DNA from: a virus
Direction: 5' to 3' (one strand)
DNA: 39,607 nucleotides
Virus record (IMG/VR): IMGVR_UViG_3300032282_004450
Span: 1 to 39,607 of that record
The notes under the pieces: model-generated
The model's database searches: none
What the model was told of the DNA's origin: nothing
What the model saw: only the letters and a program-made list of their open reading frames with translations
Shown: in pieces, positions 1 through 39,607 of the stretch
How the letters are laid out: every line of letters starts with the position of its first letter
Numbering within the stretch: position 1 is the stretch's first letter
Translations under genes and position numbers: made by a program

Positions 1-176
1 GATGCGGTGCTTACTACTGGAAGTGGATTAGTAGAACTTACAGGAGCACTATTGAGGTTGAGTGATACTTGCCCCGTTGTTCCAATACCAACAGGAAATG
101 TATTAGTTGTGGTTACTGATGAACCAGCACTAATTACAATTATGTCAGCTGGTTGGGGAAGAGGATTATATGACAT
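1..176 (-). CDS. Partial structural-type protein, N-terminus only
   Basis: The reading frame starts with ATG at 176 and stays open to the window edge, giving 58 codons that begin MSYNPLPQPADIIVISAG. The start overlaps the stop of the upstream 338-aa gene by one base (TAATG), the same coupling used elsewhere in this operon. The visible part is rich in Ser, Thr, Asn and Pro and has no charged stretch, as in fibre or virion-decoration proteins. I do not recognise the family, and most of the protein is outside the window. The fibre-like upstream neighbour makes a virion role plausible. Confidence 0.6.
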   Translation of the reverse strand, partial: MSYNPLPQPADIIVISAGSSVTTTNTFPVGIGTTGQVSLNLNSAPVSSTNPLPVVSTA

Positions 177-1192
177 TAGATTATATACCAATTAGAACCG
201 TTAAAGAAATAAGTAAAACTTTGATGATTGATAGTCATAATAACTGAACTATCATTCTCTACACTTGTTCCAGCACCTGCCTGGACTGTTATATTGTATG
301 TAGCAATCTTATTACCCTCGTCTTTTACGATAAGTTTTTTGCCAGTATTTGGAGATGTTGGAAGGACTATTGTTACTGGAACATTTGCATTTACACCAAT
401 ATAATCATCAACATTTGATGCCTGATAGTAAGTGGTAATACCAGAGATATTTACAATTGTTGTGCCATCAACATCATTTGGATCAACAAACTCTGCTTTA
501 TTCGTTGTAGAATTCCATTGTAAAAATTTATTATTATAAGCACCAGAATTAGTTGCAATACCTACAACATCATCCAAGTATCTCAAACGAGTTTCTCCAC
601 CGCCACCAACTGTTGATAGTTGTTGTTGAATACGAGAAAGGAAAGTGCTGTAATGTTTTTGTAAATCATCAAGTGTTGCAAACTTTTGATCCAATGGAGT
701 AATTGGATCTTGTTGAACTTTGGTATTTGATGGCTCAGCAAGAAGTCCCAATGATTTTTCAATCAATTCTTCTTTGGGTTCTTCAAGTTCTTCCTTATGG
801 TCTTCAAGAACCTCAAGAACTTCTTCTAAAGATTCTTCTATTACATCTTCAATAATTTGTTCTTGTTCTTTAGGTGTCTCTGAATATAACCATTTCTCAA
901 ATGCCCTAACTGTCTTTTGTTCTTGTATCTTCTTCTTTTTAGTTTCTTTCTTTAGATTAGCAACCTCATCAAAAAGAGTATCTAAAGTAACTTCACCTAC
1001 AATAGATTTTGTTTCTTCTATCTCCTTTTCCTTTTTTATTTTTTTCTCTTCTTTTTCCTTTTTCTTAAGAGCAGCAAATTCTCCAAAAAGAGAATCTAAT
1101 CCCAAGTCTCCAACTACGGAATCAAATTCTTCTTTCTTCTTTTTCTTATCTTCTGCTAATAATTTAAAGAAATCATTTAATTCCGACGACAT
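176..1192 (-). CDS. Fibre-like protein with coiled-coil N-terminus (338 aa)
   Basis: Two halves are visible. Residues 1-150 are extremely rich in Lys and Glu and should form a long helix or coiled coil. They contain two copies of a motif of the form (V/I)VGxxxLDxLFxExAxLKK, at about residues 26-45 and 64-82. Residues 200-338 look like a fibre or tip domain: a conserved-looking segment RLRYLDDVVGIAT (202-214), and a C-terminal beta-rich part (about 272-338) with a TNITV-like strand pattern and the ending FFNGSNWYII, typical of phage fibre C-termini. It follows the 669-aa gene by one base and overlaps the next gene by one base. A virion structural role is inferred; the exact function is unknown. 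Confidence 0.75.
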   Translation of the reverse strand: MSSELNDFFKLLAEDKKKKKEEFDSVVGDLGLDSLFGEFAALKKKEKEEKKIKKEKEIEETKSIVGEVTLDTLFDEVANLKKETKKKKIQEQKTVRAFEKWLYSETPKEQEQIIEDVIEESLEEVLEVLEDHKEELEEPKEELIEKSLGLLAEPSNTKVQQDPITPLDQKFATLDDLQKHYSTFLSRIQQQLSTVGGGGETRLRYLDDVVGIATNSGAYNNKFLQWNSTTNKAEFVDPNDVDGTTIVNISGITTYYQASNVDDYIGVNANVPVTIVLPTSPNTGKKLIVKDEGNKIATYNITVQAGAGTSVENDSSVIMTINHQSFTYFFNGSNWYII

Positions 1193-1193
1193 A

Positions 1194-3203
1194 CTAACAA
1201 TTCCACTTTCTTAATGATTTATTGATTCTTGAATTTGGGTCATGTGCAGTTTTTGCACTTGTTAATTTTGCTTTCATTCCCTTCATTCTGGAGCAAAAAG
1301 ACTTTCTTCTATTTGCTTTTTTAGAACCTGGTTTTAACTTTGATGGTTTAGTTGTAACCGCAAGTGAGAGATGTGACCCAGGATTCTCTTTGCGGTAAGA
1401 AGCAATCCCTTTTTTATTTAGACCACCCTCAGGATTCTTTCCCTCTTTTCTTTGCCAAGCGGGAGTTGCTTCTGCCATAAATTCACCAAAAGTCTTTATA
1501 TTATAATGAGCAACTTGCATTTCTTTTTTTGTTGGTGCTTTTGCTTGTTTAACAAATCCCCCTGGAAGGTCTGGTAACTGTGGTTCTGGATCTCCAGGTT
1601 TTCTTTTTGGACCTTCACCTGATGGGTAAATTTTTCTTGATTGACCAGGAAGAACTGGTCCTCTTTCAATATTTTCACCAAGAAGTTCACTGCCAATACC
1701 TTTGCTTGCCTTTAATGGTTCTGGTTTAATAATGTCAATAAATTCAGCATAATGATTTCCGTTTGCATCTTCAATTGATACATCTTCTTTTGCCATTTCT
1801 CCACTATCTACATAATTTGCTGCAGTATCGATATAGTCTGCTGCTTTAGTAATCTTTGATTGAACCCATGCTTCAAGATTACCTTCTCCCTTACCAATTT
1901 TTTTCTTTAATCTTTTTGCTGCTGAAATAATGGTAGAAAGTTCTGAGCGAGCCATTGAATACTCATGATCATATCCTTCTGGAAAGTTTCCAGGATGTGG
2001 AGTATTTGGAGTATAATCTTTTAATTTTATTGGCATAGAATACATATCCCAATAACTAGGTCCATATTTGCATTCTGAACGACTTTCTTCTTTTTTGCAT
2101 TTTGGACAATATCTAATCATCTGTGCTTCCTCAGATTTTGTCCCCCAATTTGCAGCACCAACTTTACGACATTTGGCAAGTGCTCCCGATGCATATGCAC
2201 TTGGCCAAACACTATACCTTGATTTTACTTTATTGTAACAGGCATCTTTTTTACCACTACCTTTGCCTGGTTTGTCTTTTTGTGCTTCGTTGAGTTCCAT
2301 TGCTTCTTTAATTCCTGGTTCTGCTTTTACGTAATTTTTATCTTTTTTACCTTTAGCAAAGGTTGGAACATTTGTTGGTTTTGCTGCTCCAGATTTTTGT
2401 TGCTGTCCCTTATCTTTTTGACGTTTGCGACGAATTGCCGATCTAATCAATGCTTCGCCCTTTTTACCTTTTTTCTTTAGAGATCTCAACCTTCCACTAC
2501 TAAAACATTTTGGTGTCTTAGTCTCACCTGGTTCATTTGCACAGGGAGATCCATCTGCCTGAACCCATCCTGGTTTGCCACTTTTTGATTTTGATCCTTT
2601 AAACCAATGATGTAGAGTTCCTTCTTTTAGATCTTTAATCCAATCATCTGGTGTTTTTCCATTTTTATTGACAAAAGCATTATGCAGTTGTTTTGCTGTT
2701 AAATCGTGCTTTTTCATAACACGACGCATTAATTTATCAATTGAATCATAAGAAGTATCTTTCAGAGTCTTTAATTCACCTTCAAGTTCTTCAACAGCAT
2801 CATCTTCTTCACATCCACAATGCTCTTTTACATCTTTAAATTTTTTATGCTCTTTTTTAGCATCTCTCTCCATTTTAATTAATCTTGTATAATAATCTGG
2901 GATTTCATCAAGATGTTGAAGAGCAATATCAGTGGCAAGATCCTGATCCTTTGTATGTTCATGCTCAATAGGAATTCCCATCTCAAGTTGCTTTTTTACA
3001 AATGAAACTTCTAAACGATGTTTCTTTGCAATTTGTTCAACTGATTTATGGGATTTTAATTCATTCATTTCATTAAATGGAGATTTAGATTTAGTCACTT
3101 CTCCCCTTTGTCTTTTTTTACGAGCAGCACAATGAGCCTTTTGAGAAAATCCATGTGGATTATCACAGTTTATTGATCTCTTATACTTGTCAGACCAACT
3201 CAT
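1194..3203 (-). CDS. Multidomain basic cyanophage protein (DUF5661, DUF5872 and DUF6321-like segments)
   Basis: This 669-aa protein is very Lys-rich and looks like several small cyanophage modules in series. Residues 1-32 carry a segment with DNPHGFSQKAHCAARKKR. Residues about 60-118 match my memory of DUF5661 (GIPIEHEHT then DEIPDYYTRL). Residues about 198-265 carry a DUF5872-like stretch (WFKGSKSKSGKPGWVQADGS). Residues 313-354 hold a DACYNKVKSRYSVWPSAYAS motif. Residues 366-378 have CPKC and a later Cys, possibly metal-binding. Residues 412-470 are helical. The C-terminus (about 580-669) resembles DUF6321, ending SRINKSLRKWNC. Function is not known. Its place between small terminase and fibre-like genes suggests a virion or packaging-associated protein. 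In many T4-like phages gp17 would follow gp16 here, and it does not. Confidence 0.8.
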   Translation of the reverse strand: MSWSDKYKRSINCDNPHGFSQKAHCAARKKRQRGEVTKSKSPFNEMNELKSHKSVEQIAKKHRLEVSFVKKQLEMGIPIEHEHTKDQDLATDIALQHLDEIPDYYTRLIKMERDAKKEHKKFKDVKEHCGCEEDDAVEELEGELKTLKDTSYDSIDKLMRRVMKKHDLTAKQLHNAFVNKNGKTPDDWIKDLKEGTLHHWFKGSKSKSGKPGWVQADGSPCANEPGETKTPKCFSSGRLRSLKKKGKKGEALIRSAIRRKRQKDKGQQQKSGAAKPTNVPTFAKGKKDKNYVKAEPGIKEAMELNEAQKDKPGKGSGKKDACYNKVKSRYSVWPSAYASGALAKCRKVGAANWGTKSEEAQMIRYCPKCKKEESRSECKYGPSYWDMYSMPIKLKDYTPNTPHPGNFPEGYDHEYSMARSELSTIISAAKRLKKKIGKGEGNLEAWVQSKITKAADYIDTAANYVDSGEMAKEDVSIEDANGNHYAEFIDIIKPEPLKASKGIGSELLGENIERGPVLPGQSRKIYPSGEGPKRKPGDPEPQLPDLPGGFVKQAKAPTKKEMQVAHYNIKTFGEFMAEATPAWQRKEGKNPEGGLNKKGIASYRKENPGSHLSLAVTTKPSKLKPGSKKANRRKSFCSRMKGMKAKLTSAKTAHDPNSRINKSLRKWNC

Positions 3204-3214
3204 TGAGAAAAAGA

Positions 3215-3640
3215 TTACTCTTTATTATTTAGAAAACCTTGTTTAAGTAATTTGGACAATTCTGATGTAGAACCTACAAATACCGCATTATTAGTAACAT
3301 TATTAGTAGTCTTTACAGTGTCTTCTTCTACATCTTTTAATTTCTTTTGCAAATCGATGAGTTTATCCGTCACATCACCAACACTTTTAATAAGTTGTCC
3401 AGCAACTTCATATGCTCTAGGAGAACCTCCCTCTCCAGCGAGCTCCATAATTCCATTAATTGCTTCCTGCCCCTTTTCAATCAAAGAATAAAGATTTGCA
3501 CGAGTATATTCATAATCTTTTTTAATATCATCCTTTGGAGGATTTAAAATTTTATTTTCTGGAATAATATCTACATCTTCTTGTTTGATTATTGAAGTCT
3601 CTACATTGAGAGATTTGCTGATGGCATCAAATTCATCCAT
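3215..3640 (-). CDS. 16: Terminase small subunit gp16-like
   Basis: The 141-aa product fits the cyanophage gp16 type: an acidic N-terminus (MDEFDAISKSLNVE), a central helical region with GQEAINGIMELAGEGGSPRA (about residues 57-76), a second helix with VGDVTDKLIDLQKKLKDVEED (about 88-108), and a polar C-terminus. In T4-like phages gp16 recognises DNA and regulates the gp17 packaging motor; it works as an oligomeric ring. It lies 12 bases downstream of gp15, the normal neighbour. The large subunit gp17 is not in this window. The call rests on size, helix-rich composition and gene order, so it is good but not certain. Confidence 0.75.
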   Translation of the reverse strand: MDEFDAISKSLNVETSIIKQEDVDIIPENKILNPPKDDIKKDYEYTRANLYSLIEKGQEAINGIMELAGEGGSPRAYEVAGQLIKSVGDVTDKLIDLQKKLKDVEEDTVKTTNNVTNNAVFVGSTSELSKLLKQGFLNNKE

Positions 3641-3652
3641 AATTTTTACAAA

Positions 3653-4450
3653 TTAAATATCTTTTTTCTGCGTTGGACTATAAATTTTAGAATCATAAAA
3701 TTCTTCTATAGTTTCACTAAATCCAAAATCGTCTTCTGGACCAGCATCAATAGGATCGGGAACAACAGTATATCTTACTTCTCTTCTTGAAGTAGCAATA
3801 TCTGTTGAAGAATGAGTATCTACTTGAACTTTCTTAATTAGTCCATCCGTAGTTTCAGATATAGGGCCAAAGAGATAAGTTTTAGCGGTAAAATTTAATG
3901 TATAAATTAAAGATCTTCTTGTGGAGAAGTCTCCTTCATAATCATCTTGGAAAGAAACGCTGTTTAGTACAACAGCAACATCTCTTTTTTCCCCAATTGA
4001 ATCTACCAAATCAATAGTAATATTGAATGCTGGTTGAAAATATGGTAAAATTTGCTCAACAATTTGTAGCGCATCATCGTTTAATTTTGTCATAATATTC
4101 AACTCAAATCCAATATTATAAGGAACTGGCATATAAACTCTTTTCAGGTTATTGCCATCAGATGCCTTAAATGTTTGAGTAACTCCAGTCTTTCTACTTG
4201 GATCATATTGGATGGAAATCATCTCAAAAGACATTCTTGGCAAAGTTAAAGCAACTGGCTTGTTTAACTCTGATTGTTGTTGAATCTTGGCAAGAAACTT
4301 TTGCATTGGTCCATATGCCAATGGAACTCTCATCTCCGAGTATGATGCGCCATTTGCATCATCATGATGGATATAGATTTGGTTGAATAAAGTACCAAAA
4401 CCAATAATTGTTTTTCTAATAATTTCGTGATAATAATAAGTTCCTAACAT
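3653..4450 (-). CDS. 15: Tail sheath stabilizer / tail completion protein gp15
   Basis: The 265-aa product begins MLGTYYYHEIIRKTIIGFGT, the characteristic start of T4-like gp15. A segment RVYMPVPYNIGFELNIMTKL (about residues 124-143) is also typical. Length is close to T4 gp15. The protein caps the tail tube and sheath and forms the interface to the neck during head-tail joining. Its ATG overlaps the gp14 stop by one base (TAATG), so the two are probably translationally coupled. Order gp13-gp14-gp15-gp16 is the usual one. Confidence 0.92.
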   Translation of the reverse strand: MLGTYYYHEIIRKTIIGFGTLFNQIYIHHDDANGASYSEMRVPLAYGPMQKFLAKIQQQSELNKPVALTLPRMSFEMISIQYDPSRKTGVTQTFKASDGNNLKRVYMPVPYNIGFELNIMTKLNDDALQIVEQILPYFQPAFNITIDLVDSIGEKRDVAVVLNSVSFQDDYEGDFSTRRSLIYTLNFTAKTYLFGPISETTDGLIKKVQVDTHSSTDIATSRREVRYTVVPDPIDAGPEDDFGFSETIEEFYDSKIYSPTQKKDI

Positions 4451-5862
4451 TAGTAATTACCAAATGGGTTTGATTCTGAGAAGTCTAATAAGAGATCTGC
4501 CTGTTCTTCTATTTCATCGTTTTCTGCATATGCATCATTTAAATCTAAGTCTTCAAAGTACTTCACATGATATGTAGCAGAAGAAGCAGCGCCAATTACA
4601 ATTTCTCCAGGTATAAATTTACCAGTATTTAGTGAAATCTTAAGCACTCTCTCACCATTACTCTTGATAGTCGAAGATTTAATGAATGCTCTTGCACCAG
4701 AAGTAGAACCAACAACCTCTTCGTCATTTACATAAGTACCCAAACCTACCACTGGAGGTGGTGCAATAGTTACGACTGGAATGGATGTATATCCAGATCC
4801 AGCATTTGTTATTCTAAAACCAGTAACCTTTCCATTTGCAATAGTAGCTACAGCTTGAGCAGTATTTCCACTTCCAACAGGAGGAGAAATGCTAACAACT
4901 GGAACGCTATAGTAATTTTCTCCACCAGAATTTGTGAGATTAAATGTATATACTCCACCATTAACAATACTACAAGTTGCTATAGCTCCAGATCCTCCAC
5001 CACCTGTTATTGCAATTCCAGGAGAAACTGTATATCCAAATCCAGCATTGGTAAGTAAAATTTCTTTAATAGATTGAGAACCATTTTTGGATGTTGTAAT
5101 TGCAACAGCAGTTGCTTTAAGACCTCCAACGGGTGGATCCGAGAACGTAATAATAGGAGTAGAACTATAATCATATCCATCATTAACCAAGTATATTTGT
5201 CCAACAACTCCAGATGAAATACCTGCTACTGCAGTTGCTGTGGTTCCAAAACCAACTAAAGATAAAGTTGTAATAAATCCAACATCTTTAAGTCTATCTT
5301 GAATATCTTCAATTCCTGTATTAATTTGTTCGTCTTCATATTCAAAGAGTTCACATTTTAGTTCATAAACATAATTTTTTCCAAGTTGATAAAATGGATT
5401 TTCAAATTCAACTCTTTTTATTTCAAATATTCTCTCGCCTAAAGGAAAATAAATTAAATCCCCTTCTCTTGGTCTAGAAGCCAATAATAATTTTGCACCA
5501 TTATCAACATTTGGATCTGCATCTTCTGCTGCAATAATTGACTCTAGAAAAGGAGTTATGAATTCTTCAAATCTTTCTTTAGAAATGGTCAATGATAGTT
5601 CATTTGTTAATTTGATACCAAATTTGGTCATAATATCATAGGATTGACCATATCCTTCATAATTATTTAAATATGCTTCAATTAAAAAGTTATCATCAAA
5701 CTTTGAAGTTCTAACCTCTCTGATGATACTATCAACATCCCCATATTTTCTGGGTATATAATAAACTTCTATACCAAACATCCTTAGATGTTCGTTTATA
5801 ATATCCTGGACTAAATTTTGTTCTCCAGGAGATCCTTGAAGAAAGAAGGGATTAAGTGCCAT
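4450..5862 (-). CDS. 14: Neck protein gp14, with inserted repeat region
   Basis: Residues 1-190 are a clear gp14: MALNPFFLQGSPGEQNLVQD, then EVYYIPRKYG and the downstream body ending near FEYEDEQINTGI. gp14 forms the neck collar with gp13 and is needed to attach tails to filled heads. At 470 aa the protein is much longer than T4 gp14 (about 256 aa). The extra length is mostly residues about 205-370, four glycine-rich repeats with a spacing of about 42 residues, each built like a TNAGxGY(T)xxPxVxI unit at about 227, 270, 310 and 352. Related units occur in gp7, gp8 and the DUF4815 protein here. The last part (about 380-470) is acidic. Start and stop overlap the flanking genes by one base. Confidence 0.92.
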   Translation of the reverse strand: MALNPFFLQGSPGEQNLVQDIINEHLRMFGIEVYYIPRKYGDVDSIIREVRTSKFDDNFLIEAYLNNYEGYGQSYDIMTKFGIKLTNELSLTISKERFEEFITPFLESIIAAEDADPNVDNGAKLLLASRPREGDLIYFPLGERIFEIKRVEFENPFYQLGKNYVYELKCELFEYEDEQINTGIEDIQDRLKDVGFITTLSLVGFGTTATAVAGISSGVVGQIYLVNDGYDYSSTPIITFSDPPVGGLKATAVAITTSKNGSQSIKEILLTNAGFGYTVSPGIAITGGGGSGAIATCSIVNGGVYTFNLTNSGGENYYSVPVVSISPPVGSGNTAQAVATIANGKVTGFRITNAGSGYTSIPVVTIAPPPVVGLGTYVNDEEVVGSTSGARAFIKSSTIKSNGERVLKISLNTGKFIPGEIVIGAASSATYHVKYFEDLDLNDAYAENDEIEEQADLLLDFSESNPFGNY

Positions 5863-6704
5863 TATCCAATAAAATCGTAAGGTGGCATTTCATAGTCCAT
5901 AGACATCCTTTGCCTTATATTTTCTATTTCTCTTTCAGCATCTTCATATATTTCTCTACCATTTAATTCAATACCACCAGGTAATTTAACTCCTCTAAAT
6001 TTGATTAGATTTTGACCCCACTGCCTTTTCATTAAAGTGGTCAGATAACGCTTTAGGAAACTATCGTTATAGACTTTAGTAAAATCATTAGGATCCAGAA
6101 TTCTATAACAATCAATAACAAAATAAGTATCGGGAAGTTTAGTTGACCAATCAATATCAAGATAAAGTCTATTTTGCCTCTTATTAAATCTTACTTGCTT
6201 ATCAGTTTTTAAAAGAAAATCAATATCTTCCAAATAGGATTTAACCATTGCATATTGCAGAAGTTCAACCGAATTGAAGTAATATAAGTCATTCAAAAAC
6301 AACTGATACTTAATACTAAACATTCCCCCAGAAATGTCACTCGTATCAAATTTAAAAACTTTTTCTATTCCGATTACAGAATCTGGTACTTGAATATAAT
6401 TTGAATTCTCATAAAAATTAAAAGCAGTTGATCCATAACCTGTTATATTTGCTGTAGCAGTAGTTGTAACTATCCCAACACCATTATTATATTTTGCCTT
6501 TCCTCTATCAACATCAGATTGTGTTACTTTATATTTTAAGTACATTCTTTCAACACCATCAAAATGACGCTCATGAAAATACTGCAAAGCGTCATCAACT
6601 AGGTCGTCAATTTGGTCGTCATCAATATTAATTTCTAATACTGGAGCTCCTAATTTTCTGAGGCAATAATCTATTAGTTCTTGTCTGCTTGCTGGTTTTG
6701 CCAT
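5862..6704 (-). CDS. 13: Neck protein gp13
   Basis: The 280-aa product begins MAKPASRQELIDYCLRKLGA and continues with INIDDDQIDDLVDDALQYF, the well-conserved N-terminus of cyanophage gp13. Length is close to T4 gp13 (309 aa). gp13 binds the portal side of the neck and works with gp14 to complete the head before tail attachment. The start ATG overlaps the stop of the upstream 84-aa gene (TGATG), and the stop overlaps the gp14 start (TAATG), so it is embedded in one tightly coupled operon. Confidence 0.93.
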   Translation of the reverse strand: MAKPASRQELIDYCLRKLGAPVLEINIDDDQIDDLVDDALQYFHERHFDGVERMYLKYKVTQSDVDRGKAKYNNGVGIVTTTATANITGYGSTAFNFYENSNYIQVPDSVIGIEKVFKFDTSDISGGMFSIKYQLFLNDLYYFNSVELLQYAMVKSYLEDIDFLLKTDKQVRFNKRQNRLYLDIDWSTKLPDTYFVIDCYRILDPNDFTKVYNDSFLKRYLTTLMKRQWGQNLIKFRGVKLPGGIELNGREIYEDAEREIENIRQRMSMDYEMPPYDFIG

Positions 6705-6958
6705 CAGTAAAGACCTCCATCTATATCTGTTAGTTCAAATTGTCCACTAACTGTAAGATTATCGACAACTAAACTATCTAAAGTTAAAGTTTTTTGAGTT
6801 ACAAATTTTTGAGTATCTGCGTGATAAACCGCTATTACCCCATCTGTCAAATCTGTCGGATCTACATCAAATAATTTTACAAAAAGAGTTGGAATTGCCC
6901 CTGTTGATAAAACTTTAACCGCAGGTTGAGCACCTACTCTTACTTTAATGTTTGACAT
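6704..6958 (-). CDS. Small conserved virion-associated protein (84 aa)
   Basis: The 84-aa product begins MSNIKVRVGAQPAVKVLS and is predicted to be mostly beta, with a segment LTLDSLVVDNLTVSGQFELT (about 58-77) resembling the short repeats at the N-termini of cyanophage fibre proteins. It overlaps both neighbours by one base and sits between a 116-aa gene and gp13. I recognise it as the sort of small protein found at this position in cyanophage neck clusters but cannot name a function. A structural or connector role is inferred from position only. Confidence 0.7.
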   Translation of the reverse strand: MSNIKVRVGAQPAVKVLSTGAIPTLFVKLFDVDPTDLTDGVIAVYHADTQKFVTQKTLTLDSLVVDNLTVSGQFELTDIDGGLY

Positions 6959-7308
6959 TAGCGAGTTACTCCTGCCCTAATTAAAGCCATTCCTTCTACT
7001 GCCTTCACTCTATCATTACTTGAATCTAAACCTCCAGGTTGGATTAAAACATCATATACATATCTACCAGGTTTTAATGATGATGTTTGAGCATCTGTTA
7101 ATGTTAATGAAATTACACCATCGGCTGGAATAGGAATTGAACAAGCAAATGATACATAATTTGAACTTGAATATGTTTTTCTCAATTGCCCAGTGATTCC
7201 ATATCCAACCAAATTTTTTGGTTGATTTGTCGCAGTATCCTCAAGTTCAAAATTAATCGCAAAATCACATCCTTGTTCAACAACAATATTTGCTACATAT
7301 ACTGCCAT
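6958..7308 (-). CDS. Small beta-rich phage structural protein (116 aa)
   Basis: The 116-aa product begins MAVYVANIVVEQGCDFAINF and reads as an immunoglobulin-like or BppU-N-like beta sandwich: it alternates short strands with turns, includes a VGYGITGQLRKTYSSS segment (about 34-49), and ends with GRYVYDVLIQPGG then VEGMALIRAGVTR. Proteins of this build are common near baseplate and fibre genes of many tailed phages. It is the first gene of the coupled chain leading to gp15, and a perfect T4-type late promoter lies 23 bases before its ATG. Exact role unknown. Confidence 0.72.
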   Translation of the reverse strand: MAVYVANIVVEQGCDFAINFELEDTATNQPKNLVGYGITGQLRKTYSSSNYVSFACSIPIPADGVISLTLTDAQTSSLKPGRYVYDVLIQPGGLDSSNDRVKAVEGMALIRAGVTR

Positions 7309-7331
7309 TTTTTAAATATAATCTTACCAAG

Positions 7332-7339
7332 TATTTATA
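7332..7339 (-). promoter_or_regulatory. T4-type late promoter TATAAATA
   Basis: The minus strand reads TATAAATA, the T4 late promoter consensus, 23 bases before the ATG of the 116-aa gene. It overlaps the stop codon of the preceding 59-aa gene. It probably drives the 116-aa, 84-aa, gp13, gp14, gp15 run. Confidence 0.65.
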
Positions 7340-7514
7340 AATCAATTGCTGGTAGGCAAGAAATTACTTCTTGCTGTTTCAAATATAATTTGAAATAAGA
7401 TTTTGCAATGTTCCGCAAATCCTCAATATCTTCAATTTTGTCAATTTCAGAAGCATATTTAAAATATTCAAAACTTTTAGTCAGATTTTCTAATTCAATT
7501 TTGTTTGGATCCAT
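7335..7514 (-). CDS. Conserved 59-aa cyanophage protein
   Basis: The frame begins MDPNKIELENLTKSFEY at 7514 and ends in TAA at 7335, giving 59 codons. The product is helical and acidic and contains RNIAKSYFKLYLKQQEVIS. I recall short proteins of nearly this pattern at the same place in marine cyanophage genomes, where they have no assigned function. The start lies inside the last 20 bases of the preceding 68-aa gene, in a different frame, so the two are probably translated together. The stop codon falls in the late promoter of the next gene. Confidence 0.75.
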   Translation of the reverse strand: MDPNKIELENLTKSFEYFKYASEIDKIEDIEDLRNIAKSYFKLYLKQQEVISCLPAIDL

Positions 7515-7701
7515 TGATTAATTCCCTTAATAGTTCTTTAATTTCACTAACCTCTTGCTTTAGATTTTCAATCTCTATTTTTTGATTTTGTCTATTTGCT
7601 AAAGAATTTACATATTGTGTATATGCATTATCATCACAATTGATTATGGCACCCGATTTTTCATCTCTATAGAGATTTGGGTGCCCTTCTACTGGGATCA
7701 T
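7495..7701 (-). CDS. Conserved 68-aa cyanophage protein
   Basis: The product begins MIPVEGHPNLYRDEKSGAII and ends with a helix rich in Glu and Lys (KIEIENLKQEVSEIKELLRE, about residues 42-61), likely a short coiled coil. This pattern of a small N-terminal module plus coiled coil is common to a cyanophage protein found next to tail genes. It starts four bases after the DUF4815 gene and overlaps the next small gene by 20 bases. Function unknown; a chaperone or minor virion role is possible but unproven. Confidence 0.78.
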   Translation of the reverse strand: MIPVEGHPNLYRDEKSGAIINCDDNAYTQYVNSLANRQNQKIEIENLKQEVSEIKELLRELINGSKQN

Positions 7702-7705
7702 AATA

Positions 7706-10700
7706 TTACCTCACTGCTATAGTTCTTAGATCTTTAATTAAGACTGGTTTTGATTGATCAGTTGAAGACATAACAATTTTTATTGTATAACCAACAAATT
7801 GATCTAAATTCTCAGCAGTGCACTGATATTCTGAGAATGAACCATCTGTATTTGCTGCAACAAATGCATCTGATCTGCCACTATTTTTTGCTGGGTTAAT
7901 TATTAGATCACCAAATCCATCACCATTAATATCAACTAAGTTATCATAACCTGGGAATAATTCAAATGGTTGATTTATTCCATTAGAATCTGGTCTAACC
8001 AAACTGTACAATACTCTAAAATCAGCGGCAGCAGGTCTACTTGCTGTTAAAATAACCTTCAATGAAGTTGCTGGTTGTTTTAGATCAATAGTATTTGAGA
8101 TGTAAATTGCGGAATGTGGATCATCAGATACTGTTTTAACTAGATTATTTCCAGCATAATCTGTGATTGGGCTATTAATTCTATTGCTCCTAAATTCGGT
8201 CAAAGCACCATCAAGGAAAATTTGAGGAGATAGATTAGAATTTTGTGTAGATAAAACTAGTGCCGTAGTAAATGATTTACTTCTTGGTAGACCAGTTAAA
8301 TATGTTTGCTCATTAACTTTTGAACAAACAATTCTGGTTGAGGATAATTTATTAACTTTGTTGAGTTCTACAGATTCAAATCCTTGATCAACGAATGAAA
8401 GTTCAGATCCATTTACACTTGTTCCACTAACAGTTCTAATAGAAGCTGATACTGATGTTGAAGACCCTGGATTCAGGATAGTATAATTTGGAGTTAGTGA
8501 ATCGAATTGTATATTTTCAGAAGCGGAAGCATTTCCACCTAGCAATTCTTCGTCTTGGAATTGTAATTGTGGGAAATTCGAAGGGCTATTATCAGCACTT
8601 CTGTTCACTCCATTTGCAGATCTATCAATTTCAACATAGTACTTATCAATTTCAATTCCAAAATCACTAATTTTATGAGTGGTATTAATTCTTCTTAGCG
8701 ATACACCATTCAACTCATATTTGTACACTAAATCATTAATATCATACGAATTTGCAAGTGTGGAATCAATTCCACGTGTTACAGTCTGAAGAACTCCATT
8801 TCCAACTGATTCGTATTTGATAATTTCATTCTCAATTTTAGCATATCCAGGATTGGTAGCACTAACTGGCATTCCCTCAAAATTTACAAAGTTAGAAGTA
8901 TTAGCAGATCCAATTGCAAATGATGTTGCAGATACGGTTACAGAACTTTGTAAAGGTGCGGGAGGAGTATTTGACAAAACATCACTTAATGTAATCCTAT
9001 TATTTTTAGCATACATTCCATGATTATAGTGATTGACTTGTAGGAAATTACCTGAATTTTGATCTGTTTGTGGCGTTGATGCTGTAATAGTATTTGACAA
9101 TAATGTATTTACCACATTAGTATCATCATAGTAAATTGGATTAGCACCAACCGTAAATGATTGGCCCTGAACATTGGTTAAGTAAAGGGTGTCAATACCT
9201 GTTGTAATACCAGTAACTGTTATTTGAGCATCTTTTCCTATACTTCCAGATGTCGATGTAACAATACCAAGAACATCACCTTGTTGGTATCCATTTCCTC
9301 TGAGTACAGGAGTTACACTATTGATAATACCATTACTTGCTGTAATATTAACAGTCAATCCAGAACCCTGTCCAGTTATTGGATAAGTACTAACATTGGA
9401 TTGTGTTGTGTAATTAACACCACCTGTAGTTATTCCAATTGAATATGCAGAGCATCCAGTCCCAACGACATATCCATAATTATATGTCTTTGAACTTTCA
9501 CTAACTTTTCTACCAGTTGTTAAAATACCAATAGTAACTGCATTTGTAATTGTTGTTATTCCAACTTTTAATTTTCTAGGATAAGTTCTCAGTGGATTAT
9601 TCTGAAGTTTTTTAACATATCCATTGCTACCATCAAGGGTTGGATTATAGAAATAAACAGTTGAAGGTGTAGTAACAAATTTTGCTTTATAAAGCTTGAA
9701 CTTTAAATCTTGATATTGATTTGCAGTCCAAATAGATCCATTTTGTGATTTGAATAGACTACCAGTTGCAAATTGCGTGCTGTAAATAACATTATCTACA
9801 TTGTTATTACCAACTGTCTTTTTGCCCATTTCAGCAATCCAGACTGTATATGCATCTGAATTTGGTGAAAGAAGTACAATAGAGTATTCTCTTCCAGGTG
9901 ATAAGAAAATAGGATAGTCAAATGTTACTTTTGTTGCAACAGATGCATCTGAAGATGTATTAATATCTGAAGGTCTTAAGACCTTTGATTTTCCAACAAC
10001 AGTTCTAGTTGGAGTTCCTAACTCCATTGTTCTTATTTCAACTGTGAGTGGTGCATCGCCAGAATCTTTTGTAGCAAAAAATAGATCAACAGCAGTTAAA
10101 TATGCACCCTCTTTATCTTCATCAACAGTTCCTGAAGAACTATTATCCCCAATATTTGCACCAACAGTAAATGATTGTGCCAGTGGGTCATAAAACTCAG
10201 TAATAAATGTTGTATTAGTAGTTAAAAATGTATTTACAATACCACTAGATGTATAATTTGTTTCAGCAGTTGATATTGAAGTAGAACCTGGCAATCCAGG
10301 GCTGTTCGTTGAACTTGAAGTGACCTTATAGGTTTTTGTACCAGTTAAAAATCTAGACTGTGGTGGTGGTGTAGTAAGAGGATCTCTCAAGAAGAAAGAT
10401 CCGATTAAATCACCAAAATTATCACTAATTAGTCTTAGATCTTTTACATATGCTACTGCACCACTGGTTTGTCCAACCAACTTCATACCAACAACCAAAT
10501 ATCCACTATAAAATCCTTGTGCTTCTTCGGCAAGAGCAAAAGTATCAATATTAAGAACTTTAGAGGAAGAACTATATGTAGATAGTAGAATTTCGGTAGT
10601 GCTTGAATATGGATTTATTCCATATGTTTTTGATGGACTGTTATACTGTCCTGTTTTATGATTTCCAGAGCAAACTCTTGCTCTAAAAATATTACTTCCA

Positions 10701-13700
10701 CCATAGTATCCAACTACAGTTTCTCCAACTGAGAATGCAGCAGATGCTCCATAATTTTGAAGTGTGCTATCGTTTGCGATTTCAATTAGTTTTGGTATAA
10801 AATCAACACCGCTGCTTCCATCAAAGAATTGATAATATCTGGTTTTTGGTTTTAGATTTTGGATCGAGAATTCAGTATTTCTAGATCTCATGTAATCTTC
10901 AGTTTTTGTTCCAATAAATTCTCTGACACTTGAAGATCCAGTAACAACAGTTTGACCTCTTCTTCCAGGATTTGCTACACGTGAAGTTGATGTTCTATTT
11001 TGAACAAGATTGATTGTTCTTACCCAAGTATCAATCGATGGTGTTAATTTTATAGTTCCAGTATAAGTAACGACATTAAATGGATTGACATTCTCTACTT
11101 GAGTTGCCAATGATTGCTTTATCCACTCTAATTCAGAATACTTTAAACTAATTCTATTGGAAGTTTTTACAGTATTTGAATCAATCAGGTCAAAATCTAC
11201 GGATAAATCAAGTGAAGTATCTGAAGTAGAGTTTGCCGAAGCAATTAAACTCTTTAAACTGTTCGATGCTATAACTGGTTTTAATGTTTTTTCTTCAGGA
11301 TCTACAGTTACTTCTGAATTTGGAGAGATAAAATCATTATTTTTGAAAGAATCTACAAAAAATCCAGTTTTAAATCTGTTAAATCCATCAGAGTCTTGAA
11401 CTTGTAAAGACTTTGTATCAACTTCAAGTAAGGATAGCGACGTTATTTTTTCTAGTGTAGTAACTCTATCTTCAATGCGTCCAATGTCACGCATTGTATA
11501 ACGCTTATTATCTTGATAAGTAATTGTTACTCCTTTAGTACCATAAAGATATGCTGGAAGACTAATAGTTGCAATATCCATTGTCTCATCAGGACTTAGA
11601 GGAGTCTTTGGAATATCTGCAGATATACCCTTGGTTAATATAAAACTACCAAGTTTGTCGATGGATAGTTTATCAATTCTTGGTAAGTAATATGAATATC
11701 CAACTAAGGATGTTTCATCTGGACTTACAATGAATTTTGGTGAAGTAGTTCCAAATGCATTTGTTCTTTGAGAAAAATCAAATGGAGATGAATTTGTAGT
11801 AGTTAATGTAGAAGGTTGTGGTCTAAAGTCTAAAACGTCAGTTGCTCTGATTGTAGAATTTAAAATAGGAACTTCATTCTCATATCTTTCTGGTGCATAA
11901 CTTGCTACGGTGAATACATCACCCTGATCTCCCGAAGGAACAGAATAATAATCAAAAACTACTAAAAGTGGTCTGGAAGGTTCTACAGCAGCAGAATTTC
12001 TGATTAATCTTGAATAGTCATAGTATTGCTCTCTTTGCCCTTTGTCTAGAGTAAAGTTCGATGTAATATCTTTGTATTTTCCTAAAGTAATAGATTGAAG
12101 TGGCGTTACAATATTTGATTCTGAGAATGTGATTGTTTCACCAGCAACAAATCTCAGAGCATTTAAATATGCAATAGATAAAGTATTTGAAGATGGTTTA
12201 GATACGATTCTAGCTACTGCTTTACTTGTAGATCCAACAATATTTTCTCCGATAATAGCAGCAGTATCGACAGATGCTGTTGCACTAAAGACAAATCTAT
12301 CCAAAACAGGCACTGCCGCCTCTAAAGATTCATATACACCAATTAACTTAGCAACATCTGGATAATATAAACAAATTTCTTCGTCTTGAACTCGTAATCC
12401 ATAAAATTGATTATAAGTTAATCCATCAACAATTGAAGAACTAATACCACTACCAGATTGTGGATATTTTGATAGATTTATATTTAAAGTTTGTGATCTA
12501 TTATATACCTTTACTTTATTTCTAATAGTTTGCTTAAGTAGTCCAACATTTACTACAACGTTTGTTTGGTTTGGTAGCAATCCAGTGATTGTTATAGTAT
12601 TACCAGAAAGAGTGAACTTATCAGAGGTTAATGGTGCAATAGTTCCATCAGAATAATGAACTGAATATCTCTCCTCATCAAATGCTTGGAAGAATGAACT
12701 GGTTATACCAGAACTAACACTTGCCAGACTAAATGTAAGCACACCAGAGGCATTTGTGCTTTGACCTGTTATCTGATCAGTTATTGCTAAATTGGAACTT
12801 GTTAGATTAACTGAAGCAATATTTTGATTATTTAACCTTTGATATAATGCACCACTATTTGGATTTCTTATTTGAGATATGCCGAGTGAAAAATTAGTTT
12901 GGGTTGAAGTTGATGGTAAGGTGCCATCACAAACTCCTAGAACAGTTGGAACTGCAGCAACAGTCATGCTAATTCCAGACTGTCCAATAGAAACTACTCT
13001 ATTAAATGTTTCAGTTGAAAAACCAACTTTTTGATATCTAATAATGGAATCTGTTTTAATTCCAGTAAAGAATTTTCCTGGACACGTTATATTACCAGAA
13101 GTATCAATAGTAACTTTATCTAAAGCAGTAAATCCAGGCGCTGGAATTTTATCCAAAAATGCATCAGCAGTAAAAGCAACTGGGAATCCTGTCGAAGTTG
13201 CTTGATATAATGAACGAACATCCTGGGCGGCATAAACTTTGATTTTAGCGATAGTCCTAGGATAAAGGGTTATTTCATTAATACTGATTTGTTCACCAAG
13301 GATAAAGTTTCCAGAAGTTTGACGTAAAGATATTACTGTTGAATTTCCTCCAGCACTGACTGCATATCCACTTGCTCCACTACTTTTACCTCTAATAAAA
13401 GAAGTTGCTGGCAATTCTAAACTAGATAGAGGTTGATTTAAAGTTATCTCCGTGTATGTTTGTACATCATACAAGTACAAGTCCCAATTTGTTGATGTGC
13501 TAATATATGCAGAATCTGTTAGATTGCAAATATAAACTCTGGCATCTCCAATTTTTGTTCCTGTTCCTGAAGATGTTGAACTTTTCCTTTGGTTATAAAG
13601 TTCAACCGCACCTCTATTTCTAGGAGCTCCGCCTACATTGTTTACTCTAATGTTATTTCCTAAACCAAATGATATGTTTGTTGTTGGAACAGTTGCGGTA

Positions 13701-14842
13701 TCTCTTGGTTTAGCAACGTCAATAACTGTTGTTGATACCTTTTCTACATCATATCCCCTAATATATGCTTTTCCAGGAGATACTTTTACACACATTAAAT
13801 TATCATTTGGTGTATTTCCATCCTCTGTTTTTTCACCAGAGAAATATAAACCATCATTTCCTACTCTATTATTTAAAGAATTATGAACAGAAGCAGTAAA
13901 TGATCTTACTGCATAATCCCCAGATTCATCATAAGTTCTTTGTGCCAGATAATCTCTGATTAAATTATAACTGGTTTTAGTCTGTATCTTTTTAATAGAA
14001 CCATTTTCTACTCTTAATAGTTCAACAAAATCAGTGTCATTAAGATCATCAAGATCTTTTTTGGTTAATACTAACTCTATTTTTAATCTATCTGATCCAG
14101 GAGCTGCATAATTAGAAAATCCCTTTGCATTATCATATAAACTGGAATCATCTTTTGCTGAAATAATCTGCTCAAAAATTCTTAATCCTATTCTATAAGA
14201 AGGAGTATTAGTATATTCATCTAAAATAATAGTTTGCTGAGAAACTCTAGCAAAAAATCCCCTTATAAAATAGATACCATTTCCGATAGATGCTGCTGAT
14301 CCAATTGAATTTGCATCAGTGGAAATCAGAGAAGCTACTGCTGTTCCACTATTGATTGTTGTTGTGCCATAGGTAATATTTTCGGTACATTCTATAGATT
14401 CACCATTAGAAAAAGTACTGATTTTAAAATTATTATCAGAATTTAAATATTTTACATATAATGTTGTGTATTCTACATTATTATTTTCACCAGCATTTAA
14501 AATATACTGTACTGCAGCACTTACGCCAGAAGTTTGACCAATAATTTTTTTACCAATTAATTGATCTGCATATAATGCTATATTTGTCCCATAAATTGAT
14601 GGATTTAATTTTATAGCATAAAACTCACCATCATAAACAATATTTCCTGGAACTACTACTGAACCATCTTTGAATACATTACTTCCAAAACTTTCTAATT
14701 GATTTTGAAGTATTGATTGCAATGTAGTCAGTTCTCTAGCCTGAACTGGTCTTCCTGGATTAAATAAAACCTTATAAAAATCTTTTAAAGAATCAAAATC
14801 GTCATAATATGGACTAACATTGAGATTAGTTTTTTGGGCCAT
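7706..14842 (-). CDS. DUF4815 baseplate/tail-fibre protein (2378 aa)
   Basis: The N-terminus is the hallmark of DUF4815: NLNVSPYYDDFDSLKDFYKV followed by LFNPGRPVQARELTTLQSIL and LESFGSNVFKDGSVVVPG. The N-terminal part should dock onto the baseplate. The rest is a very long beta-rich region with many Ser, Thr, Asn and Gly residues, including glycine-rich repeat units (GNGYQQGDVLGI and GGVNYTT-type) like those in gp7 and gp14. The C-terminus (LVDINGDGFGDLIINPAKNS and KPVLIKDLRTIAVR) looks like an adhesin or carbohydrate-binding tip region. In cyanophages this gene sits after gp8, in the place of T4 gp9/gp10. It probably forms or carries short or long tail fibres; host recognition is inferred. 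It lies three bases downstream of gp8. Confidence 0.88.
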   Translation of the reverse strand: MAQKTNLNVSPYYDDFDSLKDFYKVLFNPGRPVQARELTTLQSILQNQLESFGSNVFKDGSVVVPGNIVYDGEFYAIKLNPSIYGTNIALYADQLIGKKIIGQTSGVSAAVQYILNAGENNNVEYTTLYVKYLNSDNNFKISTFSNGESIECTENITYGTTTINSGTAVASLISTDANSIGSAASIGNGIYFIRGFFARVSQQTIILDEYTNTPSYRIGLRIFEQIISAKDDSSLYDNAKGFSNYAAPGSDRLKIELVLTKKDLDDLNDTDFVELLRVENGSIKKIQTKTSYNLIRDYLAQRTYDESGDYAVRSFTASVHNSLNNRVGNDGLYFSGEKTEDGNTPNDNLMCVKVSPGKAYIRGYDVEKVSTTVIDVAKPRDTATVPTTNISFGLGNNIRVNNVGGAPRNRGAVELYNQRKSSTSSGTGTKIGDARVYICNLTDSAYISTSTNWDLYLYDVQTYTEITLNQPLSSLELPATSFIRGKSSGASGYAVSAGGNSTVISLRQTSGNFILGEQISINEITLYPRTIAKIKVYAAQDVRSLYQATSTGFPVAFTADAFLDKIPAPGFTALDKVTIDTSGNITCPGKFFTGIKTDSIIRYQKVGFSTETFNRVVSIGQSGISMTVAAVPTVLGVCDGTLPSTSTQTNFSLGISQIRNPNSGALYQRLNNQNIASVNLTSSNLAITDQITGQSTNASGVLTFSLASVSSGITSSFFQAFDEERYSVHYSDGTIAPLTSDKFTLSGNTITITGLLPNQTNVVVNVGLLKQTIRNKVKVYNRSQTLNINLSKYPQSGSGISSSIVDGLTYNQFYGLRVQDEEICLYYPDVAKLIGVYESLEAAVPVLDRFVFSATASVDTAAIIGENIVGSTSKAVARIVSKPSSNTLSIAYLNALRFVAGETITFSESNIVTPLQSITLGKYKDITSNFTLDKGQREQYYDYSRLIRNSAAVEPSRPLLVVFDYYSVPSGDQGDVFTVASYAPERYENEVPILNSTIRATDVLDFRPQPSTLTTTNSSPFDFSQRTNAFGTTSPKFIVSPDETSLVGYSYYLPRIDKLSIDKLGSFILTKGISADIPKTPLSPDETMDIATISLPAYLYGTKGVTITYQDNKRYTMRDIGRIEDRVTTLEKITSLSLLEVDTKSLQVQDSDGFNRFKTGFFVDSFKNNDFISPNSEVTVDPEEKTLKPVIASNSLKSLIASANSTSDTSLDLSVDFDLIDSNTVKTSNRISLKYSELEWIKQSLATQVENVNPFNVVTYTGTIKLTPSIDTWVRTINLVQNRTSTSRVANPGRRGQTVVTGSSSVREFIGTKTEDYMRSRNTEFSIQNLKPKTRYYQFFDGSSGVDFIPKLIEIANDSTLQNYGASAAFSVGETVVGYYGGSNIFRARVCSGNHKTGQYNSPSKTYGINPYSSTTEILLSTYSSSSKVLNIDTFALAEEAQGFYSGYLVVGMKLVGQTSGAVAYVKDLRLISDNFGDLIGSFFLRDPLTTPPPQSRFLTGTKTYKVTSSSTNSPGLPGSTSISTAETNYTSSGIVNTFLTTNTTFITEFYDPLAQSFTVGANIGDNSSSGTVDEDKEGAYLTAVDLFFATKDSGDAPLTVEIRTMELGTPTRTVVGKSKVLRPSDINTSSDASVATKVTFDYPIFLSPGREYSIVLLSPNSDAYTVWIAEMGKKTVGNNNVDNVIYSTQFATGSLFKSQNGSIWTANQYQDLKFKLYKAKFVTTPSTVYFYNPTLDGSNGYVKKLQNNPLRTYPRKLKVGITTITNAVTIGILTTGRKVSESSKTYNYGYVVGTGCSAYSIGITTGGVNYTTQSNVSTYPITGQGSGLTVNITASNGIINSVTPVLRGNGYQQGDVLGIVTSTSGSIGKDAQITVTGITTGIDTLYLTNVQGQSFTVGANPIYYDDTNVVNTLLSNTITASTPQTDQNSGNFLQVNHYNHGMYAKNNRITLSDVLSNTPPAPLQSSVTVSATSFAIGSANTSNFVNFEGMPVSATNPGYAKIENEIIKYESVGNGVLQTVTRGIDSTLANSYDINDLVYKYELNGVSLRRINTTHKISDFGIEIDKYYVEIDRSANGVNRSADNSPSNFPQLQFQDEELLGGNASASENIQFDSLTPNYTILNPGSSTSVSASIRTVSGTSVNGSELSFVDQGFESVELNKVNKLSSTRIVCSKVNEQTYLTGLPRSKSFTTALVLSTQNSNLSPQIFLDGALTEFRSNRINSPITDYAGNNLVKTVSDDPHSAIYISNTIDLKQPATSLKVILTASRPAAADFRVLYSLVRPDSNGINQPFELFPGYDNLVDINGDGFGDLIINPAKNSGRSDAFVAANTDGSFSEYQCTAENLDQFVGYTIKIVMSSTDQSKPVLIKDLRTIAVR

Positions 14843-14845
14843 TTT

Positions 14846-16426
14846 TTAAAATTCCAGGATAATTTTAATGTCTTCTTTTTGTCTGGAGTTTCTTGTTACC
14901 AAAGGTCTATTATCAATATAGATAACATCTCCCGATGATTTATTTATCTCTGGATTTGAAAGACCAGAATTAAATTGAACCCCAAGATTAACTATTTTTC
15001 CAGTACTTAGTGATGTAGTAATTCCAGAAAAAGTTGTTTCTACGTTTCCAGAAAAACCAGTAACATTATTACTAGTAATCAACTGTCCTGTTGATTCAAA
15101 CTGAAGAACTTTTCCAGTACTGGTAACTTCCTTATAATCGGTTTGATCTTGTTTAGAAGGATTGAAATATAAAGATCTGTCTTGGAAATATTTTAAAACC
15201 TTTGTTTCACTATCAAAAGATGCTACATATCCAACTGCAGTTCCAATTGCTACTGCGGTATTGCCATAAACAGTTTGATAAATTTTATCCCCCACATTAA
15301 TAGATCCATTCACAGTTGATGGAATTAATTTTATAGAATAAAGAGAAGAAAATTGACTATCAGTAAATATTGTAGTTGATCCATAAGAGACTGGATTTTT
15401 TACGATTCCGACTTGAGCAAATTTTGTATCAATTGGAAAATCCTTTGTAGAATCATCAAATCTTGCATAAACCAAAACTCTATCTGTTCCTAATTCTGAG
15501 TAGATATCATAACCATGCCCCTTAGATGGGGGAATAATTGGAATTAATTTAGTTGTCCTTGTTGCATTTGCACTGATTCCACCAAGATCAACCATTCCAA
15601 AAGTGTATCCCTTTCCACCCGAAGACACTTGAACATTTGATATTTGCCCCAAGTTATCAACATCCAGTACAACCTTGCCTCCAGTTCCATCACCAATAAT
15701 ATTAAACGATTGCCCCAGACCACCTAGATATCCGAGTCCAGGAGATTCTAGATAAACCTTTTTAATTTGATTTTCATTTATGTCTGAATTACCATTTTCT
15801 CTTATAGCAGTTATTTGTACATCAGTTGATGAACTCCAACTGTTTGGAACTGCAATATATTCAGTAGAATCAAATTTAATGATATCGGATGGAGCAACTG
15901 TAAACAAATATTTCCACAAATAACCATCTCCACTCTGACCTGCTGATGATGGTTCCAAATCTGTAAATGTTGGTTCATCTTGAGATGCATTACCACCAGT
16001 TGTAATTCCAGAAGAACCATTATCAATGCAAATATAAACTTTATATTCTGAATTTATCACATAGTAATTTGAATCATAAAGTCTTGCTGACTGAGTTAAT
16101 GGTGACAAATTAGAAATACTATAATCATGACGATACATCTCATATTTTGTTCCTCTTGACCAATCTATTCTTCTAATTACTCTTCTAATATTTGCACTAG
16201 TAATTTTTTTACCAAAAATCATTGTATCTTGGTAATGGTGCATTGTATTGATACAATCCACCGGATCTGGCGTATTTACATCCCAGTTAGTAGTTCTACC
16301 AAACCCAACTGTAGCAGGATTTGGTAGTCCTAAGAAAACATAATATGAATTATTACTATTTTCTATAGAGTCTACAAAATTGGATGCATTAAGTATCCTA
16401 AATTGATCTGTTACAATTGCGGACAT
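14846..16426 (-). CDS. 8: Baseplate wedge protein gp8
   Basis: The 526-aa product begins MSAIVTDQFRILNASNFVDS and has the N-terminal core typical of cyanophage gp8 (NSYYVFLGLPNPATVGFG, then IRRVIRRIDWSRGTKYEMYR at about residues 91-110). gp8 forms part of the baseplate wedge with gp7 and gp10. It is longer than T4 gp8 (334 aa). An added central region (about 205-290) includes glycine-rich repeat units with GLGYLGGLG and GGKGYTFG motifs like those in gp7 and gp14. A perfect late promoter lies just upstream, so gp8 and the DUF4815 gene can be transcribed apart from the giant gp7 gene. Confidence 0.9.
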   Translation of the reverse strand: MSAIVTDQFRILNASNFVDSIENSNNSYYVFLGLPNPATVGFGRTTNWDVNTPDPVDCINTMHHYQDTMIFGKKITSANIRRVIRRIDWSRGTKYEMYRHDYSISNLSPLTQSARLYDSNYYVINSEYKVYICIDNGSSGITTGGNASQDEPTFTDLEPSSAGQSGDGYLWKYLFTVAPSDIIKFDSTEYIAVPNSWSSSTDVQITAIRENGNSDINENQIKKVYLESPGLGYLGGLGQSFNIIGDGTGGKVVLDVDNLGQISNVQVSSGGKGYTFGMVDLGGISANATRTTKLIPIIPPSKGHGYDIYSELGTDRVLVYARFDDSTKDFPIDTKFAQVGIVKNPVSYGSTTIFTDSQFSSLYSIKLIPSTVNGSINVGDKIYQTVYGNTAVAIGTAVGYVASFDSETKVLKYFQDRSLYFNPSKQDQTDYKEVTSTGKVLQFESTGQLITSNNVTGFSGNVETTFSGITTSLSTGKIVNLGVQFNSGLSNPEINKSSGDVIYIDNRPLVTRNSRQKEDIKIILEF

Positions 16427-16444
16427 ATTATTAGTTTTTTTCTT

Positions 16445-16452
16445 TATTTATA
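16445..16452 (-). promoter_or_regulatory. T4-type late promoter TATAAATA
   Basis: The minus strand reads TATAAATA immediately after the gp7 stop codon and 18 bases before the gp8 ATG. The match to the T4 late consensus is exact and the position is intergenic, which supports a functional site. Confidence 0.7.
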
Positions 16453-19400
16453 TTACCCAAGATCCTTCTTGAGTGCTCCAATGTCCCTGAGACCATATCC
16501 TCTCCTTTGAATAACTGGGAATGTAGACAACCCAGAATCAACTGTCAAACCAGTTATTCCTATAGAAACTGGATTTGTGCCTCTACTGATTCCAGAGATT
16601 CTTCCCCAAGAGAATCTACCAGCAAATTGTCCAGTTGTTGTTCCTATTCCTGTAATATTTGTCGTTGAAAGAACATTACATTCAATCACAGCATTTGTAG
16701 CACCTATTGCACTATAAGATATACTTTTTATGATATAGATGTTATTTAAATAAGTTGTTCCGACGCCAACAACTGCAGTATCACCACCTTCAATACTTGT
16801 TACACCAGAACCAACTGTTGTATCATAGATGTAAATTGGATATCCAGTGGAAAGTCCAGATGGGAAAGAATTTGGAGATGTAACATTTAAGAAGAATTTT
16901 AATGCAAGTGGATTTGCTCCACTTCCACTAGTTGTTCCAATTCCAGTAATAATTCCGGAGAATCCCTGAACTAATGAAGCTCCAGTCATCTTTTCATAGA
17001 TTGGTGCTGGATAAGGAACAATAACTCTTGGAGCAGTTGTGTATCCAAAACCAGGGAAAGTAATTACAGGAGATGTAATTGATCCATTAGATATGGAAAC
17101 TGTACCAAATGCAGTACTTCCAATTCCAACTCCTATAGTTTTTGGTCTTGCAATTCCAATCGAAAGGGTTGTTCCAGTGTATCCACTACCAGGATTGGTA
17201 ATAGTTAGAGCAGAAATAGTACCAGCAGCAGATACTGTTGCAGTCATTGCAGCTGAAACTGGATCTACCTTATCAAAGAACATAGTTAAATTAACACTAT
17301 TAATAGTAATTGGTAATAATGGCGAAACATACGCAGCAGTGGTATCTTCTTCATAGTTAAAGAATTTTGCATCGTCTACAAAAATTTCTTGATCATAGAT
17401 ATTAACACTCTTAATAATTTTTGCAGTAGGATATACTTGAGTTTCTATAGCATCACGTGATTTTGAAACTATTTCACCATTTAAAATCCTATCAATTTTT
17501 TGTTTAGTCCAAGATAGAGGTTTAGAATATTTTTCATCGATTCCATATCCAGTGTAAGTTCCGGTTTCTAATTTATCTGATGATGATAAATCTATTACGA
17601 TTCTTGGATCCTGAGTAGTTGTTATTCCAGGAGTAGTTGTACTTACAATACCAACTCCAGTTACTAATGGACTCTTAAATAACTGAATTGTATCTCCCTT
17701 TTTAATTGTTTCTTTGACCGTAACCAATGCACTATCAACATCTCTGGAACCTCTATAGAAGAATATTGCAATATTATCTTCTGGAAGAGGTGGATCCTTA
17801 AAGGTAAATGATGACCCACCATCAAATTGATAAGTATCTCCGTGTGCTTGAACGATACCATTGACAAAAATTAGCAGGACTGGGCCTAAATCAATTGCAG
17901 CAGAATCTTGGTTATTGGGATCAGTTTCAAAACTTAATAGTTGACTATTATAGTATAATGGGAATCTTGTTCTATTTCCATCTTGAAGTGACTTAATTGA
18001 ATCAATATAATCCATTTCACCAAATTGCCAAGCAGCAAATGAATCTGTAAATGTATCAAGTACGGTTAATTTAAACTCTTCTAATGGTGCTGATAGACCT
18101 TTTGCTGTGACTAATCCAACTGGTTTAAATACATCACCTCTTTGGAATCCATAACCTGGTCTGGTGATCTTAAATGATTCTACATCATATATTGTTGCAG
18201 CAACTCCAGTTCTAGTAATTACTAATGTATCAGTTCCAATGGCATAAGTTACAATACCAACGAACGAGGAAATAGCAGAAGCAACATCGGAACAATCGCA
18301 ACTACCAGTAAAATCAGTTGGATCACAACCAGTCTGATATACGCCAGGAATACCAGAGATATCACCCTCAATAGTAAAATCAAAATATTGTGTTAATGAT
18401 GAATAACTATCAATTGTGATTGTTTGATTTCTCATGGCTTGAATTGCCATGTTTCTTGCTTCTACAAAAGCATAAATTGATTGTTCCTCTTCTCCAGCAA
18501 GATAGTTATTATCAATATAGATCTTAGCAGCATCATAAACTCTACTATTTCCACCATACTTAAGGTTATAGCAAATACATTCCAATACAGTTACGACATC
18601 TTCAATGCAGTTTTGATTTCCACCAGGAATACTAAATGATGGATATGCAGCAAGCATTCTTCCAACTGCCACTTCTGCAATTAGTTGTTTATTGGCTAAG
18701 ATTAGATTAGATGCATCTGCATTTCTTCCAGAAATAGGGGTAATGTCTGCCAAACTTGGACCAACTGTTACGTTCATTGCCAAACCAACCCCAGTATCAG
18801 TTGTAGATCCTGTACTTAATCTGGAAATACCAATAATTGGTAGATTTTCATAAGATGGTGGTGCAACTTGAGCATAAGGATTGGTATATCCAGTTCCACC
18901 ATTTTGAATTACAAATCCAGCAATTGAACCTCCAGCACCAACTCTTCCAAGAATTACGGCACCAGAACCAGTTGAATCTGATATGCCAATGGAAACATTT
19001 CCAAAATATCCTGATCCAAATACAGTTTCAGATCTAAATGTGAACGTAGTTGCTATACCAACAGAATTAGTTGAATTGGAATTTATAGTAATGCTTCCAA
19101 TTCCAATTGAGGTTATATAAGTTCCATTAGTAACTACACCAATTGCCAGAATCTCTTGCCCAACAGAAATTGAATTGGTGAGGATTCCTGTGATACTATT
19201 CGTTGTTACTCCAATTGCACCAGTTACTGCAACACCAACAACAAAGTTTGTGCTGAATCCAATAGATGAAATTGAACCACCTGTCAATTTAATCTCTATT
19301 GCGGTGCTACCAACCCCAACAAGAGGTGCATATCCTCTACCAAGAGAAGATCCAAGCGAAACAATTAATCCACCTCTAGGTAACTGATTTTGAGTCACAT

Positions 19401-22400
19401 CAGAGAGTGATTTAACTATATCACCATTTGTTGAAGTAATACCACTAAACACAATACTTGTAATTCCAAGAACTGCATTATCAACAACATTAAAGTTATT
19501 TCCAGTATTATTTTTAGTTGAAGGTGTTTGGAAAATACTATTAATGAATACTATTCCATTTCCACCTGTTGATCCAATACCAGTAGTGTTGAATCCATTG
19601 AGGGTTAGAATATAAGTTTGACCAATCCCAGTAAATGTTTCCGAAATATTATCATAAAGTGTATTTGTAGTATAATCTTTTCTTAGGAATACTCTTCCAG
19701 TAAAACTTGATTTTGGTTGTTCTAAGTTACTTGTATCTCGAACGGTAACAGCATTTCCTCTAGGTGCTTCAGTAAACCAAATCTTATTACCTACAATGTT
19801 ATAAGACCCTCTATAAAGTTGTATTGGCGAATCATTAACATGAATTGTTGCTGCTGTACCTGCATATCCTCTTTGAGTTTCAAGGACGTAATAAGTTCCC
19901 AATCCACTAATTGGCGATCCGCTAGTTGTACCTAAACCAACCGAAATAACTTTAACAAATTCATCATCGATCTTCAATAAATCACCTGGTTTCATTGAAG
20001 AGATGCCACTAACTGAGAATAATGTATTTCCTGCACCAATTCCATACTTTGTTCCAACTTCTTGGGGACTAGAAATAGTGAGGAAATTATCTATCTCTTG
20101 ACTGAATACAGTATCTGCCCATGGTGAATATTGTCTTATTGAATAAGTTGGATCAATTGCACTGGAATAACCAACAACTGAATTTGTGTTATATTTTAAT
20201 TGATAATTTAATAAAGAATAAGAAATAGGTGCCTGTACAACACTATCAATTGTAAGAAGTGACCTCTCAAGTTTTTTGGTCATTTCCAATTTATGGGAAT
20301 TACCGAGACCAAAAGATGTAAAGGTTACATAAATTCCCGCTTGTGCATATTCCCTTCTGGTTGCTAATTTAAAATTACTATTATCCAATTTAATTGGATA
20401 GACTCTTGGTGGAAGGAAATCAGTTACAACTCCAGTGTAGCTAAGAGTTGCGCCTATACCAACAGCGGTTACTCCAGTTCCTAAGAAAGTAGTGTCTGGT
20501 TTATAAATTAATTCCTCAGCAGTTTGGAAGAAATGATCTGGTATAGTAAATGTTCCAGTTACTGGATTGAATTGTATTGGATTGGAAGGGTTGAAAGATT
20601 TTTCAAAAATTGGAATACCTTGATAATTAGCATCAAAATCTAGTTTATTAATTCTTCTCGCATTTAATCCATTATATGGTGTTAAACTAAATTCTTCTTG
20701 TAAAGTTCCATAATTTAAATTAGGTGGTTCATTTAAATAATCCGCATCAAGGTAGAATACTTCTGCAAATGATTTAATTTCAACAATTCCACTACCCAAA
20801 TTGGAATTTGGATAGAAAATGAGACTGTTGGTTGTAATATCGGTGTTTGCACCAAAAGTTCCAATTCCAGAGGTTGAACCAATTGATAAAATTGGATATT
20901 GGGTTAAGAATGTCTCATCTCCATTACTCAAGTATAGCAATTGGTGCAATTCACTACTGGATCCGACACTTAACTGTACTTTTGCTTTAAATGCTGCTAC
21001 TTCAGTTTTTATATAAGATATAATTGTAGTACCAAATCCAACTACACCATTTGATAATGTAGTAGCATATTTTGTTTCATATTTTGCACTTCTTTCGAGA
21101 CCATCTAATTGACCAGGTACTTGGAATCTAAATGTTCCTATACCAACAGAACTAGGACCAAATCCTACAAATTTACTATTAACAACAACAGTATGGGGAG
21201 AATCGTTATTAAACGTTAATGAAAGAATGCCAGAGGATACTGATGAACTAAATGTACCAATATAATTGTTTGAAAAATTATTTGTTAATGAGCTAGTATC
21301 ATAGAAATACTGAGACATATATGTATCTTGCCCATCATATATCGCATATAGTTCAACATAATCCATATCGTTAGTTACAGTATCCATTACTTGAATGGTT
21401 CCATGGAAAGCTCTATAATTTTCTGTAGTAGCAATTGATACTACAGAAGTTGTAACTCCAGGAGAAACATAACTAGAAGAACCAGTAAGTTTAACTAAAC
21501 CAACACTTGTGCTCCCAATACCAATAGAATTATTTGGAAATCCACTCTTAATACATTTAATATCATAATCTTCATTATATGGATCGAGTGGATCAAATCT
21601 CAAACTAATAGTTAATAATGTATCATCGACATATCCATCGATATCAGCAACTCTAATAATATTATCATTTACAGTTGCTCTTTGTAGGGTAAAGACATTG
21701 TAGTCTTGATCTACAAGGATCACAAGATCTTCTATTTGAAATCTACTCTTACTTGTATTTGCAATTTGAATTAAGAAAGTACTAAAATTATCTGGAAGTT
21801 GGTATGTTGTTAAATCTGCATATCCAACAGCTGGAGCATCATTATTTGTAAAGAGATTTGCAATATCATCTAGTTGAAGAACTCTATTTGTATTACATTG
21901 AATATAATTCGAAAGTTTTCTATTTTTTAATTTGACAAATTTTGATTTCGAATTTTCGGTATTAACATCTAATCCAAAATCAAGATTATTAATGGTATCA
22001 ACTCTATTTTCATTTAAGATATCGTAAATAATTGATGATCCATCTGTCGATCCAATACCAGTTCTTGTTGAGGATATTACCTCAGTATCTGAGAAGTTCT
22101 TCAGTCCACTTGAATGGACCAAAGAATTTACTGCAGTTATTGACTTATCAAATGTAATAGGACTCTTAATTGTATAAGAGAGATTTTGGAAATAATCATT
22201 ATCCGATAAAGATTGTCCATCATCATCTAATACTCCAACTTTATCATTCCATGAATAATTACTTCTTGTTGAATATTCGGTCTCAAATCTTCCCAATCTA
22301 TTGTCTATTTTTGTAATAGATGCTGTAGATCCAGATACTACACCTCTTACTTTTTCACCAACTGAAAGTTGATAAGAACCAATAAGTTTAAGTGTAATTG

Positions 22401-25400
22401 AATCATATTCAGTTACAACTAAATCTCTATTAATAAATCCAGATCCTGTATTTGTCTCTAGTTGTTCACCAAGAATAAATGGTGATTGTTCCTGGATAAC
22501 CTCAAATTCTGGATAATTTGTCTTTTTAATAATTGATGCAAATGAATCTTGTACAGTTTTTGCAACACCTGGATTTGTTGTTAAAGAAGATAAACTAAAT
22601 TCAACTTTTGCTGGAATTGTATTCTGATAATTTGTTACTGTAAAGAACTTATATTCATAATCTGTTGAATTAAATCCAGTTCCTGATGTCCCATCTTTTT
22701 TAATTCCCTCAACAAATATTTCATCACCAACCTTAAGAACATCAGTACCAAATCCCAAAACTGGAGTAGTTAAATAGCAAGTAACAATTCCAATTTGTGA
22801 ACTTTCCATAGTGGAAATTGTCACACCATTTGAATTATTAGTAGCATAAATCTTACAAGTCTCAGAAGGAAGACCTTGGGGACTTTTTACTACATCAACT
22901 CTTGTAATACCACTGGATGATAAAATTGGATCAAGTAAATAATCCTCTGCCAATGATTTGGTTTCTGGATTAAACACAACCAATGATGGTTTAGACGTAT
23001 AATTGCTACCACCATAAGTTGGTTTAACACTAACAATTTTATTTGAAGATTTAATAAAAATTACAGAAGCAACTTTTGCCGTTGGTCTTAGAGTTTTATC
23101 ACAAGAATATTCAAATCCTTCATTAATGATTCTGACATCTTTTATTCTTCCAACAGAATCTGATTTTGGTATAATATAAGCACCAGATCCATTAGTACTA
23201 GTAATACTAGTAACTATTGGTAGTTTATCATAATTTAATCCTCTAGATAAAACTTTTATTTTATCAATTCCACCAGATTCGGTGTTAGAAGTTGTTGTAT
23301 ATGTAATAGTTTCACAATCAGTATTAAGATACTCTAATCTTTCTGGACTTCCTTTTAATAAAATTGTAAATGATGTAGATCCAACACCAGATACTGGTCT
23401 TACGCCATTATAAAGACTATCAATAAATGTAATTTGTGAGTAATAATTTACATCTTTATCTGCAGTGCTAATGAATCCACCCTTTTCAAGGGTATAATAT
23501 AAAATGGGAGGCATTCCCTCAAAATATGAAACAGTAACTGAAGCATTTGTACTTATACCTATGCTACCAATTCCAGTTATCGAGAAATTGCCAGTATTCC
23601 CGATAGATATAAATTCATTTTTAAAATCAGTATCTGTAAATAGTTTAAACTTATATCCAGATAAAGAAGAATCTGAAAGGTTAAATTTTAAGTTATTATT
23701 TTTTGTTACAACAATTTTTGGATTTATAAGAGCAATTTCTTGAGAAGATCCACCAGTTCCAGCTATACTTACAATAGTTGGTGGATACTTTACAGAATCA
23801 TAATGAGTTTCGCATAAAGATATGTTATTATCATCAACTTTATAAACATAATATGATCCTGTTGCGAGTCCACTTGCAACTAGGTTTGCTCTGTAAGAAA
23901 CTTTATCACCCGTTTGTAGATTATGCCCCTGAAGGTTTATAGTATTTGTTACGTTACTAACAACATAAGAACTAAACCCTATGGGATTAACTAGAAGTTT
24001 TTCATTAGAAAGATCATATTTTACATTAATAGATCCAGAAGTTCCAATACCAACTGTAATATTAGGTTTAATATTTAAATCAATTAAATCTCCTATTTTA
24101 AGATTATGGGTTGTTGAAATTGAAACTGTTGATCCTACTTTTTGAACCTGTGATAAATTCTGTGAATATAAAGATGTTATGGAATAATCAAATCTATTTG
24201 TTCCAGCATCTACTATAAAGAATAAAGGATCTGAAGATCTGGTTGTTTTTATTCCGATAGAATTTTTACTTCTATTAGAAATATAAACCACTTGTGAGTC
24301 TGAAGATGGATCTGGTAAGAAGAATGTTTCACCAACCCCTGTTTTTGATACTTTTAATGCTGTGGCACCAATTCCAGTTGGTTTGGTAAATAAAACCTCT
24401 TGATTATCAACGAATGGATGTCCCTGGTCAAAGAAAATAGTTCTTGTCTCTATACTTCTAATTAATGGAGAAGTTGCAGTTGTTCCAATCCCAATATAGT
24501 TTAACCCATCAAAAGTATATCTAACTGTAGTTCCGACTCCTACAAGAGTACCAAGTCCAACTGTTTCTACTGGATTGAAGAAAACTTTTTTGTTTACATA
24601 AGATTCAAAAGAATTTGCATTTACAGAAACAATAAACGAATCTGGTAAATACTCAACATTAGTAGTCGCTGTATAAGCAGTTCCAGAAACGCTTCTTAAA
24701 ACTCTGAGAGATCCTCTACCACGTAAAATATCTCTGATACCAAAAATTTCTCCAGAAATTTTAATACTGCTTCCTATTGAAACTTCACTAGGAATATTGG
24801 AAACGTAAATATCAGTTATAATTCCAGCGATATTATTTGATGGAATATCTTTTGCCAATGAAGCTCTAAAGGAAGTGACTCCAATTTTATAACTTCCATT
24901 TATATAACTTAAATTTGTCGATACACCAGTAATTGTTACTAAGTCATCATTAAGTAAGTCATGATATGGTAAGATTGTAACTTTTACTGTTTTGCCATCT
25001 TGCCAAGTTAAAATTGAATTATTATAATTTTGTACTGTTGTAGTTATTTTTGAAATATTGTTACCTTTAACGCTATAAACTTCTGCATTAAGTCCAGATC
25101 CAGATGTATTATCACTAAAATTAAGGACATCACCAACTTTATACTTTGATCCAACATCTAAAATTGTGAAATCTTCAATCGTTCCTTTTTCAGCAGAATC
25201 TACAATCGTTTTTTGATTTATTATTTCAGTAGACTCAACAAGAAAATCGTTATCAGCATACTCTTCATTAACATTATAAGGAAGTGTATTTCTTATTAAA
25301 TCTGAATTATTAAAGTCAAAACTTTGATCTAGGTTTTTATTATCATCGATAAACGAATTTCTAAATTTATTGCCAACAAAATATGGAAAAACTGGTTGTA

Positions 25401-28400
25401 GAGAGGCACCACTTGTAGTAATTCCAGCAAAATAGGCGTATGTACCATTTGGAAATTCTGGAGTTTTACCAAATCTTCCATTTGAACTATCAAGATCTCC
25501 AGAATTTGTAAAAATATAATCATCAATGAAAAATCCAGATGCAAAATCTTTTGGTCTATCATAAACAGCACCTGGATTAATAGTATAACCAGGAGTTAAA
25601 AGTTTTGTAACACCACTACCATCAACATTTTGAGGATCTACATACCCATATGAACCATAAATTGGATTTCCATCATAAGCCCATCCAATTAATGGTGAGT
25701 GAGTCCCAGTTAAATCACTAGTGTCATTAAACGTTGATCTAACAGAATCAAAATAACCACTTACGCAATATTGTAGTGAATCACTTCCTACCAGAACTTC
25801 ACTACCAAATCTATAGTTATTATTTACAGTTAGAGACCTAACACCAATATCAATAAAGGCTTTTTTACCGGTACTCTTTACCTTGATAATCGTAGATTCT
25901 TGGGAGTATCCAACACCACCATTTATAATAACAACATCTACAATTTTTTTATTTCTTCTTACAGCTCTTAAAATTGCTCCACTACCTTCTCCAGTAACTT
26001 CTAAATCTGGATCAGAATAATAATTTTTTCCACCATATTGAATTTGTACAGCATATATTGATCCATTAAGAATTAATGGCCTTAATTCTGCACCTTCCCC
26101 AGAATCAATTGAAATTTCTGGTTTTTTGTGAAGGTTTAGAATTGATGAACCATAGTTTGTGCCTTTTTCATATAAGTAAGCATCTATTATTGACCCCCTT
26201 ACAACTGGAGTTGCAGTAATTATTCCAACTGGAGCACTATTGATGCCAATAGAATAACGAATATTTAAATTAATTTCTGGGTATGAAAAATACTGATATC
26301 CGGTTCCCTTGGATTCAAATTTAATATATTTTTGTCTAGCATAATCCGAAGTATTTGTTCCACCTATTCCAGCATTTACAATTCTAAATGAATTTGAATC
26401 ATTTACTAATACTTGATAATAAAAAGAACTATTCAGTCCAGAAATTGGTGCTGTCTCATAATTATATTTTATAAGTTCACCACTGGAGAATCCATGATTT
26501 GGAAAATTAACTGTATGATTTGTTGTTAAAATTCCAGATGGGTTGACAATTAATTTTCTATTAGTGTATCCACTTCCACCATCAATAACTTTAATTGAAG
26601 TTAATGTATTTTTTGTATTGATTGTGGTAAAGAAATGAGTACCATTTGTATTAATGGTTGTAAATCCTACAGTATTAATGCCTGAATTATATTCAAGTAA
26701 TGATGGATATAGTTGAACTGTTCTGCTGTTTATTATTTTAGCAAAATAAGACTTTTGTTCTTGCAAATAATTTCCAGTATTTGTATTTGATCCTAAGTAA
26801 GTTCCAATTCCAATAGCAGGATTTCCATTTTTATGATAAATTATTTCTTCACCATTTTTAAAGTTGTGAATGGTTTTGAATGTAATTGTATCATTTGTAA
26901 TGTCAATTCCACCATAATTAGTTGTAATTCTACCATCAAAATAAATTGTTCTAGATCTTTTTTCAATTACAGGTTGTAAAACCGCCCCAGATCCATTTCC
27001 TCCAGATACTGCAGCAGAAACAACAATATCTAAATCAAAATCTTGGGGATCAATGTAAATTTTCTTTAAAGATCCTTGTAAAACTGGTTGTATATAAGCA
27101 GTGCTTCCAATACCAGAACTGACTGTAATTGCTGGTGGATTAATAACATCATAATCTTCGCCTTGATTTACGACTTTTACGTAATCAAGAGGTCCTGAAT
27201 ATATTTTATCTGTTGATTTATAATTGCAAATTTCAACACCATTTAACAACATACCAACGGAACCAGGAATAGTTTCGTTACCTATTGCAAAACTATTTTG
27301 TCCTTCTGTTGGAAATTTTCTAAGAATTTTTTGTGGTGATATGTGCTTGTTTTTTTGAACTGCCAGAATAAAACTTTGCTTTCCAATAGAAATTTGTGGA
27401 ATTTCAAATTCAAAATAATTGTCAGTTGGGAGGAAAGAAAGAGAAGGATAAAGTTTTATTGAATTTGATGAGACAACCTTTACATAGTATTCACCTTCTT
27501 GAAGACCTGGAATTGGATTAGATGTTGGTCTATAATAAATTTTATCTCCAGTTAAAAATGGTACTTGAGTAAATCCTTTGGAATAATTTTCCGATCCAGA
27601 TGAAAAATCAAATACAATAGTAGAATATTTTTGAGTGTTATTATTTTTATCTTGGATATAAGTACTATTAGCCTCTGGAATTATAATTTCAAAGACATTT
27701 TTAGTGATTGTGTATGAAGGTAATGAATTAGATGCAACATATAAGTATCCATTATTATCATCATAAACATTTTGGATGTCACAAATTATATTATTACCAT
27801 AACGTATATCAGTACCTGTGCTTTTTGCCTTTTTGAGTTTTCTTCTTATATCTAATTCACTTCCATAGTATGATTTTGTTGGATCAGTTGGATCAAATGC
27901 TTGATCATTAAGATCTAATAGATTTGCTACATTAATTACTAATCCACTTATACCAGTAACAGTTGCAATTGTTGTTGGAGAAGAAACAACAATATTAGTT
28001 CCCCTTTTTAAAACTTCTATTTGATCTCCAGATTTTAGAGTGGATGGATCAATATTTGTTTTAGATGTAAATGATCCAGATGAGTAACTTACATAATATC
28101 TGGAACTAGTATTATAAATCCAACTATTTGCTAACTTTTCTTTAAATGTTTTATTTGTCTCTGGATTTGGAATTTTTTTACCAATTTCTGATAATAAGAT
28201 CTCTTCTCCTTCCTTACAAAGAGAGACATTATTTAAATTGGTAAATCTGTTTAGGACACCAGTAATTCTAAATTCAACTTTTTTATTTAAATTTCCATCT
28301 TCATAACCATAATAAGTCTCATCAGAACGAATGTCACTAGTTGAGGTTATTGTGGATGTAATATTAGAACATCCTAAAAATTGATTAATAGTTTTTTCTA

Positions 28401-29445
28401 CATATGTTATTTCATTATCACCACTATAAAGCACTCCAGATTCTGGGAATCCAATAGTTGAATCAACACTAATAAATGAAGATCCAATGGAAACGTTCTC
28501 AACTACTTTTGTCTTGGGTGTAATTACAAAATTACCCTGGATTTCATCAGACTCATTAAATCCAACATAAAGAGAAATTTTATAGTAAAGTTTATTATTT
28601 CTTGATATAGTCTCTACTTCAGATACAGATGCGTTTGTATTATAATCTGTTGATTTTCTGATCGTTTGACCAACTAACTTATTTGGATCTCCAGATATTC
28701 TTTCTACAACAATTACTTGTCTTCTAATGAAATTAGATGCAGATGGTTTGAACAGGAAGCTTTCAAGGTCAATTACTTTTGGTTTTACGCCATAAAGAAT
28801 CGAGAAAAGAATTCTAAACGATTCATTTGTTCCCTTAGACTTATAAAAGTCTTTTGCTTGCTTAATAAAATTACCTACTTTTAGCTCTGGAACAAACTCA
28901 TAATCCTCTAGTCCAGGTGCTAGACTGAATTTTAATTTTTTATAAAATTCTTTTAAGAATAAAGAACTTAAATTAGTTACTTCAGTTTTTGCAGTGTGAC
29001 TTGCAGATTGGGTCTCGGTGAAAACTAATTGATTCTGTGAAGAATCATCATAATAACTGGTTATTCCACTAAATCCACGGATACAACCAGTAAATGTGTT
29101 GGTTGTAATTCCAGTATATGTGATTATCTCATTATCAATTTTTAATAAACCATATGCTGGGGGAAATCCCTTAGTCGAAGTAACTGTAACTATTCCAGAA
29201 GACGAAGAAATACTATTAGATAGAGATGTTACTCCTACAATGACTTCTGGAAGTAAATTATCTAATTTTAAATATTGATCTAAATTTTCCGCAATATCAG
29301 TCGGCCCGCCCTGATACTCCTGAGAAATATAATATTGCTTTAAAAATTCAGAGGTCTTTGGGCTTTCATCTAAAATAAATTCTGGTAATTGATTTTCAAT
29401 GATTTGTTGAACTTTGACCCTAGCATCAAAACCAGTTTGTATCAT
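16453..29445 (-). CDS. 7: Giant baseplate wedge protein gp7 (4330 aa)
   Basis: The N-terminus is typical of cyanophage gp7: IENQLPEFILDESPKTSEFL, then FLKQYYISQEYQGGPTDIAE, and a later block KVGNFIKQAKDFYKSKGTNE (about residues 210-230). gp7 is the large wedge protein that links the baseplate hub to the periphery and fibres. At 4330 aa it is about four times T4 gp7 (1032 aa), and the uninterrupted frame takes up a third of the window. Most of the length is beta-rich repeat: many GxGYxxxPxxxI units and many HxLxxGDxVxY-like units. A Cys-containing helical segment (NQNCIEDVVTVLECICYNLK) lies in the C-terminal fifth. It starts one base after the gp6 stop. No frameshift was seen. Confidence 0.92.
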   Translation of the reverse strand: MIQTGFDARVKVQQIIENQLPEFILDESPKTSEFLKQYYISQEYQGGPTDIAENLDQYLKLDNLLPEVIVGVTSLSNSISSSSGIVTVTSTKGFPPAYGLLKIDNEIITYTGITTNTFTGCIRGFSGITSYYDDSSQNQLVFTETQSASHTAKTEVTNLSSLFLKEFYKKLKFSLAPGLEDYEFVPELKVGNFIKQAKDFYKSKGTNESFRILFSILYGVKPKVIDLESFLFKPSASNFIRRQVIVVERISGDPNKLVGQTIRKSTDYNTNASVSEVETISRNNKLYYKISLYVGFNESDEIQGNFVITPKTKVVENVSIGSSFISVDSTIGFPESGVLYSGDNEITYVEKTINQFLGCSNITSTITSTSDIRSDETYYGYEDGNLNKKVEFRITGVLNRFTNLNNVSLCKEGEEILLSEIGKKIPNPETNKTFKEKLANSWIYNTSSRYYVSYSSGSFTSKTNIDPSTLKSGDQIEVLKRGTNIVVSSPTTIATVTGISGLVINVANLLDLNDQAFDPTDPTKSYYGSELDIRRKLKKAKSTGTDIRYGNNIICDIQNVYDDNNGYLYVASNSLPSYTITKNVFEIIIPEANSTYIQDKNNNTQKYSTIVFDFSSGSENYSKGFTQVPFLTGDKIYYRPTSNPIPGLQEGEYYVKVVSSNSIKLYPSLSFLPTDNYFEFEIPQISIGKQSFILAVQKNKHISPQKILRKFPTEGQNSFAIGNETIPGSVGMLLNGVEICNYKSTDKIYSGPLDYVKVVNQGEDYDVINPPAITVSSGIGSTAYIQPVLQGSLKKIYIDPQDFDLDIVVSAAVSGGNGSGAVLQPVIEKRSRTIYFDGRITTNYGGIDITNDTITFKTIHNFKNGEEIIYHKNGNPAIGIGTYLGSNTNTGNYLQEQKSYFAKIINSRTVQLYPSLLEYNSGINTVGFTTINTNGTHFFTTINTKNTLTSIKVIDGGSGYTNRKLIVNPSGILTTNHTVNFPNHGFSSGELIKYNYETAPISGLNSSFYYQVLVNDSNSFRIVNAGIGGTNTSDYARQKYIKFESKGTGYQYFSYPEINLNIRYSIGINSAPVGIITATPVVRGSIIDAYLYEKGTNYGSSILNLHKKPEISIDSGEGAELRPLILNGSIYAVQIQYGGKNYYSDPDLEVTGEGSGAILRAVRRNKKIVDVVIINGGVGYSQESTIIKVKSTGKKAFIDIGVRSLTVNNNYRFGSEVLVGSDSLQYCVSGYFDSVRSTFNDTSDLTGTHSPLIGWAYDGNPIYGSYGYVDPQNVDGSGVTKLLTPGYTINPGAVYDRPKDFASGFFIDDYIFTNSGDLDSSNGRFGKTPEFPNGTYAYFAGITTSGASLQPVFPYFVGNKFRNSFIDDNKNLDQSFDFNNSDLIRNTLPYNVNEEYADNDFLVESTEIINQKTIVDSAEKGTIEDFTILDVGSKYKVGDVLNFSDNTSGSGLNAEVYSVKGNNISKITTTVQNYNNSILTWQDGKTVKVTILPYHDLLNDDLVTITGVSTNLSYINGSYKIGVTSFRASLAKDIPSNNIAGIITDIYVSNIPSEVSIGSSIKISGEIFGIRDILRGRGSLRVLRSVSGTAYTATTNVEYLPDSFIVSVNANSFESYVNKKVFFNPVETVGLGTLVGVGTTVRYTFDGLNYIGIGTTATSPLIRSIETRTIFFDQGHPFVDNQEVLFTKPTGIGATALKVSKTGVGETFFLPDPSSDSQVVYISNRSKNSIGIKTTRSSDPLFFIVDAGTNRFDYSITSLYSQNLSQVQKVGSTVSISTTHNLKIGDLIDLNIKPNITVGIGTSGSINVKYDLSNEKLLVNPIGFSSYVVSNVTNTINLQGHNLQTGDKVSYRANLVASGLATGSYYVYKVDDNNISLCETHYDSVKYPPTIVSIAGTGGSSQEIALINPKIVVTKNNNLKFNLSDSSLSGYKFKLFTDTDFKNEFISIGNTGNFSITGIGSIGISTNASVTVSYFEGMPPILYYTLEKGGFISTADKDVNYYSQITFIDSLYNGVRPVSGVGSTSFTILLKGSPERLEYLNTDCETITYTTTSNTESGGIDKIKVLSRGLNYDKLPIVTSITSTNGSGAYIIPKSDSVGRIKDVRIINEGFEYSCDKTLRPTAKVASVIFIKSSNKIVSVKPTYGGSNYTSKPSLVVFNPETKSLAEDYLLDPILSSSGITRVDVVKSPQGLPSETCKIYATNNSNGVTISTMESSQIGIVTCYLTTPVLGFGTDVLKVGDEIFVEGIKKDGTSGTGFNSTDYEYKFFTVTNYQNTIPAKVEFSLSSLTTNPGVAKTVQDSFASIIKKTNYPEFEVIQEQSPFILGEQLETNTGSGFINRDLVVTEYDSITLKLIGSYQLSVGEKVRGVVSGSTASITKIDNRLGRFETEYSTRSNYSWNDKVGVLDDDGQSLSDNDYFQNLSYTIKSPITFDKSITAVNSLVHSSGLKNFSDTEVISSTRTGIGSTDGSSIIYDILNENRVDTINNLDFGLDVNTENSKSKFVKLKNRKLSNYIQCNTNRVLQLDDIANLFTNNDAPAVGYADLTTYQLPDNFSTFLIQIANTSKSRFQIEDLVILVDQDYNVFTLQRATVNDNIIRVADIDGYVDDTLLTISLRFDPLDPYNEDYDIKCIKSGFPNNSIGIGSTSVGLVKLTGSSSYVSPGVTTSVVSIATTENYRAFHGTIQVMDTVTNDMDYVELYAIYDGQDTYMSQYFYDTSSLTNNFSNNYIGTFSSSVSSGILSLTFNNDSPHTVVVNSKFVGFGPSSVGIGTFRFQVPGQLDGLERSAKYETKYATTLSNGVVGFGTTIISYIKTEVAAFKAKVQLSVGSSSELHQLLYLSNGDETFLTQYPILSIGSTSGIGTFGANTDITTNSLIFYPNSNLGSGIVEIKSFAEVFYLDADYLNEPPNLNYGTLQEEFSLTPYNGLNARRINKLDFDANYQGIPIFEKSFNPSNPIQFNPVTGTFTIPDHFFQTAEELIYKPDTTFLGTGVTAVGIGATLSYTGVVTDFLPPRVYPIKLDNSNFKLATRREYAQAGIYVTFTSFGLGNSHKLEMTKKLERSLLTIDSVVQAPISYSLLNYQLKYNTNSVVGYSSAIDPTYSIRQYSPWADTVFSQEIDNFLTISSPQEVGTKYGIGAGNTLFSVSGISSMKPGDLLKIDDEFVKVISVGLGTTSGSPISGLGTYYVLETQRGYAGTAATIHVNDSPIQLYRGSYNIVGNKIWFTEAPRGNAVTVRDTSNLEQPKSSFTGRVFLRKDYTTNTLYDNISETFTGIGQTYILTLNGFNTTGIGSTGGNGIVFINSIFQTPSTKNNTGNNFNVVDNAVLGITSIVFSGITSTNGDIVKSLSDVTQNQLPRGGLIVSLGSSLGRGYAPLVGVGSTAIEIKLTGGSISSIGFSTNFVVGVAVTGAIGVTTNSITGILTNSISVGQEILAIGVVTNGTYITSIGIGSITINSNSTNSVGIATTFTFRSETVFGSGYFGNVSIGISDSTGSGAVILGRVGAGGSIAGFVIQNGGTGYTNPYAQVAPPSYENLPIIGISRLSTGSTTDTGVGLAMNVTVGPSLADITPISGRNADASNLILANKQLIAEVAVGRMLAAYPSFSIPGGNQNCIEDVVTVLECICYNLKYGGNSRVYDAAKIYIDNNYLAGEEEQSIYAFVEARNMAIQAMRNQTITIDSYSSLTQYFDFTIEGDISGIPGVYQTGCDPTDFTGSCDCSDVASAISSFVGIVTYAIGTDTLVITRTGVAATIYDVESFKITRPGYGFQRGDVFKPVGLVTAKGLSAPLEEFKLTVLDTFTDSFAAWQFGEMDYIDSIKSLQDGNRTRFPLYYNSQLLSFETDPNNQDSAAIDLGPVLLIFVNGIVQAHGDTYQFDGGSSFTFKDPPLPEDNIAIFFYRGSRDVDSALVTVKETIKKGDTIQLFKSPLVTGVGIVSTTTPGITTTQDPRIVIDLSSSDKLETGTYTGYGIDEKYSKPLSWTKQKIDRILNGEIVSKSRDAIETQVYPTAKIIKSVNIYDQEIFVDDAKFFNYEEDTTAAYVSPLLPITINSVNLTMFFDKVDPVSAAMTATVSAAGTISALTITNPGSGYTGTTLSIGIARPKTIGVGIGSTAFGTVSISNGSITSPVITFPGFGYTTAPRVIVPYPAPIYEKMTGASLVQGFSGIITGIGTTSGSGANPLALKFFLNVTSPNSFPSGLSTGYPIYIYDTTVGSGVTSIEGGDTAVVGVGTTYLNNIYIIKSISYSAIGATNAVIECNVLSTTNITGIGTTTGQFAGRFSWGRISGISRGTNPVSIGITGLTVDSGLSTFPVIQRRGYGLRDIGALKKDLG

Positions 29446-29446
29446 A

Positions 29447-31378
29447 TTATGACCTCGTTAGACTTCCGTTTGAATAGCTTGATCTGTAATAATCTTTAGT
29501 AAACACTACACCAGAGATATTATCTCCAGATGAAATTACATCCTTTACCATATTTATTGAACTTTTAGCAACATCAAAATAAACATAAAGATCTTTAAGT
29601 CCGACAACATCATTAGATTCTGGATAAGCTTGAACTTCAATAATATCATTTTCTTTTTCAGTTGCTACAATTAAAATGTATTCTGGCGCACCTAAAATAA
29701 TTTCACCCTTTGTATAATCAATCGTACCTGCCGACTGAGTAACTACCTGCTTTTTACCATCAACAATTTTAATTAAGGAAATAATACCAGTTCCAGAATC
29801 ACTTAAAGTTCCATCTGCATTTTTATTTGGAATATCACTAATATAAATTGGATTACTTTCACCAGAAATGTAAAATCCAGTGGACTTTACATTACCACCT
29901 TCTGGATTGATATGGAATTTATTTCCAAAACAAAGTTCATATTGAACTTTCTTATTGATTTGTGCCTTTAGATCTCTTCTAATTCTTACTTTAGTAATGT
30001 TTGATGTTACTGCCTGGTCTGTATTATCAATAACTTGTTGTATTTTACTGTATTTGAATCTGCCACCAAATTTATTCAGATCAACTGAATTTGCATATGT
30101 GTTTAAGGAGGTTACAACACTTGTCTTTAAATCTTCCGAAGAAGAAACTTGTGAATAATTGAAATAGACTGATGAATCAATTTCAACATATAGAACTTTA
30201 AGATCTATAATTTTTTGATTTATTCCAGAAATACTGTACTGTTTTAATTTTGATAAGATCTGTGATTTATTGAAATCAGATACAAATGTACCGTTTTTTG
30301 GTTTAATACTAATTAAAACCGATCCATATTCAGGTGGATCTACTTCCTCTCCACCTACAACTGATATAGATTCTGCATCAGGATAGATCATTTGTATGAT
30401 CGCCTCATAATCTCTGGCAGTAACGGCACGATATTGAGACGAATACAAGCGAGGAGCAAAATACTTAATTGAGTTTATGGATTCAATATCTCCACCATTC
30501 TGAGAAGACTGTAGTGTATTGATATTAACCGTGCTGACTGGAATGATGACTTCTCCTGAAGACCCAGTGAAGTTGCCAGAAAATGCAAATGCAGTCGCAC
30601 CATTACCTTCTTTTCCAGACGTTGTAATATAGGTTACGGTAATAACTGCATTATTTTCAAGTTTTTTACCAATAATTCCATCACCAAAAAGTAATTCATA
30701 TTTTTCATCTTGAATTTCTTGAAGTAGATAAATGTTGGAATATTCATTTACTTCAGTAATATTGCCGACTGGAAAATATTCGATGCCTAAACCACTATCA
30801 CCAATACCCTTAACATAAACTTTAATCGTTGAGGTGTCTACGTATGGGTTTGGAATAATAAATTTTTGATTTAATGAACCATCAACTTTAAATTCTCTTT
30901 TTAAAAATGTCCCTTCATATACAGTTACTTCACTAAATGAAGCAACCTTGGTTAATGAATTAATGGTTGCAGTTAAATTTTCTGGTATTGAAAATGTATA
31001 AGAAGTATTATCTACGCTACCGACACAGACTAATCCAGACTTAAGTGTAATTGTAGGACTTATAACGGCAGAATCAACCGTTACATTGAAAGAAACCGTA
31101 GCCTTTGAACAAGTCCTAGAACGAGGAACGTAACCTATATTTCTTGCAAGCGAAACAACATTTTCTCTGACTGTTGCAGAATCTAAGAAAGATTCATTCA
31201 CAATCATGTTTGAGTTAAATGCCGTAATATATGTGTTATACGCTAACGTGTCAATTAAAACAGAAAAATTAGATCCTTCGAAATCAAAATCCGTAAAATT
31301 GGAATTTGCACGAAGATAATCTTTTATCGATGCTTTAATTTGATCAAAGTCTAAATTAGTAAATTTTGTGAAAGGCAT
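29447..31378 (-). CDS. 6: Baseplate wedge protein gp6 (J-like)
   Basis: The 643-aa product matches the cyanophage gp6 family: FTKFTNLDFDQIKASIKDYL at the start, then NTYITAFNSNMIVNESFLDS (about residues 53-72) and the region with VSLARNIGYVPRS, all seen across J-like baseplate proteins. Length is close to T4 gp6 (660 aa). gp6 dimers join neighbouring wedges into the baseplate ring. A segment YRAVTARDYEAIIQMIYPDA (about 317-336) is the conserved J-domain core. It lies one base after gp25 and one base before gp7, so gp25-gp6-gp7 is a tight operon. Confidence 0.95.
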   Translation of the reverse strand: MPFTKFTNLDFDQIKASIKDYLRANSNFTDFDFEGSNFSVLIDTLAYNTYITAFNSNMIVNESFLDSATVRENVVSLARNIGYVPRSRTCSKATVSFNVTVDSAVISPTITLKSGLVCVGSVDNTSYTFSIPENLTATINSLTKVASFSEVTVYEGTFLKREFKVDGSLNQKFIIPNPYVDTSTIKVYVKGIGDSGLGIEYFPVGNITEVNEYSNIYLLQEIQDEKYELLFGDGIIGKKLENNAVITVTYITTSGKEGNGATAFAFSGNFTGSSGEVIIPVSTVNINTLQSSQNGGDIESINSIKYFAPRLYSSQYRAVTARDYEAIIQMIYPDAESISVVGGEEVDPPEYGSVLISIKPKNGTFVSDFNKSQILSKLKQYSISGINQKIIDLKVLYVEIDSSVYFNYSQVSSSEDLKTSVVTSLNTYANSVDLNKFGGRFKYSKIQQVIDNTDQAVTSNITKVRIRRDLKAQINKKVQYELCFGNKFHINPEGGNVKSTGFYISGESNPIYISDIPNKNADGTLSDSGTGIISLIKIVDGKKQVVTQSAGTIDYTKGEIILGAPEYILIVATEKENDIIEVQAYPESNDVVGLKDLYVYFDVAKSSINMVKDVISSGDNISGVVFTKDYYRSSYSNGSLTRS

Positions 31379-31379
31379 T

Positions 31380-31781
31380 TTATCTGGTTGCCTCTATGAT
31401 AAATGAGAATTCTTGTGTTGGAAATTCTTGTCCGATAATATCAAATATAACTGTTACTTCAAAAGAATTGGTATCTGGTTGGGGTAATACAATAACCTGG
31501 GTATTTGCAACTCTTGGTTCAAAGTTTTCAATTACAGTTTGAACCTGTAATTGAACGTTTGCGGCAGTACCATAATCAACAAAGTCAAATAAACTAGAAC
31601 GAACCTGAGATCCAATGTCAGAATTAAAAAATCTCTCAGTAAGTTGAGTTTCTACCAGATTTCGAACTGATCTACGAATCGCATTTTCATTCTTAAGTAT
31701 TGGTAGATCCTTTGTCACTGGATGTGGTTCAAAGGATAAACTAATATCTTTAAATGATCTAGATATCCTTTGAACCGTCAT
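31380..31781 (-). CDS. 25: Baseplate wedge protein gp25
   Basis: The 133-aa product is the right length for gp25 (132 aa in T4) and carries the family marks: an N-terminal ISRSFKDISLSFEPHP, an RSVRNLVETQLTERFFNSDI helix (about 36-55) and the ENFEPRV segment holding the EPR motif that connects gp25-type proteins to gp6-type proteins in contractile systems. It is part of the inner baseplate and helps trigger sheath contraction. It begins a tight gp25-gp6-gp7 series and has a perfect T4-type late promoter upstream. No strong Shine-Dalgarno sequence is visible before its ATG. Confidence 0.95.
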   Translation of the reverse strand: MTVQRISRSFKDISLSFEPHPVTKDLPILKNENAIRRSVRNLVETQLTERFFNSDIGSQVRSSLFDFVDYGTAANVQLQVQTVIENFEPRVANTQVIVLPQPDTNSFEVTVIFDIIGQEFPTQEFSFIIEATR

Positions 31782-31806
31782 TGGAGGACAAAAAACTTCT
31801 TGACTT

Positions 31807-31814
31807 TATTTATA
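31807..31814 (-). promoter_or_regulatory. T4-type late promoter TATAAATA
   Basis: The minus strand reads TATAAATA about 25 bases before the gp25 ATG, just past the stop of the upstream 79-aa gene. The exact consensus and intergenic position suggest it drives gp25, gp6 and gp7. Confidence 0.7.
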
Positions 31815-31818
31815 GGTA

Positions 31819-32058
31819 TTACCACGAAGAACCGTAGTTTGGTTCCGTTCCATAGGACCAATCATCATAGTCCTCATCATTACGAATCTTTTCGTGTAGT
31901 TCATATTGCTTTTTAAAATCATGTTTTGGTGCAATATCGTGCATAATCTCTTGAATTACACGTTTTGGTGGATTTGAATCATAATCCGTAATGAGTTTTG
32001 TGGTTCCCCACATCTCTTTCATATAGTTAGAATCTCTATCGACTGGTAAATTAGACAT
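31819..32058 (-). CDS. Conserved small acidic protein upstream of gp25 (79 aa)
   Basis: The 79-aa product begins MSNLPVDRDSNYMKEMWGTT and ends DDWSYGTEPNYGSSW. The C-terminal third is rich in Asp, Glu, Tyr and Trp. I do not recognise a domain. A good ribosome binding site (AGGA) lies about seven bases before the ATG, better than most genes here. An imperfect inverted repeat (CTGTTTT then AAAACAG) lies just upstream, on the leader. The place between speD and gp25 is held by short hypothetical genes in cyanophages; gp53, the wedge protein of T4, is not obviously this protein. Confidence 0.72.
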   Translation of the reverse strand: MSNLPVDRDSNYMKEMWGTTKLITDYDSNPPKRVIQEIMHDIAPKHDFKKQYELHEKIRNDEDYDDWSYGTEPNYGSSW

Positions 32059-32067
32059 TTTATCTTC

Positions 32068-32088
32068 CTGTTTTAATGAATAAAACAG
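32068..32088. repeat. Inverted repeat in leader of 79-aa gene
   Basis: Seven-base arms CTGTTTT and AAAACAG flank a 7-base loop, about ten bases before the ATG of the 79-aa gene. On the minus strand it would form a weak hairpin just upstream of the Shine-Dalgarno. On the plus strand it is followed by a short T-run at 32092. No plus-strand gene ends there, so a terminator role is unlikely. Confidence 0.35.
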
Positions 32089-32127
32089 AACTTTTTTGGT
32101 AGGAGGTTGCTATCTCCTTAAATCTAT

Positions 32128-32454
32128 TTAACGATCTACTTCACGCAACGAATATGAGTCTGAATTGAGGTATTTAAGAATTTCTAGGGCGATCAAACGC
32201 GGATTTTTTTCACCACAAGTGTAAACATCGACTGCTAAACACCCATTTTCTGGCCAAGTATGGCAAGAAACGTGACTTTCTGCAAGTGCAACAACCACAG
32301 TACACCCTTGTGGATCAAAAGTATGAGAAAAAACGTTCAAAATCGTCATTTTTGCGCGTTCTGTGCCCCTAATCATGGCATCTTGAAGCGATTTTACATC
32401 ATTAATCGCTTCAAAATCAACATCATACACCTCTAGGAGCAGGTGTTTACCCAT
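32128..32454 (-). CDS. speD: S-adenosylmethionine decarboxylase proenzyme SpeD
   Basis: The product matches the short bacterial-type AdoMetDC, which decarboxylates S-adenosylmethionine to supply aminopropyl groups for spermidine. The self-cleavage site is intact: AESHVSCHTWPENGCLAVDV with the Glu-Ser pair where Ser becomes the pyruvoyl group, the downstream His of the CHTWPE segment and the Cys of VYTCG, equal to Ser63, His68 and Cys83 of the Thermotoga enzyme. I start at ATG 32454 (108 aa, MGKHLLLEVYD); an in-frame TTG at 32469 would add five residues. speD is a known auxiliary metabolic gene of cyanophages. A terminator lies upstream and a CTAAATA element could serve as its own promoter. 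Confidence 0.93.
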   Translation of the reverse strand: MGKHLLLEVYDVDFEAINDVKSLQDAMIRGTERAKMTILNVFSHTFDPQGCTVVVALAESHVSCHTWPENGCLAVDVYTCGEKNPRLIALEILKYLNSDSYSLREVDR

Positions 32455-32490
32455 TGAAATGTTTTTCAATTCAATTTTTATTAAAAAATT

Positions 32491-32497
32491 TATTTAG
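32491..32497 (-). promoter_or_regulatory. Possible late-type promoter CTAAATA before speD
   Basis: The minus strand reads CCTAAATAAA about 37 bases before the chosen speD ATG and just after a terminator. It resembles degenerate late motifs described for cyanophages. It sits in a very AT-rich leader, so chance is possible. Confidence 0.35.
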
Positions 32498-32501
32498 GGA
32501 C

Positions 32502-32528
32502 AAAAAAATCCCCCAAAAAGGGGGATTA
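32502..32528 (-). terminator. Rho-independent terminator after the 51-aa gene
   Basis: On the minus strand an 8-bp stem (AATCCCCC with GGGGGATT) and a 5-base loop are followed at once by a run of seven Ts. It lies four bases past the stop codon of the 51-aa gene and ends the operon that starts at 33,623. Confidence 0.85.
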
Positions 32529-32531
32529 GAC

Positions 32532-32687
32532 TCATTTTCCTTGTCCTCTATACTTTTTACGTGCTCCATTACGAGACGAAGCGGCGTATTTAGTTCCTCC
32601 ACCTTGTCCTTGACGAGACTTTTTGGGAGGACCTGGCATATAAGTCTTAGCTTTATAAGATCCAGTCGTTTTTGATTTTGCTGCCAT
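32532..32687 (-). CDS. Conserved 51-aa basic cyanophage protein
   Basis: The frame begins with ATG at 32687 and ends in TGA at 32532. The product, MAAKSKTTGSYKAKTYMPGP followed by a Gly/Gln/Lys/Arg-rich tail ending KKYRGQGK, is strongly basic and probably disordered. I recall near-identical small proteins in many cyanophage genomes, none with an assigned function; nucleic-acid binding is a reasonable guess from charge. It begins two bases after the 56-aa gene ends and is followed directly by a strong terminator, so it is the last gene of the operon. Confidence 0.8.
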   Translation of the reverse strand: MAAKSKTTGSYKAKTYMPGPPKKSRQGQGGGTKYAASSRNGARKKYRGQGK

Positions 32688-32689
32688 AA

Positions 32690-32860
32690 CTATTCTTCAA
32701 TCATTTCAGTGGTTAATTCTTGTGGATCTGGAGAACCTGTCTGATAATACTTAATCGCCAGGTCCTCCATAACATCAAAATATTCTTCTTCTGAGAGCGA
32801 TGAATAAATCTTACGCCCTTTACATAGGATATTATATTTTGTATGTGTTTTGTTAGACAT
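32690..32860 (-). CDS. Conserved 56-aa acidic cyanophage protein
   Basis: The frame begins with ATG at 32860 and ends in TAG at 32690. The product begins MSNKTHTKYNILCKGRKIYS and has the acidic helix LSEEEYFDVMEDLAIKYY (about residues 22-39). I recall cyanophage proteins of this size and pattern, without known function. It lies four bases after the glycosyltransferase-like gene and two before the 51-aa gene, in the same operon. Confidence 0.78.
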   Translation of the reverse strand: MSNKTHTKYNILCKGRKIYSSLSEEEYFDVMEDLAIKYYQTGSPDPQELTTEMIEE

Positions 32861-32864
32861 TCAA

Positions 32865-33623
32865 TCAGATAATTCTTGATTTCTCGTGACCGACTCTAAC
32901 ACGAGGATCGCACCAAATTTCAAATCCTGCTTCTTTTGCATCCAAACAGAATGATACATCCTCTCCACACATATCCTGAACTTCTCCAGATTCAAAAACT
33001 TGCATCTTAGGAGCGAACCAAGGATACTTCATTTCTGGATGCTCGAATACTCCGTTCTTGATCAGCAACCAACCAAATCCAGTATAATCAACTGTAAATG
33101 GTTTCTTACGCTTACTCATCGTTTCAAGAGTTTCGTGATTCATGACTCCACCATTATTACGGAAGTCATCTTCTTCTAGCCAGTGTGCAACAGATGTGGT
33201 CATTCCATCTTCTGTGCAGTACCAACCAGCGGCAATGTCCTGATCCATTAGAACCAGTTGGAAGAATTGCTGAGTATTGAAAACAATATCAGAATCGATC
33301 CATAGTTGCCAATCATAGTTCAGTTTGCCATCCCAAGGGAGTTGATCTGGTCCACGGAGAACGTTTGCTCCAAGACACTTACAACGGGCAAAGTTAACCA
33401 TTGATGAATAGTCTTGTGAAATTTGAATACTTGCACCAGATTGTACAAGATCAAAACACAACTGAACGAAGTTCTTTAGAAACGTATAAGAAACTCCACG
33501 TCCAGGAAGGCAAAACACAACGGATTTGCCTTGAATCATTTGTCGTGCCAAATCATAGTCCCACTCTTGGGTTGCGGACTTGGCAATTGGGGCTTTTGCT
33601 TTTACAGTAAATCCTTTAGCCAT
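32865..33623 (-). CDS. Putative GT-A glycosyltransferase-like protein
   Basis: The 252-aa product has the layout of a GT-A fold: a nucleotide-binding start (SVVFCLPGRGVSYTFLKNF, about 34-52), a segment with QDYSSMVNFARCKCLGANVL, then WQLWIDSDIVF (about 105-115) holding the Asp-Ser-Asp that would be the DxD metal/nucleotide-sugar site, and GEDVSFCLDAKEAGFEIWCD (about 219-238), like the acid-containing C-terminal part of these enzymes. Substrate is unknown; possible roles are glycosylation of phage DNA, virion proteins or host surface. It has its own strong host-type promoter and heads a three-gene operon. Similar genes near speD are common in cyanophages. Confidence 0.72.
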   Translation of the reverse strand: MAKGFTVKAKAPIAKSATQEWDYDLARQMIQGKSVVFCLPGRGVSYTFLKNFVQLCFDLVQSGASIQISQDYSSMVNFARCKCLGANVLRGPDQLPWDGKLNYDWQLWIDSDIVFNTQQFFQLVLMDQDIAAGWYCTEDGMTTSVAHWLEEDDFRNNGGVMNHETLETMSKRKKPFTVDYTGFGWLLIKNGVFEHPEMKYPWFAPKMQVFESGEVQDMCGEDVSFCLDAKEAGFEIWCDPRVRVGHEKSRII

Positions 33624-33645
33624 AATTGATTGTAATTACTTCAAT

Positions 33646-33674
33646 ATCATACACCATTATCTATAAGGTGTCAA
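33646..33674 (-). promoter_or_regulatory. Sigma-70 promoter TTGACA-17-TATGAT
   Basis: On the minus strand a perfect -35 box TTGACA (33674-33669) and a -10 box TATGAT (33651-33646) are separated by exactly 17 bases. The start site would be near 33639, giving a leader of about 16 bases before the glycosyltransferase-like ATG. The TGA stop of the upstream 67-aa gene lies inside the -35 box. The host RNA polymerase should recognise it. Confidence 0.85.
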
Positions 33675-33874
33675 TCATCCTTCTGTTCGGATAATATGAC
33701 TTCATTTCCGTCCAGGTGAAAATTGATCTCAGTATCTTCATACCAAGAAAGATCATTGACAATTTCTTCTGGAACAATCAAATAGTATTCTCCACTGATT
33801 GGATCGACTTGTAGGGGCTGTGAATTATCGCGGAAATTTTTTCTCATATCAACGTATATGAATTCTATTTTCAT
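33671..33874 (-). CDS. Small AbrB-like cyanophage protein (67 aa)
   Basis: The 67-aa product begins MKIEFIYVDMRKNFRDNSQP and continues DPISGEYYLIVPEEIVNDLS, with a swapped-hairpin-like pattern of strands and the ending INFHLDGNEVILSEQ. This layout (ISGEYYLIVPEEIVNDLSW then DTEINFHLDGNEVIL) recalls SpoVT/AbrB DNA-binding domains, which act as dimers. The match is by eye and moderate. I recall the same small protein in other cyanophages. Its stop overlaps the -35 box of the next promoter, and it is the last clearly AT-rich gene before the compositional step at about 34,005. Confidence 0.7.
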   Translation of the reverse strand: MKIEFIYVDMRKNFRDNSQPLQVDPISGEYYLIVPEEIVNDLSWYEDTEINFHLDGNEVILSEQKDD

Positions 33875-33895
33875 CCTTATATAGTGTTTTTAGTA

Positions 33896-33908
33896 TTTTA
33901 AACGACCC
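33896..33908. repeat. Direct repeat copy 1 near GC junction
   Basis: The plus strand reads TTTTAAACGACCC here and TTTTAAACGGCCC at 34002-34014, a 12 of 13 match. The second copy marks the point at which the sequence turns from AT-rich to GC-rich. Confidence 0.5.
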
Positions 33909-33990
33909 TGTGAGTATTTTTTATGGCGAAAAATTTTTTTATGATTGATGGAATAAAGAGCTCGGTTTCGTAACACTTTATAGCTTATGG

Positions 33991-34003
33991 GGACCCATGG
34001 GTT
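33991..34003. repeat. Palindrome ACCCATGGGT next to the GC junction
   Basis: A perfect 10-base palindrome (ACCCATGGGT, 33993-34002) lies in an intergenic stretch directly before the composition change. It could be a protein-binding site or a small hairpin; I recall similar CCCATGGGTCCCC-like text in cyanophage intergenic regions, but not well enough to name it. Confidence 0.35.
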
Positions 34004-34014
34004 TTAAACGGCCC
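34002..34014. repeat. Direct repeat copy 2 at GC junction
   Basis: The second copy of the 13-base repeat (12 of 13 identical to 33896-33908). Everything to its left is AT-rich phage sequence and everything to its right for about 4 kb is GC-rich. Confidence 0.5.
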
Positions 34015-34111
34015 GCCGCCCACGGGGACGCGGCGCGGCGCCAACTGCCAAACACGAACCCACGCATAAGGCACTGCCCCCCACCCCGAAGGGCAGAGGG
34101 CAGGGGGCGGG
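34010..34111. other. GC-rich intergenic stretch with hairpin
   Basis: No gene is supported here. It holds a short GC palindrome (GGCGCGGCGCC, 34042-34052 region) and a stronger hairpin at 34076-34108 with outer arms GCCCCC and GGGGGC, three bases past the stop of the 63-aa gene. The hairpin lacks a T-run on the minus strand, so it is a candidate terminator or transcript-end stabiliser only. Confidence 0.5.
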
Positions 34112-34303
34112 TCACCAGGTCGGCAGTGCCTCCTGGGCGGACTGGGCGTGAGTCTCTGAATACTGGGCGGCGATCACGGTAGCAGGCAGTCCCCAGTGAA
34201 TGTAGGCGGAGGGGCGGGAACCGTTGTTGATCTGATCAGCGCGGGAGATCCACTTGATTTGGCGGGTCACCAGGTCGGAGCACATTGCAAGAGGGAAACG
34301 CAT
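34112..34303 (-). CDS. Unrecognised 63-aa protein
   Basis: The frame begins with ATG at 34303 (MRFPLAMCSDLVTRQIKWIS) and ends in TGA at 34112. The central part includes RADQINNGSRPSAYIHWGL, and the rest is helical. I do not recognise a family. Its promoter-like element TGCTAGGAT lies about 22 bases before the start, in the same layout as the neighbouring cassettes, which is the main support that this is a real gene. It is the last gene of the GC-rich array before the junction. Confidence 0.6.
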   Translation of the reverse strand: MRFPLAMCSDLVTRQIKWISRADQINNGSRPSAYIHWGLPATVIAAQYSETHAQSAQEALPTW

Positions 34304-34325
34304 CGGGTCGGTTGCGAACGAATGA

Positions 34326-34334
34326 ATCCTAGCA
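34326..34334 (-). promoter_or_regulatory. Extended -10 promoter of the 63-aa gene
   Basis: The minus strand reads TGCTAGGAT, a TGN extension plus a weaker -10 hexamer (TAGGAT), about 22 bases before the ATG. It is the most divergent member of the array's promoter set and lacks the CTCAGTTCAA box. Confidence 0.5.
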
Positions 34335-34338
34335 CGAA

Positions 34339-34542
34339 TCAGGCGAAGCAGTGCAGATTGACCCAGCGACCCAGGGACAGATTCGAATCCAGGAGCAGCA
34401 GCAGAATCTCCAGGCGGGATGCTTCCAGGCGATACAGGCGGGCGGGGGTCTTATGGAAGCGGACCCGAACGCTGCCCGTGATGGGGTTGGCGATCAGGGT
34501 GTCGATCGCTTCGCTGTTGCTGGTGTTGATGGGGAATCGCAT
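34339..34542 (-). CDS. KTSC-like small protein (67 aa)
   Basis: I start at ATG 34542 (MRFPINTSNSEAIDTL) because the promoter lies directly upstream of it; upstream in-frame ATGs would lie beyond that promoter. The 67-aa product follows the KTSC pattern: SEAIDTL, then a strand pair around SVRVRFHKTPARLYRL, then a helix, and SLGRWVN near the end, like the S-x-G-x-x-x-N ending of KTSC domains. KTSC proteins are small, common in phages and bacteria, and of unclear function, with RNA binding sometimes suggested. The match is by eye. Composition and codon use fit the GC-rich cassette array. Confidence 0.65.
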   Translation of the reverse strand: MRFPINTSNSEAIDTLIANPITGSVRVRFHKTPARLYRLEASRLEILLLLLDSNLSLGRWVNLHCFA

Positions 34543-34558
34543 CGGTTCAGGTGGTTGG

Positions 34559-34580
34559 TTGAACTGAGAGAATTGTAGAG
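34559..34580 (-). promoter_or_regulatory. Array promoter of the KTSC-like gene
   Basis: The minus strand has TACAAT (34577-34572) followed by TCTCTCAGTTCAA, the common downstream box. The -10 is preceded by TC, not TG, so it is not extended. The ATG is 29 bases downstream. Confidence 0.7.
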
Positions 34581-34582
34581 GG

Positions 34583-34921
34583 TCAGGCGGCGGCGAAGCG
34601 GTCGGCATAGACAGATTCCAAACCGTATGCCTCCTCCTCCCGCTGGGCATCATCGGTGATACCCTCCAGCGATTGGCGGCAGTGGATCAGTTCGTGAATC
34701 AGGGTGACCACGTACTCAGAGCGGGGCAGGTCGCGCTCCACTTCCACCAGGAACTCCAGGTCGTCCTCCTGCTGCTGCCACCCTACCACACCCTCAGCGT
34801 TCAGGCGCTTATGATGAACCGTGATCGCCGCGGCCCCCAGCAGCGGTTCCTGGTCAAGCATAAAGCGGTAGATCTGCTGTGCCAGGCGGGGGCGTTGCTT
34901 CTGTCCTGAGGTGAGCAGCAT
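34583..34921 (-). CDS. Putative HExxH zinc metallopeptidase-like protein (112 aa)
   Basis: The 112-aa product carries TLIHELIHCRQS (HExxH at residues 76-80), the zinc and catalytic motif of many metallopeptidases, and a downstream EEEAYGLE (95-102) that could give the third metal ligand, as in gluzincins. The start, MLLTSGQKQRPRLAQQIYRF, lies about 21 bases after the promoter -10 element. The protein is small for a full peptidase but similar to minimal SprT- or ImmA-like domains. An anti-host or anti-repressor role in early infection is a hypothesis only. The preceding gene's TGA lies five bases from the promoter -10. Confidence 0.7.
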   Translation of the reverse strand: MLLTSGQKQRPRLAQQIYRFMLDQEPLLGAAAITVHHKRLNAEGVVGWQQQEDDLEFLVEVERDLPRSEYVVTLIHELIHCRQSLEGITDDAQREEEAYGLESVYADRFAAA

Positions 34922-34934
34922 CGGTCGGTTGCGG

Positions 34935-34951
34935 TTGAGAGTATTGTAGCA
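34935..34951 (-). promoter_or_regulatory. Array promoter of the metallopeptidase-like gene
   Basis: The minus strand reads TGCTACAATACTCTCAA: an extended -10 and the downstream CTCTCA box. The upstream gene's stop codon ends five bases before TACAAT. The leader to ATG is about 15 bases. Confidence 0.8.
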
Positions 34952-34953
34952 GA

Positions 34954-35151
34954 TCAGCGGCGGTTCTCAAACCCCCGTGCCATTCCCTGAAAAAAGGCGG
35001 CGATGATGCCCTGCCAAAAGGCGGGGTCCTTGACACAGGCGCCAATGGCATTCATCCAATCCTGGGCGGTAGCGTTGGCGATTGCCTCCCGCTCTGCAGG
35101 GGTCAGGTCATCCAGGAACTGCTGCAGGTCGTCGGTAGCGTTGCGGGTCAT
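34954..35151 (-). CDS. 65-aa protein of unknown function
   Basis: I start at ATG 35151 (MTRNATDDLQQFLDDLTPAE), which lies after the promoter; an upstream ATG at 35205 would sit before the promoter. The 65-aa product is helical and has LTPAEREAIANATAQDWMNA, a Cys, and KDPAFWQGIIAAFFQGMARG near the C-terminus, an amphipathic or possibly membrane-touching helix. It resembles small cyanophage proteins with a DDLTxxE...QDWxNAIGACxxDPxFW pattern that I recall without a function. Stop codon TGA is five bases before the next promoter -10. Confidence 0.7.
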   Translation of the reverse strand: MTRNATDDLQQFLDDLTPAEREAIANATAQDWMNAIGACVKDPAFWQGIIAAFFQGMARGFENRR

Positions 35152-35166
35152 GGGGTCCGTTGCGGA

Positions 35167-35182
35167 TGAGAGTATTGTAGCA
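35167..35182 (-). promoter_or_regulatory. Array promoter of the 65-aa gene
   Basis: The minus strand reads TGCTACAATACTCTCA, 22 bases before the chosen ATG at 35151. It settles the start choice, since the longer frame would start upstream of the promoter. Confidence 0.8.
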
Positions 35183-35201
35183 GATCGGCGGGGGATGCCC
35201 C

Positions 35202-35372
35202 TCACATCCCGTTGAGGAAGTCCGCCAGTGCCTCATCGTACTCTGCCTTGGTTTGGAAGGTCCGCCCGTAGATGGTGCGGGGGTACTCTGCCTTAGGGGC
35301 AGGGGTGCGGCAGTCCGCCTCATCGTATCCCATCTCCAGGAGGGTGGCAACGTAGGGGTTGGAGTGAGTCAT
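35202..35372 (-). CDS. 56-aa protein of unknown function
   Basis: The frame runs from ATG 35372 to TGA 35202. The product begins MTHSNPYVATLLEMGYDEAD and ends FQTKAEYDEALADFLNGM. It is acidic and helical, with aromatic residues in the first half. No family recognised. Support comes from the clear promoter upstream, codon use like its neighbours (C- or G-ending codons such as CTG, GCC, GAC), and clean placement between two other cassettes. A YGRTFQTKAEYDEALADF segment could be a short helical interaction module. Confidence 0.65.
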   Translation of the reverse strand: MTHSNPYVATLLEMGYDEADCRTPAPKAEYPRTIYGRTFQTKAEYDEALADFLNGM

Positions 35373-35380
35373 CAGTCGTT

Positions 35381-35410
35381 TCGTTTGGTATGAAACCAGT
35401 ATAAGGGGTC
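35381..35410 (-). promoter_or_regulatory. Array promoter, TATACT type (30-bp repeat copy 1)
   Basis: The minus strand has TTATACTGGTTTCATACC, with -10 TATACT (35403-35398) and no CTCAGTTC box. The whole 30-base block is identical to 36026-36055, which precedes another cassette. The ATG at 35372 is 25 bases downstream. Confidence 0.75.
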
Positions 35411-35417
35411 GGGGGGG

Positions 35418-35597
35418 TCAGTCGCGGTCGCTGATGTGCCAGGTTGTGGATTGGACCATCGGTGCCCGACCTGAGCGGATCGCTTCGCGGCGGACTTCCT
35501 CTGCCTGCAGTCGCTGCAGGTAGGATGCCATCGCTGCCTGGCAGATCGGGTCGTTGGCAGCGGTGTCGTTCAGGAGGAAGGGACCTTGGCGGATCAT
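35418..35597 (-). CDS. 59-aa protein of unknown function
   Basis: The frame runs from ATG 35597 to TGA 35418. The product begins MIRQGPFLLNDTAANDPICQ and contains a helix with SYLQRLQAEEVRREAIRSGR (about residues 25-44). No family recognised. The promoter is 21 bases upstream of the ATG and a second promoter follows the stop at once, as in the other cassettes. Strand, codon use and composition fit the array. Confidence 0.65.
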   Translation of the reverse strand: MIRQGPFLLNDTAANDPICQAAMASYLQRLQAEEVRREAIRSGRAPMVQSTTWHISDRD

Positions 35598-35610
35598 CGG
35601 TTCGTTTGCT

Positions 35611-35627
35611 TTGAGAGTATTGTAGCA
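35611..35627 (-). promoter_or_regulatory. Array promoter of the 59-aa gene
   Basis: The minus strand reads TGCTACAATACTCTCAA, 21 bases before the ATG at 35597. The stop of the upstream gene is 12 bases before TACAAT. Confidence 0.8.
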
Positions 35628-35636
35628 GATCAGGGG

Positions 35637-35813
35637 TCAGTTGAACCAGGCGGCAAGGTTCGCCAGTTCGCAGGCGGTGTCCTCCAGGTTCGCTTCGGTC
35701 AGACCTGCCAGGCAGGATTCAATGTCCTCATCGGGCACATAGAACAGGTTGCCGTTGATCTCCTGTGCCATCTCATCGGCAAGGTCCAGGCAGCGGGAGC
35801 GGAGGTCGGTCAT
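35637..35813 (-). CDS. 58-aa acidic protein of unknown function
   Basis: The frame runs from ATG 35813 to TGA 35637. The product begins MTDLRSRCLDLADEMAQEIN and is strongly acidic, with four Cys-containing or Cys-adjacent positions (residues 8, 34, 48). It is mostly helical (NLEDTACELANLAAWFN at the end). No family recognised. The promoter -10 here is a perfect TATAAT. Confidence 0.65.
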   Translation of the reverse strand: MTDLRSRCLDLADEMAQEINGNLFYVPDEDIESCLAGLTEANLEDTACELANLAAWFN

Positions 35814-35827
35814 CGGGTGGGTTGCTG

Positions 35828-35844
35828 TTGAGAGAATTATAGCA
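35828..35844 (-). promoter_or_regulatory. Array promoter of the 58-aa gene, perfect -10
   Basis: The minus strand reads TGCTATAATTCTCTCAA: TGN plus the consensus -10 TATAAT, 22 bases before the ATG at 35813. This is the strongest -10 in the array. Confidence 0.85.
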
Positions 35845-35853
35845 GGTCGGGGG

Positions 35854-36015
35854 TCAGCGCCCCTCAGTGTACTCCCCGATAATCATGCCATTCTGGCGGA
35901 CCTGGGCGTAACCGTACTCCTCAGAGAGGGAGAGGCAGAGGTCCCAGGCGCGGTCGGCGTCGGTGGTCTCATTCTCCCAGGGAGCGGAGGGGCAGATAAC
36001 GTCAAGGCGGTTCAT
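35854..36015 (-). CDS. 53-aa acidic protein of unknown function
   Basis: I start at ATG 36015 (MNRLDVICPSAPWENETTDA) because the promoter lies upstream of it; a further in-frame ATG at 36102 would lie past the promoter. The product is acidic, with a helix DADRAWDLCLSLSEEYGYAQ (about 19-38) and the ending VRQNGMIIGEYTEGR. No family recognised. Stop codon TGA is 12 bases before the next -10. Confidence 0.65.
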   Translation of the reverse strand: MNRLDVICPSAPWENETTDADRAWDLCLSLSEEYGYAQVRQNGMIIGEYTEGR

Positions 36016-36025
36016 TCGGTTCGGT

Positions 36026-36055
36026 TCGTTTGGTATGAAACCAGTATAAGGGGTC
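36026..36055 (-). promoter_or_regulatory. Array promoter, TATACT type (30-bp repeat copy 2)
   Basis: Identical over 30 bases to 35381-35410. The -10 TATACT is at 36048-36043 on the minus strand, 27 bases before the ATG at 36015. Confidence 0.75.
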
Positions 36056-36068
36056 AGGCGGCAGGATC

Positions 36069-36091
36069 GGGGGCGGCAGTGTGCCACCCCC
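36069..36091 (-). terminator. GC hairpin after the nuclease-like gene
   Basis: The minus strand has arms GGGGGTGGCA and TGCCGCCCCC around a 3-base loop, with one mismatch, eight bases past the stop of the nuclease-like gene. There is no T-run, so it may stop transcription weakly or protect the 3' end. Confidence 0.5.
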
Positions 36092-36098
36092 TCAGGCG

Positions 36099-36632
36099 TC
36101 ACATCAGGCGGCGTCCGTGCTTGCGGATCTCACCAGCGGACAGGGTGACACCGATGCGGGGGTCCTTTGCCTTGCCGTTGCGCTTGCTGGCGTATTGTTT
36201 CTGTGCCTTGGGCAGCAGCAGGGAGAGCACCGTGTCAGAGTCCAGGACCCACACCTCAGCGACCTGTGCCCCATCATAGCGGGCGTAGAAGTGCTGGGGG
36301 TAGCATCCGATCTTATGGTCGATCAGGTATGCTTCCTGATCCTCCCAGGTCGGTTGAACGCTGATCCCGTTGTAAGTGGCGGAGATGCTGCTGCCGATGG
36401 TGGATTTGTATTCTACAGGGGTGCCATCGGGCAGGAAGGCATCGGCGCCGCTGTAGGAGTCTGCCACAGTGTGCCCCAGCAGGCAGGCAAGGTGGATCTC
36501 ACGGGAGCGGGCGTAGGACATCGGATCGCCAGCGTTCAGGGCGTCTGCCGCTTCGTAGAGTGCGGCGAAGGCGTCCAGGTATTGTTGCTGGGCGACGGTC
36601 AGGGTGGCAGCGGTGTCGTTGGTGATGAACAT
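36099..36632 (-). CDS. Putative PD-(D/E)XK nuclease-like protein (177 aa)
   Basis: The 177-aa product starts at ATG 36632 (MFITNDTAATLTVAQQQYLD), which follows its promoter. The core motif is seen as SREIHLACLLG (Glu45), SGADAF (Asp64) and VEYKST (Glu74, Lys76), the spacing of a PD-(D/E)XK active site. A conserved-looking block TIGSSISATYNGISVQPTWE follows. The end (DPRIGVTLSAGEIRKHGRR) is basic and could bind DNA. I recall this EYKSTIGS-type family in phages and some bacteria, without a settled function. Host-DNA degradation, recombination or anti-defence are possible roles. It is the largest cassette in the array. Confidence 0.7.
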   Translation of the reverse strand: MFITNDTAATLTVAQQQYLDAFAALYEAADALNAGDPMSYARSREIHLACLLGHTVADSYSGADAFLPDGTPVEYKSTIGSSISATYNGISVQPTWEDQEAYLIDHKIGCYPQHFYARYDGAQVAEVWVLDSDTVLSLLLPKAQKQYASKRNGKAKDPRIGVTLSAGEIRKHGRRLM

Positions 36633-36640
36633 CGGGTCGT

Positions 36641-36660
36641 CTGAACTGAGATCAGTATAG
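36641..36660 (-). promoter_or_regulatory. Array promoter of the nuclease-like gene
   Basis: The minus strand reads CTATACTGATCTCAGTTCAG, with -10 TATACT at 36659-36654, 21 bases before the ATG. It is identical over 20 bases to the promoter at 38152-38171. Confidence 0.8.
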
Positions 36661-36662
36661 AA

Positions 36663-36688
36663 GCAAAAGGGAGGGGTCGTCCCCCTCC
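36663..36688 (-). terminator. Rho-independent terminator after the 47-aa gene
   Basis: On the minus strand a 7-bp stem (GGAGGGG with CCCCTCC) and a 5-base loop are followed by TTTTGCTT. It lies between the stop of the 47-aa gene and the promoter of the nuclease-like gene. Confidence 0.75.
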
Positions 36689-36700
36689 GTTGTGCCACTA

Positions 36701-36844
36701 TCAGAACTGGATTGCTTCGAAGTGGGCAGCGGCGTCAGCGATGTTATCCTGCTCCACCTGGTCGGTGATCGACTCCAGGATCTGGAGCAGTTCGTCGCCA
36801 TTGGCGGCGCGGTTCAGCAGGGCAGCAGCAAGGTCAGCGGTCAT
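36701..36844 (-). CDS. 47-aa cyanophage-type protein
   Basis: The frame runs from ATG 36844 to TGA 36701. The product begins MTADLAAALLNRAANGDELL and continues QILESITDQVEQDNIADAAA. I recall many cyanophage proteins of this length with a GDExLxILxSI pattern near residue 16-26, of unknown function. A promoter lies 27 bases upstream and a rho-independent terminator directly downstream, so it is an independent transcription unit. Confidence 0.75.
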   Translation of the reverse strand: MTADLAAALLNRAANGDELLQILESITDQVEQDNIADAAAHFEAIQF

Positions 36845-36864
36845 GGGTTTCAGGGGGTGAAGGG

Positions 36865-36880
36865 TGAGAGTATTGTAGCA
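36865..36880 (-). promoter_or_regulatory. Array promoter of the 47-aa gene
   Basis: The minus strand reads TGCTACAATACTCTCA, 27 bases before the ATG at 36844. The upstream gene's TGA lies 12 bases before TACAAT. Confidence 0.8.
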
Positions 36881-36889
36881 GGTAAGGGG

Positions 36890-37030
36890 TCAGGGTGCCA
36901 GGTGGGCAGGCGACCCGCAGGAGCGGTAGAAGGCAACCATAGATTCCGCTTCGGCAAGGGTGCGGAAGAACTGAGACCGCCACTCACAGGCATTGTAGGG
37001 GGTCTGGTAGCGGACTTCGTAGCGGATCAT
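36890..37030 (-). CDS. 46-aa cyanophage-type protein
   Basis: The frame runs from ATG 37030 to TGA 36890. The product begins MIRYEVRYQTPYNACEWRSQ and ends VAFYRSCGSPAHLAP. It looks like a small alpha/beta protein: two short strands, then a helix LAEAESMVAFYRSCG. I recall cyanophage proteins of the same size with a KVxYxxxY...FxxxxxAxxFVxFxRSCG pattern, function unknown. It has its own TATACT-type promoter. Confidence 0.72.
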   Translation of the reverse strand: MIRYEVRYQTPYNACEWRSQFFRTLAEAESMVAFYRSCGSPAHLAP

Positions 37031-37039
37031 CGGGGTTGG

Positions 37040-37059
37040 TTGAACTGAGGTTAGTATAG
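37040..37059 (-). promoter_or_regulatory. Array promoter of the 46-aa gene
   Basis: The minus strand reads CTATACTAACCTCAGTTCAA, with -10 TATACT (37058-37053), 22 bases before the ATG at 37030. A perfect hairpin touches its upstream edge. Confidence 0.78.
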
Positions 37060-37077
37060 GGGGCAAGGGGTGCCCCC
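37059..37077 (-). terminator. Perfect GC hairpin abutting a promoter
   Basis: The arms GGGGGCA and TGCCCCC flank a 5-base loop between the stop of the 56-aa gene at 37100 and the next promoter. Its inner edge is the base next to TATACT. There is no T-run on the minus strand. Confidence 0.55.
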
Positions 37078-37099
37078 TGTGGATCAGTGTGCCAGTGCC

Positions 37100-37270
37100 T
37101 CAGGCGGCACCGATCACCAGGATGTCATCCTCCCAGCGGGCAAACTCCAGGATCTCAGCATAGGCGGCGTCAATGGCACGGCAGGCATCCGCTTTCAGGA
37201 TAGCATTGCGGCACTGCTCAGCGATGGCGTCGATGGACTGGGCACGGTCGGTGGCAGGGTTGTAACGCAT
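37100..37270 (-). CDS. 56-aa helical protein of unknown function
   Basis: The frame runs from ATG 37270 to TGA 37100. The product begins MRYNPATDRAQSIDAIAEQC and is helical, with two Cys (residues 20 and 30) and an acidic end (EILEFARWEDDILVIGAA). No family recognised with confidence. Codon use is GC-rich and like its neighbours. The promoter is 28 bases upstream. Confidence 0.68.
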   Translation of the reverse strand: MRYNPATDRAQSIDAIAEQCRNAILKADACRAIDAAYAEILEFARWEDDILVIGAA

Positions 37271-37285
37271 TGGAGGTTCGGTTGA

Positions 37286-37307
37286 TTGAACTGAGAGTAT
37301 TGTAGCA
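37286..37307 (-). promoter_or_regulatory. Array promoter of the 56-aa helical gene
   Basis: The minus strand has TGCTACAAT followed by ACTCTCAGTTCAA, the fullest form of the array consensus, 28 bases before the ATG at 37270. Confidence 0.85.
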
Positions 37308-37353
37308 GCAGTTTAGGGTCGTGCCCAGGACCAGTGTGCCACTTGTCTGGCTG

Positions 37354-37542
37354 TCACTCCATGCCCATCGCTGCCTTCAGATCGTTGTATGCCTTCAGGT
37401 AGTAGTCGGCATCGGCACCTTTGCCAGCAACGCGGCAGTCACAGGCAATGCACAGGAGGGCGGTGCGGATCGTGCTCCACTGTGCCTCAGTCAGGGTGAC
37501 GGTGCAGAGGTCCAGGGGCAGGACGTTGGTGCGGACGGTCAT
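37354..37542 (-). CDS. 62-aa protein of unknown function
   Basis: I start at ATG 37542 (MTVRTNVLPLDLCTVTLTEA) because the promoter lies just upstream; longer in-frame starts would lie past it. The 62-aa product has a helix WSTIRTALLCIACDCRVAGK (about residues 22-41) with several Cys, and ends DYYLKAYNDLKAAMGME. No firm family; I recall short cyanophage proteins with similar LTxxEWxxIRxAL patterns. Possible metal binding through the Cys group is speculative. Confidence 0.7.
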   Translation of the reverse strand: MTVRTNVLPLDLCTVTLTEAQWSTIRTALLCIACDCRVAGKGADADYYLKAYNDLKAAMGME

Positions 37543-37554
37543 GGGGTTCGCTTG

Positions 37555-37573
37555 TGAACTGAGAGTATTATAG
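37555..37573 (-). promoter_or_regulatory. Array promoter of the 62-aa gene, perfect -10
   Basis: The minus strand reads CTATAATACTCTCAGTTCA, with consensus -10 TATAAT (37572-37567), 24 bases before the ATG. The upstream edge is a hairpin arm of Cs, so no TGN extension is present. Confidence 0.82.
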
Positions 37574-37586
37574 GGGGTGGCACCCC
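37574..37586 (-). terminator. Small palindromic hairpin between stop and promoter
   Basis: The sequence GGGGTGGCACCCC is a perfect inverted repeat (5-base arms, 3-base loop) directly after the stop of the 79-aa gene and directly before the -10 of the next promoter. It may be a minimal terminator; no T-run. Confidence 0.5.
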
Positions 37587-37826
37587 TCAGAATGCCACCA
37601 GCTGGTCCAGATCCCATTGTGGCACAGTCTGAACGGTGCCGCCGCAATTCTTGCGGATCCAGGCGTTAATGTGCTTGGTGGTGGTGGCACTCCACTTGTG
37701 AGCGGTGCGGATCCACCCCTTACCAGGCACCAGGGCGGCAACGGGGGTCACGTAGGAGAACAGGATGCAGGTCCCGTCTGCCAGTTGCACTTCCGTTTGG
37801 TTGCTGCCGATCTGTTGAACGATCAT
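37587..37826 (-). CDS. 79-aa conserved cyanophage protein
   Basis: The product begins MIVQQIGSNQTEVQLADGTC and continues ILFSYVTPVAALVPGKGWIR, then KWSATTTKHINAWIRKNCGG (about residues 43-62). I recognise this as a family found in very many marine cyanophages (VQL-NGT-ILFSY-TPVAA and SATTTKHIN), with no known function. Its presence in the GC-rich array is the best evidence that the array itself comes from a cyanophage. The promoter is 22 bases upstream. Confidence 0.82.
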   Translation of the reverse strand: MIVQQIGSNQTEVQLADGTCILFSYVTPVAALVPGKGWIRTAHKWSATTTKHINAWIRKNCGGTVQTVPQWDLDQLVAF

Positions 37827-37835
37827 GGGGTTCCT

Positions 37836-37857
37836 TTGAACTGAAAGTATTGTAGCA
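37836..37857 (-). promoter_or_regulatory. Array promoter of the 79-aa gene
   Basis: The minus strand has TGCTACAAT followed by ACTTTCAGTTCAA, 22 bases before the ATG at 37826. The upstream gene's TGA lies five bases before TACAAT. Confidence 0.8.
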
Positions 37858-37859
37858 GG

Positions 37860-37976
37860 TCAGCGGGCGATCAGGTCGCCTGCGGTGTACAGTGCCTGAG
37901 CTGTCACATTGCGGATGGGTCGGATCGGTTCCCAGAGCAGGCAGAGCAGCACGGCAGCGGCGGCGACTTTCAGCAT
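37860..37976 (-). CDS. 38-aa membrane microprotein, coupled to upstream gene
   Basis: The frame runs from ATG 37976 to TGA 37860. The product begins MLKVAAAAVLLCLLWEPIRP, a hydrophobic stretch long enough to be a membrane anchor or signal-type helix, then VTAQALYTAGDLIAR. I recall short cyanophage proteins with the pattern of a hydrophobic start, R(Q/N)VTA and a closing AGDL. The start overlaps the stop of the 55-aa gene as TGATG, so it is translated by coupling, and it has no promoter of its own. Confidence 0.68.
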   Translation of the reverse strand: MLKVAAAAVLLCLLWEPIRPIRNVTAQALYTAGDLIAR

Positions 37977-38143
37977 CACTTGCAGTAGGATGGGTCTGCC
38001 TGGCACAGTGCCTCTGCCTGCCGCTCCTGATAGGTGTTGACGGTGGCAGAGGCAGACTGCATCGCCTGCAGGGCAACCCAGGCACAGAAGAACGTAAACA
38101 GGGCAGAGGTGATCAGCGGGAAGTAGAAGCGGATCGGGTTCAT
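37976..38143 (-). CDS. 55-aa membrane microprotein
   Basis: The frame runs from ATG 38143 to TGA 37976. The product begins MNPIRFYFPLITSALFTFFC and has a hydrophobic segment of about residues 5-27, then a polar helix (SATVNTYQERQAEALCQADP) and a C-terminal CK with a second Cys nearby. A single-pass membrane protein with its polar end outside or in the cytoplasm is likely. The stop overlaps the ATG of the 38-aa gene. Function is unknown; small coupled membrane proteins in phages are often lysis- or exclusion-related, but that is only a guess. Confidence 0.72.
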   Translation of the reverse strand: MNPIRFYFPLITSALFTFFCAWVALQAMQSASATVNTYQERQAEALCQADPSYCK

Positions 38144-38151
38144 TGGAATCC

Positions 38152-38171
38152 CTGAACTGAGATCAGTATAG
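38152..38171 (-). promoter_or_regulatory. Array promoter of the two membrane microproteins
   Basis: The minus strand reads CTATACTGATCTCAGTTCAG, identical to the promoter of the nuclease-like gene at 36641-36660. The -10 TATACT is at 38170-38165, 21 bases before the ATG at 38143. Confidence 0.8.
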
Positions 38172-38349
38172 GGGCAGGATGGGGGCAGAGTCAGGGGCAG
38201 AGTGCCAGTTCAAAAAGTAGCACAGGGTGCCTTGCTGGGGGTCGCCGCGGCCCTATATTAAGGTCACAAGCGAAGGAGGGGCGGGGTAGCCCTGATGATG
38301 CAAACGGTCGCCACGGGGGCAGCCTTGAAATAATAAAAAAAGCAAAGTA
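38172..38349. other. Intergenic stretch without a supported gene
   Basis: This stretch lies between the 55-aa gene promoter and the terminator of the nucleotidyltransferase-like gene. I found no convincing coding frame, tRNA or known RNA family. It shifts from very GC-rich text (GGGGTCGCCGCGGCCC near 38235-38250) to an AT-rich patch (38328-38357). A small unrecognised RNA is possible. Confidence 0.4.
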
Positions 38350-38350
38350 T

Positions 38351-38375
38351 AAAAAAAGGGGGCGGATGTTGCCCC
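38351..38375 (-). terminator. Rho-independent terminator after the nucleotidyltransferase-like gene
   Basis: On the minus strand GGGGC and GCCCC arms with a 7-base loop are followed by CTTTTTTT. It lies eight bases past the stop codon at 38383. Confidence 0.8.
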
Positions 38376-38382
38376 ATATTCT

Positions 38383-39276
38383 TCACACTTTCTGAAACCG
38401 ACCGTAGTTGAAGTTAGCATAAGCGAAGACCTCACGATTGACCAGTTTGAACATACCAAACTCATTGGTCATAACATAACCTTCAGCGTCGATTCTGTTG
38501 CCGTTCAGGTATGCTGCGGGACCATCATTGCGGCAGAGGAACAAACAATCATCTTTGATCGACTTCACCAATGCCCACAGACGCAGCAGGTTAGTATCAC
38601 AATCGAAGTCCTCAGGGTTGATCTCTTCACCAGCACGAATGCAGGCGTTGATCTGTTGTTTGATCTTTGCTGCCTCTTTATCACTCACAAACGTTGCAGT
38701 TGTTGCCATCTGACGGGCGAACTTGCAGATCTCTTCAACATCAGCGAACGACTCCTGATTGTGCAGGATGTAGGCATCAGGTTTCACAAACTTGACGGTC
38801 TCAGTATCAGTCCAGATGCTACGATCAGGGAATGCCTCAGCATCACGAAGATCGCTCTCAGCATAATAGCAAGTGTGAGGGGCGATGATAATTTTCTGGG
38901 AAACTACATCACCGAACTTATAGGTCACCACGTTCGGAGTGTACTCATTCTCACCACCGAACCCGATGAAGTCTGCCTGATAGATTGTCTCCAGGCGAGG
39001 CAGATAATCGAAGCAAGCGTGAAGAATCTCTGCCACATTGCCTTCGTAGTGTTGATCAATCTCAGCGTGAGAGTGAGCAATACGAATCTTCTTTTTGTTG
39101 AACACTGCCTTAGTGCCCACGAAGAACTCACCGCAGGCAGGATCAATCCCCCACACAATAGCAGGGGCGCCGTCGATCTTGACGCTCAGGGCACCAGGGG
39201 TCACGAACCAGTCCAGGACGCTCAGATCGCCCGTGAGGATGGTGTCTTCGGGGTGCTCTTGGTGCTTGTTCTGCAT
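38383..39276 (-). CDS. Covalent nucleotidyltransferase / ligase-like protein (DUF6267-like)
   Basis: The 297-aa product has the motifs of the DNA/RNA ligase and capping-enzyme superfamily. SVKIDGAPAIVWG (residues 31-43) holds KxDG with the nucleotidyl Lys33. QADFIGFGGENEY (about 100-112) is a plausible motif III area. AEGYVMTN (264-271) gives motif IV (EGYV) and MFKLVN (275-280) gives motif V with Lys277. The N-terminal HPEDTIL plus KIDGAPAI recalls DUF6267, found in T4-like phages. Substrate is unknown: ligation, nucleic-acid repair or RNA capping-like transfer are options. It has its own promoter and terminator. GC content is intermediate between the two larger regions. Start ATG 39276 is supported by the promoter 21 bases upstream. 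Confidence 0.75.
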   Translation of the reverse strand: MQNKHQEHPEDTILTGDLSVLDWFVTPGALSVKIDGAPAIVWGIDPACGEFFVGTKAVFNKKKIRIAHSHAEIDQHYEGNVAEILHACFDYLPRLETIYQADFIGFGGENEYTPNVVTYKFGDVVSQKIIIAPHTCYYAESDLRDAEAFPDRSIWTDTETVKFVKPDAYILHNQESFADVEEICKFARQMATTATFVSDKEAAKIKQQINACIRAGEEINPEDFDCDTNLLRLWALVKSIKDDCLFLCRNDGPAAYLNGNRIDAEGYVMTNEFGMFKLVNREVFAYANFNYGRFQKV

Positions 39277-39293
39277 CGGTTCTCTGTTGATGG

Positions 39294-39306
39294 AATCAGT
39301 ATGGCA
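39294..39306 (-). promoter_or_regulatory. Promoter of the nucleotidyltransferase-like gene
   Basis: The minus strand reads TGCCATACTGATT, an extended -10 with CATACT (39303-39298), 21 bases before the ATG. It is related to the array promoters but lacks the full CTCAGTTC box. Confidence 0.65.
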
Positions 39307-39308
39307 CG

Positions 39309-39334
39309 AAAAAAGGGGGGTCGCAACCCCCCTT
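39309..39334 (-). terminator. Rho-independent terminator after the DUF3574-like gene
   Basis: On the minus strand AAGGGGGG and CCCCCCTT arms with a 6-base loop run into a tract of six Ts. It lies just after the stop at 39341 and just before the next promoter. Confidence 0.85.
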
Positions 39335-39340
39335 GTGACA

Positions 39341-39607
39341 CTAAACGAACTGGCACACAGGCAGCGCCAATTCGGTCATGAGCACGCTCTCCTGACGGAA
39401 GGCGACCTTGAATGCCTCAGCGATCTCTGCCACGCTGTCGGCGTCATCGGTGATAAAGGTCAGGATCGTAACCTGCTCTTGATCACCCTTCCAGAATCCC
39501 ACGCCTTCGGTGACGGTGAACCCGTCAAAGCGGGGGCAGACCTCCTCACGAATGAAGCGGGTCATCATCGCCTTGGTCACCGTGCCCGAATCGGGGATGT
39601 TGCGACC
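39341..39607 (-). CDS. Partial DUF3574-like protein, N-terminus outside window
   Basis: The frame is open to the right edge (nine codons, GRNIPDSGT, precede the first possible internal start, a GTG at 39580), so the true start is probably outside. The visible part holds FIREEVCPRFDGFTVTEGVG, then FWKGDQEQVTILTF and VAFRQESVLMTE, which fits the DUF3574 pattern (prF.GfTv, G.W, F.QesVl). The family's function is not known; similar small proteins occur in cyanophages. A strong terminator follows its stop codon. Confidence 0.7.
   Translation of the reverse strand, partial: GRNIPDSGTVTKAMMTRFIREEVCPRFDGFTVTEGVGFWKGDQEQVTILTFITDDADSVAEIAEAFKVAFRQESVLMTELALPVCQFV

Follow-up and report, generated by a model that had tools for sequence, protein, structure and literature searches.

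The window analysed here, a stretch of 39,607 nt that makes up the viral record IMGVR_UViG_3300032282_004450 (a fragment of 39.6 kb), carries 16 genes on the minus strand between positions 34112 and 38143. A hexamer (TACAAT, TATAAT or TATACT) is found upstream of 14 of the 16, starting 27-35 bases before the start codon, and the stop codon of the preceding gene often lies only 5-15 bases before the hexamer, in keeping with what an earlier note on this DNA had remarked. The same note counted about fourteen genes, nearly each with its own -10 box placed 15-30 bases before the start; fourteen boxed genes do exist, although the gene total is 16 and the spacing needs the small correction given above. 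The features of the region are the following, where F numbers designate gene families:

38383-39276, minus: gene for DUF6267, the conserved flank on the upstream side of the array, with a strong terminator-like hairpin (39313-39334) before the gene
34112-38171, minus: array of cassettes with one promoter per gene, about 60% GC, lying between the DUF6267 gene and the AbrB-like gene
38165-38170, minus: F80, -10 box TATACT, score 17.6; gene 37976-38143, 55 aa
37860-37976, minus: 38-aa ORF without its own promoter, which overlaps the preceding stop codon (TGATG)
37849-37854, minus: F1, -10 box TACAAT, score 38.0; gene 37587-37826, 79 aa, phrog_5643
37567-37572, minus: F13, -10 box TATAAT, score 34.9; gene 37354-37542, 62 aa
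37299-37304, minus: F10, -10 box TACAAT, score 33.5; gene 37100-37270, 56 aa
37053-37058, minus: F5, -10 box TATACT, score 35.0; gene 36890-37030, 46 aa; G-C hairpin (37059-37077) directly upstream
36872-36877, minus: F46, -10 box TACAAT, score 14.4; gene 36701-36844, 47 aa
36654-36659, minus: F7, -10 box TATACT, score 37.1; terminator-like hairpin (36670-36688) upstream
36099-36632, minus: F7 gene, 177 aa, phrog_35715, predicted PvuII-fold restriction endonuclease
36043-36048, minus: F3, -10 box TATACT, score 26.1; gene 35854-36015, 53 aa; hairpin (36069-36091) upstream
35836-35841, minus: F25, -10 box TATAAT, score 30.2; gene 35637-35813, 58 aa
35619-35624, minus: F12, -10 box TACAAT, score 33.1; gene 35418-35597, 59 aa, phrog_14769
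35398-35403, minus: F19, -10 box TATACT, score 25.4; gene 35202-35372, 56 aa, phrog_649
35174-35179, minus: F15, -10 box TACAAT, score 32.3; gene 34954-35151, 65 aa
34943-34948, minus: F14, -10 box TACAAT, score 32.0; gene 34583-34921, 112 aa, HExxH metallopeptidase-like
34572-34577, minus: F11, -10 box TACAAT, score 38.1; gene 34339-34542, 67 aa, phrog_7365
34326-34331, minus: F0, degenerate -10 box TAGGAT, position weight matrix score 10.7; gene 34112-34303, 63 aa
33671-33874, minus: small gene, AbrB-like, forming the conserved flank downstream of the array, where GC is low, beyond a composition step near 33990

The F19 promoter is almost the same as the one at 36048 (F3). Across arrays, F0 usually occupies a position near the downstream end.

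The repeated element in front of each gene

Within the island of 4138 bases, the gene strand has 16 copies of the pattern TAYAMT and the other strand none, compared with a chance level under a first-order Markov model of 1.3 on average and 6 at most (1000 sequences), and the longer TAYAMTNNTNTCA is found 13 times versus 0, with 0.005 expected. A dinucleotide that was outside the search pattern, CA at bases 6 and 7 past the hexamer, is present in 14 of 14 sites, and about half of them have 'CTCAGTTCAA' in full or nearly in full, which bears out the common downstream box that had been noticed in most leaders. TGn frequently, if not universally, precedes the hexamer. The absence of a -35 box also held, conservation at that position reaching at most 0.38 bit per column over 305 unique sites. 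In this regard, the array resembles the sigma-70 type early promoters of T4 and of the Microcystis phage Ma-LMM01 in having a host-type -10 before early, or here probably early, genes (PMC5780444), but differs from T4, where the -35 element is conserved, and from Ma-LMM01, where two hexamers stand 16-18 bp apart (PMC5780444).

A position weight matrix derived from relatives detected 720 sites in the collected loci and none in reversed-sequence controls; about two thirds of those loci had been retrieved through the motif itself, and among the loci retrieved through the F7 protein a strict site occurs in 28 of 40. An ORF follows 697 of the matrix sites (median 62 aa), giving 427 distinct proteins in 81 families, and within contigs of 205-213 kb strict sites concentrate in a single cluster of a few kb. 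The earlier note had proposed a search of related cyanophages, and there the element indeed precedes small genes in many contigs as well as in the isolate S-PM2. A blastn search of named phages with the consensus promoter gave chance-level matches only.

We interpret the element as a putative promoter of the cyanobacterial SigA/sigma-70 type lacking a -35, often with an extended -10 (TGCTACAAT), where transcription would probably begin on the A of the invariant CA that lies seven bases beyond the hexamer, yielding an A- and C-rich leader of some 15-21 bases. A unit would then consist of a G-C hairpin in some cases, followed by promoter, leader and small gene, and each unit may be read separately by the host RNA polymerase, at once on infection. 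A different role, as an RNA or regulator element (a translation leader or a phage-factor site around CTCAGTTCAA) within polycistrons transcribed from upstream, seems to us improbable. It would agree with a post-hexamer part that is as conserved as the hexamer itself, and with leaders that, besides being rich in A and C, mostly lack a Shine-Dalgarno sequence. Moreover, 108 of 185 spacers are short and without excess structure (mean z -0.65), whereas 75 (about 40%) are long and hairpin-forming before the promoter (mean z -2.0), few of these hairpins having a T run; because most spacers lack a hairpin to block it, read-through could yield a polycistron in practice. However, TAYAMT with CA exactly seven bases on has the geometry of a sigma-70 type start, with TGn at many sites, and the hexamer falls outside the leader, where such a role does not need conservation. 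At other places in S-PM2 (8.6, 9.9 and 11.4 kb), this element also precedes blocks of several genes.

A fixed site with mosaic content

All 37 complete arrays sit between the DUF6267 and the AbrB-like/phrog_1574 genes, just upstream of the gp25-gp6 baseplate genes, a block that together with its flanking genes is syntenic in S-SRM01 and S-PM2, as expected of Kyanoviridae. At this fixed site we find 30 distinct arrangements of 0-17 cassettes spanning 1.1-6.1 kb, with a median Jaccard index of 0.20 for gene content, yet pairs agree in family order in 90% of cases. As order is mostly kept, cassettes appear to be gained, lost or replaced rather than freely shuffled. The modular system suggested at first thus stands as regards gain and loss, with a copied promoter per gene, mosaic content and joins at the promoter, but not as regards free shuffling.

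Comparisons of pairs among 46 non-redundant islands, whose counts are not independent, showed that shared DNA segments have 37% of their left ends within the 20 bases preceding the hexamer (6.6-fold above background) and 42% of their right ends within the 40 bases following it (3.7-3.9-fold), with very few ends in mid-gene bins 60-150 bases away. Given that non-independence and that BLAST extends into any conserved promoter, segment ends alone do not prove crossover there. Mid-gene joins would also be removed by selection against broken genes. A better test comes from linkage, compared as means without confidence intervals: pairs that have just the upstream gene in common show an elevated similarity that extends to about -13 (0.49 vs 0.33 at -16) and has vanished at +16, whereas pairs that have just the downstream gene in common show it from the hexamer onward (0.70 vs 0.54 at +16). 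Linkage passes from the upstream to the downstream gene across the promoter. With promoters as the joins of gene-plus-promoter units, the promoter may be both switch and swap point.

In the mechanism that we propose, promoter copies would offer short homology at which recombination between phages, or between copies, joins cassettes, so that the array keeps its cassette order and its fixed site between DUF6267 and AbrB/gp25 even as single members come in, drop out or are replaced. A less probable course, which still deserves some weight, is that the promoters are real and the mosaic arose through illegitimate recombination plus selection, without crossover at the promoter: joins between genes would be expected wherever broken genes are eliminated, and the promoter stretches shared without mismatch are short, some 10-25 bases. 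Against this stand the switch of linkage inside the promoter, the segments that begin just before the hexamer and the largely kept order, which homologous exchange fits better than random insertion. Overall, we consider it likely that these are single-gene cassettes of a T4-like cyanophage (Kyanoviridae) with host-read promoters and recombination at promoter copies. Joins at copied promoters would offer a concrete mechanism for the spread of orphan phage genes, testable in cultured S-PM2.

Relation to S-PM2 and to other T4-type phages

The isolate S-PM2 bears 8 such promoters in 3 kb (21.8-24.8 kb), just upstream of gp25-gp6, with families F18, F19, F45 (ArdA-like), F2, F12, F16 and F0, and this array is retained in the deletion strain record LN828717. 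It is not the S-PM2 'ORFanage', a variable block at 5.8-15.3 kb with ORFs 017-050 (PMC4503421), which was ruled out as the counterpart by the location at 21.8-24.8 kb. Both contain variable small orphan genes of a T4-like cyanophage, but the ORFanage has overlapping genes in long blocks, only three sites of the promoter, lower GC and another place in the genome.

The closest known idea is that of the PeSL (promoter-early stem-loop) cassettes of other T4-type phages. Recombination between PeSL copies, small circles included, has reportedly been observed, and such cassettes in RB49/phi1 and other T4-type phages are said to be the subject of Arbiol et al. 2010 (Genome Biol Evol 2:140). The claim that T4-like phages group early genes behind shared promoters is thus only partly fair, for PeSLs between single early genes were already described in other T4-type phages, to judge from the work cited in PMC4503421. 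For the other variable region of S-PM2, Puxty et al. 2015 (PMC4503421) judged PeSLs unlikely. As far as these cited accounts go, the likeness comprises a promoter of early type that recurs in many copies and separates the single small genes of a hyperplastic region, exchanged segments that join at the cassette, and a hairpin before the promoter in some 40% of array spacers. In this line, 14 of the 16 genes of the array are preceded by a sigma-70-like, apparently early-type -10 with the geometry of a transcription start, in a variable region between fixed flanks. By the same accounts, the array differs in that most units have no stem-loop, in its promoter without -35 and with a conserved, presumably initially transcribed box, and in belonging to a cyanophage family and to a sharp GC island. 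This island, with its inverted codon usage, and the predicted PvuII-fold nuclease cassette are new features, and the earlier note had pointed out neither the island nor the nuclease.

The GC-rich island and its predicted nuclease cassette

The array forms a sharp island of about 60% GC inside a genome of 32% GC. Near 33990, GC climbs in the space of 150 bases from some 35% to 60-70%, and codon usage is inverted (Leu TTA 0.00 vs 0.43; Arg AGA 0.01 vs 0.77). Such a step could suggest that the array belongs elsewhere, either recently acquired from a bacterial host or joined in by a chimeric assembly; we hold this to be very improbable. Matches by blastn cross the step uninterrupted in six separate contigs, and 40 loci, the window included, keep both sides in the same arrangement, which rules out a chimera; moreover, the 46 islands have 51-60% GC and that of S-PM2 51-61%. 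A host origin of the motif was likewise rejected, as its exact form has no match in 84,980 bacterial and archaeal species genomes. The composition suggests early genes fitted to host codons before phage tRNAs appear.

The products of the cassettes probably play their part when phage and host first meet, a takeover role indirectly supported by the ArdA-like cassette of S-PM2, the predicted PvuII-fold nuclease of the window and a MutH-like cassette (F43) in relatives. Place, motif and matrix may serve for finding early host-facing genes of the most abundant cyanophages, the functions of which are almost all unknown.

The AlphaFold2 model of F7 (pLDDT 89.5) has PvuII chains as its top 12 Foldseek matches (E 2e-6 to 7e-5), with invariant D64 and E74-x-K76 corresponding to the D...ExK active-site residues of PvuII, so that a PvuII-fold restriction endonuclease is predicted. 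The P-TIM68 relative weakly matches Pfam Endonuc-PvuII (E 0.002) and adjoins a DNA methylase, whereas the array of the window has none. Unlike the CAGCTG of PvuII, the target suggested by site counts would be CATG, the only 4-base palindrome depleted in F7 carriers (p 8e-6, 16 tests), a value to be read cautiously because in a scan of 416 family-palindrome pairs F7-CATG ranks first (p 1.7e-4) without being significant after correction for 416. That a nuclease cassette goes together with loss of the matching site suggests a way in which phages that lack modified bases could distinguish their own DNA from that of the host. On this basis we tentatively picture, as somewhat less than an even bet, a GC-rich and host-codon-matched early module of Kyanoviridae whose promoter is both switch and recombination joint, and whose host-takeover or counter-defence genes would be traded unit by unit, one of them a stand-alone nuclease (predicted CATG) that cuts host DNA and spares the site-free phage. 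RGCY was rejected as the F7 target because all tested cyanophages avoid it, whether or not they have F7, and because carriers of F7 show less depletion of AGCT/GGCC. For the MutH-like F43 and GATC, a mild effect only was observed (0.68-0.86).

Promoter-like elements in the GC-rich island

The GC-rich island of the window carries 16 genes on the minus strand, and in 14 of them a TAYAMT hexamer starts 27-35 bases 5′ of the start codon, with a 'CA' seven bases 3′ of the hexamer in 14 out of 14 sites. Judging from this arrangement, the A of 'CA' is the likely transcription start of the cassettes (each a promoter-like element plus one small gene), which would give A- and C-rich leaders of ~15-21 bases. 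Strict elements number 13 on the gene strand and 0 on the other, with 0.005 expected, and a conserved -35 box was looked for across the sites and not found. Both results agree with the earlier note, which had claimed about fourteen minus-strand genes, nearly all with their own -10 elements, and no visible -35. Promoter activity, early timing and use of the host polymerase are inferred for the cassettes. Individual features are as follows.

34112-34303, minus strand: last array gene (family F0), promoter box degenerate by weight-matrix score
37860-37976, minus strand: ORF without promoter, overlapping the stop of the previous gene
36670-36688, minus strand: terminator-like hairpin plus T run, before the F7 gene
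39313-39334, minus strand: terminator-like hairpin plus T run, before DUF6267

A single weak promoter-matrix match (13.2) at 8007 (+), within a long structural gene encoded on the opposite strand, is probably due to chance.

Among 185 non-redundant spacers, 108 are short (stop to hexamer <25 bases) and show no structure beyond expectation; another 75 belong to a long type that forms a G-C hairpin (mean z -2.0). The nearest known idea to this organization is reportedly the promoter-early stem-loop (PeSL) cassette of phages RB49 and phi1, which the long hairpin type resembles and of which the short type is a reduced form. The present array is dense and lies in another region than the S-PM2 ORFanage, for which PeSLs were judged too sparse to account (PMC4503421). 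We regard the array as a dense, PeSL-related region.

Distribution, mosaic content and joins

The search for the motif before small genes of related cyanophages, as the earlier note had proposed, found it in many loci and in isolate S-PM2. The exact 19-base form occurs in 63 stretches of IMG/VR, and the largest array protein, used as an independent query, recovered 40 loci, 28 of them with a strict site; the exact motif had no match in a collection of bacterial and archaeal genomes. A weight matrix found 720 sites in the collected loci and 0 in reversed controls, 697 of them followed by an ORF (median protein of 62 residues, 81 families), with mostly 27-33 bases from hexamer start to ATG. In records >200 kb, the strict motif gathers in a single cluster a few kb long, and isolated sites are dispersed over the rest of the record. 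An array of this type occupies 21.8-24.8 kb of S-PM2 (51-61% GC), directly upstream of gp25-gp6. At that place, marine isolates such as S-RIM32, S-RSM4, S-B43 and P-SSM2 carry either one or two of the sites or individual families. Within S-PM2 (NC_006820, 21.8-24.2 kb, locus L114), several promoter-headed genes (starts 21830, 22097, 23503 and 23789) lack an annotation, and p067/p070 have been placed over them on the opposite strand; the annotation there looks wrong.

DUF6267 and the island end are both present in 41 loci, and the array is complete between DUF6267 and AbrB/phrog_1574 in 37, with 0-17 promoters, 1.1-6.1 kb, 30 distinct family orders and a median pairwise Jaccard of 0.20 for family content. 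Across loci, 54 families form 183 distinct neighbour pairs. Order was invariant in 39 of the 58 family pairs found together in at least 4 arrays (mean majority 90%), so units are gained, lost and replaced, and rarely moved. Of the modular system proposed before, gain and loss therefore stand, and free shuffling does not.

Joins between cassettes fall at the promoter. For segments common to two islands (identity at least 80%, length at least 150 bases), left ends are enriched 6.6-fold over background in the 20 bases 5′ of the hexamer and right ends 3.7-3.9-fold in the 40 bases 3′ of it, with bins at 60-150 bases nearly empty; the island pairs are not independent of each other. More telling is the comparison of cassette pairs, made on means without confidence interval: when only the upstream gene is common, likeness extends until ~13 bases 5′ of the hexamer and is gone by the leader, and when only the downstream gene is common it starts at the hexamer, a switch that crossover inside the promoter predicts. 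Recombination would be the mechanism behind these joins, and selection against broken genes contributes to their position.

Composition of the island

The window, which covers an entire IMG/VR record, is a linear fragment of 39,607 bases, with S-SRM01 as its closest named relative. Positions 1-33,950 (GC 29-39%) encode the baseplate and further structural components of a T4-like cyanophage; near 33,990 the GC climbs from ~35% to 60-70% in ~150 bases, and stays at ~60% until 38,200. A chimeric assembly, which could produce such a step, was ruled out: Blastn matches span it in L055, L074, L081, L100, L101 and L102 (L021 and L023 being copies of L102), and F0 adjoins AbrB-like/phrog_1574 genes in 40 loci, the window included. 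The step (33950-34150) coincides exactly with the boundary of array and AbrB-like gene and is kept in relatives, and codon usage is inverted across it.

In array genes, CTG makes up 76% of Leu and CGC 76% of Arg codons, with TTA, ATA and AGA almost absent, versus 43% TTA, 22% ATA (of Ile) and 77% AGA in structural genes of the same contig. Since S-PM2 encodes tRNAs for codons of just this latter kind, the early genes would be fitted to a GC-rich host prior to phage tRNA production; the bias might also come from GC content alone.

Some short words are also avoided in array genes. CTCG/CGAG occur 128 times in 388 CDS versus 881 in synonymous shuffles, with a much weaker avoidance in the flanks (260 versus 494). 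RGCY (GGCC, AGCC, GGCT, AGCT) occurs 122 times in array genes of the window and loci, with 1373 expected from synonymous shuffles, and after a G, Ala is encoded by GCA in 509 cases and by GCC in 13. CCGG is likewise avoided, and RGCY depletion appears, in varying degree, in all Kyanoviridae tested.

Array products and site loss

Nearly all array families lack an assigned function. The few hints include F14 (weakly HExxH metallopeptidase-like), F45 of S-PM2 (ArdA-like anti-restriction), F43 of relatives (MutH-like) and F47 (HicA-like). F7, the 177-residue product of 36099-36632 (minus strand), has a predicted PvuII-like fold (AlphaFold2 pLDDT 89.5), and the best 12 Foldseek matches of the model are all PvuII (E 2e-6 to 7e-5, TM ~0.5-0.6). 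The relative of F7 in P-TIM68 (45% identity) matches PvuII of Pfam weakly and adjoins an N6/N4 DNA methylase. Moreover, the median observed/expected CATG is 0.20 in contigs with F7 versus 0.72 in those without (p 8e-6 among 16 tests; first in a wider scan of 416 pairs, with p 1.7e-4, not significant after correction). Several F7 contigs have zero CATG, such as L035 (0 of 73 expected), and among other 4-base palindromes none was depleted in F7 carriers.

The association is strengthened by the parallel case of a MjaI-like gene, present in four isolates with CTAG at 0/38 (S-SM2), 2/35 (S-RIM32), 1/28 (S-H9-2) and 11/46 (S-CAM3), depletion in the last two having been predicted before their counts; isolates without the gene range from 0.57 to 1.2.

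S-SM2, L111:8682-9206: MjaI-like restriction gene

Altogether, fold and counts suggest that F7 may be a stand-alone nuclease with self-protection via site loss, its nuclease activity and target being putative. In another family, F1 (37587-37826), relatives of ~50% identity occur in phages of Pectobacterium, Cronobacter and Enterobacter, which is a wider distribution than one would expect of a small gene from a cyanophage.
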